Part shown: piece by piece, positions 1 to 64,000 of the stretch
How the letters are laid out: the number at the start of each line of letters is the position of its first letter
Numbering within the stretch: the stretch's first letter is position 1
Assembly: GCA_015143295.1 (NCBI GenBank)
Contig: CM026570.1
Coordinates: 26,977,250-27,041,249, forward strand
Source of the DNA: Tetracentron sinense
Lineage: Eukaryota; Streptophyta; Magnoliopsida; Trochodendrales; Trochodendraceae
Reading direction: 5' to 3'
Length of the DNA stretch: 64,000 nt
Translations under genes and position numbers: made by a program
Notes under the pieces: generated by a model
What the model was told of the DNA's origin: nothing
What the model saw: only the letters and a program-made list of their open reading frames with translations
The model's database searches: none

Positions 1-300
1 CAACATGGACACGTGGCAGACTTCCCGAGTCCGGTTATAACCTTAGAGGATTTGGTTCCTTCTCAAAATAGAAAGGAAAATAGTCATCTCTGAGGAGGTG
101 AGTTACCGTCTCGTCCTCCCTTTTTGGGGCCACTTGTCCCCTTTTTACTTCCATTAACTGTGGTTAAGATTCAGTCACCCCTAAGGTTCACACATCTACC
201 CTTAGTTTTTAGGAAAAAAAAAAAAAAGTTAACCATAGGAGGTGGTTAATATTTTAACCATAGTTCAAAGGGTTCGTGAGAGGGAGGAGGATCGGCACGA
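1..300. repeat. Degenerate MITE-like repeat fragment upstream of the WD40 gene
   Basis: The segment contains the core found in many repeats of this window: AACTGTGGTTAAGATTCA followed by a CCTAAGG/TTCA tract, an A-run, and AACCATAG arms. It also has an AGAGGATTTGG motif shared with the inverted arms near 17.1-17.2 kb. It looks like a partial copy of those non-autonomous elements. No coding capacity is visible. Both boundaries are uncertain, and the left one may lie outside the window. Confidence 0.45.
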
Positions 301-479
301 GGAGGTTACTATTGCTCAAACAGAAAAGTAAAAATGGTCCCGAAAGACTTTAGGGCGTTTCGGGAAAGAGGGTTGAAACAAGCAGAGCGTCCGAGAAATA
401 GGGCATCCATGCCGTCACGCAAACCAAGTGTAGTGCCGTGCATTTCAATTACATTTATCTTTCTTGTAGAGGAGACGTC

Positions 480-1227
480 TCTTGTCGACGCATAATCAAA
501 ACTCTCATTAACATAGATAGATCACAACTAACTTCATCTCTGGGATCGTCGCTTTCTGGGGTTCGATTTCTTCTTTTCTTCATCTACACTCAATTTCTTC
601 CTTTATTCTAGGCTTTGTTTTTGGTTTGAATCGAATGAACCGGAATTCTCTCTCTCTCTTCAAGATTTTGCTTAAGATAGTTGTTAGGTTCAGGTATTGA
701 CGACCACAGAGAGGTAATGTGAATGATTGGAAAACCCTAGCAATCACAGAGAGGCGCTGTAAATTCCATCTTTTCAATATCTTGATGTGTTTAGTAAGAA
801 CTCAGGTTATGCTTGGCATTTGGTTTGTGAACTGAACAAACATTGAGAGGCACTAGAAATGACTGCAAAACCCTAGGATTTGATGAGGGTTTCTTTTAAT
901 TTTTTTTTTCCTGTGGTGGCTGCATTACTCTCAATTTGTTCTGCTAGAGATTTAGATTTTATCAAGTTTTATACTTTCTGGTTATTGATGGACTTCCTTT
1001 GATATGGAAAATAGAAAATTTCGAAACCTGTATGCATGTAATTTTTATTTCACCGTTGACTTGTCGATACACAATTTGTTTTTTGTTCTTTTTGTTTTGG
1101 TGGTTTCTAGAGATTTGAATTGGTATTGATTGTTCTCTTTGTAAAGATGGTTGAATTGATGTTAGAGATACTTACCTTATGTTAAACATTGTAAACTTTT
1201 CCTAATCTACTCGCCACTGTAATGCAG
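480..1227 (+). promoter_or_regulatory. Putative promoter/5' leader and 5'-UTR intron of the WD40 gene
   Basis: The first coding exon is preceded by an acceptor-like AATGCAG ending at 1227, seven bases before the ATG, so the leader is probably spliced. A plausible donor is GAG|GTAATG at 713/714, and another is CAG|GTATT near 693. A CT microsatellite at 641-660 is the sort of pyrimidine tract common in plant leaders. The transcription start cannot be fixed from sequence alone. The stretch contains no convincing coding sequence. Confidence 0.4.
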
Positions 1228-1234
1228 ATATAGC

Positions 1235-4200
1235 ATGTCCCATCATCGAGGGGGCGAATTTGATTACATGGCTGATGAGGGAGAAATTGATAATGCCATG
1301 GATGAGGAGTTTCATGGAAGAGGTGATGTCGAAACAGAGGTCGATGACTATGACATGGTTGGATTTTTTTCCTGTTCCTGGAAATTTTACTGCTACTTGT
1401 ATTAATTTGATTGAGGATATGCTGAATTAATCTGAATTGCTGCTTTACTTGAGGTACTTTTTGATTATATTCTTGCTTGAATTTGAATGAGATTGGCTTT
1501 AATGATTATTAACTTTCGTACACCAGGTTTCTCGTTTTTTGACCATACCTATCTTTTGATGATTATGTTGGGCAAGACATTTTTTTTTTTTTCACTCTTA
1601 CAACTTATGGTTGTCTTTAACTTTGAGCAGCTTACTAAGGTCACGGATACATCTTCTGCTCAAGCGAGGAGAGGAAAAGATATTCAGGGAATTCCATGGG
1701 ACAGATTGAATATAACGAGAAAAAAATACAGACAGACGAGACTGGAACAGTACAAGAATTATGAGAACCTCCCTTCATCTGGGGAAGTCGCAGACAAGGT
1801 CTGTTACTGGCCCAAAAATATGTGTCTGTCAGTATACGAAGTTAGAATCAGCTTTTATCGTTCAATATTTTGTTGATTGTACTGGTCTATTAGGAATGCA
1901 AACAAGTGGAGACGAGTGGTAACTATTATGAGTTTCGCCACAATTCAAGATTGGTGAAACCTACAATCCTTCATTTTCAGGTCAGTGGATTTGGTAAATA
2001 CTACAGATGTGGTCCTTTGCAATATCACTTAATTTAAAATGCTTTTTATGACACATTAGTGTTCTTTTAAATGTCATTTTTTTTGGAATCATTGTCATTT
2101 GCTTTTTTTGGGGGAAGGAAAGCCGGGGTTAGGCAGACCCCCACCAGAATGGATTAAATAAAAAGAAATAAATTACATCTGAAACTGAAAGTATCTATGA
2201 CCTTTAGCTTCCTTATCTACAATATGAGATAAGACTAAAGGATGTACTTAAGGAACCATGGTAATTTCACCTATGGTGTTACAAAATTTTGATAAAAAAT
2301 CAGCAGCACCGTTAACCTCCCTTGGAGAGTGGCTAATCTTGCACCTATCAAAGAACATCCAAAGCTGCTCAATCTCAGAAAGCAGGAAATAGCCTTCCCA
2401 GGGTCAATCTCATTGCCTTAGCACGCTAGCAATGGCCCACAACTAGAGTCAGAGGAAATCTGTATATTTCGATTATTAAGGTCCATTGTCCATAGCAACC
2501 TGAAGGCAACGTTTGATCGCAAAAATTTCCATATAGATGGCAGAACCACTAGCCTTTCTGCCAGCAAGAGCATACACTGGGCCACCTATATCATCTCTAA
2601 GAATACACCCATAACCACTCAAAATTTTCATTTTTCATTAATTCATTCTCTTATGTATACCAATGAGAGCGAGAGACATTGCATACATTTGTTATTAGTT
2701 CATTCTCTTATGTATGCAACGTCTCTCGCTCTCATTGGTATTCAGTTACAATACTTTTCCTTGTTATTGAAATTTCTTGTTATGTTGTTTGGCATGTTGA
2801 GTATGTTCCATTATTTTAAGGCTTGAATCTTTCGTCATAGTTCAAGACTTATATTTGATTATTTTATCCTTTCTCATTTTCATTGTATGGACAAAGATTC
2901 ATCTCTTCTACCTTAATCAGTGGTTCCAATTGACTTTTATTAGTTTAGCTTCATTTCAGCTTTACTCTTATTCCCTTCTCATAAGAAGGTTAAAGGGAAT
3001 TAGTTCTTTCAAAACTCTTAACAATTTGGAAAACCAACACTTATAAAACCTCAAGGTTTATAAATTTACGATGTGTTCATATCCAAATGAATATTGCTCC
3101 TTGGTAGTTTCCTTAAACATACGAACTTATTGTTTGTACCTGAGTGCCGTTTCTTATTCTACTGAATGTTTCATTGTGTTGCAGAGACACGGATGTGTCT
3201 CGAAGTCTAACTCAGATGCGAGGTGTCGTATTTGGCATATCCCAGAAAATAAGATAGTGCTAATTTTATGAGGAATGCTACAAAGAGAACAAATTAAGTA
3301 TGAAAGCATAATTATTGCAAACAACATTAAATGAATTCAAAAAAATCTGTAATTGAAGATATTATATTTAAAAATCAAATTCAACATATATTAAGTTGTA
3401 ATTTTATCTAATGACTATAATGATTTACCTATTTCATGATTAATCAGTCAAGTACTAAACAAGCAATTTCTCCCCAGCAAAAAAAAAGTACTAAACAAGC
3501 AATTTATTACAGTTATTTATCAACCTATAAATGAATGTTGATTTCAGAAAGTATCATGAATCACAATTTATCAAATAATATAAATAAGACATGAATTGAA
3601 TTAAATTACGTAATTAACAAATAATAATTAGAATTTTGTATGCTAATTTCAAATAGGATAATTGATGTAGGAACTAGCCCAAGAGGCATCCAATCAAAGC
3701 CCATAGTTGAGTTGTTAGGTCATCCGATTGGGCCTAATCCAATGCCTTTGGTTGGATTTATATAATCCTAAAACCAAGGTTATGTTCCAGCCGATGTGAA
3801 TTGGGTCTGGAGAGGGTTTCTCATGTGGGCCCACATTGGCCTTACCTGGGCTACTACCCCAGCTGCATGGTAGCTTATTGAAAACCCTAAGGGGTGGCTA
3901 GAGCAGCTCTTCATGTTCTCTTCTAGTTTGAAAGAAATCAGATTTGACACAAGCTAGTGGCAGTTATGTAATTTCTGTCACTTTAGTGTCTTTAGTTGTT
4001 TTTGAGTATATTCTTAGTTATTGCCTATAAGTTGTCGTAGGAATATTCTTAGTAATTCCTTGATTGCTTAGAAGGATTTTTATTGGTTAAAAGTCATTCA
4101 ACACTTACTTTTAATGGTAATCTTTGGATTACTATTTATATTAATATTTGAGGTGAATGTTTAAGAGTCTATCTATGTTGACACTTTGACTTCCTTTAGA

Positions 4201-7200
4201 AGTATTCTTTTAGTTACTACTATTAGTTAGAGTCCTATTTAATTAGAAAAGGGCTGGATGGCTATCCTCATGCCCTTATAAATGTGTGTACCACCCTCTT
4301 TATTTCATACGTTATGAGATGATGTTTTAAATTAATAAATTCTGAAAATTTTAGATTGTTAAGCTTGCTGGTGCTAAATTCAGATTATTGTTATTGAGTG
4401 ATTGCTGGAAAATTTTTCCATCTTCATTGTTAAGATTGCTTGCTGTGATCTTTTGGAAAAAGGCATTCCCTGTTGTCAGATAGCCAAGGAGGGAGGAGAA
4501 TACCATCTTTAGGGTTGGGGTGCCCTAGGAAGAGACTTTCAAGTTTCAAGGGTGCCGCACCCTACCATCCTTTTATCCCAACCTATTAAACCTCTTCTTT
4601 GGTTCAGGTTAGAGTTTCTGATAACCTTCTTTAAATTTTCCTGAAATTCCAGAATTGCTTTATTTTAGGAAATCTGAATATTGTCCTAGATCTTCAACTC
4701 TAAACCCTAGATCTATATTAGGGTTTATTTTCCCTTCCCAAGCCTATTCTAATTGTTATTCAAAACACTTATTTGAATCCTTAAATCCACAATCTTTCTT
4801 AACTCTTAAGCTTAATTCGACTGATTATCCTTATTAACTGTTTAGTCCCTACTTTTCCTGAAAATCACAGATTGCCCCTTACTTGTTCAAGGCCTTTTAT
4901 TTGACCTTGAACCATACTTTTAAACCCTAAAAACCATTCTAAATCCTTCCTAAATCGTCCATAGCTTACCCAATGTCCCTAGTCAGTCGTAACCTTACCT
5001 TTATTCTCTGGAAATACAGCAATTTTCGAAGTTTTCTCATTGGGTGGATCCTCTTCTTTTAAGCCGTTCCTTACGTGACTATGTCCTTAATTAATCAAAA
5101 TTTAAAGTTTCTTATAAAAAGAACAAGTTAAATAAATAAACAACTATCAAAGAAAGTCAAAAAATTTAAATTACATTCCTAAGTGTTGTTGTGATGATTA
5201 TGATTCGATTCATCATTTTCATTGTTTTTCACATCGAAGAAATTTAAATTAATAAGACGTGCTTGTGGGATTATTTGAGGTTGTTGAATTGTTGCATTTG
5301 TTGTGGTCCTTTATATTTGAGAATTATCTCTCCCTTTTGTATTTGACTATATGCAGGACCAACCTTTTCTTTCTGCAAGTTAATTTCTGTAATAGGCTGG
5401 TATTTTGTATGCTTATTGCTCTAAATGATAATTTCTTTTGTATTTTATTTGCAGCTGAGAAACCTGGTTTGGGCCACTTCAAAACATGATGTCTATCTCA
5501 TGTCAAACTATTCAGTTGTTCACTGGTCATCACTGTCTTCCAATTTGTCGGAGGTCCTCAACTTTTCTGGGCATGTAGCACCTACTGAGGTTTCACTATT
5601 AATTTCTTTGCACAGTTACCATTATTTGTAAAAGAAAAAATTAGCAGGAAAGAAAGAGAAGAATTGAGAAGGGCTAACATTGTTTCCAGACCGGAGTTCC
5701 TTTTTCTTTTTTTTTTGTAAATTTGTTTTTCTTATCTTTTCTTAGTTTGTAGTAGTTATACCGTCTTTGTTTCCAATTTCAATTGCTTCTTGTGCTAAAT
5801 GGCTTCTATCGTTTGGTCATGTAGAAACACCAAGGAAGTTTGCTAGAAGGTTTTACACAAACTCAGATTAGCACACTTGCAGTGAAGGACAATTTTTTGG
5901 TTGCAGGAGGCTTTCAAGGAGAACTTACTTGTAAAGTGAGTATTATTTTAGCTGTACATATAGATATCAAATATGCACAAAGATTTGCTAGTTGATGCTC
6001 ACACCCATGACAATTAAATGGATGTAGTTCAACACAAACATATACACGATGCTATCCATCCATACGTTAACATATTTCTACAATTTCTATATGTCCATAC
6101 TTCTCTGTAGTGTCTTCGTCCACCACTACCCCCTCTTTCTCTATATGGACTGACACAAGCGAATTCTCTAGCCTGCTAGATTTTTCCTTCTTTCACTCAC
6201 ACAAGCATAGTTCAAAATATTGGTATTTGTGGGCATATCAGTGAGTTGAAATGAAGATACACGTACACATGGAAAATGGATACTGGAAAGATTCATGATT
6301 TGCATAAATACGCTAGGATATTTTACATAAATTCTCTTCAAATGCAAAGGTGAGCTGAAAAGTGTTATAACTACCATCACAAACATTAACGAGAGATATA
6401 AGATCACAATATCTCATAAAACTTTAGTAAGTCATTTTTGTTATATAATGATAATAATAAGATATGCATTAAAAGGATACAGAAGGGCTCACGGAAAGTG
6501 AACCAAAGAAGACAATTCAAATGGAGAAAGCATAAAAGGAGCTTAAAAGAAGACAATAATTCTTATGATTAAACAAAAAGGACTAGGGTACAGTGGTTGG
6601 TGAGATTTCGGAGTCCTCAAAAGGTCACCAAACGGATCCCCACTCAGAGATGAGATGGCGGCCCCCTGCTGTATCTTGTGTAAAGGAAGACCACATTCTC
6701 AAATGCCCCCTATTTCCCTCCTTCCAAATGGACCACACAATCACCCCAAGGAGTAGAGAGGCCACATCGTTGAGGCTGGCAGAGACGACTCAACTAAGAC
6801 CCAACCAGATAGGAAATTCCGGAAGGAGCCGAGAAAGAACCAGGCCACTCCGATCTGAGAGAGAGAAATACCTAATGTTCCTTGCCATAGGGAGTGCAAT
6901 AAAAGATGATCCACAGTTTCCTCCGTTGAGAAGTACATTACACAACAATTTGCTAAACTTTAACATCTATTTTTGAGGTGATCGACCGTTGGTATTATAA
7001 TAAAGGCTGCATTCCATAAGAAGAAAGATGCTTTAGATGGAATACCCGGGAACCACACAATCTTATGGGGAAAGGGGAATCTAGGCCGAGCTTACACAAA
7101 CTGCTAGATGGAGCACACTGTGAATTAGCCATTGGGACAAGCATTATATGAGGATTGAGACCAACTCTTCTAGCAACTGCGATGACCATCTTCGACACTG

Positions 7201-10200
7201 TGTGAAACCTCTTCTGGCAACTTTATCATGGGGGATCATGGAGCTTCTCCTCTCTTCTTGTGTAGAAACTTCTAAAGATTCCTTAAGGTTAGTCTTTTCG
7301 ATAGTGTAGGTCTCTACAACTCTTATTTGAGATCTAAAAATTATCTGGACTAACCACTTTGTTTGTCTAGGAGTCTATTAGTGTCCTAGTTTTCTGAGAT
7401 TTGTCCCTATCCAAAAGTCATTGGGAAACAGGTTAGGGATCGTTTCTTTTAACTCTCTCTCTCTCTTTCCCTGACACTGTGAAACCTCTTTTGACAACTT
7501 TTATTTTCAGGAATCATGGAGCTCCTCCTCTCTTCTTGTGCCTCTAAAGATCCAGTAAGGTTAGTTTTTTTTTATAGTGTAGGTTCCGTAACTCTTATCG
7601 GAGATCTAAAATTATCAAGACTAACCACTTTGCTAGTTTAGGAGTTTGTTAGGGCCCAAGTTTTTCTGAGATTTGTCCCTTTCCAAGCGTCACGGGGAAA
7701 CATGCTAGGGAACATTTTTTCTTCAAGTAATGGTTTTTGCTTAGTTGGGATACACATCAACCGGCATTATTGGTGCTGTGGATTAATAGATAGCATTGAG
7801 AAAATGTTTTTTTGCAGTGGAGACCAACTCGTTTGATTTTCAGGAAACAAACAGGAATGAGGGGTTGTCGATTAAGATTATAGAGAGGGGGGAAGGTTTT
7901 TTCCAATATTCTATGGAGAAAGCGTATAAGTGGAAGGATAACACCATTGCTGAAGTCATTGCATCTGAACAAAATTATCTTGTTAGGAAATTTAGAAAGG
8001 AGCTTATGTGAAAAAAGGTTCAATGTCAGAGGGTCCTTGATGTTAATGTCCCTACAAGAATCAGGGAAGGGGAGAAAGATAATCATCCCAAAGGGCCCTG
8101 GGAGTATTTAATGGAAGGCGTTCCAAGCTGCTCTATTGTTCTTTAACTTAGAAAATCGGTCTAGAGGTAGTAACACCGTTGGACAAGAAGGTAGGAGGTG
8201 CTCGGCAGAGTGGAAATTTTCGAGGCTGGGTCGACATGAGAATGGTGAATTTAAGCCATCGGAAGGGATACTTTGTCATGTGGAAAAGGAGGAAGACTCA
8301 ACTAAGGTGGTGGTGGATTTTGATGCAGGTGCTTTTTGATACTAGGCTCATGTTGTGGTGTGCTCGGCCGGAGGCCCTGGAGTTGATGATGATTGGGAGA
8401 AGGTTGCTACAATTATTAAACAGGTGTTGCCAGAGATTAGAAAAATTCACTTGTTCCCTTTCAACATTCATAGAGCAATTTTCCATCCTAATTTTGGGTC
8501 CTAATTATCAAAGTTATGTAAGCAAAATTGTTTTTCATTAGGCAGTGGAAATTTTGTATCTTTCCATAGATGGTGGCCAACATTCAACGCCCTATTGTAC
8601 ACAAGGATCTTCAAGCAGCAATGGTTAGCTTTAAAAGGTATTCCCTTTTCATAAATGCAATCGGAAAATGAATCATCCCTATGGAAAGAAAGGTGGTGTA
8701 GTTGGGCAAAAAGAGGGTACTCTTAGTAGGACAGCTGTCCAACATAGCAGTTTATTTCAGGAAAGGACGGGGGTATCTCACGAATGTTGCATTGGTGAGG
8801 GTTTCGAGGTTGAGGGCTTGAGCCAGAACCATTTATTTTGAAAGTAAGCTTTGATGGCCAGCATGTTGAAGAGGGGGTGGGTTTGGGGTCTGCCAAGTCA
8901 ATGGGGCCTGAGCTGGGGTTGTATATTCTTGGGGAGTCCAGTTTTAAAAGGCCTATTAAGTCTCTGTTTCCTTGAAGTGAGATGAGTAAGGTTGATGTTG
9001 GCCTGGTGGGTAGAAACCCATTGTTGAGTTTAGGGGAACCAAGATTTCATTTATCAGTAGGGATGATTAGGGTCTTTCCTCTGGCCATAAACAGTTTGCT
9101 CAAAAAAATAGGGTGTCACTCAAACACCATTCCTCTCCCTTGTTTGTGTTGGTAGCTGGTGGCCAGGCGCCAATCCATTGGGCATCAATAATATAATGAT
9201 GGACTCCTCATTCTTCTCCTGCCAAATTAGCCGAGAGCGAGGATCCTTTTACCTCATGGCTTTTGATTCATAAATCTATGTTATAGGGTCTTGGGTTTTC
9301 AGTTTTCACTGTCTGTGCTTTCTTCAGGGATTCCAAAGAAGTTGGTTAGAAAGCTTGTTCCAGTCAGAGGGATAATCTGTGTAAAAAATCGGTAAATAAC
9401 CCCATTCAAAGCTCCAAATGGTTTGGCTCACCTTCTGAAGTCTCAAGCGCAGTGATCGTCTTAGTATCAGATTTGGAAGCAGGGTTTGCAGAGCTGGGGT
9501 CAAAGAGTATGTCGCCAGTTGAGCTCCCCAATCCCATAAGAATGATTCGGTTCAAGGTGATGTTTTGGTGGGAACCTCTTGTTCTTATGAAGTAAAACGT
9601 CAGCCTATCGGAGGTGAGATTCTCAATGGGGTGATCAAAGTTTCAAATGCTTCAGAAGTTTCCCCAAAGCTAGGGGAGTTTTATCTAATATTACCTAACT
9701 AGGGATCAGCTTCGTTAGAGGCATTGGCATGCTCAAATCTCTCTCTTATTAGTCGTATTCCTTCTGGTGGTTTGAATGTAAAATCAATACAATGTGATTT
9801 AAATCTTCTTCCTATGTGTCCAATAAGAGTAGTGCAGGGATACTCATCATCATCTTTCAGTTCTAGCAGTGTCCAATCTGAATCTAGAGTGGCAGGACTT
9901 TCACAGGGAAGATTTAGGTGCTCAGCAGAGAGACGAGCAAAACTCAAAAGAGGTTTCTGTAGTGGGGATTTCAAAGTCAGCATCTGTGGTCTGGCCGGTT
10001 TGTTTTGAGGAAGTGAAGTTGGGATCTAGTGATGCGGCCGAGTCTCACTCTTTAGGGGGAAAAGAAGGCTCTCCTAAGTACTTTCTGACAGCGATTCCCA
10101 AGGTTAATGCTGATAAGATGATCCTCTTTCTTCGGTCAGTTACACTTTCGACCTCGGTCCCTTCTATCCCTCCCCGTCATAGCAAAAACTCGAATGGAGT

Positions 10201-13200
10201 GGATAGTAGTGAGGAAGTTGGGTCCAATTATTACAGTGATCATTTTCTTTTATTGTTGTCCAAATCAATTGCGATGCCGCGGTCTGAATTGGATTCAGGT
10301 AGGAATATAGGTTTGGATGTGATTGAGCCTAGGGAGAATTTGACTGAAAATCTGTTTGGTATGGTTTTTGGGTCCCCTGTCCATTACATTCTATGTAGGC
10401 TGGGGGAGGAGGGTCTCTTGCCTAGTGTTGAAGGGGTGTATGGACAAGTTGAAGGTGTAGAGGAGGAAGATCTGGTAGAGGTTCCGAGTCCTTGTATTCA
10501 TAGTGATCTATCAGAATGGGTGTTGAAGAAGGTGGGTGAGTTCAGGGTTTTTTTTGGGGGTCTATCGTACGTAGGACATGAGGCGGAGGTCAGAGCCCTA
10601 TTCCAGAGTCTGGAAAATCAGAATGTAAATGCGGACCAAGGGGTAGATAAGAAGACCTTGTCCTTGGGAAATAGGAAATTGGCATGCAGAGTTGAAAAAA
10701 TTGTCAAATGGAATGAATTATGACGACAAGCTCAAGAAAGGAGAGAGGAGAAGTAGAAGGAAAATAAGGGGTGAATTAAGTGTAAATTAATGGATTTTTG
10801 AATCATTCCCTGGAACAAAGTTAAGAGACTTGCAGTTAAGGATTTGGAGCTAAGTAGAAGACCTTCACTTCTATGTTTGCAGGAAACCAAATTAGAATCT
10901 GTAGATGATGCAATTTGGTAGGAAGTCTGGGGGTGGTTCCTCAGGCTCAGATTGGAGGGTGGTACCTTCTTTAGGGGCACCGCGGGGGGGGGTGATCTTT
11001 GGTGGAGGTTATTGATTGTGAAAGAGGAGCTTTTTCACCCTATATGTTGTAGATCGGTTCTGGATGGTTTTGATTGGGTGTTCAAGGGGGTTTATAGTCC
11101 GGTGGATTCGTCGTGTTTTGGAAAATTTTGGCAGGAGTTAGATGTTAGATGATATGAGTGTGAGGTGGAATGCCCCATGGTTCATTGGAGGAGATTTAGT
11201 TGTGTAAAATTCACTAATGAATAATTGAGGAAGGGACTTATTTCTCATGAGATGAAGGAATTTGTGTGCTTTATTTCCCGTCATGGTCTCTTTAGATTCC
11301 CCCCCTGAAAGGTGCTGGATTCACATGGTTTAACTCTCAGGCATCCCCGATTATGTGCAAATTAGACCAATTTTTGATGTGTAATAGATGGGGAGAAAGG
11401 TTTCCCAAGGTCAATTTATTGGTCTTCCAATATTTATCTCTGATCATATTCCAATTTGTTTGGAGTTGGAAAGCACAAGGGGTAGACTAGACCTTTTAAG
11501 TTTGAAATCATGTGGTTTCAACATCCTGAGTTCATGTTTGTGGTGGAGGAAGTTTGGCAAGACTCCAATTTTTGGGGTCGCCCAAGTACCAATTTTGGTG
11601 TCAAATTGAAAGCCATGAAGATGAAACTCAAAAGTCGGAGCAAATAAGTGTTTGGGTGCAAAAGAAAACAAAATCCTTAGGGAGATTGAAAGGCTCGATT
11701 TGTGTGAGGGGGAGGATCGTCTATCAGTGGCTGATACTATGGTTAGAGGGTATCTGAGAAGGATTTTCATCATCTTCTGATTTGCCAAGAGATCAGTTGG
11801 AAGCAAAAATCGAGAATACAATGTCCTAGGGAAGGTGATAGGAATATTAGTTTCTTTCATAAAGTTGCTAATCACAGAAACAAAGTTAACTATATTCCTA
11901 GGCTAAAGGTGGATGAGGTTTGATTGGATAAGGAAGAGGATATTAGGGATTTAGTTGTGGCCTATTATAATCATTTGTTTCAGGAAAATGATTAGGCTGA
12001 AATTGGATGTGATGTCTTTCGCTAGTATTTCTGAGGAGCAAAGGGATAGCTTAGAGTGTATGTTTGAGGAAGATGAGATATGGACGGTGATTAAAAGTAT
12101 GGAGATAAAGCTCCAGGTCCTGATGGTTTTGCTATTGAGTTCTATAGGCGGTCTTGGCCTCTATATCTCAAATCTAATCTTATGAGAGTCTTTCAAGAGT
12201 TTCACTCCTCTGGTAAATTTGACAGGGTTTTGAATAGCACTTTTATCGCCCTCATTTCTAAAGTCCATTGTGCCCATGAACTAAAAGACTTCAGACCTAT
12301 TAGTTTACTAGGTAGTGTCTATAAGATTATGTCTATAGTCCTAGCGTCTAGGTTGAAGTTGGTTATGGGGTCCATTATCTCTGCTCCTCAAAGAGCTTTT
12401 GTGGGTGGAAGGCAGATTTTGGATATTTACACATAGAGGAAGCTACATGTAATTACAAAAATAGGAAGGCCACAGATTCTAAAAATGTTAATACTCTTGA
12501 AAGCAATTGCTTGGAATATGCATGATGAAGGGAGCTCCACGAAACTATGCCTCTTTTTAATTTTATAGATGGTCTTGGATGGGCATACAACGATTCCAAG
12601 ATCAAACTATGTCCTAATTGATTTTATGATTTGAAAGGCTATACTTACGTAGTCCTTCAAGTATAGAACCTCCTTGTCGATTCACACGAACCATCTTTAA
12701 GCTTTAAGGTTTTTGTCCAATTGAAAATAGTGGCCCTTCCGGTTGATTATTGTAGTAACTCGTCTTCTTTTCCTTCTCACTTTCCTTGATAATCAACTCT
12801 TGATCAAATTAGGAGAAGGATCAAATCCAAGCTGGAGGAGGAACACGTCCAAGCCAAGGGGAGGGGCTTGGACATGTTCCTCCTCCAGCTTGGATTTGAT
12901 GATCCTTCTCCTTAAAAAAAAACAGAATAGGGAGAGAGGGAAGGATATGAAGTAGTGTCACAATACCTATATGGAGATCCTAGAGTTGAGAGTCTCACCA
13001 ACCTAGGCATCCAAGGGATGGAGTCACACCACCAAAGAAAGGAATCACACCTTAGAAAGAACTTTTCCTTCACTTTCAAATCTGCGTCCTTTATAAATGC
13101 TAGGACTTGGGACCTAGTGAGCTTTTATAAATACTAAGATAGTGTTTGGATATACTTCTAAATTGATTTTTAGTGACTTTTGGCTCTTGAAGTGTCAAAA

Positions 13201-15511
13201 GTTGGTTCAAATGTCGTTTGATTCGGCACCTAGGAGAGTAACTTCTTCACGAGTCAAAAGTTATAAAAAGTTGAAATGTTAGCTTTTAGGGGAAGCTGCC
13301 CCCAACTAACTTTTGTGGTAAATTCCATTTTCTTTCCCTGCTCAAATGTTATTCTGAATCTCTTCTAGAGAAGCTTATTAAAAACAAGCCCTAACTAATA
13401 AATTATAACTTCCAATATCCTATGACTTTCTAGAACTAATTAATGATAACAACTTCCAATAAGAATCTTGGTCCTTCTAGAAAGACCCTTTTAATGTCTT
13501 GTTGTTGCAACTCATCTGTGGGCCCATTCCATGGGTCTCATGGACAGCCGTGCCGTTTTTTGGCCTACGGCTATAAACCAGGCATATGGGTCTGTCATCA
13601 TCAAAAGGAAGATACAGAAAGAGCAGCCCAGCGATTAGGGTGGCAAGATACAAAAATAAAACACGATTACACTGATAGGTCTTCGCTTTATTATAATGCA
13701 TCCCTCTACACCCGAACCAAAATCTCTCGTGAACCTTATTCTTGGCTGGTCACCAGGCATCCTCCTGAAGCAGGCCAGGATCCTTGGTTGTTGCACTCTG
13801 TTGGTGCTTATGACAGGAGAGAAATAAGCGGATTTTTAAAGACAGAGTGAGTTGATACAGTGGACAAACAAATCTAAGTTGTTCTTTCTAAGGCCCTCAA
13901 TTCTCAAGGACTTTACGGAGTTGAGATTAATCTTATTTCTGTGTAATTGGGTCACCAAATTCAAGGCGAACCTTAGAAGTATTTTTGTGGACTGCCAAAG
14001 GTATCTTGTTATTAGTCTTCTTTTTATACGTGGGGGCTGTCCCTTCTTAACAATGAACTACTCTTGCGAAAAAGCAGAAATAAATAAATGCATGTATCAT
14101 ATTTTTTATTTTCTTTTCTAAAGATGCAGCCTGTACTTTTTTTTTTGGTAGTACTTTTATCCCCATAGTCCTGTATCTACAGGAATTTATGAATATCCAT
14201 TTGTATATGACTTGCTTTTCTCAAGTGCATATTAATGATGACATTCTTTTCGTTGGTCCTATGCTATAGTATGTGGATCGTCGAGGAGTCAGTTTCTGTA
14301 CCAAGACAACTTCTGATGAGAATGCGATCACAAATGCTGTTGATATATATGAAAGCTTGAGGTATTATGTCCTTTTAAATAAGCTGCTGAACCGGATATT
14401 TTTTTCTGCTGGAAATAGATTTTGATTTAGAAATTTCTTGCAGTGGTGGAATTCGTTTCGTGACATCCAACAATGATTGTGCTGTAAGAGAATATGATGT
14501 GGAGAGGTTTCAGCTTTTGAATCACTTCCACTTCCCTTGGCCAGTGAATGTTAGTCCCCATAAAACGATACTACCAAGTTGCTTGATTCTCATTTTCTTC
14601 ACTTTCTATCCCGCACATGTGGTTTCTCTACGGTATTATCTAAAAAAATATGCTACTGTCACAGCAGTTGTGTTACCATTCACACCATTAGTAATTATTA
14701 ACATTCAGAGAACATATTGTGCCCCTATTATTTGAAGACCAAAATGCACCTTTAAGGGTATTTTTGTCACTTCACAAAAATAAAAAGTTTTGGAAGAAAA
14801 TCTAGGAAATGAGCTGTATAAAAGATTTCTAAATTTCCCTCTTTTCTCTCTCCTTTGTAAAAGGATCGAATTGCCTTGCTTGTAAAACTGCTATTCTTTC
14901 AAACAGTGTTAGCTAGGCACGTGGTACGGGTGCCAAGTGTCTAGGTGTTTAGGGGTGTTCGGCACAACACTCTCTGAAAATCCCAATACGGTGGTATGGA
15001 ATACAATTTTTTTTACTCATATAAGGAGTAAAAATGAGCAACAAGATAGAGAAGAGAAGAGAGACGTACATATTGATCGTTGTTGTCGCTGCTCTCTTAG
15101 TAAAATTTCGTCTATGTTTCCAAAAAAACAACACAATTTGACAAAAAGTTCATTGCAATTGTATTTTTAAAATAACACGATATACTTGAAGCACTATTTG
15201 TCTAATCATAATGTTAATGTCACCATGACATGGTATAGGCACGTACTAATGAGTGTCGTGTCGTGTCATGGAGTATCGTGTCGTGTCGTGTCCAAGTGTC
15301 GGCATGGTAAAATTTGGGAAAACTGAAGTGCCTAGGTAACACTGCTTTCAAATACATGGGATAGAGAAGTAAAGTGAAGGTGATCATGTTTAGTAAGGGC
15401 CATGAACTCTTGACGTTAATCCACGTCCCCATACAATACATGCCTACATATATACATGCATACATACATATCTATAATACATGTATATCTATCTATCTGT
15501 AATTCTGTGTA

Positions 15512-15544
<33 letters not shown>

Positions 15545-16364
15545 GTTTTGAGAGAGAGTAGGGTTTTGAAATGATAGAAAATCACCTAGGGTTGCCCTGA
15601 CTTTCCCCTTCCTCGTGTCAAAATATCAGCTGGCATCACGACTGCTGTGACCCTTGCATGACTCATATCTAACTTGTTTATTCTGATGGAACAAACTCTC
15701 TCAGCATACATCTATGAGCCCGGATCGTAAGCTTATTATTGTTGTGGGAGATAACCTCAATGGATATCTTTTGGATTCACAGAGTGGAAAGGTATCTTCA
15801 GTCTTTATTTTTCATTGTGGATTTATTGTTATATTTTTTCATTTTATTTGTAAAAGGAAAAACAATTCAGAGGTATGCCTTTGTGCCCATCCACACATTG
15901 GAAATAGAGGACCTTACTGATAACTTGAAAATTGTTTTGATGATGCACAGGAAGTCTCCTCATTGGTAGGCCATCGAGATTACTCATTCGCTTCTGCATG
16001 GCATCCAGATGGCAACACCTTTGCCACAGGGAATCAGGACAAGACATGCCGATTATGGGATACTAGAAAACTGTCGTTGCCTATTGCAGTTCTCAAAGGA
16101 AACTTGGGTGCTGTCCGATCAATCCGTTTCTCCTTGGATGGGCAGTTCATGGCAGTAGCGGAACCTGCAGATTTTGTTCACATCTATAGCACCAAGGCGG
16201 ATTACAAGATGCGGCAAGAGATCGATTTCTTTGGGGAAATTTCAGGCATTTCGCTGAGTCCAGATGATGAGTCTCTCTTCATAGGAGTCTGGGACCGGAC
16301 CTATGCGAGCTTGCTACAGTATAGTAGAAGACATACATATAGATATCTGGACTCTTATGTGTGA
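1235..16364 (+). CDS. WD40-repeat protein, nine coding exons, 440 residues
   Basis: Coding exons read as 1235-1357, 1631-1798, 1894-1980, 5455-5589, 5825-5935, 14270-14361, 14444-14549, 15705-15791 and 15951-16364. All introns are GT-AG, the phases agree throughout, and the total is 441 codons including TGA. The N-terminus is acidic (Asp/Glu-rich from about residue 12 to 41). It is followed by a basic conserved block (GIPWDRLNITRKKYRQ) and then WD40 blades. The last exon shows the clearest blades, such as SFASAWHPDGNTFATGNQDK followed by TCRLWD, and later AEPADFVHIY and GVWDRTYASLL. The arrangement matches the plant family annotated as WD repeat-containing protein C2A9.03-like, known in Arabidopsis as proteins of about 420-450 residues with poorly defined function. 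WD40 propellers usually act as protein-interaction scaffolds; a specific partner cannot be inferred here. The start is the first ATG after the acceptor at 1227. The odd feature is intron 5 (5936-14269, 8.3 kb), which is filled with LINE debris while the exons stay intact. The reading frame is open across all exons, so I take the gene as functional. Confidence 0.9.
2125..2635 (-). mobile_element. LINE 3'-end relic with RNase H (RVT_3-like) domain, in intron 3
   Basis: Read on the minus strand, 2630 to about 2490 translates to GYGCILRDDIGG, then a MEIFAIKRCLQVA stretch. These are the RNase H beta-strand and the Glu-containing helix typical of the C-terminal domain of plant LINE polyproteins. 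Downstream the frame decays. It lies antisense to the WD40 gene inside its third coding intron. No reverse transcriptase is attached, as expected for a 5'-truncated, degraded insertion. Confidence 0.6.
2658..2740. repeat. 30-bp near-perfect inverted repeat (hairpin) in intron 3
   Basis: Left arm 2658-2687 and right arm 2711-2740 are reverse complements over 30 bases with one mismatch (a C/T difference near the inner third), separated by a 23-base spacer. A direct repeat CATTCTCTTATGTAT overlaps the outer left arm and the spacer/right-arm junction. The hairpin is transcribed as part of the WD40 pre-mRNA. It sits next to the RNase H relic, so it could be the trace of a transposon end. Confidence 0.75.
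3250..3660. other. AT-rich intronic sequence, nothing recognised
   Basis: Part of the 3.5-kb intron 3 of the WD40 gene. It is AT-rich, with a short direct repeat AAGTACTAAACAAGCAATTT at about 3449-3468 and 3486-3505. No coding or structural feature is supported. Confidence 0.5.
3660..4600 (+). mobile_element. Candidate LTR-type repeat in intron 3
   Basis: The block starts near TGATGTAGGAACTAGCCC and runs through a TATA-like CCCTTATAAATG with a nearby CATACGTTATGAG initiator-like tract at about 4270-4320. This is the layout of a promoter inside an LTR. No flanking target duplication or second LTR was found, and no protein is encoded. It may be a solo LTR or fragment of a copia/TRIM-type element. 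The boundaries are uncertain. Confidence 0.3.
6590..7200 (-). mobile_element. LINE 3'-end relic with zf-RVT-like motif
   Basis: On the minus strand near 6935-6880 the translation includes EETVDHLLLHSLW. This is the signature of the zinc-binding zf-RVT domain that follows the reverse transcriptase in plant LINE polyproteins (usual pattern ETVDHLF..C..A...W). The flanking frames are broken. The fragment is antisense to the host gene and in the opposite orientation to the larger LINE relic at 7.75-12.4 kb, so it is a separate insertion. Confidence 0.5.
9869..10723 (+). pseudogene. LINE ORF1 C-terminal / linker open frame (284 codons)
   Basis: This is the longest open stretch in the LINE relic. 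The protein is low in recognisable motifs. It ends about 75 bases before the endonuclease begins, where the ORF1 tail or ORF1-ORF2 linker of plant LINEs would lie. It has no zinc knuckle that I can see. Identification rests on position, not on a domain. Confidence 0.4.
10797..11480 (+). pseudogene. LINE endonuclease domain (broken)
   Basis: The translation begins IIPWNKVKRLAVKDLELSRR and continues to LLCLQETKLES. The Trp-Asn and the Gln-Glu-Thr-Lys motif with the catalytic Glu are standard for the AP-type endonuclease of plant LINEs. Further on, FTWFNSQASPIMCKLDQFL corresponds to the conserved Trp/Leu-Asp block. After a frame change, ISDHIPICLEL provides the Ser-Asp-His active-site motif. Stops and at least one frameshift make it non-functional. 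Confidence 0.7.
12030..12436 (+). pseudogene. LINE reverse transcriptase, N-terminal part only
   Basis: One frame gives KAPGPDGFAIEFY (fingers motif). After a frameshift the next gives STFIALISK, LKDFRPISLLGSVYKIMS and then RAFVGGRQILD. These are the successive conserved blocks of plant LINE RT (RVT_1). A stop follows at 12434-12436, and the YADD catalytic block is absent. The enzyme would normally prime cDNA synthesis at the nicked target. Confidence 0.8.
12811..12912. repeat. 45-bp intronic hairpin with 9-base loop
   Basis: The left arm 12811-12855 and right arm 12865-12912 are reverse complements with a single C/T difference and one 3-base bulge. They enclose the loop AAGGGGAGG. The transcript of the WD40 gene would fold here into a long, nearly perfect stem, longer than most plant miRNA duplexes and with a tighter loop. 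It lies just downstream of the LINE relic. It could be a young inverted duplication, a miniature palindromic element or a small-RNA precursor; sequence alone does not decide. Confidence 0.8.
14890..15310. repeat. GTGTC-rich repeat pair in intron 7
   Basis: A block near 14920-14965 (GGTGCCAAGTGTCTAGGTGT) and a block at 15245-15305 (repeated TCGTGTCGTG) flank about 300 bases within intron 7 of the WD40 gene. They resemble the degenerate ends of a small non-autonomous DNA element. Exact inverted termini were not established. Confidence 0.3.
15515..15546. repeat. TG/TA microsatellite
   Basis: A run of TG then TA dinucleotides in intron 7 of the WD40 gene, 160 bases upstream of coding exon 8. Confidence 0.8.
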
Positions 16365-16740
16365 TTGATCGTAGGCTGGGACTATTTTTTTTTGTTTTGA
16401 ATATGAGAAGTCCTCGTAGGCCAGAGGCTCAGCTGAGGATCCCCATTGAATGCAGTTCACTATGGCTGGTCAGGATGACTACAATCGAAACGTCTAAGCA
16501 TGTATAGGGAAAATGTCCACCTTTACGTGCTGGAAATCTTCTTCTCTTCAGGTGTTTAAATTGCTGAAGAAGCTGAATCATTTGCTTGTACAGGAGAAAC
16601 TGCTTGGATGTCCCTATTTTTTTCTGGTAGAGTTGGGTTGTCTTTGAAATAGTTAGCTTGAACTTCTTTATATTATTTCCTACGTTCTTCCTTTTAGTTT
16701 CCTTGTTAAGCTTTTTCAAGTATACAAATAATATTCAATA
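16365..16740 (+). other. Probable 3'-UTR of the WD40 gene
   Basis: The sequence after the TGA is mixed, then AT-rich, with no further exon-like frame. AATAATATTC at about 16726 could act in polyadenylation. The next recognisable feature is the MITE terminus at 16771, so the transcript probably ends in this interval. Confidence 0.4.
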
Positions 16741-16770
16741 TCAGTAGCCAATGATGTTTTTCCCCATTTA

Positions 16771-17541
16771 GAGCATCTCCAACGCAATACTCTAAATTTC
16801 TCCCCCATTTCGGCATCTCCTCTGAATATAGAAGAGATGAGCTGCACTTTAAAGTTTTTTGCTCCAATGGGAGGGAACTCCAAATCACTATTCCTACTCC
16901 AAAACATATTCATTAATTATTTTCAAAAAAACAATTCATTTGTTTTCTTTCCTATTTTTCCTCTCAAACTCAATAATTCACCATTTTTGCCTCAAACTCA
17001 ATGATTTAGAGTATTTTTTTTTAATTAAAGTTTGTTATTAGAGTTTTTTTTTAATATTAAAAATAATTTTTTAATTTTAAAAAAGAATTGATATTTTAAA
17101 AAAAAAACCAAGGATCGGTGGGTGAATCTTAATGATGGTTAAGGGGTGTCAAAAGGGACAGGTGGCGACCTCGAAGGGTGATACCATAGAGGATTTGGCT
17201 CCATTTTTTTTTTGCATCCTTTATTGTTGAATTAATTTAAAAATTAAACAATTATTAAAAAAACATAAAAATAATTTCATTATAAATTGATAATTATTAA
17301 AATAAATTAAAAGGATAGAATTGGCATTTTAGAAAGGATTGAGAGACAAAAAAAGGACACAAATGGTATTATAAAGGGATGCATAGTGTTTTATAGTTCA
17401 TTCTCTATTTTCTCTTCTTTCCTCTAAATTTAGAGGGTTACTGTAGCATTATAGAGTATTAACTCTAAATATAGTACGGTTAGTGTCCTTTTCCAGCCAA
17501 TACTCTATATTTAGAGTTATAGAGGATGGTTGGAGATGCTC
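16771..17541. mobile_element. MITE-like element with GAGCATCTCCAAC termini
   Basis: Left terminus 16771-16783 (GAGCATCTCCAAC) and right terminus 17529-17541 (the exact reverse complement) bound an AT-rich, non-coding 771-bp interval. Inside both ends, short tracts such as ATACTCTAAATTT and CTCTATATTTAGAG continue the inverted relationship. GAGCATCTCC termini are widespread among plant non-autonomous DNA elements. No clean target duplication is visible. Confidence 0.6.
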
Positions 17542-17690
17542 CTAGGAGAAGGAACGAACCCTCTATGGTTATAACCGGATTCTGTGTTATGCCCCCGAGG
17601 TTGCCACGGCCCCTTTGACACCCGTAACCTTAGTATAAGATTCACCCACCCCTAGAGGTCACCCACCCATCCTTGGTTTTTAGAAAAAAA
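17105..17690. repeat. Inverted arms interleaved with the neighbouring MITE
   Basis: A left arm at about 17110-17206 (motifs AAGGATCGGTGGGTGAATCT, CAAAAGGGACAGGTGGC, CATAGAGGATTTGG) has its inverted partner at about 17553-17680 (CCTCTATGGTTATAACCGG, CCCCTTTGACACCCG, AGATTCACCCACCC, ATCCTTGGTTTT). The left arm lies inside the GAGCATCTCC element and the right arm outside it, so the two inverted pairs interlock instead of nesting. Confidence 0.55.
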
Positions 17691-17699
17691 TATTAATAT

Positions 17700-18230
17700 A
17701 TTTTTAATATTAAAAATATTTATAAAAAAAAATTAATAAATAGTGGAGACTTGAATAAGTGGGGGTCTCACACTTCATCTAGGAGAAAACCCAACAAAGA
17801 TGTAGATCTGCCTTTAATGAAATGTAATTTTATCATATTTTCAGTTAATATTTCTCATTGTGAGAGAGAAGCACGCAACGCATGTTTTTCTTATTGTCTG
17901 GCTCTTCAAACCCAACAAAGGTGTTGAAACAATGCCCTCCTTTTGGACAGACATTATATATATATAAATAACAATATGTTTATTTTTTTTTTTATAATAT
18001 ACAGATAAAAAAAAAACCAAATTCTGAAGGGCCAAACTTTTCACATAGTCAAAAATTATATCCTAATCTTTGAGGGCCCACTGTATACAAAATTTAGTTA
18101 GTATCTATTTTTTTTTTTTAGTTATACCTAAAACATTAGAAATGTATCAAAATTTTAGGGGGAGCCATGGCCCCTCCCCCCGTGGTTCCACCCGTGTGTA
18201 TCTTCCATATACCTCTTGTCAAAAAAAAAA
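17700..18230. other. AT-rich intergenic sequence, nothing recognised
   Basis: It contains homopolymer A and T runs and small chance frames only. No gene or element boundary is supported. Confidence 0.5.
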
Positions 18231-19577
18231 AAAAGGATTGGTGATGTCCGATCGATTAGCACACCTTCGCCGATCGATCGTCGCGCGATGATTTTTCTCG
18301 GGAACGGTGTTTTCCAATTTTTTAAGTTCCCTTTGGTTCCCAAACTCTATAAATAACCTTCTAACTTGTGAGTTAGAGTTTCTAAAAGCTTCTAAACCTA
18401 AAAGAGAGAAAAAAAGGGTTTTCTGAGAGATCAAAATGGAGAAATTTTAGAAGTTTAAGGTTTTGATCAGAAAAAGGAAAAATGAGGCTTGAAGATCGAG
18501 ATTGATCCTTATTCGCAAGCAATATATCGTAGGAAAGCGATCAAGGGAGGTAAATAACGAATTTAGTTTTCCATATTTTGAATATTAATCTAAAAGATGA
18601 ACTAAAAGAGGTAGATATAAATAAGAACGTAAAGATATGTAAGATCTATGAATTGTTATTGTTCTTTCTTTATTGTTCAATGAATCATTAAATTAGGATG
18701 TGAATAATCATGCTATTACTTTGTTTATGCTTCAACAAGGGGATTGAAAATTTATAATGAATGTATGTGGATATATGAGAAGGACAAGATGAATGTATGA
18801 AGTGGAATAAAGTGCATAAAGGAATCAAATGATTGATGAAGACTATTTGTGAGATTAGAGTACATGTTAGTGTGTTTTTGTGGATATATATTCTGTGAGA
18901 ATTATGATCAATAAATTATGTGGTATAACTATGATATTGATCTCGATTTAAAAAGAGAGTTTTTGATATTTAAATTAGATTGTGACTTATGCCTATTGCA
19001 AATAAACTGTAATTAAAGCTTTATTAAATTATTGAAAATATGAAAGTTGTTATGTATTTATTTTATGTTTTTATACGTAATATATAATTAGGTAAATGAA
19101 CCTTTGATAAGAGTCAAGCTTGCCTAGGTTTGGTTAACATAGTGGAATGAGACGCTATGATGATATTTCCTATGGTCCTTAACTATTACTCTAGGTATAA
19201 TTTAACCAAAGGTATATCATTGTGCACTCACCAATGAAAAATATGCACATGTATGAAGATGAAATTAATGACAATAATAAGATTACAAGTAAGACAAAAA
19301 AAAAAAAAAGTAAAAACGAAAGACACACGAAATCGATAATGTATGTTTATGTTTTACACCACCAATGTAGAGCCCCGGACCTTTTCACATTTAATGCATG
19401 ACCCTTTCGTTGCCATTTTGCCTTTAAGGAGGAACAATTAATAAATAAGGAAGAAATTAAAAATTCCGAAACGTCAGAAATGTTCCTTTTCGAAGTACGA
19501 ACCCAACGCAAGTTGAATCGTCAAAATCCGACGAGCGAGTCAAAAGATATGGCCAAAACAGTCTGGACCTGCAGGCA

Positions 19578-19761
19578 ACCGATCGCTCGGTCCATAGAGC
19601 GATCGATCGGTCCAAAACCGATCGATCGGTAGCTATCGACTGGTCAAGATTATTGTATGGGGAAATTTTTCAGAGAGTTGATTTTTGGTCGAGAGCTCGG
19701 TCAACACACCGATCGCTCGGTAGGCAACCGATCGATCGGTCATTAACACCGATCGCTCGGT
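19578..19761. repeat. Cluster of ACCGATCGMTCGGT palindromes in the LTR
   Basis: Five 14-base copies lie at 19578-19591, 19617-19630, 19708-19721, 19727-19740 and 19748-19761, plus an imperfect one near 19597-19611. The copies with GATCGATC are perfect palindromes; those with GATCGCTC have one off-centre change. They precede the conserved GGTATTATGGTCTTTTGGTC tract at about 19791. Confidence 0.85.
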
Positions 19762-20802
19762 ACTCGCGTTTTTGCAGAAATTTCAGTAAGGGTATTATGG
19801 TCTTTTGGTCGGTTTACTCTTACCTTAAGAGTTTAACCTGAGCCTTTAGGGCTCATTCTCAACACTTAGAAGATTTGGGGGATTAGAAGAGAGGAGAAAT
19901 GGTTTCCTAAGCTAGGGCTTGTCTTTGGAGGAGAAATCAAAGGGGTTTTGAGACCCTAGATCACTTCAAGCTCGGCTCTTCTCCAAGATCACGGCTCAAA
20001 CACTCGTGGAGAGCGTTCCCCAAGCTAGGGCAGCACCTCACGGTCGTTTTTGGAAGGAGATTTCTTCCTTACTTGATCAAGGTCGGTACTTCTTACTACC
20101 CTCCTAGTTATAGCTTCCCTTTTTCCTTTGTTTCTCCTTGTTTTCCTTCACTTATATATGTGTTATGAGATTGGTGGTATGAATGGTGAATGGAGATGGA
20201 TGTTGGTGAATGGATGCCGTGTGGATGATGTGATGAACGAATGGGAAAGGGCATTGTACTAATAATGAACATACAAGTGTGATGTGAGCATAACCCACCT
20301 AGAAAAGCATGATCAAGGTTTAAGTGAATAATGAACACACCCCATGTTTGATGAAATGCCAAGGTGAACAAAATAAATGATAAATTAAGGGAACCCATGC
20401 TTAATTGCTCTTGAAATTTGTTAGGGTTCATGATAGTGTGTTTCTTACATTTATTAAAATGTGTAGATTATTACTCACTTAAATTGTTATATGCTATGCT
20501 TTGTGAATTACCCCAAATTGCCATATTTAATTCCAAATGCAAGTATGCACACGATCTCACGAGCACGCATGAAATGACTTGATTTACCGATGTTTTAAGT
20601 ATGAGACGTAGAGGTGGGGCATATCCTAAGATATGTTTCACTTCGCTTTTGACAAGGGCAAGACAATCATGCATTGCATAGGGAAAAGTCTCCCATCCCC
20701 TTGCATGACATGCATAGCATCGCATGACACGCATAACATAGCATGGCATGACACGCATAGCATAGCATCACATGACACGCATAACTCTGCATGGCATGAC
20801 AC

Positions 20803-21010
20803 GCATGGATGCTAGTTGCGACGGGCTATGAACGGCAACTAGGCATTCACATTCCGCATGGATGCTAGTTGCGACGGGCTATGAACGGCAACCGGGCATC
20901 CCCATCTGCATATAGGGTACTAGTTGCGACGGACTATGAACGGCAACTAGGCATATCATTCAGTGTACATGGCACTAGTTGCGACGGGCTATGAACGGCA
21001 ACTAGGCATG
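20803..21010. repeat. Four-unit minisatellite, about 52 bp per unit
   Basis: Four tandem copies share CTAGTTGCGACGGGCTATGA followed by ACGGCAACTAGGCAT. Each copy contains the small inverted repeat GTTGC...GCAAC. The copies vary mainly in the spacer between them. The minisatellite lies in the 3' half of the solo LTR and is preceded by a CATGACACGCATA-rich low-complexity tract (20700-20810). Confidence 0.85.
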
Positions 21011-22522
21011 TGAACATGTTTAAATTATGAACAAGCAAGCATGATACTCGCATGACATGACATGGCACGCATGATGCAAGCATGACAAGCATGACACGGT
21101 TAACAAGTTCCCAATCACGCAAAGGGTATTTCAAGTCAAGTCAAGTGCACAATGTTTTCAAGGGTTTTATCAGTTTTTTTTTTTTTGAATGCAAGCATGA
21201 ATATTAATTGCTTTACTTCCTTGTATGATATAAATTGTTCCTGTTCTATATATGCAATTTGTTTCCTACTTTATGTATGCTATCTGTATACTATGACTGT
21301 TGGTTAGTATTTAGTACCCGCTGAGTATTCCATGCTCAGCCGTACTTATGTCGGCAGGTGCTGAGGGAGCTGCTGCTCCATTTGATGTTTGTGCTCCTGG
21401 TCCATGGGTGGAGGAGGAGTACATCGAGGAGCCTTTGGAGGAACCTCCCGTAGAGGGTTATCAGTAGGTGGTGTTAGATTCTGAGTGGATTAGCTGTGGG
21501 TGAGCATGAGTGATTATATCCATGTATTTTGGCGGGCATGTCCGCACTTTCTTTGTTTTGATTTCTTTGTATTAAAACTTGGACCATGTGTATGTACTTA
21601 GAGGTTTGTTAGAGTTCCGCTGTTATCCTCTATTGTATATGCTCTGTGAGTGTTTTGCAGGTGGTTTGTCAAGCAAGTCATGTAAGTCATGATTTAGTCG
21701 TCCACGATTCACTCTAACTCCTAGGGTGAGTTTTGGGTCGCGACAACCAAATACTATAAAAAAATGCGATAAGTATGTCAAAGCAAGTAAACCGTTGTAC
21801 CGGATAATAAACTAAGCCATCCGTGCCGGATAATATACGAAGGGTGGTATCTCGGTAAAATAAAGTATAATAACCCCTTTCTATATAAGGTAAAGTGATA
21901 TTTTAATTTATTATTGGATGTATGTCTATGTGTTTTTCATAGAACGATAAAGTAAGAAAATAAGAGAAGAAAAAACGTAAATGACATAATGTACCTATTT
22001 GCTTTTCTGCACTCTGATTTATGTATGTGAACTGAAGTTAAACTGTTAAATGCATGTAAGTTAATATTTAAGATATTGCTTACTATTGTTTGTTATATAC
22101 GTGAAGTAATTGTTACTCAACCGATAACTTTGTTGTCGGCAGGTTCTGGTTTTGATATTTGTGCACCCGGACCGTGGGAAGAAGATGAAGACATAGAGGA
22201 ACCTGAATATGATCATTTTGAAGAGGAACGAGATCTTGATAGCTGACCTTATTATTAGTTTTGTTTTATTAGTAGTAGTTGATTTAATAAGAAATTATAA
22301 TTGGAGTTATTTTGGATTTATATTTAGTTTAGTTTGATTGTTTATGATCACGATGGATGATCAGGATTTTATTATTTTCAGTTGCAGTTATGGATCATGG
22401 ATTTATTTATATTATTAATTGAAGAAATTTTCAGGTTCGTATTTTTAGTATGTCTTAAATGCTTCTGCTTTGATAAATACCAATACCTCACATTCTCCTA
22501 GGTGGAGTTTTGGGACGCGACA

Positions 22523-23290
22523 TTTTTTCCATCAGCGGGATATGTTCATAAGCCCATATCTATTATGTGAAAACAAACCATTACTAATAATAACTAGGGA
22601 AATAAGAAAGACAAAAAAAGTAATTTTCCACAAAAGAAGAAGAATAAGTTTGACAGGTGGAGAGGGTTGTGTGATTGCTTTAGCTTGTGGTACAAGGGAC
22701 ACATTTATGTGTGATAGTGTGTGTTATGTTTAACTCTAATAAAAAAAAACCAAAAAAAAAAACCTAAAAGGCGAACACATAACCATATAAGTTTTAATAC
22801 TACGTAAATTTTAACCCTTCCTTTACGCGGTTATACCGGATTAGGCCTTACGATACTTACTAAACATTTCTATGTTAATTACAAAACACATGGGATCTTT
22901 TCTTTATACCTGTATGGATTTGAGTAGCTGATAAAGATTTCTTCAAAAGAGTCAACACCTACTTTATGGCATCCCTATCGCCTTCAGATCTTACAATTTC
23001 TATCACCAAACCTTCTTCTCTACATTTTACAAATTCTATCACCAAACATTCTTCTCTCTATCTTCTTAAGGCCACTAAACAATCTACCTTAATTAAATTT
23101 ATGTTTTCCCTCCTGTAATGAGGGGAGGGGTACAAAAGTGAACCTAAGGCCTAAGATAAGATAAAATTCAATTCTGTAAGCATAAGAGCTGTACTCTGAA
23201 TTAATTAATGTTCAACTCCAAGATACAAGAATGCATGCAGAGCATATATAAATTTTGGTAAGATATATATATATATATATATAAAAGTAA
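22523..23290. other. Intergenic sequence without recognised genes
   Basis: The only features are A-runs at 22740-22765, a duplicated AATTCTATCACCAAAC tract near 22995 and 23032, and a TA microsatellite at 23262-23283. No gene is supported. Confidence 0.5.
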
Positions 23291-23461
23291 GTCTATGGGT
23301 ACTCCTGATTATACTCCCAACATAATCAATGGCGAAAATTAGAGCTGATGGGACTTTAGAAATTGACCAAATTAATAAGTCAAGCCAAATCTAATTTTCA
23401 CCCTTAATAATTCTAATTAAAGGATTAAGATTAGGAAGTACATTTGGGAGTACCCATAGAC
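23291..23461. mobile_element. Tourist-like (PIF/Harbinger-type) MITE, 171 bp
   Basis: The termini GTCTATGGGTACTCC (23291-23305) and its exact reverse complement (23447-23461) are 15-bp perfect inverted repeats. They are flanked by the 3-bp duplication TAA (23288-23290 and 23462-23464). A 3-bp TWA target duplication and small size are characteristic of Tourist-like MITEs. It has no coding capacity. Confidence 0.8.
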
Positions 23462-23465
23462 TAAT

Positions 23466-23466
<1 letters not shown>

Positions 23467-23510
<44 letters not shown>

Positions 23511-23511
23511 G
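23467..23511. repeat. CT/TA compound microsatellite
   Basis: A run of CT dinucleotides is followed directly by a run of TA dinucleotides, immediately after the Tourist-like MITE. Confidence 0.9.
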
Positions 23512-24415
23512 AGATTAATTATGAACAATAAATCTGGTAAGAAAAAAAAACAGCTTCCGTCAAGCAAATAATGGGAACAACCCAATGGGAACAACCCAAA
23601 AAATTACCTTTGACAGCAGTATTCTGGAAATTACATAAAAAATAGTGACAGAAAATGCCCTTCTTTGTATTTGTAATTACCAAACTATCACTGCCACAAG
23701 GTTTTTTTTTGTTGCTCCTATTATCTGTCCAATGTTCATAGTTAATCTCTCTTTTGCTTTTTCTCTCTATATATATAATTCCTAGCTAATTGGAAAAGTC
23801 CTTGTTTTCTTCTGTTAACCAAAATGTCTCAGCTTGTGGTTCTAAAAGCTGAGCTAAGCTAAGATCGAGCCTATAATATTTTTAATGAGCTGAACTTGAT
23901 CATAAATTGTGAAGCTTCCATTGTAATATATATAAGGATCCAAACCTAAACACTTTACTACTCAGATCGACTACGCTTGGTTACACCTCTAGGTCTAAGG
24001 ATCGGCTCACTACTAATTCAACCCAATCCATGCCCACTAGGGGGGAATATTGGTAGCCTTCATCCATCAAAAGGCATTTTGTTAGAGCTAGAGAATGACA
24101 CATTGTATTACTTCTACCAGTTAGTATATTGCTTAAAAATTATACAATTAGTAATCAGTAAAAGCAACATTTTCTTCGAGAGGGGTATTTCTTGAGCAAT
24201 GAAGGGCTAGCATTTCCCATGATTTTGATATTCCTAAAATCCCTTTGTACAAGCAATTTTCATCGTTACAATATCAATGCGACTAAAATCTAGAAAAATA
24301 CTATTGAAACTGGACTTGAGTCAAATAGTGATCGGCACAAGCCCCAAAAAAGCCACATTAGGGTTTGTAGATGGCTCGGTTTTGAAATAACAAACAGTTG
24401 CAAAATTAACATGTG
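23512..24415. other. Intergenic sequence, nothing recognised
   Basis: AT-rich sequence with small chance frames only; no gene or mobile-element boundary could be supported. Confidence 0.5.
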
Positions 24416-25105
24416 CTAATATATTATGATTCGGGCTGCACATCGGCTGGTTGGTTCGGGCTGAAACCAGTTCGGGCCAAGCCCAATCTAGTTAATTAGC
24501 ATAGGCCCGAACCCAACTTGGACTCGAACTCAACCTGGTACTTGGGCTTAGCTCGATCCCAGCTTAATTTTTTAATGAGTTTGGGCTAAGCCCAAGTACA
24601 CCCGAGCGGGGCAATCCTAAACTCAGTTCATGCCAAGCCTAAAAAAAACATGAAGATCATAAGGAGAGGATGAAGATAATGTGGAGAAGAGGGGATGAGT
24701 AAGGAGGCACCACAACCTTTGTATTACCAAAGAAGGAAGAGGAGTGCTAGCCCCATTCACATTTACTCCAAAATTTTCCATTGACGCAAGATGGGGCTAA
24801 CGCGTGGAGATGTTTCATTATTTTAACAGTTTAAAAAGTATAAATAGTATAAATCAAAGAATATTTGACATTTGTAGCACCCCAGTTGCGTCTTTGAAAG
24901 ATTTGTGATTGGGGCTAGCAAAATCCAAGAAGGAATTAATATTTTAAGGTTTTACTCACTTTTAGGTAGTTTTATTGGCCTGGACCAAGGTTGGCCCGAA
25001 CTCAACTTCGGGCCTAATCTTTAATCTGAAACCAACCCAGTCTGTTAGAATCTCAGCCCAACCCGCTCTTAACTCGACCTACCCAATGTGCACTAATGTG
25101 CAGTC
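24415..25105. repeat. GGGCT/AGCCC-rich degenerate repeat
   Basis: Short alternating tracts such as TTCGGGCTGAAACC, GGGCCAAGCCCAA, GGGCTTAGCTCGA and GGCCCGAACTCAACTT recur on both strands. Similar tracts occur at 59930-60190 and, in AT-richer form, at 54240-54780. They look like degenerate copies of one non-autonomous element family. Termini were not defined. Confidence 0.4.
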
Positions 25106-25117
25106 CTAATTAGGATT

Positions 25118-25528
25118 GAATATTATGGCAACTACTGCAGTTGGGTACTAATCTTCACAGGGGCGTATAAGGGGCCTCCATTCCTCCGAGTCAGACCCTT
25201 TTGGAGTGAGTGTGGATCTACCCTTATGGCACCTTAGCGGCTACCTTAGGTCTGGATGGGTGTGGGTGTTTAGAGTATTAAATGATACCTTTTATATATA
25301 AACAAAAAAGCAAATGCTCCGTGTTGCGGTTAGGGTTTTACTGTCCCACTTTAGTTCCACATTGGTTGGGTACTAGTCTTTTCAGGGGGTGTAAAGAGCC
25401 CTCCACTCCTCTTTAAGTTTGGCCATTTTGGAGTGAGTGTGTGGATCTACCCTTATGATACCTTAGCGGCTACCTTAGGTTTGATTGAGTGTGTGTGTTT
25501 AAAGTATTAAATGATACATTCTACCCAA
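25118..25528. repeat. Tandem duplication of a ~200-bp repeat
   Basis: Copy 1 (about 25136-25295) and copy 2 (about 25360-25520) share GTTGGGTACTA, TTTTGGAGTGAGTG, GGATCTACCCTTATG, CCTTAGCGGCTACCTTAGGT and AGTATTAAATGATAC in the same order. The second copy ends in CTACCC plus an A-run, like a retroposon tail. It may be a SINE-like element duplicated in tandem. Confidence 0.65.
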
Positions 25529-25529
25529 A

Positions 25530-27841
25530 AAAAAAACTGCTAAAATAAGCAACTGTGTGTTAAATCAAAGAAGAGAAATGCTAGCCCTAGACACAGACTT
25601 CCACTCACTATGATAGCAACATGACATACCTTGTTACCATTAGAACAGGTTGAAATTATAACTTTTTCATTAAAAAAAATTATTTTCTTTACTTGTTGAA
25701 GGGATAGCAATCACAAGTGTTACACTCATAGTAAAAGTTTGGAGATCTACATTTGGAGTAGCACTCATAAAAAAAAAATGCCAAGAGCCCTCTTCAAACT
25801 CTAACCTGACTCGTGTGCACATTACTTTGCCTATCCACACAAGAATTTTTTAAAGGATGCTTCTACGAGTACACTAATATTTACTAAGTGGACATCAAAT
25901 ATATCACTTACTAATTGTACACCATTAAAATATGACAAATTCTATGAGCACACCAAGAGGTAAAAAATACTTATATATTTTTTAGTTTTACATAATTCTA
26001 AACTTAAAATTATAAAACATGATAATTCATTAGTCATTACTCTTTCGTGGACCCAAACCCAACTGAAGGTCCAATAAATTGGTATCAAAGGAATCAAAAC
26101 CAATTTCTTATATATTGCACCTCTACTTGTGTGAGTTAAAGAGATTGCAACAAAAGATCATAGGAAACTAAATATTGAAAATGATGTGGAGGAAAAACTT
26201 ACCGTAGTTCGTGTAATTGATCTAAAAGATCATACATAAAGATAATGAAAGAGAAACTCAAATTTGACAAAAACGTGAATATAGTAGGGATAGACAAAGA
26301 TTGAAGAACAATGAATGATTTAAGGTTATTAAGATGAGGAAAAGTTACAACACTTCGTGTTTCTACAACTCATCGGCTTACTAAAGGTAAGGTAAGAGGA
26401 GTTTTGTGGTTCATTCTTAGAAAGAGAACATTTTTAAAATTTTGGGGTATGAGTGCTCATAAACATGACAATCTTAAAAAATAAAGTCTTTTTTTAAAAG
26501 AAAAATGGTGTCCAGTCGTAAATATTGGTGTGTTCGTAAAAGTATCTTTTTTAAAACCCTTGGGGATTAATGCCACGAGTTGGGCTGAGGAACTCCTACG
26601 GCCGGGGATAGGGTTTTGGGGCTCCATTGCATTATCCTATTTGGAAAAAAAAAATATGTGGCTTCTTTTAAGACTTGAGCCCAGCCCTATCTGGTGCAGC
26701 GTTTTCGTAATGGAATCTAATCATAAATCTAGATCATTGATTTGAAGAGGATCCAATTCATTGAGCAATATAGGATTAAGTAAAGATTGGAGGGAGTGTC
26801 GGTACAAAGCTAACAAAAGCACATGAAAATCAAAGCAAGAAGTCCAACGCTAAGGATGCGAAAATAGACAAGTCTTGTGGGGCCGAGACACAATAAAAGC
26901 GAGTAAGACATAAGACCCATTCTGCATATTCTTGGGGGGCGGTGGGAGAATGAGAGAAGGGACCGCTAGCTACTTTCAAAATGTTGCTAAGTGCCAAGGC
27001 GTCCGTGAACGTGGTTTGGATCATGTGATCACTATGGGGTCCGTGACACCTAAGCCATGTTGCCTTTCGCCAGAGGGAACTCATCATCCCGCCAACTATA
27101 CCAATGTATAATACAAATATTAGTATCTCCGGCATTTTGTGCTTTTGTTATATATATATATATATACATATATCTCGAATCTGGCAAATGCGACACGCAT
27201 TTAAGCGGCACGTTTTTGGGCTCAAAAGAAAACTGATGATGAGTCTCTATTCCCTAAAATGTAGCAAAAAATAGCCTAATTGGAACTAACTAGAAAGGTG
27301 GAAGTTATAGCCTATGTTGGGTCACATTAAATTCTAGGGGTTAATTAGGGTTTATGATGAATATTTTCGACGTTTGACCGAATAACTTAAATATCTCTAA
27401 CTATTTTTTATCACATGTTAGGGAAATGAGACTTGCTATCTAGGTTAATTTGGTGATTTTAAAAGAGTGTTACATATAGTTCAAATGTGTGACGCATAGA
27501 GAGGCAAGGTGTGCTACTTATTCTATATAAGTAAGGTTAAAAAGTGATAAATTATAAAAAGAGGTCCTTTAAAACTTCTAGAATTTGATAATGGGATTCG
27601 TCCCAACAAGTGTTATAAGGTTGAGCCGTGCTAGCCCTACTCTCACGTAGTCCCTGCAAAAAAATCAACACATGTCAATATTCAGTATAAATTGGTAGGG
27701 GAACAGGTTGCGATGTAGGAAGTTTTTAGGCCCTCACAAATGCCCAACAAAATTGGTCTCTCTCGACTCTCTACTTTGAATAATTGTTCTTTTTTTTTAT
27801 AAAGTTAAAAATTGCTAAATTAAAACTACGCTAGAAAGCAA
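25530..27841. other. Intergenic sequence, no gene supported
   Basis: AT-rich sequence with scattered small frames. The largest is about 100 codons on the minus strand at 26830-27135 and shows no recognisable family, so it is probably chance. A TA microsatellite lies at about 27149-27165. Confidence 0.5.
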
Positions 27842-27850
27842 TTAAAAATA
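27842..27850. repeat. Left 9-bp target-site duplication of the MULE
   Basis: TTAAAAATA directly abuts the left terminal inverted repeat and is repeated exactly at 36849-36857. Nine bases is the diagnostic duplication length of Mutator-superfamily insertions. Confidence 0.9.
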
Positions 27851-27931
27851 GAGGAAAATACGGATTTGGGCCCCGTATTATGAAAAAACCCGTATATGGG
27901 CTCCGGGTTTGAAAACTTATTTTTGTAGGCT
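27851..27931 (+). repeat. Left terminal inverted repeat of the MULE
   Basis: About 80 bp starting GAGGAAAATACGG and ending near TTTTTGTAGGC. It matches the reverse complement of 36768-36848 except for about seven substitutions and one extra G. Transposase binding normally occurs in such termini. Confidence 0.9.
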
Positions 27932-28189
27932 CCCACGCGTGGGAGCCAAGTGCACGTGCTGCCCCTTCGCATTTTCTCCCCAAAATACCCCTGGCTTGCT
28001 TACCTAGCTTTCTTCCCAAGCTGAAGCTCGGTTACGAACCCTTGTCGTTGCTGTCTTCCCCAACTGAAGCCCTTGGTTATCCTGTGATCCGAAATCCTTC
28101 AAGGTGCAAATTTGAAACCTGCAAATCCTTCCCCAAAGTAAAACCCTTGGGTACCCAGTACATCCGGAACTCTACGGGCTTCGTAATAT

Positions 28190-28277
28190 CGTATTGAAGA
28201 AGAAGAAGAAGAAGCCAAAGAAGAAGAAGAAGACAAAGAAGAAGAAGAAGAACAACCCTGAATAAGAAGAACAACCT
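28190..28277 (+). promoter_or_regulatory. Probable 5'-UTR exon of the protease gene, GAA-rich
   Basis: A purine tract of repeated AAGAAGAAG ends in ACAACCT|GTAAGTTTT, a strong plant donor at 28277/28278. The matching acceptor TTTTGCAG ends at 29076, eight bases before the ATG. The transposase gene has the same plan on the other strand (AGAAGAAGAAAAAG tract then a GGTAAGTG donor at 36500/36499). The transcription start is not determined. Confidence 0.5.
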
Positions 28278-28339
28278 GTAAGTTTTAGCGGTTTTTAATA
28301 AAATTTCAAACCTAAAAATGGGCCCCACAGTTAACGACT

Positions 28340-29045
28340 TCATTTTCGATGCTTTCAAGTAACCATTTTCGATGGTTATGACAGTGGTTTTTCGGTATTA
28401 TTATTGATTTTTGCTCATTTTTCGTGATTTTCAATGGTGAAGTTAAAGTGCATTTTCGACCCTTTTGAGTTTATTTTCGGCAAAAATACATTGCAATTTC
28501 GATGGTTCTTACGACCATTTTCGGTGTTTTTTTACTCATTTTCGGTATTTTCAGTTATCAATGCTTATTTTCGGTATATTTATGTTTTTGCTTATTTTCG
28601 GTATTATTCAATTATGACATTGTTTTTTCGGTATTATTGTTGATGTTGAACCCAATTTCGGGATTTTCAATGGTTATGTTATAATGCATTTTCGATGGTT
28701 TTGTGCTTAATTTCGGTAAAAATACAGCAATTTCGATATTTCGGTATTTTTGTGTCCTGACAGAGTAAATTTTCGGTATTTTGCTTTCATGATAGTGCCT
28801 ATTTTCGATGTTTTTGTGTCCTGGCAGTGCCTATTTTCGGTGTTTTCTGCCTGGCAGTGCATATTTTCGGTATTTTTCTGTGATGACAGTGTCTATTTTC
28901 GGTATTTTTTTGTTATCCCAGTGCCTATTTTCAGTATTTTCCTGTTATCCTAGTGCCTATTTTCGTTATTTTCCTGTTATCCCAGTGCTTATTTTTGGTA
29001 TTTTTTGCTATGACTGGTAGTCAGTACTTTCGATGGTTATTGTTA
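28340..29045 (+). repeat. TTTTCGG motif array 1, in the protease 5'-UTR intron
   Basis: About 25 degenerate copies of ATTTTCGGTATTTT (variants TTTCGATGG, TTTCGGTGTT) are spaced irregularly, roughly 20-45 bases apart, throughout the presumed intron 28278-29076. Some units are joined into longer, similar units, for example GTGCCTATTTTCGGTATTTT near 28850-28960. No protein is encoded in a conserved way. Arrays 2 and 3 carry the same motif. Confidence 0.9.
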
Positions 29046-30203
29046 TGATAGTGCTTATTGTTTTTCAATTTTGCAGCGACAAGATGCCTCGTATAAAGAG
29101 AAAAGCCGGTAGGAAAAAGAAAAAGAGAAAAGATAAAAAAGATAAATATTTTCCTTCGATTAAATGCTCCCAAAGGATATGGTTTGACGAGATAAAACCA
29201 TTATTAGAGGCCAATCCAGAGAGAAAAAGAATTTGGATAGAGAGCTGCTTTGCCCACCTTTACAACATACCTAAAATACCACTGTGTGGCCAAGCAATCC
29301 ACCATTTTCTACAGAGGCGTAAATGAGGGTTACGCTTCGAAGTATGCGGGAAGAGTGTAGAGTTCACAGTATTGGACTTTACTCTGATCATGGGCCTTAA
29401 TGCCCAAGTGTCTAAGGCTCCGGTCCTTAAACATGAAGCACCACCAACCTCTCTCAAGTATCGAAAGTTTCAAAAGTTGGCGGTGATTAAAAAGGCAAGG
29501 CTTCTTGAGGAGTTGAAGGGATATGATGATCATATGGATGCGGTGAAGCTATCACTGGTCCTCTTTATTGAGTTGTTGCTCGTAGGCACCGGCACGCATG
29601 TGGGTGTTAACACAGGCCATTTGTGTCTAGTGGATGATTGAGAGGCCTTCAACAAATACCCATGGGGGACTTTGGGTTTTGAGTTGTGCAAGGTTGGCCT
29701 AGAAACTGCTCTTTATACGAAGAAGCAGTACAATATAAACGGATGTGCTCTTGCCTTCCAGGTAAACATATGACTACCTAAATTTTGTAAATTTTCCGTG
29801 TTAGCTAATTTGTGTTTACTTCTACTTGAACTAATAGTAAAATTTATGACTGATGTCAGATTTGGGCTTATGAGTGCATCCCAGCACTTGGGAGGCTGTG
29901 TTCTCGTAATGCATCCCTAGGTGCGATGACATTCCCACGGGTTCTGCGGTGGGCGAATACATCCTATCTCAGCTACAAGTCACTTGCAAATGCCATATTC
30001 AATTTAAGTAAAGTATGTAATTGGACTTGTTGTTTTACAATATTCAACTTGCAATATCCTTTGTTATTTTACAGATCATTTGTTATTTTATAACATATCC
30101 TTTGTTGTTTTACAGATCAAGCTGAACAATATAAAGCCTACTCCTGCAGAGAAGGAGCAGCAGGTTGTGAAGGATGTGTTCGCACGATTGAGTGCTGAGG
30201 GTG

Positions 30204-30345
30204 ATGATGATGAGGAGGGGGAGGAGGAGGATGATGATGATGGTGATGGTGATAGTGATGGTGGTGATGGGGGTGATGGGGGTGATGGTGGTGATAGTGA
30301 CGGTGGTGGTAGCGATGGGGGTGATGGTGATGATGTCAGTCCAGC
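30204..30345 (+). repeat. Asp/Gly/Glu-coding low-complexity tract
   Basis: GATGATGAT, GAGGAGGAG and GGTGATGG triplets code for an acidic then Asp-Gly-rich linker in exon 3 of the protease gene. It is followed by the basic SPAKKRR. The region probably is a flexible acidic spacer prone to triplet expansion. Confidence 0.85.
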
Positions 30346-30707
30346 CCCATCTCCGGCGAAGAAGAGAAGGTTCGAGCAGAGGTCAAAAACGGTACAAATA
30401 TTGATTGTGATTATTTTTTATGATTTTCGACATTTTGACATATAAATTGTCTAATTTTCGGGATTTTTACTTACTAGTTGTTTGATGTTCAATATTTTCA
30501 GGTTCATGAAATCAATTCCTCCGTTGAGCGGGCAATGGAGAGAGTTTTTGACCGTTATTTTGACCGAGTTGTTGATCGAGTTGTTGACCAAATTGTCGAC
30601 TGAGTTGTTGAGCGAGTATCCCCGCAAATAAAAAGCTTGTTTGAGCAATGGGCAGCGCAACAAAAAAAAGATGAAAAAACTTCTGGTGATGAAAAATCTT
30701 TCAGTGA

Positions 30708-30970
30708 TAAGATGTCTCCCATATTGAGTCCCGAAGCAGAGCCGACACAGGGACATTCTTTCGTTGATGAGAAGATGGATCCCATCTTCACTTCCGAAGC
30801 AGCGCCGACACAGGGACATTCTTTCGTTGATGAGAAGATGGATCCCATCTTCACTCCCGAAGCAGCGCCGACACAGGGACATTCTTTCGTTGATGAGAAG
30901 ATGGATCCCATCTTCACTCCCGAAGCAGCGCCGACACAGGGACATTCTTTCATTGATGAGAAGATGGATC
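30708..30970 (+). repeat. 63-bp in-frame tandem repeat in the protease gene
   Basis: Three near-identical 21-codon units (core GHSFVDEKMDPIF) start at 30751, 30814 and 30877, with further diverged units at each end (PILSPEAEPTQ before, GHSFIDEKMDPII after). The period is exactly 63 bp and keeps the reading frame. It lies between the acidic tract and the protease domain. Confidence 0.9.
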
Positions 30971-32389
30971 CCATCATTGAGTTGACTCCCGTAGATTCGA
31001 AGGGGGGTGCAGATTCGACGGGGGTGCAGATTCGAAGGGGGTTGAAGACCTTCTAGAGGTGTGTGTTTACATTCCTAAGACGTGTAATGAGAGTCTGTGA
31101 AATGAGTTTTCATCAAGCCGGAACTTATATTTGGCAATATATGCAGGTGTCAAAGAGATCGGTAGTGAAGTCTCAATATCTGCGATCCCCTTTCATTCAA
31201 ATGAAAGGAAGAAAAATGAGAATTGGAGCTGCTAACCCCAAAAATCCTTTATCAAAAGAGGAGTCGAAGCAACTGTGCGATTTCATAAAGTCGGGAGCAA
31301 CTTCAATTTTGATTGAAAAGGTGATGGTCACAGCGGATATTGTGGGAGGGATTTCTAGCTCAACTACGTGGATTGATTCAATGGTAAACCCAGTACTTTT
31401 ATTGATGAATCCAGTAGCCATTTTCGGTATTTCAGTTTCATTTTCGGTATTTCAGTGGTTTTAATGATGAATCCAGTAGTCATTTTCGGAATGTCAGTGG
31501 TTTTAATGATGGCCGTTATGTTTTAATTTCAATTTCAGTTTTAATGATGGCCGCTACGTAGATTCGAAGGGGGGCCAGATATGAAGGCCGCTATCATGGG
31601 GGTTCGAGGAGGGACCCCCATGTGGGAATGTGAAAGGATATACTTCCCTGTGAACCCCGCTAGTCACTGGCTATTGGTTGTGCTTGAACCCCCCACAAGG
31701 CGTATCCTCCTCTTCGACTCATTATTCCTACACCCGGCATTACAACATGAAGATCATATCTCAGCTATCACAGTGAGGATGCCTGCACTGTTTCACATGT
31801 GTGGTGACAACTCAGCCTTCATAGGTCAAAAATAGGAGGTCGTAGAAGTCAAAAATATACCAAAACAGAAGAATACGTAAGTCTTTCTAAAACATTTAAT
31901 CTTATATTTACCAATACACTAACATGACTCATCCTAAGCAACTGTAACTGTTTGTTTTGCATATTCAGTCGGGACTGTGGAGTATTCGTTATGAAATATA
32001 TTGACTTCTTATGCGCTGACTTACCCATTACGTTCACTCAGGTATTTGTACTCACATTGGTAAATATCATCAATCATTTGTAGCATACTGACTTTTTCTA
32101 ACTATTTTTGTAGGACGATATATCTTTAATGCGGAAGCGAATAGCTTTCGATGTTATGACGAGGTCAGTGAAGGCATGATGGGCTGTGATAACGTCCCAA
32201 TGTTGGATGCTGAGGTCCCATGATGAAGAGGAGGGAGAAGATAGGCCGGGGTGCAGTTTATTGATAGACTATTATGGATGGATTGTGATGGACTATTATG
32301 GATTGTTGTGATGATGTTGTAATGTTGTAATATTGACTTCTTATGGACTATTTGTGTACAGTCCTGTAATATTGTGTATTTAGAGATGA

Positions 32390-33010
32390 TTTTCGTCATT
32401 TATTACAATATCCAGTGCGGATTTTTGGTTTTTTCGTCATATTACAGATTATTTTCAGTTTTACAAGACTCCATTTCGGCATTTTACAGTGTCCCAGTAG
32501 CCATTTTCGGCATAACAGGGCTCAATTTCGGCATTTTTGCCATTTCCAGTAGCCATTTTCGGCTTAACATGGCTGATTTTCGGCATTTTACACTGTCTAG
32601 TAGCCATTTTCGGCATAACAGGAGCAATTTTCGGTATTACAGTCCAATTTTCGGTATTCTGCAGTACTGTATTTTCGGCATTTTTGCCATTTCCAGTAGC
32701 CATTTTCGCCATTTTTAGCCAATTTCGGTATTTTTCTGTAAAATTCGGCATTTTTGCCATTTTCAGTAGCCATTTTCGGCATTTTTAGCTAATTTCGGTA
32801 TTTTTCTATCAATTTCGGCATTTTTCTGTTGAATTCCAGCAGTCATTTTCAGCATTTTTGCCATTTCCAGTAGCCATTTTCGGCATTTTTCAGTTTTTTC
32901 CTGTCAATTTCGGCATTTTTCTGTTGCAATCCAGTAGCCATTTTCGCCATTTTCGGTATTTTCCTGTCACTTTCGGCATTTTATTGCCATTTTCTGTCTT
33001 TTTCCATCTT
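32390..33010 (+). repeat. TTTTCGG motif array 2, between the convergent gene 3' ends
   Basis: More than 20 copies of CATTTTCGGCATTTTTGCC-like units lie between the protease stop (32179) and the transposase stop (33113). The dominant form is TTTTCGGCATTT, against TTTTCGGTATTT in array 1. The block CCAGTAGCCATTTTCGGC recurs several times. Isolated copies also occur in protease introns near 30455-30475 and 31420-31490. Confidence 0.9.
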
Positions 33011-33112
33011 TTTTGAGATTCTATAATATTGGATAAATAATAAAGAACCTTGAAACCAACCATTCATTAAGCATTACATGTTTTTCATTACATTCAACAT
33101 TAGACACTACAC

Positions 33113-35701
33113 TCAACCACCATGGGGAACAAGATTATTACATGTTTGCCTATTGTGCCCAGTTTGTTTACATCTTCCACATCTTACAGTGGACCTTTCC
33201 TCACCCTGTGAGAGAATTCTATTCTTCTTCGGCTTTCCTGAACGTCTTCTTCCCACTGGTGGTTTAATCCTCTCCATCTCTACCATGATTTCAGGTGGGA
33301 GGTCCCATGATTTTTTGTCAAGCAGTGGATATATTGACTCTTGGTAGGTGGCTTGGTACGTTAGTGATGTGTAGAATTGCGAACAATAGTTGTATGGATC
33401 TACCCGATACTTTCTACATCCAGCCAAGGCATGTTTACAAGACAACCCTATTTTATAGAATTTCCCACAAGTGCAATTCCCATCCAGAAGCTTCACAGTA
33501 TCTCAATTGTTTTTCCCAACCACATAATACTGATACATAGCAATTCCATGAGAATCTAAATAACGTGCCTGTGATTGTCCCTTTTGTATTTGCTCTTCGG
33601 CCCATGTTGTTAGCCTGACATTCATTTGCATAGCACTGATTTTTCGGTTGTAGAACATATTTTGTACCTTCAGTCCCACATTCTCCAAAAGCATAGTGAC
33701 TGGATATTCTTTTGCTTCTTTCAGCAAACTATTCAAACTCTCGGTTATGTTCGTAGTCAGCACATTATACCTCTTCGCACTATAAAAGGCTCGGGCCTAT
33801 TTCTCTTTTGGTATTGCATCCAACCATTGCACAACGAGAGGGTTTACAGCTGCGAGTTCTGTCATTATCTCATGAAACTCGCTTTCTCTACATGTCTTCA
33901 CGGCTTTTCAGAAATACGGAAACAATTGCTTATCCTTGAATGTTGCATATATATTTTGGCTAATGTGGAATGCGCAGTAGCCATGAATTGCATGTGGGAA
34001 TACAACAAGGACTTGGCTTATCAAACTAACATGTCGATCTGTTACAATCACTAGATCATCTATGTGTCCAAATGCTCTTGATAATTGAGTTAAGAAAAAA
34101 TTGTAAGTAACATTATTCTCCGACTCCGCTATCCCAAGGGCAACTGGAAATATGTGATTGTCTCCGTCTAGAACTGTTGCGGCAATTAGTATTCCTTTGT
34201 ACTTTCCCTTTAAATGTGTCCCATCAATGGCTGCCACTTTCCGTAAAGTCGTCTGAAAACTTCGAATACACGGTCCAAGAGCCATAAAACATCTTTCAAA
34301 TGCCCCATTTTCAGGATCAGCCACTATTGCTGTTACTGTGCCCGGATTAGTCCTTTTAAGTTCATGAAAATAGGCAGGGAGTTCAGCATAAGAGTGGTCG
34401 TATGAATCTCTAACTATTTCAATGGCAATCTCCTTAGCTTTCCAAGCTTTCTTGTAACTCATTCTAACCCCATATTCTTTCCACACATCATGAATAATCT
34501 CTTTGGGCTTATACGAGACATTTGCCTCAATACGTCCCACAACCATGTCACTCACAACTAAACTGGTTGCTTGTCGATGATCGGTACCACCTAAGGGATA
34601 TCCACAAGAGTGATGTGAATTATAAGTCTTTATTTTGAAAACACAAACCTCATTCACTTTCGATGCACGCAACCTCCAGGTGCAATTATCTATAAGACAT
34701 CTAACTGTGTACTTTTGTTGATTTGAATCCATAACCTTGAATTGAAAATTGTTTCGCATCGCATATCTAGACAGTACATTTTGTAGACGTCTTTTGTCCT
34801 TAAATAATTTTCCAAGCGATATTTCACCAGCTTCCACTCCAGTTTCAAACTCTGATGCTTCCCAATTTACACAGTCATCTACATAGTCATTTAGTTGCAT
34901 CACATTTGCCAGTGATTGTACTGGAGCTTGTGGTGATGATGGAGCTTGTGCTGACGGTTCTGGATGAGCTTGTGGTGATGCTTCTGGATGAGCTTCTGTA
35001 TCTACTTGTCTTACTCGACGAAAAACAGACGCTGAGGAACTAGGAATATCAGCATGCGGGGTATGAGAGTGTATAGTCCTTGTGTCCCACTCTGCTGTTG
35101 CCTCCCTATGTAAAAAGTCTTCAAGCTTATCGCAGACACCGTATGTTGCTACATCTTCATCTTGATTAAAATCACTATAAAAATCATGTTCATCTTCATT
35201 AGTTGAGCTTGAGTCTATACTTTTTAAACATTCATCACCGTTATCATTTTCAGCCTCCTGAATATGAGTCCCCTTATAGAAAGGAATGACAGTCTCCTGA
35301 ATATGAGGATCAACAACCTCCTGAACACGCTGATATTCACAACTCGCATCATTCAAACCAAACTGTGGTTGTGGTACAGATTTCCTCACCTTCGATATAT
35401 ATAATGGCGGCAATTTATTTTCTACTTTCCTGACATGTGAAAGAAATGCCCACAACTCTTCATCGTCTGTAATATCACTGGGAGAGATTGGCGCTGGTGT
35501 AGGAATCAAACACCTCACTATAATCTCATACTCTTCCAGTCGAGTGTTAGTCAATTGATAAACTTTATCCAATAGTTTGTCATATGTCATTTTCGAAGAT
35601 AATTGCAACAACTTTGATTTTCCACCACTGTACACGTACCCTCGAACACGGTCGTCAATGTTCCACTCATCGTCATAACAACAAACTACTGATATCGGCA
35701 T
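33113..35701 (-). pseudogene. MuDR-type MULE transposase, in frame but with three nonsense codons
   Basis: A single frame of 863 codons runs from ATG 35701 to the stop at 33113. It shows a PB1-like N-terminal domain (about residues 1-95), an acidic/proline-rich linker, and a MuDR DNA-binding region with CLIDNCTW...HHSCG zinc-type ligands (about 330-380). Then come the MULE transposase domain (IDGTHLKGKYKG, Asp at about 493; VTDRHVSL, Asp at about 555; CAFH motif at about 576-579), a SWIM finger (CTCGKFYKIGLSCKH) and a CX2CX4HX4C zinc knuckle (CGRCKQTGHNRQTC). This order is standard for plant MULEs. Internal stops lie at 33908-33910 (TGA), 33797-33799 (TAG) and 33503-33505 (TGA). All sit where family members have Trp or Arg. 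No frameshift was seen. The start is the ATG just after a TTGCAG acceptor at 35705. Confidence 0.9.
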
Positions 35702-35744
35702 TATCTGCAATATCGGGAAAACACTCAATCCGTTAAAGTAATCT

Positions 35745-36480
35745 GAAAAATTTCGAAAATGAGCGCTGTAACCATTGAAAATGCACTGTAATAACCAAAA
35801 CCGCCAAAGATCACAAAATCATCGAAATAACACTGTCATATCAAAATTGCAATAACAGAAAACCCCCGAAAATGGGCATTGTATCCATCGAAAAGCTGTG
35901 TCAAAACAGAAAACCACCGAAAATGACCATCAAAGCATTGAAACAGAACTGTAATAACAGAAAACCACCGAAAAGGAGCATAAAATCATCGAAAATACGT
36001 TGTAATATCGAAAATGCAATAACAGAAAACCACCGAAAATGACCACAAAACAGCCGAAATAGCACTGTAATAACAGAAAACCACCGAAAATATGCATAAA
36101 ATCATCGAAAATGCACTGTTATACTGGAAAACCACTGAAAATGGGCATAAAATCATCGAAAAAGCACTGTTATACTGGAAAACCACCGAAAATGGGCATA
36201 AAATCATCGAAAAGCACTGTAAAAGAGAAAATGCAATAACATCAAACCCCCGAAAATGACCACAAAACCGCCGAAAATAAGCTCAAAACCACCGAAAATG
36301 AGAACTGTAATATTGAAAATGCACTGTAATCATAGATAACTACCGAAAATGAGCAAAAAAAATCAAACTTTATCACTACAACCATCGAAAATGAACTCTA
36401 ATAACAGAAAATGACGAAAATGAGCACATAACCCTAGCAAATACCGAATATGATCACTGTAACCATCGCAAAATGGATCA
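35745..36480 (-). repeat. TTTTCGG motif array 3, in the transposase 5'-UTR intron
   Basis: On the plus strand this appears as repeated ACCACCGAAAATGAGCATAA and ATCGAAAA units; on the minus strand, the transposase sense strand, it reads TTTTCGGTGGTTTTC. The number of copies is similar to array 1. Longer similar units of about 50-60 bp (ACTGTTATACTGGAAAACCA) recur at 36115-36215. The array fills the presumed intron from donor 36499 to acceptor 35705. Confidence 0.9.
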
Positions 36481-36559
36481 AAAACATATAAACACTTACC
36501 CTATGTTCTTGTTCTTCTACTTCTTTTTCTTCTTCTTCACAAGGGTTTAGCTCAGTTGC

Positions 36560-36690
36560 AATGAAGGAGAAAGCTTCAACGAAGGGGAAAACTTAAGTCT
36601 AGCTTGTTGCAACGAAGGGGAAAGCTTGAGTTTCGGATGAACGCTTCGTTGAAGGGGAAAGCTTGAGCTCAGTCGCACGGTGTTTAAGGG
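36560..36690 (-). repeat. Short repeats AACGAAGGGGAAAGCTT upstream of the transposase
   Basis: Four imperfect copies of AACGAAGGGGAAAGCTTGAG (plus-strand reading) lie between the transposase 5'-UTR donor and the right terminal repeat. They fall where the promoter or 5' leader would be. Confidence 0.75.
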
Positions 36691-36767
36691 TTCTCTAACA
36701 GGGATGGGGGGCATCTTGGAGAAATTTTTTTTGAGGAAACCACGTGCTCCACTAAAATCACTGTAGA

Positions 36768-36848
36768 AGCCTATAGAAATAAATATTTCAAACCGGAGCC
36801 CATATATGGGTTTTTTCATAATACGGGGCCCAAATCCGTATTTTCCTC
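36768..36848 (-). repeat. Right terminal inverted repeat of the MULE
   Basis: The plus-strand end CCGTATTTTCCTC is the reverse complement of the left end GAGGAAAATACGG. Similarity continues inward for about 80 bp. It is directly followed by the target duplication. Confidence 0.9.
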
Positions 36849-36857
36849 TTAAAAATA
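36849..36857. repeat. Right 9-bp target-site duplication of the MULE
   Basis: TTAAAAATA, identical to 27842-27850. Confidence 0.9.
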
Positions 36858-37266
36858 TCCTAGAAAGTATGTTGATTTGGTTATACTATTCTAAAAGACA
36901 ATAAATGCAATTATATCTATTCTAGAAAGAAAACAAAACTAAGCCTAGATATGACTAAGAAATGAGAGAGTTTAGAGCAGGGCCTAGTCTTGACACCCGT
37001 GAGTCACTTGTCCTTTTTTTTTTTGGTTAAGACACACCCAACTCACACACAGAGACCAAGTCTCAACCGAAGCCTTGGTCTCTACCGAAGCCACAACCAC
37101 GCACAACTCTCAAAATACAGTGAGGCATGGTACATTTTTCACCAGAACCTGGATTCGGAATGCTATAGCTCATGCTCATAGGTTTCGAGTCATGCTTAGA
37201 CTTAAATGTAGCCTCTAGGCTATTGGGTAGGTCATAGGTTCATTTGTTCACCACCATTGCCACGAG

Positions 37267-37633
37267 GAGATCGAATCACAGCCAATTGTGATGGAACCAG
37301 GGAGGGTTCAATCGCAGGCACATGTGTCCATTTTAAGATTTTTTAACTGTGGTTAAGATCCACTAATCCTTAGGGTTTAACTAATCCTTAGGGTTTAACA
37401 ATCTAAACTTAGTTTAAAAAAAAAACATTAAAACAATATTTACTCTAGTTAAAAATTTTTAACCGTTAGGGTTAGTATTTTTATTTAAAACTAAGGTTAG
37501 CTTGTTAAACCCTAAGAATTAGTGAATCTTAACCACGACAACAATTAATAGAGGTTAAAAAGGACACATGTTAACCTGTGGGTACCATTGAACTCTGCCT
37601 GAGTTCAATTGTATTTGGCTATGATTCGATCTC
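37267..37633. mobile_element. Foldback MITE, 367 bp, imperfect 9-bp flanking duplication
   Basis: The termini GAGATCGAATCACAGCC and GGCTATGATTCGATCTC are inverted copies with one difference. The whole element folds on itself through AACTGTGGTTAAGATCCAC / GTGAATCTTAACCACG and AATCCTTAGGGTT / AACCCTAAGAATT arms. The flanks TGCCACGAG and TACGACGAG (37634-37642) match at seven of nine bases, suggesting an old Mutator-type insertion. Several relatives occur in this window. Confidence 0.7.
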
Positions 37634-37704
37634 TACGACGAGGGGTTGGTAGGTGCCTCTAGCTACTTGCTTTACTCACTAAGACTGAGAGTACAAAAAG
37701 GGAT

Positions 37705-38065
37705 ATTTATAGGAGCAAAGCCAATCGTGATTGAATTCAGGGAGAGTTCAATCGCTCCCACAAGTCAACACCTGTCCCCTTTAACCCCTATTAACTGTGG
37801 TCAAGATTCTTTAGCCCTTAGTTTGAAATAATCTAACCATAGTTTTTTGAAAAAAATTAACCTGAAGACTTAAAAATTCTTAATGTGAGTTAAATATTTT
37901 TTTCTAAAAACTAAGGTTAGATTATTGAACACTAAGGGTTAGAGAATCTTAACCATGGTTAATAGGGATTAAATGGGATACGTGTTGACCTGTGGGAGCG
38001 ATTGAACTCTCCTTGTATTCAATCGCGATTGGCCGTGATTCAATCTCTATCTATAGGCTCTAAAT
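37705..38065. mobile_element. Second copy of the foldback MITE family
   Basis: It shows the same architecture as the neighbouring element: GCCAATCGTGATTGAATTC...GAGAGTTCAATCG at the left, mirrored by CGATTGAACTCTCC...GCGATTGGCCGTGATTCAATC at the right, with TTAAGATTC cores and AAAACTAAGGTTAG. The left terminus is less clear than the right. Confidence 0.6.
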
Positions 38066-38836
38066 GGGGCTAAAATTTAAGAAAAATGATCCGTGTTTAA
38101 AGAGTGTTTTAGGGGATATTCATGGTCTAGATCTTTAAAAACAGGATTAGGTGATAGACATGGGTGATGCTTATCGACTACAAAAAAAATGTCTGGGTCG
38201 ATCTGGGTCGATGAGGATCAAAAATCAGGTTTTGTCTCATAGCTCCTTTTGGGTGCACCATTCGTGAGGCAATAGGGGATCGGTGCAGCCTAGGGGCTTC
38301 CATGAAAACAAATGGGTCCTCTGGAATCTTATTCTTTGCCTTTTTGTCCTACTTTCGGACCACTGCCATTGTATGTGGGCCTCGGTAAGCACTTACGATT
38401 CTAATTTCCGTGCAACTGAATCCGGAAATAGTAAAACTTATACTTGTTTCAAATTGAATTTCGATACGAATCAAATGGTACTCATGGATTTTGTATCACA
38501 TATCTGTATCTCATAATTTTAGTTCATTCTTAAAATATAAATGAGGCAACTATTTCAAGGCCGGGTTTAAATATGAGCCGGAGCTTTATTTCATGGCTTT
38601 TGAGCGCAGCTCCATGTAAGTGTATATTGTCAGTGAGAATCTTATCTCTATTAATATAATGAGAATTCCGGATGTTCAAAACGTTGATTGAAAGTATAAT
38701 GTCTAAAATACGCTTGCGATTATAAATAAAGGTGCAAAAGAAAATTTGTAAAAAGTTAAATTTTTTGTAAGGGTAGATTTGTTCTTTTATCCTTCTCCTT
38801 TCTCTCTCTCAAGTCTCAATCACTCTCACGTCATTT

Positions 38837-38868
<32 letters not shown>

Positions 38869-38890
38869 TCTCCCTTTCCCACCCCACTCG
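38066..38890. other. Intergenic sequence; CTCACT-rich tract, no gene
   Basis: There are no supported coding regions. A pyrimidine tract of CTCACTCTCACTCTC type lies at about 38795-38880, next to the following MITE copy. Confidence 0.5.
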
Positions 38891-38899
38891 CTCTTGTAT

Positions 38900-39355
38900 A
38901 GAGATTGAATAAACCAATTGTGATTGAACTCGAGTTCAATTGCACTCACATCGCACCCTAATGTCAACACCTGCCTATTTTAATTTTTATTAACCGTAGT
39001 TAAGATTTATTGACCCTTAGGGTTTAATAATCTAATCTTGATTTTGAGAAATTATTTTTTTATAAAAAATAAGCTTGGGTTAACGTGTCCCTTTTAATCT
39101 TCATTAACTGTAGTTAAGATTTATTAACCCTTAGGGTTCAACAATCAAATCTTGGTTTTTAAATTATTAATTTTTTAAATAACCTTAGGGATTAAATTTC
39201 TTAACCCTTGGGTTACTCTTTTTAAAATATTTTTTTTTTCTAAAAACTAAGGTTAGATTGTTAAATCATAAGAGTTAGTAAATCTTAACCACGATTAAGA
39301 TGAGTTAAAATGGATACGTGTTGACCTGTGGGTGTGATTGAGCTCTCCTTAAGTT
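38900..39355. mobile_element. Third copy of the foldback MITE family, internally rearranged
   Basis: It begins AGAGATTGAATAAACCAATTG and ends near GTGATTGAGCTCTCC. The core TTAAGATTTATT(G/A)ACCCTTAGGGTT is present twice (about 39000 and 39116), suggesting an internal duplication of one arm. Confidence 0.55.
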
Positions 39356-39359
39356 AGCC

Positions 39360-40140
39360 AAAGGCCAACATGTTTTTCTCCCTTTTACACATGTGCATCA
39401 CATTGGTCACACTAGCGTGGCTCAGACTTCCTTCTCTCTCTCTCTCCCTCTTCCCTATCTCACGTGCATATGTGCAGCCCATTAGTAATTATAGAGATAA
39501 AAATGTTTACAAAACTACTACTACATCTCTCAATAATTTCAAGTTTTTCACAATCTAGACATTTGAAAGGGACCTCCGCTCAAATGCCAACCAAAGCTCT
39601 GCCTCATATTTAAACTCTTTATGGAATTGATAAAAACAGAGGTAACTCTAGCAGAAGAAGCAAAGATCAATATTGATAAATGAGGGAGTGCACTCTAGAA
39701 TGAAAAAGTTCTTAAAAGAAAAGTAAAAAAGGCATTGTAGGAAAAGTGAAAGAATGATAAACTAAAACGCACAACTGAGTATGTCTTGTGGTAAACGAGA
39801 CTAAACAATTGAGATAAGCATGGGAAAGTGAGAGCCCAACTTTCTAAAATGAATGATGCACCAAGAGACGTACATGCAAATAGAAATGATGAGAGCTTGG
39901 AATAGATCTCCGGCAAGAGTGAAAGTCGAGCATTGGACCAAAATATGTTGACAACTCCTCAGACAGGTTAATTCCATTCAGGACTTTAGAAACTGTTAAA
40001 TATGATGACCAAGGGTGGAGCCAGTAGTTTATTGTAGGGAAGGCAAGAGATTGAAAATGTTAGTAATTGTTGATAAATTTGTGAGGAATGATTAAGCGGG
40101 TATAGCATATTCTTATTCTGGGTCTAGGGGGAAACGAGAG
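39360..40140. other. Intergenic sequence, nothing recognised
   Basis: A CT-rich tract at 39430-39455; otherwise AT-rich with chance frames only. Confidence 0.5.
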
Positions 40141-40149
40141 GTATGTTGT

Positions 40150-41110
40150 AAGGGGAATAAATTGATGAGGTCGATGAGGCGTTTGGCTCAGCCATACCCA
40201 CCTGTCAGCATTGTCAACTTCCTTGATCCCGACCTGCCAACGTTGTGCAATTGGACCCTGACTTGAGCTGGCAGTACGATATCATACAATCTGACTTATC
40301 ATTATTTAATTGCGAATTGCTAAGCCGGAGCTCATCCCGAGTTGGCCTCCAGCTCGATCAATCAACCATCCGACCACGAGCTCAGATTTGCTTACTAGCC
40401 TCGACCTCCCGACTTGACTAACTAAGCCTCGTCCCGAGCTGTGCATCAGCTCGGGCAACTATCAATCCGACTTGATCACCATGGAAAAAGTCATTTCATA
40501 CAAGTATAAAACAGTTGGCAACACGACACAAGACTAGCGTGATCACTAGCTCGAGCAGAGGCACGACTCGAGCTCTAACTATGAGCTTGGGCCTTGACTA
40601 TGAACTCTGACCTAACTAGCCCAATCAGACAGCACTTGATATTTTGCTTTCGATCCCAAGCTACCAAGCTAACAACTAGCTTGGGAACCCGACCACTCAA
40701 CCTGGTCATTAGCTCAGCCTTACTATTTGTCATTAGCTTAGCCATCTCGAACTGCCCGAGATACAGTACTATCACTAAGAGATATCCCATTCGTCTTCGT
40801 ACCAGGCTGTGGTAGGATCCTGAGAAGCAAGAAGCATAGGCAGACAACCTAATCCTGATTGACAAAAAACATGTAACCACTACCACATGTCCAGGCATGC
40901 ATAATCAATCTCTAGATCCGTTCAGCAGTTGATTGAAATGATAGTTGACCAACCTTATGACCGAGTAGGTAGAGACAAAGTGTAGATCCCCAGAACTCAT
41001 GTATACTATACAGTGAATAGTGCCTTGCACTAGTCTTGTAAAAGGCTTTAAACCTTATGTTTTTATGTATGAAATGAAAGTGAGGATTTGAACTCACTAA
41101 CATAGGCTAT
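40150..41110. repeat. GC-richer AGCTCG-type repeat block, possible LTR fragment
   Basis: Base composition rises and short tracts such as GAGCTCGGG, CGAGCTCAGA, AGCTCGATC and TCCCGAGCTG recur from 40250 to 40760. The block ends in an ordinary AT-rich segment. The pattern resembles the repetitive LTR of some plant retroelements, but neither TG...CA ends nor a target duplication were found. Confidence 0.35.
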
Positions 41111-41129
41111 GATATGTGATTAAGGGTTC

Positions 41130-41560
41130 TAAGGACCCTTTCGAATGAATAAGTTATGTCAAAAACAAGAAGGAAACAAGCTAAGTATGGAAAATGGGAA
41201 AAATAAACAAAATAGGCAAGAGTGGGGGTAGTCGGTCGACCGACCCCTAATCCGGTCGACTGACTAGTTGATCGGTTTGTATGGAAAAAAAATTCAAAGA
41301 GTGGATTTTTGGCCGATCGACGGGATTGGGCAATCTGGTCGACTGACTAAGCCAATCTGGTCGACCGACTCGTGCGGATTTGCTTGGTTTGGTCCCTTCA
41401 AGTCATTTCATTAAAGGTATTTTGGTCTTTTGACCATCCCCTTTGCCTATTTAAGCCCAATTTCGGGGGCTTAGGGTTTCACAAACCCTATAAGACAAAT
41501 TTGAGAGATTTTGAGAGAGAGAGAAGAGGGGAGTTGGGGTCTTAGTCTGACTCTTGTACT
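41130..41560 (+). mobile_element. LTR remnant related to the 19.4-kb solo LTR
   Basis: It contains the perfect 14-base palindrome GTCGGTCGACCGAC (41231-41244) and several GGTCGACTGACT/GGTCGACCGACTCG variants. These are followed by GGTATTTTGGTCTTTTGACC and a TATTTAAGCCCAA leader-like tract. The order palindromes, then GGTATTNTGGTCTTTTG, then leader is the same as in the solo LTR at 19366-21745, although the sequences have diverged. Confidence 0.55.
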
Positions 41561-41674
41561 TGGAATACAGTTGATATAAAATAAGAAATTTTTAGGTTGA
41601 CTATTTAGATTGCCTTATCTTCTCTTTATAAGTCGGTTTGAATGTAAATCACGATGCCAAAGTCTCTTAACTCC

Positions 41675-41703
41675 TATGTCTATATATATATATATATATA
41701 TAT
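41675..41703. repeat. TA microsatellite
   Basis: A TA dinucleotide run. Confidence 0.9.
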
Positions 41704-41752
41704 CAAAAGTTAAGGCACCCCTTGACTCATAGCTATGCCTAAAATAACTAGA

Positions 41753-41800
41753 TTGGGATTGGGATTGGGATTGGGATTGGGATTGGGGGGGAGGGGGGGC
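41753..41800. repeat. GGGATT hexamer microsatellite and G-run
   Basis: Six or so copies of GGGATT are followed by GGGGGGGAGGGGGGG. It is not the plant telomere repeat (TTTAGGG). The G-runs could form a quadruplex on the plus strand. Confidence 0.9.
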
Positions 41801-42221
41801 TTCATGCTTCATGTTTACAAAGGTCATTATGAAGAAAGAATATAATCAAGGATTTTGAGAATGAATGAGAGATTGTATTCTTGTTTTCAGATTCCGGGGT
41901 GATAGGATAGCACCGAGAAGGTGGGGATGAGTGAGGGAAAGTAGGTGAGAGTTTAAAAAGATTTTTTACACACCTTGCATGGTACAAGCTAACGTGGAAA
42001 GTAGTTGAAGTAATTAAATTAAAATTGATCGTTTACCAAAAACAAAAATGACTTGAAGTCTAATTTGACAAAAACCTTTTTCTAGGCTACTTTATATTAG
42101 TCGTATTTACTGTGAAAACCAGATAGGTCACTGTAATTTCTCTCAATAGGGAATGCTCGTTCGACTCATGCATTGGTTCCACAGTTTGTAATACCATTAT
42201 CTTTGCTAAATTGAAGGTGAA

Positions 42222-42430
42222 ATTGAAGGTGAGACACTGACCCCTCTATCTAGTATGGCAAAAGTGTGGAAAAAAAAGGTCTTGAGTTCAATATTTTCAA
42301 ATAGAATAATATCTTACAATGTTGGTGAAATTGAAGGTGAGACACTGACCCCTCTATCCAGTATGGCAAAAGTGTGAGAAAAAAAAGGTCTTGAGTTCAA
42401 TATTTTCAAATAGAATAATAACTTACAATG
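42222..42430. repeat. Tandem duplication, about 105 bp x 2
   Basis: Two adjacent copies, about 42222-42324 and 42327-42430, are nearly identical from GAAATTGAAGGTGAGACACT to AATAATA-CTTACAATGT. The few differences suggest a recent event. Confidence 0.9.
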
Positions 42431-42485
42431 TAGAATTTTTTTTTGGTACTATGAGAGGATGGTCCACTCACACTGACAACTAAGC

Positions 42486-42488
<3 letters not shown>

Positions 42489-42538
<50 letters not shown>
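42489..42538. repeat. AT microsatellite
   Basis: About 50 bp of uninterrupted AT dinucleotides. Confidence 0.95.
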
Positions 42539-42542
<4 letters not shown>

Positions 42543-42838
42543 GAAAAGATGGATGGTTGAGGGATGTGGTGGAAGTACACTCCCTTCATTTTTCTTTTAT
42601 TTTAGTAGTTTAATACAACTTGGCTTGCAATTCTTTGGTTAGCATTGCTTAGTGGGTTAGGAGCCGAGTACCAAACTTACAAATATATTAAACAATATGG
42701 GCCTATCAACCACCATTACTTGAGAGGGAGTGAAATCTTGAACACACCACATAAGAGAGAGATAAACACTGCCACTGGCATAAGTCAGCAACTGTTCTTG
42801 AGTAGAGCAAGTGTTTATACGTCATATTATTAAAGAAA

Positions 42839-44123
42839 GGGTTATTTTGTGAAAATCCCTTAATTTTTCAGCAATTTGTAAGTACCCCTTATGTTTTGTG
42901 ATTTTGTATTACAGTCCACTACCTTTTAAAACTTTTGCAAATCCACTATTCTATCAAAAGGGTAGTTAACGAATATTAAATTTTGTATGAAATGACCTTT
43001 TTAACCTTTTTTAAATGGGTTGGATGGAACACACGCTTCTATAGGTTATCCTTCTTTTAATTGGGGTTAAGCTTAAACCTAAGGTAATATTTTTTGTAAA
43101 AAAAATATAAAAATCAAGGTTAGATGGATTAATCCTAAGGGTGAGTGAATCTTAACTACAAAAAGTGAGTGTTAAAAGGGACACTTGGCAACTTGTAGAG
43201 TCTCCTTTAACTATGGTTAAGCATAATCAACCTATGGTTAATATTTTTTTTCTAAAATCGAAGGTTAGATGCATGAAACCTAGGGGCAAGTGAATATTAA
43301 CCACTGGTAGTGGGTGTTAAAAGGGACACGTGATGGCTTGTAGATCCTCCTTTAATTGTGGTTAAGCATAATCATTCTAGGGTTAATATTTTTTTCTTCT
43401 AAGAACTTAGGTTAGATGCATGAACCCTAGGGGTAAATGAATCTTAATCATAGTTAGTGAGTGTTAAAAGGGACATGTGGCAGCTTGTAGAGCATCCTTT
43501 AACTATTCACTCACCCCTAGAACATGCATCTAACCTTGGATTTTAGAAAAAAAAATATAAACCTTAGATTGATTATGCTTAACCATAGTTAAAGGAGACT
43601 TACAAGCCACCATGTGTCCCTTTTAACACCCACTAATAGTAGTTAATTTTCGCTCACCCTTAGGATTCATGCATGGATTTTAGAAAAATATCAAAAAATA
43701 TTAACCTTAGGTTGATTATGCTTAACCATAGTTAAAAGGGGCTCTACAAGTCGTCATGTGTTTCTTTTAACACTCGCTAACTGTAGTTAAGATTCACTTA
43801 CCTTTAGGGTTCATCCATCTAACCTTTTAAGATTTAAAAAAAAAATGTTAACCTTAGGTTGATTAAACTTAACCCCAATTAAAGGGGGATAAATGAGACA
43901 CGTGGTGCCCTATAGAGGAGTGTGTTCCTTCCAAACCATTAAAAAATGTTAAAAAGGTCATTTCATACAAAAATTAACATTCATTAACTAATTTTTGGAT
44001 GAAATGGTAAATTTACAAAAGTTTTAAAAAGTTAGTGGGGGGCATAATACAAAATCACAAAACACAAGGGGGTATTTACAAGTAGTTGAAAAGGTAGGAT
44101 TTTTTTTTTTATACAAAAAACCC
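42839..44123. mobile_element. Foldback element, 1,285 bp, with internal ~146-bp units
   Basis: Both arms run from GGGTTATTTTGTGAAAATCC at the left and its degenerate inverse at the right through matching tracts (CTTATGTTTTGTGATTTTGT / ACAAAATCACAAAACACAAG; TGTATGAAATGACCTTTTTA / TAAAAAGGTCATTTCATACA). The interior has three direct units of about 146 bp (GTTAAAAGGGACAC at about 43171-43484), then three inverted units (43560-43880). The flanks TTAAAGAAA and TTTAAGAAA match at eight of nine bases, consistent with a Mutator-type 9-bp duplication. It is non-coding. Confidence 0.8.
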
Positions 44124-44149
44124 TTTAAGAAACTCAATATTATTGATAG

Positions 44150-44345
44150 ACAAATGATTTACAAGGACCCAAAAAACTATATAATTCAATATTCTTTTTA
44201 TAGAAGGAAACCTCAATCGAATCGAATCAAATTAAATCTATTATTACTAAATCTAATTAATTCAAATTCAAACCACCTTGTGATGAGATACGGTGTATAT
44301 CATCACACTTTATTATTTTACTTCATTCTTTATCACCCTCCCGCA
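44150..44345. repeat. Dispersed repeat, copy A (see 52345-52540)
   Basis: Tracts ATTTACAAGGACC, CCTCAATCGAATCGAATCAA, TACTAAATCTAATTAATTCA and CTTGTGATGAGATAC reappear in order at 52345-52540. The family is not identified; it may be retroelement-derived. Confidence 0.6.
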
Positions 44346-44664
44346 ATTGCATGATTCTTTGGAGAAAGGGCATGCAATTGGTTACAAATGTAAGTTCTTG
44401 ATTTTCCTTAATCTTTGAAATTTGTTGATCTATAGCTAGAACACTCAACCGTGCTTAGCGGTCATTGTCAGTCTGTAGAGTTTATCTTTGTCGCATCTCG
44501 TTCATTCTTATGAGTTTGTCGGAGCCACAGGGTCAGAGCCTTGTGGGGGCATGTGCTCCTGCTCAACTTTTAAAAACTAGATTTTTATTTTTTTAGGGTA
44601 TAGCAAGGGAATGGGAGCAGGTGCCCCCTAAACTTGAAAACAAGTTTTTTCTTTTTTAAGTTGG

Positions 44665-44885
44665 GAACATTTTCAATCTTGATTGAACTTGGTCCATAGG
44701 TCAACACGTGTCCCTTTTAACTCCCATTAACTACGGTTGAGATTCACTAACCCTTAGAGTTCAACAACCTAACCTTTATTTTTAGGGAAAAAAATGTAAC
44801 CCTAAGGGTTAAAAGTTCTTAATTAGAGTTAATGGGTGACTATGTAAGTGTGTTGAACTGTCCGAATTTAATCGCAATTGGACAG
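44665..44885. mobile_element. Partial copy of the foldback MITE family
   Basis: It has the core CGTGTCCCTTTTAAC, TTGAGATTCACTAACCCTTA, then AACCCTAAGGGTTAAAAGTT and AATTTAATCGCAATTGG. This is the order seen in the 37-39 kb copies. Confidence 0.6.
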
Positions 44886-44924
44886 GAACCGGAGTCGTAT
44901 ATACTAAGTTGTTTAAGTATTTAC

Positions 44925-45103
44925 TTATGTATAATCATAGGAAGGTCCTGGTTTCGACTTCTCACTCCCCCTTTGGGGCCAGCCCTACATGGGACTTTTC
45001 TAGTGTGGCGGGTTGAGGGCTCCAGTCAGCCGTCACACCCTCGGAGATTAGTCCTAACCTAAAGGGTTAGGGACACCCCGAGTTACCAAAAAAAAAAAAT
45101 TAG
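44925..45103 (+). mobile_element. SINE-like retroposon 3' part
   Basis: A GGTTTCGACTTC tract resembles the RNA polymerase III B box (GGTTCGANNCC). The conserved-looking body ends GAGTTACC followed by a 12-base A-run, as a retroposon tail. The A box and 5' end are not clear, so this may be a truncated copy. Confidence 0.4.
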
Positions 45104-45254
45104 TTGTCCCAAAAAAAAATTATACTATATTATTTAATATGGCATAGTTGTGGACAAGGGGCCAATTGTCTCCTAAACTTTTGAAAAAACAAATTTTTTT
45201 TTTTTTTTTACCATTGTTTAATTATTTAGTTGGGCATAACTATGAGGCAAGGGA

Positions 45255-47915
45255 TAGTTGTCCTGATATTCGCTTAAAAGTACTTATTTCCACTATTATC
45301 TTTTGAGGCATTGTCAAACTCTACTATGTAAACTTTCAATTTTACAAACTTTTCTATGAAGGGTTCCCTCCATTGCATAACACACACATCTCTGGTAAAA
45401 ATGGTACATTTGCATAAATTGAACATGTTTCTGAAAGTCTAGATTCAAAGTTGTTTTATGAACTTTCATTACGCGCTTAAATGTTTCAGGGTCCTAGATT
45501 AGAAGAATTTTAGGAACCAGGAATCGAAAAGCAACCATCGAAGCCCATTATTGAAGAACAAAGAATCAACATGTTACATCATTTAGAGACGGGCCAAACA
45601 TGGGCTGAGCTAGTGACTGAAGGAGGCCAAAGAAAAAAATAATATATTTCCAAGAGAAAGAGACTCAATTGATAAATATTCCATACAAGGCAAATAAAGA
45701 AACAAGCTTAATTGACAAAAGCTGGGGGAAATCATGTTAGAGACTAGGGTTCAAGACCCTTTGCTTTTTTTTTTGTTTACTTTTATTTTGTAATTTTATT
45801 TCCTCTCTATTTAATCTTAACCACTCATTCTTCTTCTACCCTAACCATCTATTTTAAATCCCTACTTTCTCTCTCTCACATGGTAACTCTAATCCCACAA
45901 TATCTTCCCATATTTTCCTTCCCCCTTTAGCTCTCCCTAAATTCCCAATTGTATCCTAATCTCTTTCTCTACAAAATCCTAACCATCCATCTCTTCTTTA
46001 TTACTAAACCCTAACCCTAATCATCCATCTCTATTAAACCCTATTCTCTTTCTAATCTAATCCTAGTCGCCCCCTCTTTCTCTCTAAACCCTAAATATAA
46101 TCCTATACAAACACCTCTAGCCTCCATCGCACAGATGGTTTCCTCTCCCCTAACTTCTCTTCTCATCCCTCTCTCTCATTTCTCAATCCCTTTTCTGTCT
46201 AAGCCTCTCAACTTCTTTTTTTCTCAACCCCTTCTCAAAAACCTCAATCGGAATACTTGCAATTACGCTTAGTATGAGTTTCTAGTTTGTTGAATTTTTC
46301 TTACGGGTGTAATGCGAGTTCAATTGTAGTTGTAAGTGACTTTTCTTTATTATAATGCAATAAGTGTTATTTTTATTTAATGTCTATTTTTAATTCAATT
46401 TATTTTATGTTCATGTCATTTAATTAGTAGATTTAATTAAATATCTCAATTTATTTTTTTAAAAAAATCTCATCGATTCCATCATTCTCATCCCTCAATC
46501 ATTTTACAATTCTCTTTTTTTTGGTTTCTTCTTTATACTAACCTGAGAGTTCACAAGTGAGGATTCGACATCCGACATGATCTTTAATTAATCCGAATCC
46601 TGCAAACACATGAGAATGGTATAGGGATTGTGTTGGATGTTGAATCTTCACTCGTGAACTATGAGATTAGTATAAAGAAGAAACCAAAAAGAAGATGAAA
46701 TTGTAAAACGATGGAGGGATAAGAATGATGGAATCGATGAGATTTTTTTTAAAAACAAGTTGAGAGATTTAATTAAATCTATTAATTAAATGATATGAAC
46801 ATAAAATAAATGAATTAAAAAGAGATATTAAGACATTGAATAAAAATAACACTCATTGCATTAAAATAAAGAAAAGTCACTTACAACTAGAATTGAACTT
46901 GCATTACATCCGTAAGAAAAATTCAGCAAACCGGAAAAACTCGCACTAAGCGTAGTTGCAAGTGTTCCGAGAGAAGTTTTTGAGAAGGAGTTGAGAAAAG
47001 AAGAGGTTGAGAGGCTTAGACAGAAAAGGGGTTGAGATATGAGAGAGAAGTTAGGGGGGAGGGAACCATCTGTGAGAGGGAGGCTAGAAGTGTTTATATA
47101 GGATCATATTTAGGGTTTAGAGAGAAAAATAGGAGAGAGAGGGGACGACTAGGATTAGATTAAAAAGAGATTAGGGTTTTAATAGAGATGGATGGTTAGA
47201 ATTAGAGTTTGGTGATAAAGAAGAGATTGATGGTTAGAATTTTGTAGAGAAAGAGATTAGAATTTTAATACAATAAAGAATTTAGGGAGAGCTAAAGGAG
47301 GAAAGAAAATATGAGAAGATATTGTAAGATTAGAGTTACCATGTGTAGAGATTTAAAATAGATGGTTAGGATAGAAGAAGAATGAGTGGCTAAAATTAAG
47401 TAGAGAAGATATAAAATTACAAAATAAAAGCAACAAAAAGAAGCAAAGGGTCTTGAACTCTGGTCTCTAACATGATCTCCCCCGGCTTTTGCCAACTAAG
47501 CTTGCTTCTTTGTTTGTCTTGTAGGAAAATGTATTATTTGCTTCTCTGGCCTCCTTCAATCACTAGCTCAACCCATGCCTGATCCGTCTCTAGATGATGT
47601 AGCATGTTGGCTCTTTAGTCTTCAATAATGGGTTTCGATGGTTGCTTTTCACTTCCTGCTTCTTGAAATTCTTCTAATCTGGGGTCCTGAAACATTAAAG
47701 CGCGTAGTGTGAGTTCATAAAAAAACTTTGAATATAGACTTTCAGAAATATGTTCAATTCATGTAAATGTACTATTTTTACCAGAAATATGCGTGTTATG
47801 CAATTGAGGGAATCCTCACATAGAAAAGTTTGTAAAATTGAAAGTTTACGTAGTAGAGTTTGACAATGTCTCAAAAGATAATAGTGAAAGTAATAGCTTT
47901 TAAGCCAATATCACC
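45255..47915. mobile_element. Giant foldback (inverted repeat), about 2.65 kb
   Basis: The left arm (about 45255-46578) and right arm (about 46627-47915) are near mirror copies separated by only about 50 bases. Corresponding tracts include GCTTAAAAGTACTTATTTCC / GTAATAGCTTTTAAGCC, GTCCTAGATTAGAAGAATTT / AAATTCTTCTAATCTGGGGT, CCTAACCATCTATTTTAAAT / ATTTAAAATAGATGGTTAGG, and near the centre AGTTCACAAGTGAGGATTCG / AATCTTCACTCGTGAACT. The arms differ by scattered substitutions and indels. No protein is encoded, and a clear target duplication was not found. Confidence 0.8.
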
Positions 47916-49888
47916 ACCCCCAAACAATATATTTCCAGTCCATGGCAGTTAGTGCGAAAAATATAGCTTAAAAGAGTTTGACACATGCTACACACTATTT
48001 TTCATTTACTCAGAGACAACTCTATTTATCAAATTATTTCAAGGATTTAAACATTATTTACAAGTTAGAATTTAGTCGATACTTTGTAGAAAGAATACAG
48101 ATGGACAATCAGCACAAAGAAAAGTTTAGATTCGTCGTGTGTTTGTGCTCAACATCATCTTTATCTGGAAGTAATATTTTTTGATCACCTCTAACACAAT
48201 ATATCTTGACCTCAATTCTCACTAGTATATCATTCAGAAGTGAATCACTCATAAATGGTGTTTATCATTTCTCTCAAGTTATATGTGAAGTGATATGTTG
48301 ATGAAAACAAAAAAATATCTCACATATATTGTCTAGAAAGGAGGACATTAGAAAATCAGAAGATCTCATGAATGAAATATCATGTCAGTTGGAACCTCAG
48401 ATCAAATTCTATAGTTTCTCTTTCTCCGTTCTCCACATTCTATGATTGAACTAACCCAGAATCAAGTAGGATTTTACTAGGTTGTATTGAGACTTGAGAT
48501 ATGTTTAGAAAAATAAGGAGTCACAGGGATTCAAAGTTCAGAGAGGATATCTCGATGTTCTTTAAAACTTTTCCTGAGGGTGTAACACCAAATCTTTTTT
48601 TCTTTCATTTTTTGTCTATTCTTTTGATCTTTTTGAGGTAACTCAATTCTTTTTCAGTTTTCCACCTTCTCTTTTCAAATTTTCTTTTCAGCTTGAAACT
48701 CACTTGATTTTTCTTTCATTTCTCAATTTCTATCTTTCATGGTGTACCCATACCAATCACTCTTTTATCCTTCTTAGAAATAGGGTCGCGAGTCATATTT
48801 CTTATCTGAATTGGGTTTTCGGTTAATGGGTTAACAAGAAAATGTTTCCATTAAAGGCTCAAATAGGGTTTCTAAAGATGCAGAATTTAAGTAAGCTAAA
48901 AAGTTTAGAAGGTTACAAACATGACCTAAATTACTTTCTAGGGTTGCACTCTCATGTCCTATATCTTGAATGGATACAGAGAAAATTCTGTTGTAATAAT
49001 CCAATATTTGATGTCTTTCAAGTTTAATGATCAAATCAAGGATTAATTAGATTTCTCAAAGGACTAAGTATGGGGTGAAATAAATTGTGAGTCAACTTGT
49101 GACTCATAATTATTTTATAACCCTTAGAAATGATGAAATGCTCAAAAGCTCACTGGGTTAGGTCTGCACAAATATTCTTCTTGGAGAGAATCTATACTTA
49201 GGACGACTCAATCTGATGTTTATTTTGTATAATTTTATGCCGAATCTGAGTTTCCTAAGTGTTTAAATCAAAAGTAGTACAACTGAACTAAGAGCTAACA
49301 TATATATCTCAAAAGATGACATCATTTTCAATAAGTAGACTGACGGTTAATTTTGTCTCATCAATGTAAAAATACTTGAAAACATTTTGAAAGTGCTAGA
49401 AAACTAAAAATTTAGAAGAAAATAAACCTAGATAATCTACCCACAAAACGTAGAGTTCTACCTCTTAGGCGGACTACAGGACAGGCTAGAAGCTTTCACA
49501 GTCTCTAAGCTCCAAAGAGTTAGCAAAAGAAAATAAATTTTTTTAAAAAAAGTCTCATAAGCAAGGAGAAAAAAAATACTAATAAGATATGTACAAAATG
49601 TATGGACGAAACGGCTTGAGAACTTAGGTGTATAAAATAAAATCGGGGCCTGCGCCTCCACCCCCATCTCCTTACACCCAAAATATTTCAAACCTGTCTA
49701 ATTTTTCTCCACAAAAATGATCAACAATTACTATTATTTTCAATCAACCACGAGTGCCCCCCACTACTAGAAAATCCTAGATATGGTTGTCTTGATCTTC
49801 TCTCAAAAGCACACGAAGTATGACCCACGATTTGAAAAAAAATAACTATTGTTGAATAGACCTTCAATAAATGATAAAAAATTGTAAG
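47916..49888. other. Intergenic sequence, nothing recognised
   Basis: AT-rich, with pyrimidine-rich tracts at 48590-48740. All frames are short and unlike known families. No repeat boundary was found. Confidence 0.5.
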
Positions 49889-50309
49889 ACATGTGTAAGC
49901 ACCCCAATTTTGCACCCTTTTAACACCGTTAACACCTTCAAATCTTCCCAAAAACCCTCTTTCAAAAACCTCTTTCCAGGTGTTTTGATTTTCAAAAATG
50001 ACCAAAGTACCCCTAGGGTGAAAAATTACCAAAATACCCTTGAAAAAATGCTAAAAAATTGTCATTGGGTTCAAAATGATTTTACAAATTTTTGATGAAT
50101 TTTGGCAATTTTTGGGATTAAATCGGATTTTAAAATGGGAAAATGACCAAAATGCCCCTAAGGTGCAAAATGACAAAAATACCCCTGAAAAATACTTCAA
50201 AACTCACTTTTTATCTAAAATATTTTTCTTGGATTTATCAGTTAAATTTCGGCTGTTTCCGGGCTCAAATCAGGCTTCAAATGCATAATATAGCTCAAAA
50301 TCACTTTTT

Positions 50310-50545
50310 AAAGCTTTATTTTGGTCGTTTATACCAAAAACAACCAGCCTTTTTTAGGCAGGTTTTGGCTGGTCGTTTTTGGCAAAAACGACCAAATTTT
50401 TTTGGTTTGTTTCGGTTTGTCGTTTATGTCATAAACGACCAAATTAATATCCGGTTATTTTGGTCTTTTCCCCCCGCAAACCGACCTACTTTCCGTCATT
50501 GCCGACCTTTTGCTTTGGTCGTTTTTCACAAAAACGACCAAAGCG
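50310..50545. repeat. Consecutive hairpin palindromes in the solo LTR upstream region
   Basis: Three near-perfect palindromes with the same stem lie at 50371-50393 (GGTCGTTTTTGG...ACGACC), 50420-50438 (TCGTTTATGTCATAAACGA) and 50513-50543 (CTTTGGTCGTTTTTC...CCAAAG, 31 bp). A fourth, imperfect one lies near 50320-50346. All are upstream of the TATA-like motif at about 50612. Confidence 0.85.
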
Positions 50546-50898
50546 AAATTTTTTCAAAAAAAAGATAGTCCCACATCGAAAATTTTGGTTTTTTTCTCAT
50601 TTTTCATCCCCTATAAAAGCCCAACCCCTTTCCTCAAAATCTCACCAATTCACTCACCCTTTCCTTGGTTTTTTAAAGTCCTATGACTTAGAAAAACCCT
50701 TGGAAAATCATTTCCCGGGTGTTCAAAGTTCAAAGTTCTTTTTCTTTTCTTTTGGAGCATCCCCTCTTTGTCCGAAAGTTCACCGTACTTTCGGGAAGGT
50801 AATCCCTCTATCCCTAATCTCGCTTTCAATTTTTTGAGCTTTATTATTAATTGCTTAAATTATGTTTTGTCTTTAAATTTTACTTTTAGACTGCTAAA

Positions 50899-51190
50899 AG
50901 CCCCGCTTAGTCGAACCTCTGCCCAAATCCCGGTTCAACACTAGCCCCGCCTAGTCGAACCCCTGTCCAGTTTACTTAAACCCGGCTTAACCTGTCAAAC
51001 CCCTGCCCGGTTTTATTTAAACCCGGCTTACCCTGTCGAACCTCTGCCCAAATCCCGGTCCAAAACTAGCCTTGCCTAGTCGAACCTCTGCCCAAATCCC
51101 GGTTCAAAACTAGCCCCGCCTAGTCGAACCTCTGCCCAAATCCCGGTTCAAAACTAGCCCGCCTAGTCGAATCCCTGTCCAAATCCCCGT
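50899..51190 (+). repeat. 44-bp tandem repeats within the solo LTR
   Basis: About six units contain AGCCCCGCCTAGTCGAACC followed by CTGCCCAAATCCCGGTTCAA. Two units have a variant CCGGCTTAACCTGTC inserted. They lie downstream of the presumed transcription start, in the R/U5 part. Confidence 0.85.
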
Positions 51191-51545
51191 CCAGAACTAG
51201 CTTAACCCTAGTTAATCCTAAATTAGACCCAGTTAATTATAGCTTAACCATAGCTAAACCCCGATTAAGCCCTAGTTAATTCTAGTTAAACCCCAGTTAA
51301 TCCTAATTAACCTCAGTTAATTATAGTTAAAACCCTAGCTTAAGCCCTAGCTAAACCCCGATTAACCCCTAGTTAATTCTAGTTAAACTCTGATTAAACC
51401 GAGTTAATTATAGTTAAAACCCTAGCTTAAGCCCTAGCTAAACCTGATTAAGCCCCAGTTAACTCTAATTAAAACCTTAGTTAAACCTTGGTTAAAACCT
51501 TAGTTAAGCTTTGATTAAACCCCAGCTGAACCCTAAAATCAATCA
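51190..51545 (+). repeat. GTTAA-type degenerate tandem repeats in the solo LTR
   Basis: Repeated CCTAGTTAATTCTAGTTAAA and CCCTAGCTTAAGCCCTAGCT tracts continue directly from the 44-bp units. Spacing is irregular, about 15-60 bp. Confidence 0.8.
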
Positions 51546-52344
51546 AGCCAAACCCTAGCTAAGCCCTCATCTGAACCTTGGTTCTATCCAGACCGGCAAA
51601 ATCCTCGCTCCTCAGCACGAGCTTAAAAGGCCACCTCGCTCCTCAATTAGGAGCAACAAACTTTTCAATCATCCACAATCCCGTCCAATCAAATCAAACC
51701 ATCAACTTCACTCCGGAACTACGTGTGGCTTGATTCCACTAACTGTGGATACGTAGGCAACCCTGATCGGGTTCAGCTCCCCTAGGATAGAATCCTTATT
51801 CCATTTCTACCCTATCCCTCCCAATTCATTTATTTCAGTCAATATTACATTGCTCAGCATATAGATCGAATTGCAAGTTTCTTATATGGTTTCCTTTATT
51901 TGATTCAAACTTAGGGAGTAGGTAACCATCTCCGGATAGGGGTTTAGGGGTGCCTAACACCTTCCCCTAACTCAACTGAATCCCTTACCCTGACCTCTGA
52001 TTTCTAGACCATGCCTTATCCAACAAATTCAGGGACCTATTTCCCTCAGAATTAGATAGGTGGCGACTCACAACTCAATTACAATTTATCACCATTCCTT
52101 ATTGGGATTTATCCTGATCGGGAAGGGAGGGTAAAATTCAGGTACTCACAACATGAGTATGAGAATTGAGGGTTGTAAGTATAGAAGTGGATGATAAGGT
52201 TTTTATTTAAAAGAAAATTAAAAGTTTCACACTCGGCGGACAGTGGTGGTACCATCCGTCAAAAAGAGAAAAACAAGAGTTAAGAAGTCACCAAATGATC
52301 GATAACCTTGATACCATAAAACAAATTTAATATTATTTATATAC

Positions 52345-52540
52345 TTGAGTGATTTACAAGGACCTAAAGAACCTTTAAATAAATAATTCGTTATTCCTTT
52401 CATACTTTTTATAAAAGAAAATCTCAATCAAATCAAATCTAATATTACTTAATCTAATTAATTCAAATTCAAATAATCTTGTGATGATATACAATCACAC
52501 TTAATTATTCTATGTCATTCTCTATCAAGTATAATCTCCT
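52345..52540. repeat. Dispersed repeat, copy B (see 44150-44345)
   Basis: It shares ATTTACAAGGACC, AATCTCAATCAAATC, CTAATTAATTCAAATTCAAA and CTTGTGATGATATAC, in order, with copy A. It lies 190 bases to the right of the solo LTR, which probably inserted into or beside this older repeat. Confidence 0.6.
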
Positions 52541-52554
52541 CCCATGGTTTTTAA

Positions 52555-52985
52555 TTTTGAAATTTGCGGCGATTTCGACCAGCCAACCCGAACCAATATC
52601 CCGAAAAATTGCGGGATTTCGACGAAATTTTGAAATCCAAAATATTAATATTTTATTAATTATGTATATAATTTATTAATATATATTAAAAATAATATTT
52701 TATTAAAATTATATATATTTATATAAATATTATTATTTTATTTTTAAAATTAATATATAAAATTTTGAAATTTCAGTAAAAATTTTGAAATATTTCAGAA
52801 GTTTAATAAAAAAAAGAAGAAAAAAACTATTTAAAAATAAAAAAAAAGCAGAATTCGGTCGAAATTCCGAAATCTTCGAAACCCAAAATTTTTGAAATTT
52901 CGATTGAAATCTGATTTTTGAAATAAACCCAGTTTCGATATCGTTGGAGTTGGCCGAAACTGAAATTTCAAACATTCTCTCCTCC
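52555..52985. repeat. AT-rich repeat with TTTCGAAATTTC-like ends
   Basis: The two GC-balanced ends (about 52560-52640 and 52855-52985) are rich in GAAATTTCG/CGAAATTTTG and flank an AT-only centre. They appear partly inverted, suggesting a decayed non-autonomous element. Boundaries are uncertain. Confidence 0.4.
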
Positions 52986-53479
52986 CAAAAACTACTATAG
53001 AGACACATATAAATTTCTAATTATAAAATGAATAAAATTAAAGAAAGAAAGAAAATAAAGAAGGATTAACTTGTCATAATAGTGAGTGTGACGGAGTCCA
53101 CACGACTCATGGGTCTACATTTCAATCATAGCTAATTGGTTCTTAATTACGTCCCGTACATTTGACGTTGACGTGGATTTGTTGGACCACGTCGTACATA
53201 TTTTTTCTCCTTAAAACTATTATTCATTATAAACTGCTATAATTGTCACTCTCACTTAATGTTCGTGAAGACACATCTCCACCTCTATACACATCTCCAC
53301 CTCTATTTCTTTTAACGATAATATTAATAAGAAATAAACTATGATAAGGAGTTCCACTTCAAGAGACAACGGGAGTAACCCAAAAATATACCTTAAAAGA
53401 ATTAGTTTGGAAATTACGGAAAAAATTTAGTCGACAGAAGTATTTATTATAACTAGTTGGTTGTGCACGTGCAAGTTTA

Positions 53480-54005
53480 TTGATTAAGGGGTATTTTTGA
53501 TATCAAATTTTTATGATTAGATGTGTTGAGTATAAAAAAAATTATGAGGGTATTATGGTATAAAATAACATCATGAGGGGCATTTTAGGGTATCACATTC
53601 TTGTTACGGGGATGCGCTTGGAAGAAAAAAAATCATGAGTATTTTGGTATCAAATTTTGTTACGAGAAACAAATCATGAGAGGTATTTTCGATATCAAAT
53701 TGAGAATAATAAAATAATGAAGGGTATTTTGGGTATCAAATTTTTGAGAATAAAAAAATCATGAGGGTGATTTTGGATATTAAATTCTTGTTACGAGACA
53801 TGTTGAGAATAAAAAAAAAATTATACAGGGTCTTTCTGTATCAAATTCTTGTTAAGGACATATTGGGAATAAGAAAATATCATGAAACATATTTTTGGTA
53901 TCAAAGTCTTGTTAAGGACGTGTTTGGTATCAAAACCTTGTAAAGGGATGTGTTTGGAATAAAAATTTCACGAGGGGTATATTTGGTATCTAACTATTTG
54001 TGATT
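53480..54005 (+). repeat. Degenerate tandem array of ~60-bp GGTATCAAATTCTTGTTA units
   Basis: About nine imperfect units contain TTTTGGTATCAAATTCTTGT then ACATGTTGAGAATAAAA and ATCATGAGGGGTA. Units vary by truncation. The array starts just after ACTAGTTGGTTGTGCACGTG. Confidence 0.8.
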
Positions 54006-56290
54006 AAGATAAAAAAAACTGAATTTAATAGGGCATTTTAGGAAGATTAAGTGTTGGTTGACACAAGCTTATGTTGCTTTTATCATATGGTAAATATGGT
54101 AATAGATTTCCTAATTACCCCTGCTCAGAGACATAATTACCCCTGCTCAAAGACATATTTTTGATTGATCCGATTTGATCAAAGTTAATCTCTAATAATA
54201 ATTGAATAATCGGTAGCCACCAATTAAATAGGTTAATGAGTCAAGCTAGGCCTATTCGTGCTCGGCTTGGATTAACCCAACCTAGCTAAGAATTAGTTTT
54301 AGCTCACAAACAAGCTCAAAGATTGACTCAGCGGCTTGGTTTAAAATATGAAAAATGACTTGTGTTAAGGTTAAGAGAAGTGCTAGCCCAAGCCATAGAA
54401 TTTTTTTTTCCCAAACTCTCATAGTTGGTGCAACATATGGCATTTGTACCAGTTTACAGGTTTAAGGAAAAAAAAATTCAAAAGAGGCGTTGAAGATTTA
54501 TACCGGTTCTTTAGCTAATGAAAAAAAGTAGAGATACTAGTCGCTATTACCATGCGAGCTTGAAAAGTATGTGATTGGGGCTAGCATTTATCTAGGAATA
54601 ATAATGTCTGTTAATATATTATATATAAAATTAATTAAGTTGAATGAATTAATCACTTGCTTGTGTTCGGCTTGAAATATAAACAATTTTTGTGTATTGG
54701 CTCGGCTCGACAGCTAGTTAAAAAATCTGCTCAAGCTTGGCTTGTTTCAAGCTGAGTCCAGCTAGCTCAGCTCGACGAGTTTATCGGTTATTTATATAAT
54801 TGATTATTACATAATCGTCTATAATGGGTCAAAACGTTTTATAAGCGAGTAAATCAGTTTTAGTAATCCGAACTAAACAAGCCCCTTATATAACTATCTG
54901 ATTTTATATAGAACAACGATTATCTGCATAACTGAATACGTGTATAGATACCATATGTTTTATATTTGCAAAAACACCTCTTAATTAAAAGAATTTGAAG
55001 AAACTGCTTTTATTTAATAAATATCATTTTTTACCTATTAACTTACAAGATTTTTGTTTTTTTTTTATAGTAACTGTTTGCTGTAAAAACGGATTCATGT
55101 GCTAACTAATAAACAATGCCTCCAATAACAATAATATATAATCCAAACATGCCCTCTTCTTTTCTTTTCATAGGAGCACCCGTTTATCTAGAGGACAACG
55201 AGCCATCCAAACCCACACCCTCCAACCATACCCCACACCCCACTATGTCAGCATTTTCTGGGCCCACCAGTGTAAAATTTTCTAATATCCTAGGAGAAGC
55301 ATTAATCATAGTGGTTAATACTCTTTGCGCGTCCTCCTTAGTCTCACTGCCTCATATTTCCAACTCTAGGGAGTTAAACTATGTGGTAGGATGGAGTGCT
55401 ATGGGGTTGACTCCGGATCCACTCCAAAAAAACTTCTTGACTTCCATTTGGACATGACACTTACTATTTTTTTTTTTTTTCAAATTCAGGGTTAAAACTT
55501 CTTAACTACAACTGAAGAAAGGACACATGTTGAGTTTTGTAAAGAGGACTTAGCCAAGTCTATCTTTTGGCGAGAATACGAGGGAAGGTAAAAGAAAAGT
55601 AAGTTTTATTTTCTTGCACATTTCTTGCGTTTGGTGTGTAAGAGACATACTTTTATTTTCTTACACTTTTTCAATAGTGACAAATTTTTTTCCAAAAACT
55701 TTTTTCATCTTTTGAAGATTGTTTCTAAAGAAAATTCAAATTTATTATCTTTACCCTATTTTGTTTCTTTTTCCTTTCCTTTATTTTCTTTCTCATCCAC
55801 TTTCTTTTAAAACGAACACATCCTAACGGTATGAAAATGAAAATATTTTCTTACACACCGAATGCAAGAAAAGTGTAAGAAAATTCACTTTTTCGCCAAA
55901 CCAATATACCCCTAAGATTGGTTTTGGGTGCATGCTCCTTAGCATTGTCCCTCTAGAAAAATAAGAGCCCCTTTTTAACCCTGATTAAGAAATTTTAACT
56001 CTTAGAATTATGATTTTTAAAAACTTTTTAATAAAAAACAAGATTAAATTGTTGAACCGGCCTAAGTGAATCAATTGAATATGAACCCAACTCCTTTTGT
56101 TCAAGTTTAAAGCGGAATACAATTTCTTACTGAACCATGTGGTGAGGACTTGAGTTCTATTTGCTTTTTAAAGTTGGATAACCCATAGATTGGGGTTGCA
56201 ATGGGTTGAAAAGTAACTGACCCCTTGCGGTCAGTTCTTCATTTTTTCTTTAAAACCCTAAGAGTTACGATTGCCCATTCGCCCAAATCG
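54006..56290. other. Intergenic sequence upstream of the receptor kinase
   Basis: It includes GCTCGGCTTGG/AGCTAGCTCAGCTC-type repeat (54240-54780). A 114-codon frame at 55116-55457 is not assignable to any family I recognise and is probably chance. The tracts TTCTTACACTTTTTC and GTGTAAGAAAATTCACTTTT near 55660 and 55870 hint at a small inverted element. No gene is supported. Confidence 0.45.
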
Positions 56291-56685
56291 TTAATAAAAG
56301 AGGCTCATGCATGCGACAATAGACACCCAGACGAACAGCGATACAAGAGAGCCTTGGAATCCGGTCGGAATATGTCAGACTCCACGTTGGACTAATCTTG
56401 TGATTGTTTCACAGACTTTTCTTATGGCCATTTCTAAATGTAATAAAAAAAATTCTCCTTATATTTCTACTTCAATTCCAAAATTTTCTTTCCAATTCTA
56501 CAGTTCTGCCCATTTTCCAACTCTCTTTATCTCTCTATCTCTCTCTCTGGTGGCCACAGTTATTCTTAGCTATCTCCCAAAACAAGCCTTGTTGGCTCCA
56601 CTATTTCAAACTATCTTTTCTTTTCCCTGTTTAGTCATGGAAAATTAAGTTGCAGAGATAGACTGAGAGTGAGATAATAGAGAAG
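56291..56685 (+). promoter_or_regulatory. Promoter/5' leader region of the LRR receptor-like kinase
   Basis: A pyrimidine tract with CTCTCTATCTCTCTCTCTGG at about 56530-56549 precedes the start codon by 140 bases, as is common in plant leaders. Small frames here are not credible genes. The transcription start is not determined. Confidence 0.4.
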
Positions 56686-59600
56686 ATGGAGTTTTCTTTT
56701 CTCCTCCAACTGGTGCTGCTAACATGGGTTTTCATGGCTTCTTCCCGACTTTGCATGGGCAGCAGCGACGTCCCTCTTCAGCTCAACGACGATGTCTTGG
56801 GTCTTATAGTCTTCAAATCAGAACTTCATGACCCCTCCTCGTATCTCAATTCTTGGAGCGAAGATGATGACACCCCATGTTCTTGGAAATACATAAAATG
56901 TGATCCGGTCACTGGTCGGGTGTCCGACGTCTCACTTGACGGCTTGGGCTTATCGGGAAAGATCGGTAGGGGGCTCGAGAAGTTGGAAAGTTTGAAGGTA
57001 TTATCTCTATCGCATAACAATTTCAATGGTAGTATCAGTTCTGAGCTGCCGCTCATCGGTGGTCTTAGGACGCTAAATCTTAGTCATAACAGTCTTTCAG
57101 GGAGAATTCCAGTTGATCTTGGTAACATGACTTCAATCAGATTTCTAGACCTTTCAGAGAATTCACTCTCTGGACCCATCCCAGAAAATCTGTTTGAGAA
57201 TTTCTTCTCACTGCGATTCATTTCTTTGGCTTGTAATTTCCTTGAAGGACCAATTCCTAGCTCACTGTCTAGATGTGTCTCTCTGGGGGGTCTCAATCTG
57301 TCCAACAACCATCTCTCCGGAAACCCAGATTTTGCTAGTGGGATTTGGTCACTGATAAGGCTTAGGACCTTGGATCTTTCGCACAATGCGTTCTCAGGGC
57401 CTGTACCAGAAGGGATATTAGCTGTTCATAACTTGAAAGTGCTCCAATTACAGGGAAATCACTTCTCTGGACTGCTACCCGACGATTTGGGATTATGCCC
57501 GCACTTGAATCGTTTGGATTTCAGTGATAATATGTTCACCGGAACTCTTCCCGGTATGCTACAGATGCTTAATTTTGTGTCTTTTTTCAGTTTATCGAAG
57601 AACATGTTTACTGGTGATTTCCCTTGGTGGATTGGTAAAATGAGCAGTCTGGAATACTTGGACTTTTCAAGCAATGGGTTCACCGGAAACCTCCCGGTCT
57701 CGTTGGGTGATCTGAAATCACTGAATTATTTGAGTTTATCGGATAACAAAATGACGGGAGAGGTCCCTGTATCACTGGTTTCCTGTACAAGGCTGTCCCT
57801 AATCAGCTTGAGGGGAAACAGTTTCAATGGGAGCATACCCGGGGGTCTATTTGATTTGGGGTTGGAGGAAATCGATCTGTCATGGAATGGACTAAGTGGT
57901 TCAATCCCACCTGGTTCAAGCCGACTCTTCGAGTCTCTCCACAAATTGGATCTGTCAAGAAACAAGCTCACAGGAGGAATTCCTGCTGAAATGGGTCTTT
58001 TATCCAATTTGAGGTACTTGAATTTATCATGGAACAATCTCCAGTCCAGGTTTCCTCCGGAGCTCGGATATTTTCAGGAACTGACGGTGTTAGATCTCCG
58101 TAACAATGCCCTATACGGGTCAATCCCGGAGGATATATGCGATTCCAACTGTCTGGACATCCTACAATTGGACGGAAATTCCTTGACGGGCACAATTCCG
58201 GAAGAGATTGGGAACTGCTCATCTCTATACTTGCTGTAAGTCCACTGTGCAATGCTCTATGTTATACTTCCATTTGTGAAATACCAATTTTTCTCGTCTT
58301 CCTTGCAGGAGCTTATCGCACAACAGATTAATTGGTTTCATTCCTAAGGCCATTTCAAGACTAAAGAAACTCAAGATTCTGAACTTGGAGTTCAATGAAT
58401 TAAGCGGAGAAATACCGCAAGAGCTTGGCAGATTGGACAATCTTCTTGCAGTGAATATATCATACAACAGGCTCGTAGGTAGGCTTCCTTCCTCGGGTAT
58501 ATTTCAGAACCTAGATCAAAGTGCATTACAGGGAAATTTAGGGATATGTTCGCCCTTGTTGAAGGGACCGTGTAAGATGAATGTCCCAAAGCCATTAGTC
58601 CTCAACCCATATGCCTATAAAAACCCAATGAGTGGTGATAATATGGGATATAAATCCTCCAATTCTGCAAAACAACGGCACGGCAGATTCCTAAGTGTTT
58701 CTGCAATTGTTGCCATTTCTGCCGCTATTCTAATTGTTATTGGAGTTTTAGTGGTGAGCCTACTAAATGTTTCCACTCGGAGGAGGCTGGCCTTTGTGGA
58801 TACTGCCTTGGAAAGCATGTGTTCAAGCTCTTCAAGATCAGGGAGTCTTGCCACGGGGAAGCTGGTTCTGTTCGATTCAAGATCATCCCAAGATTGGATC
58901 CACAATCCCGAAGCTCTACTTAACAAGGCCTCTGAGATTGGAGGAGGAGTTTTTGGAACTGTATACAAGGCTTCCCTGGGAGGAGGAGGAAGGATAGTGG
59001 CTATTAAGAAGCTAGTAACACCCAACATAATCCAAAATCCGGAAGATTTTGATAGAGAAGTTCGAATCCTAGGAAAAGCGAGGCATCCGAATCTTATGAC
59101 AGTCAAAGGGTATTACTTGACTCCTCAATTGAAGCTTCTGATATCCGATTACACTCCGAACGGGAGCTTAAACTCCAAACTTCATGGAAGGTCCACATCC
59201 ACCCCATCTCTTTCTTGGGCGAACCGATTCAAGATTGCACTAGGAACAGCAAAGGGACTTGCCCACCTACACCAGTCTTTCCGTCCACCGATCATACACT
59301 ACAACCTAAAACCGAGCAACATCTTGCTTGACGAGAATTACAACCCGAAGATATCAGATTTTGGACTGGCAAGGCTTCTAACAAAGCTCGACAAGCATGT
59401 AATAAGTAGCAGATTTCAGAGTGCACTAGGCTATGTTGCACCAGAATTAGCATGCCAGAGCCTAAGGGTTAACGAGAAATGTGATATATATGGATTTGGG
59501 GTGATGATCCTGGAGCTTGTGACGGGGAGAAGGCCGGTGGAGTACGGAGAAGACGATGTAGTTATACTAAGTGAACATGTGAGGGTGTTACTTGAACAAG

Positions 59601-59785
59601 GGAATGTGTTGGACTGTGTGGATCCTAGCATGAGGGAGTATCCTGAGGATGAGGTCTTGCCAGTTCTGAAGCTGGGTCTGGTTTGTACGTCTCAAATACC
59701 GTCGAGCAGGCCATCCATGCCCGAAGTAGTGCAGATACTACAAGTTATTAAGACCCCAGTTCCACAGAGGATGGAAGTATTCTAA
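56686..59785 (+). CDS. LRR receptor-like kinase, probable pseudokinase (At3g28040-like), 1008 residues
   Basis: Two exons, 56686-58235 and 58309-59785, are joined by a 73-base GT-AG intron (TTGCT|GTAAGT ... TTGCAG|GAGCTT) that splits a Leu codon inside an LRR, as in many LRR-RLKs. A signal peptide (residues 1-25) is followed by an LRRNT cap with CSWKYIKC. Then come about twenty LRRs of the LSGxIP type to about residue 580, a transmembrane helix at about 645-670 followed by TRRR, and a kinase domain at about 720-1000. The glycine loop IGGGVFGTVY (727-736), Lys 750 in VAIKK and DFG (867-869) are present. The catalytic-loop HRD is HYN (847-849), so the proton-accepting Asp is replaced by Asn. 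The Arabidopsis homologue is annotated as probably inactive for this reason. It should act at the plasma membrane as a ligand-binding co-receptor or scaffold. The length is close to the family's. Start: the first ATG of the open frame, directly at the signal peptide. Confidence 0.93.
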
Positions 59786-60430
59786 GAACAAATATCAGTT
59801 GAAGAAACCATTTCTTGTGACTTTTTTTTTTTTTGACTTGCTAGTTGGTTCTTTGTTGATGATAAATGCACCTTTGATTCTTCTGTTTTTGCTACGGATA
59901 TTGTATCCATATTATTCATGTGGTGGTCCATGCTGGGCTTGGCCTAATCTAGTTCAGGCTAAGCCCAGCCTCTCAACAACAGGTCTGAACTCTGAACCCA
60001 GTTCGGACCACTGGGGCCTGAAGCTAGCCCAATCATTCTTTTTCTCGTTTGGGCTCAGCCCGAATTGAGTCCAAAGTTAGTAAGCCCAAATTAAGCTCAT
60101 GTACAAAACTAAACCAAAGTTGAGACTGAACCAACCCCCCTTTAACGGACTTAACTGGCAAGCCTCGGGCCTTTCTGGCCCAGCCCGAGTGTAGCCTTTG
60201 CAAAGACAAATGACTGATCCAACACATTTTCAGAGAATGTCATACTGTCCGTAAATTAGTCAGCTAAGAAGTGTTTTGTTGAAGTCTTTCTTGGAGATAG
60301 TTCAATTTTTTACTCCGGTTCATTCCTATAAGCTTGCACTATTTGGCGAAAGACAGTGGCATCTAACATGAACACAACACTCTTTGGTATATACTTACAT
60401 GATTTTCAGTGAAAGACTGAGACCACCTTA
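59786..60430. other. 3' flank of the receptor kinase, with AGCCC-type repeat
   Basis: The first 140 bases probably contain the 3'-UTR. From 59925 to 60190, GGGCTTGGCC, GGCTAAGCCCAGCC and GGGCTCAGCCCGAA tracts recall the repeat at 24.4-25.1 kb. No gene is supported. Confidence 0.45.
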
Positions 60431-60439
60431 TAATAAACT

Positions 60440-60950
60440 ATCAGTCTTGTTTGGTTGATGGTTCTGTCTAGATCGGAACAAGTTTGCTCTGTAAACTGTT
60501 TGGTTTATCACAATCTGTTCTCGATCTGTTTAGTAACAAGAGTATTCTAGTTCAAATTTTTACTGTTTGGTTATATACAAATCTTGTTCTTTTTAAAGAT
60601 TGTCAGATCGTAATATTCTTTTGAACTCTAAAGTCATAGATTTTACATTGTCCCAGTTCTTGAATATTTGATAAAGTCAGTTCCATACTTGTTTGTTTGG
60701 AAAAAAAAACTCATCTCTGATCCCTTTAGACTATTTGGAAACAATTTTCTTACTATCAGAGTAATTTCAATCCGCCTGACCCATTTGGTTATCTCTGACT
60801 TTTTGGTTACAGACTTATATTAGTTTGATTAAAATAGTTTTCGGTTGCTGTTTGGTTACATGTATACCCTTAATCTGTTGGGTCTCCTCAGATCCATTTG
60901 GATGCAAAGTTGTCCTTAATCCAATTAACTTCTCCAATGTTTGGTGATAT
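60440..60950 (+). repeat. Degenerate repeats of CTGTTTGGTTATA
   Basis: About nine occurrences of (T/C)TGTTTGGTT or CATTTGGTTA are spread at 30-120-base spacing (for example 60496, 60563, 60784, 60846, 60938). Each is followed by variable AT-rich sequence containing CTGATC/GATCTGTT tracts. It looks like an ancient tandem repeat or a self-similar non-autonomous element. Confidence 0.45.
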
Positions 60951-61299
60951 AAATTAGTTTGCACTGCCATGTTCTAATTCGAATTTGGAATGAAAATGCT
61001 CTCTCTAAACGGATATTTCCCATATCCTTGGTATTTCGATAGAGGTGGACTCTAATTAGGTCAGAGATTTAGGTCAGAGACATACGACCGGACTACCAGT
61101 GGTTTGATTAACAGGTCATTGCGGGCTTCCCTTTGATCAACGGTCCTAATGGTATATCAAACCAAGCAGTCATCGACGGTTCTTTTAGATTGGATTAGAT
61201 CATACAAAGGACCGCCATCGGGTCTTCTTCTTCCTTGCTCTATATCATCTTTTTTATCATGGGATTTTGAGTTGTCACATATTCTAATTATGAGGAAAA

Positions 61300-61680
61300 A
61301 TAGAAACCCTAACATAATAGATAAGGCATAGAAGAGGTTTATGATTAAAGGATTCTAAGTAAGAGATTAAATTAAATCGAGGGAAGGTATTAGGCACCCT
61401 TTATATTTGCTAAAGGCATTTAACTACTCCTCAAATCTGACTATAAACCTTTTATAGAAATTATAATTTAAAAATCATGAAAAAATATTAATTGAAAAGA
61501 AACATGCATTCTAGAATTAAATAAGATTAAACTAACAAGCATAAAAAATAAATTAATTGAATACTAACCTAAAGTTTCTATCTAGGATAGCTAAACTCGA
61601 TCAGGATTGCCTATGTGCCCCATGCACATGGAATCAAGTTTAGCTAAATCGAGGGAAGGTACAATTTATTTAATTGTACT
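61300..61680 (-). mobile_element. Diverged LTR fragment related to the 49.9-kb solo LTR
   Basis: On the minus strand the order is AACTTGATTCC, CATAGGCAATCCTGATCGAG, GGATAG, then AGGGTGCCTAATACCTTCCC. The solo LTR has the same order at 51731-51975 (GGCTTGATTCC, GTAGGCAACCCTGATCGGG, AGGATAG, GGGTGCCTAACACCTTCCC). Termini were not found. Confidence 0.65.
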
Positions 61681-61925
61681 AATTCTAATTAAGTATTTTA
61701 AAATAAATTATTAATTATCTAAAGTCTTTTTCTAAAAACCATTAAACACTAATTAATTAAATCTTCAATAAGATTTACGAAAATAAGTACACAAAATAAC
61801 CGTTTAATTTTTTTTTAAATTTTATGAATTAAATGGAACCTTAAATAATTGTACTAATTCTAATTAAGTTTTTTAAAATAATTTTATTAATAATCTAAAG
61901 TATTTTTTCAAATTTGTTTTTTTTA
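61681..61925. other. AT-rich repeat, nothing coding
   Basis: ACTAATTCTAATTAAG and TTTTAAAATAA tracts occur twice (about 61678 and 61853), an AT-rich duplication of about 175 bp. Confidence 0.5.
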
Positions 61926-62465
61926 AAAGAAAAGCCTCCTAGTGGGGGAGGGGGATTAGGCAAGACCCATTACGGTTTTATTAATGACAGGAGAAGCAAA
62001 TAACAAGGCAGAGGCGGGGGGACATAAACCTTACTCATCCTAGACTGCCAACCAAACCAAAAAATCCACCTAAACGACTTTAACACCTAATATTGAATAA
62101 AGAATATTTGTCCATTCGAATCATGCCTTTGACAATCCGAGGTAACTTCGAGATGCTTGAGAAGATTTTGCTGTCAAGGGAAGAGCAAGTTTCTTTGGAA
62201 AGAAAGTCAGCAATCTGGTTATTCTCCCAACAAACATGTTGAAAAACGATATTGCATTTATTCTTCAGTCTCTTAATATCTTTTCACCAATACCAAGTTT
62301 ATCAAGGGGGGTCGATATTATTATTAATGACATCAATAATAATTTTGGAATCACTTTCGATTAATATATTAGTCATACCAAGCCTGTCACACCAATTACA
62401 CTCTTCTGTAATAGCTCTGATTTTAGTTAATATTGATCTCATAGTAGCTATAGAACGCAAGAATC
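61925..62465 (-). mobile_element. LINE 3' relic with RNase H domain and C-terminal tail
   Basis: On the minus strand the frame reads IRAITEECNWCDRLGMTNIL, then IESDSK with the catalytic Asp, then IIIDVINNN. Further on, after damage, it reads HVCWENNQIADFLSKETC, the conserved end of plant LINE RNase H domains. The far end (about 61930-61980, in the opposite reading the 3' UTR) is G/C-rich. Frames are broken, and the rest of the LINE is absent. Confidence 0.65.
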
Positions 62466-62571
62466 AAATCCCTATAGTATTTTTTCTAAAAATTAGTAAA
62501 CATAAATTAATTAAATCTTCAATAAATAAATTATTATGTGTAATGCATATGCACGTTTACTAATATATATA

Positions 62572-62815
62572 TACTAGCGGGTGGCACGTGCAATGCACGT
62601 GAGAGCGAGGGGAAGGAGTTAACCACAGTTAATAAGAGTTAAAAGGGACACATGTTAACATACGGGTGCGATTGAACTCAGTAGTGGCACGTGCGATGCA
62701 TGTGAGAGCTAGGGGAAGGAGTTAACCACAGTTAATAAAAGTTAAAAGGGACACGTGTTAACTAGTGGGTGCGATTGAACTCTCCCCGAGTTCAATCACG
62801 ATTAGCTGTGATTCT
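62572..62815. mobile_element. Two partial MITE units with a CACGTGCA palindrome
   Basis: Two direct copies of GTGGCACGTGCAATGCACGT...GAGTTAACCACAGTTAATA...GGGACACGTGTTAAC...GGGTGCGATTGAACTC lie about 105 bp apart. The second copy continues into GAGTTCAATCACGATTAGC, the terminal part of the 37-39 kb MITE family. The first copy contains the 17-base palindrome CACGTGCAATGCACGTG. Confidence 0.6.
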
Positions 62816-63059
62816 AAATAGATAGATGAACAAGGATTAATTTGGGAATTAAAGTAAAACATTAAATCAAAGGCAAGGGGTAGTTTGAGAATTAAAGTAA
62901 AACATTAAATCAACGTTTAGTTTTTATATAAAGGTAGTTTGAGAATTTTGGAAAAATCATCTACGCATACTTTTCACATTATAATAATAAAGATAAAGAT
63001 ATATATTAAAATAAACTCGTATCAAGGCGAATCTCTTCGTACACACATAATATAAAAAA

Positions 63060-63330
63060 TATGATCAGTCCTAACAAGTGTTTCTAGACCGTCATGTGCT
63101 TGTGAGACTTGGGTCAAATCCCTCTGTCTTGCCTCATAACCTTGTGTGCAGCGAGTACATGGTCATGTGCACACCATGGGCTTGTCTTAGGTTGTTTGTC
63201 TCCTTTGAAGAGGTGTGACTCGAATTGGAGTCTTGGTGAGGCCCTTGAGCTCCCACCATGAGTGCTAACCCTCTTAACCCCTGACGTAGCTAGATAAATG
63301 ATTAGAGCCTACCCAAAAAAAAAGTACATG
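63060..63330 (+). mobile_element. SINE-like retroposon
   Basis: GACTTGGGTCAAATCCC resembles a pol III B box. The 3' end is CTACCC followed by nine A residues. About 200 bp of non-coding body lies between. The A box and target duplication are not certain. Confidence 0.4.
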
Positions 63331-63357
63331 GTTATGTTGCACAAAAATAAAAAAAAA

Positions 63358-64000
63358 GGTAAATTACACTCACCTCCTTGAGGTTTGGTAAAATTTCATA
63401 AACCTCTCATCTTGTTTTTAAAATTATACTAACCTTCCCTGTCGAGCTCATCATATTAACTATGTTAACTATTTTCCAATTTTACCCTTATTACTTAGAT
63501 GAAACACGTAAGCTTAGTTTGAAAGCTCAACAGAAAAAAATATAAACGTCTCAAGCCGCCATGTGTCCCTTTTAACACCCACTAACTATGATTAAGATTC
63601 ACTCGCCCTTAGGGTTTATCCATCTAACATTAGTTTTTAGAGAAAAAAATAACATTCGGTTGATTATGCTTAACCACAACTAAAGGGGGCTCTATAAGTC
63701 GCCATGTGTCCCTTTTAACACCCACTAACTGTGATTAAGATTCACTTACCCCTAGGATTCATCAACCTCACCTTGGTTTTAAGAAAAACAAATAAAAATA
63801 TTAATCTTAGGTTAATTATGTTTAACCACAGTTAAAAGAATCTCTATAAGCCGTCACTTATCATTTTTAACACCCATTAACTATGGTTAAGATTCATTCA
63901 CCCTTAAGGTTCACCCATCTAACATTTGTTTTTAGAATGAAAAAAAAAACTTAGGTCAATTATGCTTAACCACAATTAAATGAGGCTCTACTGTAGGCCA
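63358..64000. mobile_element. Start of a foldback-type element with ~146-bp tandem units, cut by the window end
   Basis: At least three direct units of about 145-150 bp (CGCCATGTGTCCCTTTTAAC at 63557 and 63701; a diverged copy near 63850) carry the same core as the interior of the 42.8-44.1 kb foldback. The leading segment (63358-63480) recalls that element's outer arm. If so, the inverted half lies beyond the window. Confidence 0.6.

Follow-up and report, generated by a model that had tools for sequence, protein, structure and literature searches.

What do dense arrays of one short motif do for the transposable element that carries them? The question is raised by a 64,000-nucleotide stretch of the genome of Tetracentron sinense (hereafter the window), which harbours a Mutator-like element (MULE) with the motif ATTTTCGGYATTT repeated in its noncoding parts. 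The initial annotation described three arrays of about two dozen copies each, placed in the two presumed 5'-UTR introns and in the gap between the gene ends, and offered transposase binding, splicing or expression of both genes, or silencing by pairing between arrays 1 and 3 as possible roles. We analysed the element, its relatives in the host genome and other loci of the same genome that encode DUF1985 proteins.

The element and its two genes

The element (Table 1) is a TIR-bearing MULE and not a VANDAL proper. A MULE transposase, TIRs and a 9-bp target-site duplication (TSD), TTAAAAATA, are all present. The end-to-end alignment gives two near-identical TIRs of ~65 bp, and a 20-bp end word is present within the window only at the element's two ends. 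VANDALs, the non-TIR MULEs, have degenerate TIRs according to PMC10398659. As clear TIRs are kept both by this element and by that of a second family, F1, described below (~0.5 kb, 89%), we filed neither as a VANDAL.

Using the transposase, at least 72 other copies were found in the 1.16-Gb host genome, 95-96% identical in that gene (73 scored of 1510 candidates, window copy included). The TIR search scored at least 40 copies among 371 candidates, and these 40 all match the 65 bp of the window copy exactly. The family is probably young. No relatives were found in viral contigs, either by transposase or by TIR word; in other genome contigs, 15 stretches fit a pattern in the transposase search and none was a relative. 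Rfam gave no match over 27800-36900. The gene content of the host genome includes an LRR receptor kinase.

Pfam analyses of the first gene detected DUF1985 (1.4e-5) and Peptidase_C48 (6.5e-8; 33.1 bits, cut-off 20.7), i.e. an Ulp1/C48 domain within a DUF1985 gene, as in KIU genes. The MULE thus encodes a DUF1985 protein, as VANC-type elements do, with a DUF1985 score of 25.5 bits in the window copy, below the curated cut-off of 35.1, and of 52.1 bits, above it, in the sibling copy L009. The DUF1985 family was absent in 14 control genomes, and DUF1985 had no match among solved structures. Solved C48 proteases align weakly to the Ulp1 part (E 0.013) over an HW...FDS stretch, which, with a DCG stretch also read there, presumably represents the catalytic residues. 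The gene also codes for 21-aa peptide repeats (30705-30975; a 63-bp tandem repeat x 4.3), with four repeat words in the window copy and one to three in the five relatives L009-L013. For the second gene, Pfam detected MULE (5.1e-19), DBD_Tnp_Mut (7.8e-12) and SWIM (0.0009, just below its cut-off). Both genes of the window copy have in-frame stops, three in each before the end of the stretch read; among the 72 other copies, 40 have a 902-aa open transposase frame with no stop within the match.

Table 1. Features of the window element (positions of the window)
Feature	Position	Strand	Remarks
MULE	27851-36848		9-bp TSD, near-identical TIRs, two genes facing each other
Left copy of the 9-bp TSD	27842-27850	none	right copy at 36849-36857; flanks identical
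Left TIR	27851-27915	+	aligns with 36785-36848 reversed
Right TIR	36785-36848	-	from alignment of both element ends and end word
Array 1	28278-29076	+	24 TTTCG-cored motifs; predicted 5'-UTR intron of DUF1985-Ulp1 gene
DUF1985-Ulp1 (VANC/KIU-like) gene	29084-32041	+	several exons; in-frame stops in window copy
Intron of DUF1985-Ulp1 gene	30392-30501	+	2 motif copies 31 bp apart
Remnant of fourth array, intron of DUF1985-Ulp1 gene	31384-31590	+	3 copies; 14-17 copies over ~0.9 kb in relatives
Array 2	32389-32990	+	21 motifs, mostly C-form; gap between gene ends
MULE transposase gene	33113-35701	-	three in-frame stops before end in window copy
Array 3	35707-36498	-	21 motifs; predicted 5'-UTR intron of transposase gene

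The motif arrays, their spacing and their conservation

The window contains ATTTTCGGYATTT 35 times if up to one mismatch is allowed, where 0.35 matches are expected (sd 0.56; maximum of 100 shuffles, 2). In an unsupervised 8-mer comparison ATTTTCGG ranked first, with 32 occurrences in five noncoding stretches and none in the flanks on either strand. The host genome contains 4768 exact copies of ATTTTCGGYATTT versus 125 of the reversed control. A literature search with the motif letters found no transposon paper by title among the matches listed, and the motif may have been reported elsewhere.

Counts by TTTCG core (Table 1) bear out the estimate of some two dozen copies in each array, and the reported dominance of the T-form in array 1 (GGT 12, GGC 1) and of the C-form in array 2 (GGT 5, GGC 12) is also confirmed; array 3 has 7 GGT, 2 GGC and 9 GA. 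All motifs of arrays 1 and 2 are on the + strand, with none on the - strand, and array 3 has 21 on the - strand and one on the + strand. The motif had been said to point along the sense strand of both genes, which holds for arrays 1 and 3 but is not general, other families having palindromic motifs or copies on both strands. The placement of arrays 1 and 3 fits 5'-UTR introns, as judged from predicted splice signals, reading frames and conservation: at array 1, CCT/GTAAGT at 28278 is followed by TTTTGCAG at 29076 and the ATG at 29084, and at array 3, GGG/GTAAGTG near 36498 by TTGCAG/ATAATG and the ATG at 35701.

The three arrays are not the whole of it, as two further introns of the DUF1985-Ulp1 gene, at 30392-30501 and 31384-31545, carry two and three copies, the latter belonging to a fourth array most of which the window copy has lost relative to full-length relatives. 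In gene sense, no TTTCG core is found in exons 2-4 of the DUF1985-Ulp1 gene (one is on the opposite strand), three are in 30502-31383 and one in 31591-32290. The transposase coding part has four on the + strand and one on the - strand, and each end region (TIR and 5'-UTR) a single TTTCGG.

These positions are kept in the relatives examined. L009, L010, L011 and L013 are full-length copies with their own 9-bp TSDs, perfect except for one mismatch in L011. All carry arrays 1, 2 and 3, together with a fourth array of 14-17 copies, in steps of ~20 and 42 bp, in the same intron as the remnant at 31384. In L012 (~87%), where the left part is unaligned and the TIR word was not found, arrays 2 and 3 and the fourth array are present; L014 (86%), aligned over the left third only, has array 1. 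Viewed from the transposase end, a set of 34 copies (30 loci, window included, and L010-L013) has 17-22 motif copies in array 3 in every case and 17-22 in array 2 in 33 cases, the anchor not being found in L030. We also viewed the first 1.4 kb from the left end of 12 further copies, picked by eye among the 40 TIR-scored copies as those without a listed transposase match nearby. Array 1, with 20-26 TTTCG cores, is present in every one of these 12, all of which share the 65-bp end of the window copy without a difference.

The distances between neighbouring TTTCG cores cluster near 20-21, 30-32, 42 and 51 bp. When 37 periods between 7 and 16 bp were compared on the 71 sites of the window element (238 pairs), 10.5 bp came out best. 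Its mean cosine, 0.41, was not reached in any of 2000 sets in which the sites were jittered by at most 5 bp. Since tandem duplication copies spacings, units were grouped by spacer similarity. The 66 units fell into 34 spacer classes, and taking one unit from each gave a mean cosine of 0.50 versus a jitter mean of -0.02 (sd 0.12; 0 of 20000 as high). The values at 10.5 bp were 0.33, 0.52 and 0.37 for arrays 1, 2 and 3, respectively. Array 3 alone has its top period at 7.25 (0.50; 0.42 at 10.25) with the core TTTCG and at 10.25 (0.50) with the core TTTTCG. Across L009-L013, 18 of the 19 array/copy combinations have their best period at 10.25-10.75; only array 3 of L013 departs from this, at 7.25. 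For VANC-type systems, helical periodicity of motif copies was reportedly described by Sasaki in 2022 (EMBO J), and the window family shows this feature too. Phasing on the helix is probably what neighbouring DNA-bound proteins need, and it would be unexpected for RNA signals.

Among non-CpG columns, with L012 left out, motif positions vary at ~0.6x the rate of other columns, i.e. 0.0061 versus 0.0103 in array 3 and 0.0113 versus 0.0202 in array 2. The CpGs are not cleanly protected, as motif CpGs vary more than the non-CpG motif columns (0.0144 in array 3 and 0.0143 in array 2), and the corresponding values in the coding part are 0.0118 for CpG versus 0.0035. Of ten pairwise comparisons between motif and spacers, some of which overlap in part, nine found the motif to be more conserved. 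Of the 79 CpGs in arrays 1-3 of the window, 66 are inside a TTTCG core. The CpG observed/expected ratio is 0.99-1.28 in the arrays, compared with 0.53 for the flanks and 0.60 for the transposase. In F1 the motif-free ends also have high ratios (1.24 and 1.12), and therefore the high ratio is not owed to motifs alone.

Other motifs beside DUF1985 genes in the same genome

At least 150 DUF1985 matches were scored in the host genome, of 558 candidates. From the 150 listed we fetched seven other loci, chosen by eye across score groups. Arrays are present in four of them, carrying three other motifs, so that related families have different motifs; in the remaining three (L048, L050 and L051), the 6.3-6.4 kb covered contains no clear array.

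At locus L045, which L052 adjoins, lies a complete element of family F1, flanked by a 9-bp repeat, TTCTATTTT. F1 is apparently multi-copy, and its identity with the window family is 49% in the transposase and 51% in DUF1985. Its motif is the palindrome TCTCGAATTCGAGA with half-sites, mostly in 20-bp steps, and the palindrome occurs 949 times in the host genome versus 2 for the control. The 51 sites form four groups (14, 6, 17 and 14), located before the DUF1985 ATG, in a gap separating exons, in the intergenic gap and ahead of the transposase ATG. These four intervals match those of the window family, and the eight other intervals, ends included, have no half-sites. The stretch before the DUF1985 ATG has a donor-like CCTGTAAG and an acceptor-like TTGCAG, and the acceptor-like TTGCAG/ATAATG before the transposase ATG is identical to the window element's. 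The F1 sites are strongly phased, with the best period at 10.0 bp (0 of 1000 jitters as high) and a value of only 0.16 at 10.5. The exact 20-bp units of F1 could stem from plain tandem duplication.

L047 and L049 share the motif TTTCGATAT, found on both strands; L047 shows weak phasing, its value being reached by 13 of 1000 jittered sets, and the L049 sites are without helical phase (938 of 1000). In L046 the motif is AGATCGGTAT, arranged in units of 131 bp that lie downstream of the gene. Ulp1 was confirmed by Pfam in the window element, L045 and L046, representing three motif types, and in L047 for the fourth. The motifs hardly occur across families (Table 2), and all four types, TTTCGG, TCTCGAATTCGAGA, TTTCGATAT and AGATCGGTAT, are CpG-cored.

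Table 2. Counts of the four motif types at DUF1985 loci
Locus	Window type	F1 type	L047 type	L046 type
Window element	49	0	2	0
L045	4	46	0	0
L046	2	0	0	11
L047	1	0	18	0
L049	2	0	11	0
L012	42	0	5	0

What the arrays may do

Arrays of this kind do have a described function, which the initial annotation had missed: VANC proteins, which carry DUF1985 and variable tandem peptide repeats, bind them in VANDAL MULEs, as reported in PMC5735166 (Hosaka 2017). According to the same paper, VANC21 binds YAGTATTAY arrays of one orientation and high density, with C- and T-types, in the introns of VANDAL21 and in its intergenic and terminal noncoding DNA. VANC21 induces methylation loss, and VANC6 does likewise via AGTTGTCC/AGTTGTAC (PMC5735166). 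The window family shares with these Arabidopsis systems the MULE context, the DUF1985 protein with variable tandem peptide repeats, the dense one-orientation motifs in introns and intergenic parts, the T/C variants and the presence of another motif in a related family. It differs from them by its clear TIRs and by the two genes seen, with no VANB recognised. Furthermore, YAGTATTAY and AGTTGTCC have no CpG core, in contrast with ATTTTCGGYATTT. The activity of the window family is putative.

Ulp1-bearing VANC genes are called KIU, and they recognise motifs in KIU-carrying VANDALs, according to the review PMC13317346. KIU/Kaonashi elements (KI-MULEs) resemble the window family in having a VANC-type gene with Ulp1 that faces the transposase gene, and in motif recognition, putative for the window family (PMC13317346 and PMC2528002); they are, however, described as non-TIR MULEs, whereas the window family is TIR-bearing. 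PMC2528002 also describes ULP1-bearing TIR-MULEs of melon and grapevine, in which the ULP1 sequence adjoins the transposase gene as it does here; its passages on them mention no motif arrays, and 'tandem repeat' does not occur in the paper.

Given the VANC-like anatomy and the other motif of F1 in the same places, we take the arrays to be, very probably, platforms bound by the DUF1985-Ulp1 protein that the element itself encodes, which would act as a VANC-like (KIU-type) anti-silencing factor. Both binding and demethylation are proposed by analogy. The different motif of F1 in the same four intervals is the strongest support for this reading, and the likeness to VANC systems exceeds mere resemblance because F1 resides in the same genome. 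Further support comes from the helical phasing, the persistence of the arrays in relatives, the scarcity of motifs shared across families and the excess of both ATTTTCGGYATTT and the F1 palindrome over their controls in the host genome. Counted against the reading are the DUF1985 score of the window copy (25.5/35.1 bits), the three of seven loci without a clear array, the unphased sites of L049, the weak phasing of L047 and the exact 20-bp units of F1. The degenerate TIRs of VANDALs versus the clear ones of the window family also count against it, as do the F1 peak at 10.0 bp, the top period of 7.25 in array 3 and the motif being more conserved in 9 of 10 comparisons rather than in all.

Anti-silencing by the DUF1985-Ulp1 protein might proceed as follows. 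Motif copies recur in the noncoding stretches of the two genes and in the gap between them, are rare in exons and TIRs, and tend to one helix face. Several protein molecules would bind side by side, specificity coming from density and phasing and not from one short word. If VANC21 and VANC6 are a guide, the bound protein would remove or block DNA methylation over the element, and both genes would be expressed and the element would move. Protein and motif change together between families, probably such that each family reads its own arrays.

CACTA TnpA binds a subterminal motif, the sites of Spm/En TnpA are likewise subterminal, and to our knowledge Spm/En has neither DUF1985 nor Ulp1. By comparison with such motifs, the arrays could be transposase binding sites for synapsis or transposition control. 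A co-diverged transposase (49% identity between families) would also fit the co-diversification, but we consider this role very improbable: each end region of the window element has a lone TTTCGG, the F1 ends have no half-sites at all, and the arrays also occupy the gene gap and an internal intron. Spm/En TnpA of maize is an element-encoded activator of its own element linked to demethylation, according to PMC10398659, which lends the transposase some support, although Spm/En belongs to the CACTA superfamily and the window element is a MULE.

The expression of both genes, one of the roles suggested at the outset, comes nearest to the anti-silencing that we propose. Host factors acting on the arrays, be it through intron-mediated enhancement or through U-rich signals in introns, might also boost it or help splicing. 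In favour of this, two of the arrays occupy first introns, in the 5'-UTR, the arrays are T-rich on the sense strand (0.44-0.47 T), and TTCGAT, matching the enhancement motif TTNGATYTG in its first six letters, occurs seven times in array 1 and eight times in array 3. This is nonetheless very improbable, as whole TTNGATYTG and CGATT occur zero times in the three arrays, array 2 is intergenic, the helical phasing indicates DNA rather than RNA, and motifs that differ between families of one host are unexpected for host-factor sites.

Pairing of the inverted arrays 1 and 3 as double-stranded RNA in a read-through transcript, feeding silencing, has a favourable predicted duplex (-419 kcal/mol versus -240, sd 8, for 30 shuffles) and 17 pairs of 21-nt windows with up to two mismatches. 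RdDM, moreover, acts on the noncoding parts of VANDALs (PMC10398659). As the purpose of the arrays it is extremely unlikely: the longest perfect stretch shared by arrays 1 and 3, 14 nt, is inside the shuffled range (mean 12.5, maximum 15), arrays 2 and 4 are oriented as array 1, and pairing explains neither the phasing nor the family-specific motifs. Such pairing may be a cost and not the function. That the arrays are functionless slippage repeats in unconstrained DNA is scarcely credible, despite their true tandem duplications and the exact 20-bp units of F1, in view of the phase held across 34 unlike spacer classes, the other motif of F1 in the same four intervals, the lower variation of the non-CpG motif columns in arrays 2 and 3 and the CpG ratios of the three arrays compared with the flanks.

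Returning to the DUF1985-Ulp1 protein as the reader of the arrays, its binding could depend on methylation, given the CpG core of all four motifs and the share of array CpGs that fall inside the core. Tentatively, binding might hinge on methylation of the very cytosines that it protects, making a self-reinforcing on/off switch for each element, with several mutually blind versions in one genome, outside the non-TIR VANDAL lineage. As motif CpGs vary more than other motif positions, we regard methylation-gated binding as a possibility and not as a result.

The finding is well explained by a known kind of system, with the CpG-cored motifs as an unusual twist. What makes it valuable is the setting in TIR-MULEs, together with the CpG cores of the motifs, their phasing on the helix and the occurrence of several motif types beside DUF1985 genes in a single genome. 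If the proposed role is true, VANC-type sequence-specific anti-silencing extends to TIR-bearing MULEs of another plant. With its four motif types next to DUF1985 genes, this single genome of 1.16 Gb would then provide natural, probably orthogonal protein/motif pairs for studying the residues that recognise the motif, the importance of helical spacing and a possible gating of binding by CpG methylation. The pairs might also be material for directed epigenome editing.

Repeats and 5′-UTR runs of the window MULE

The DUF1985-Ulp1 gene of the MULE contains a tandem repeat within its coding region. The repeat word of its 21-residue unit was counted 4 times in the window element, 3, 2, 2 and 1 times in the full-length host relatives L013, L010, L011 and L009, respectively, and once in L012, a relative at ~87%. 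The 5′-UTRs of both MULE genes harbour GAA-like runs in the gene-sense direction, directly upstream of the 5′ introns.

Features in the window
Feature	Position	Description
63-bp tandem repeat	30705-30975	21 aa, 4.3 copies
GAA-like runs	28196-28252; 36506-36538	
LRR receptor kinase gene	56662-59782	Two adjoining open frames
296-aa open frame	9833-10900	No Pfam match

Other open frames of the window

The LRR receptor kinase gene probably belongs to the host and contains either an intron or a frame break. Downstream of the 296-aa frame lies an apparent LINE endonuclease start, as judged by eye.

DUF1985 loci elsewhere in the genome

At locus L050, the DUF1985 gene scored 63.9 bits, and neither a clear array nor a C48 frame was recognised in the 6.3 kb fetched; this gene may be of another kind. 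In the second DUF1985-Ulp1 MULE family, F1 (represented by the complete element at L045, together with the adjacent L052), the array motif is a perfect 14-bp palindrome mostly repeated at 20-bp steps, which suggests a dimeric reader.
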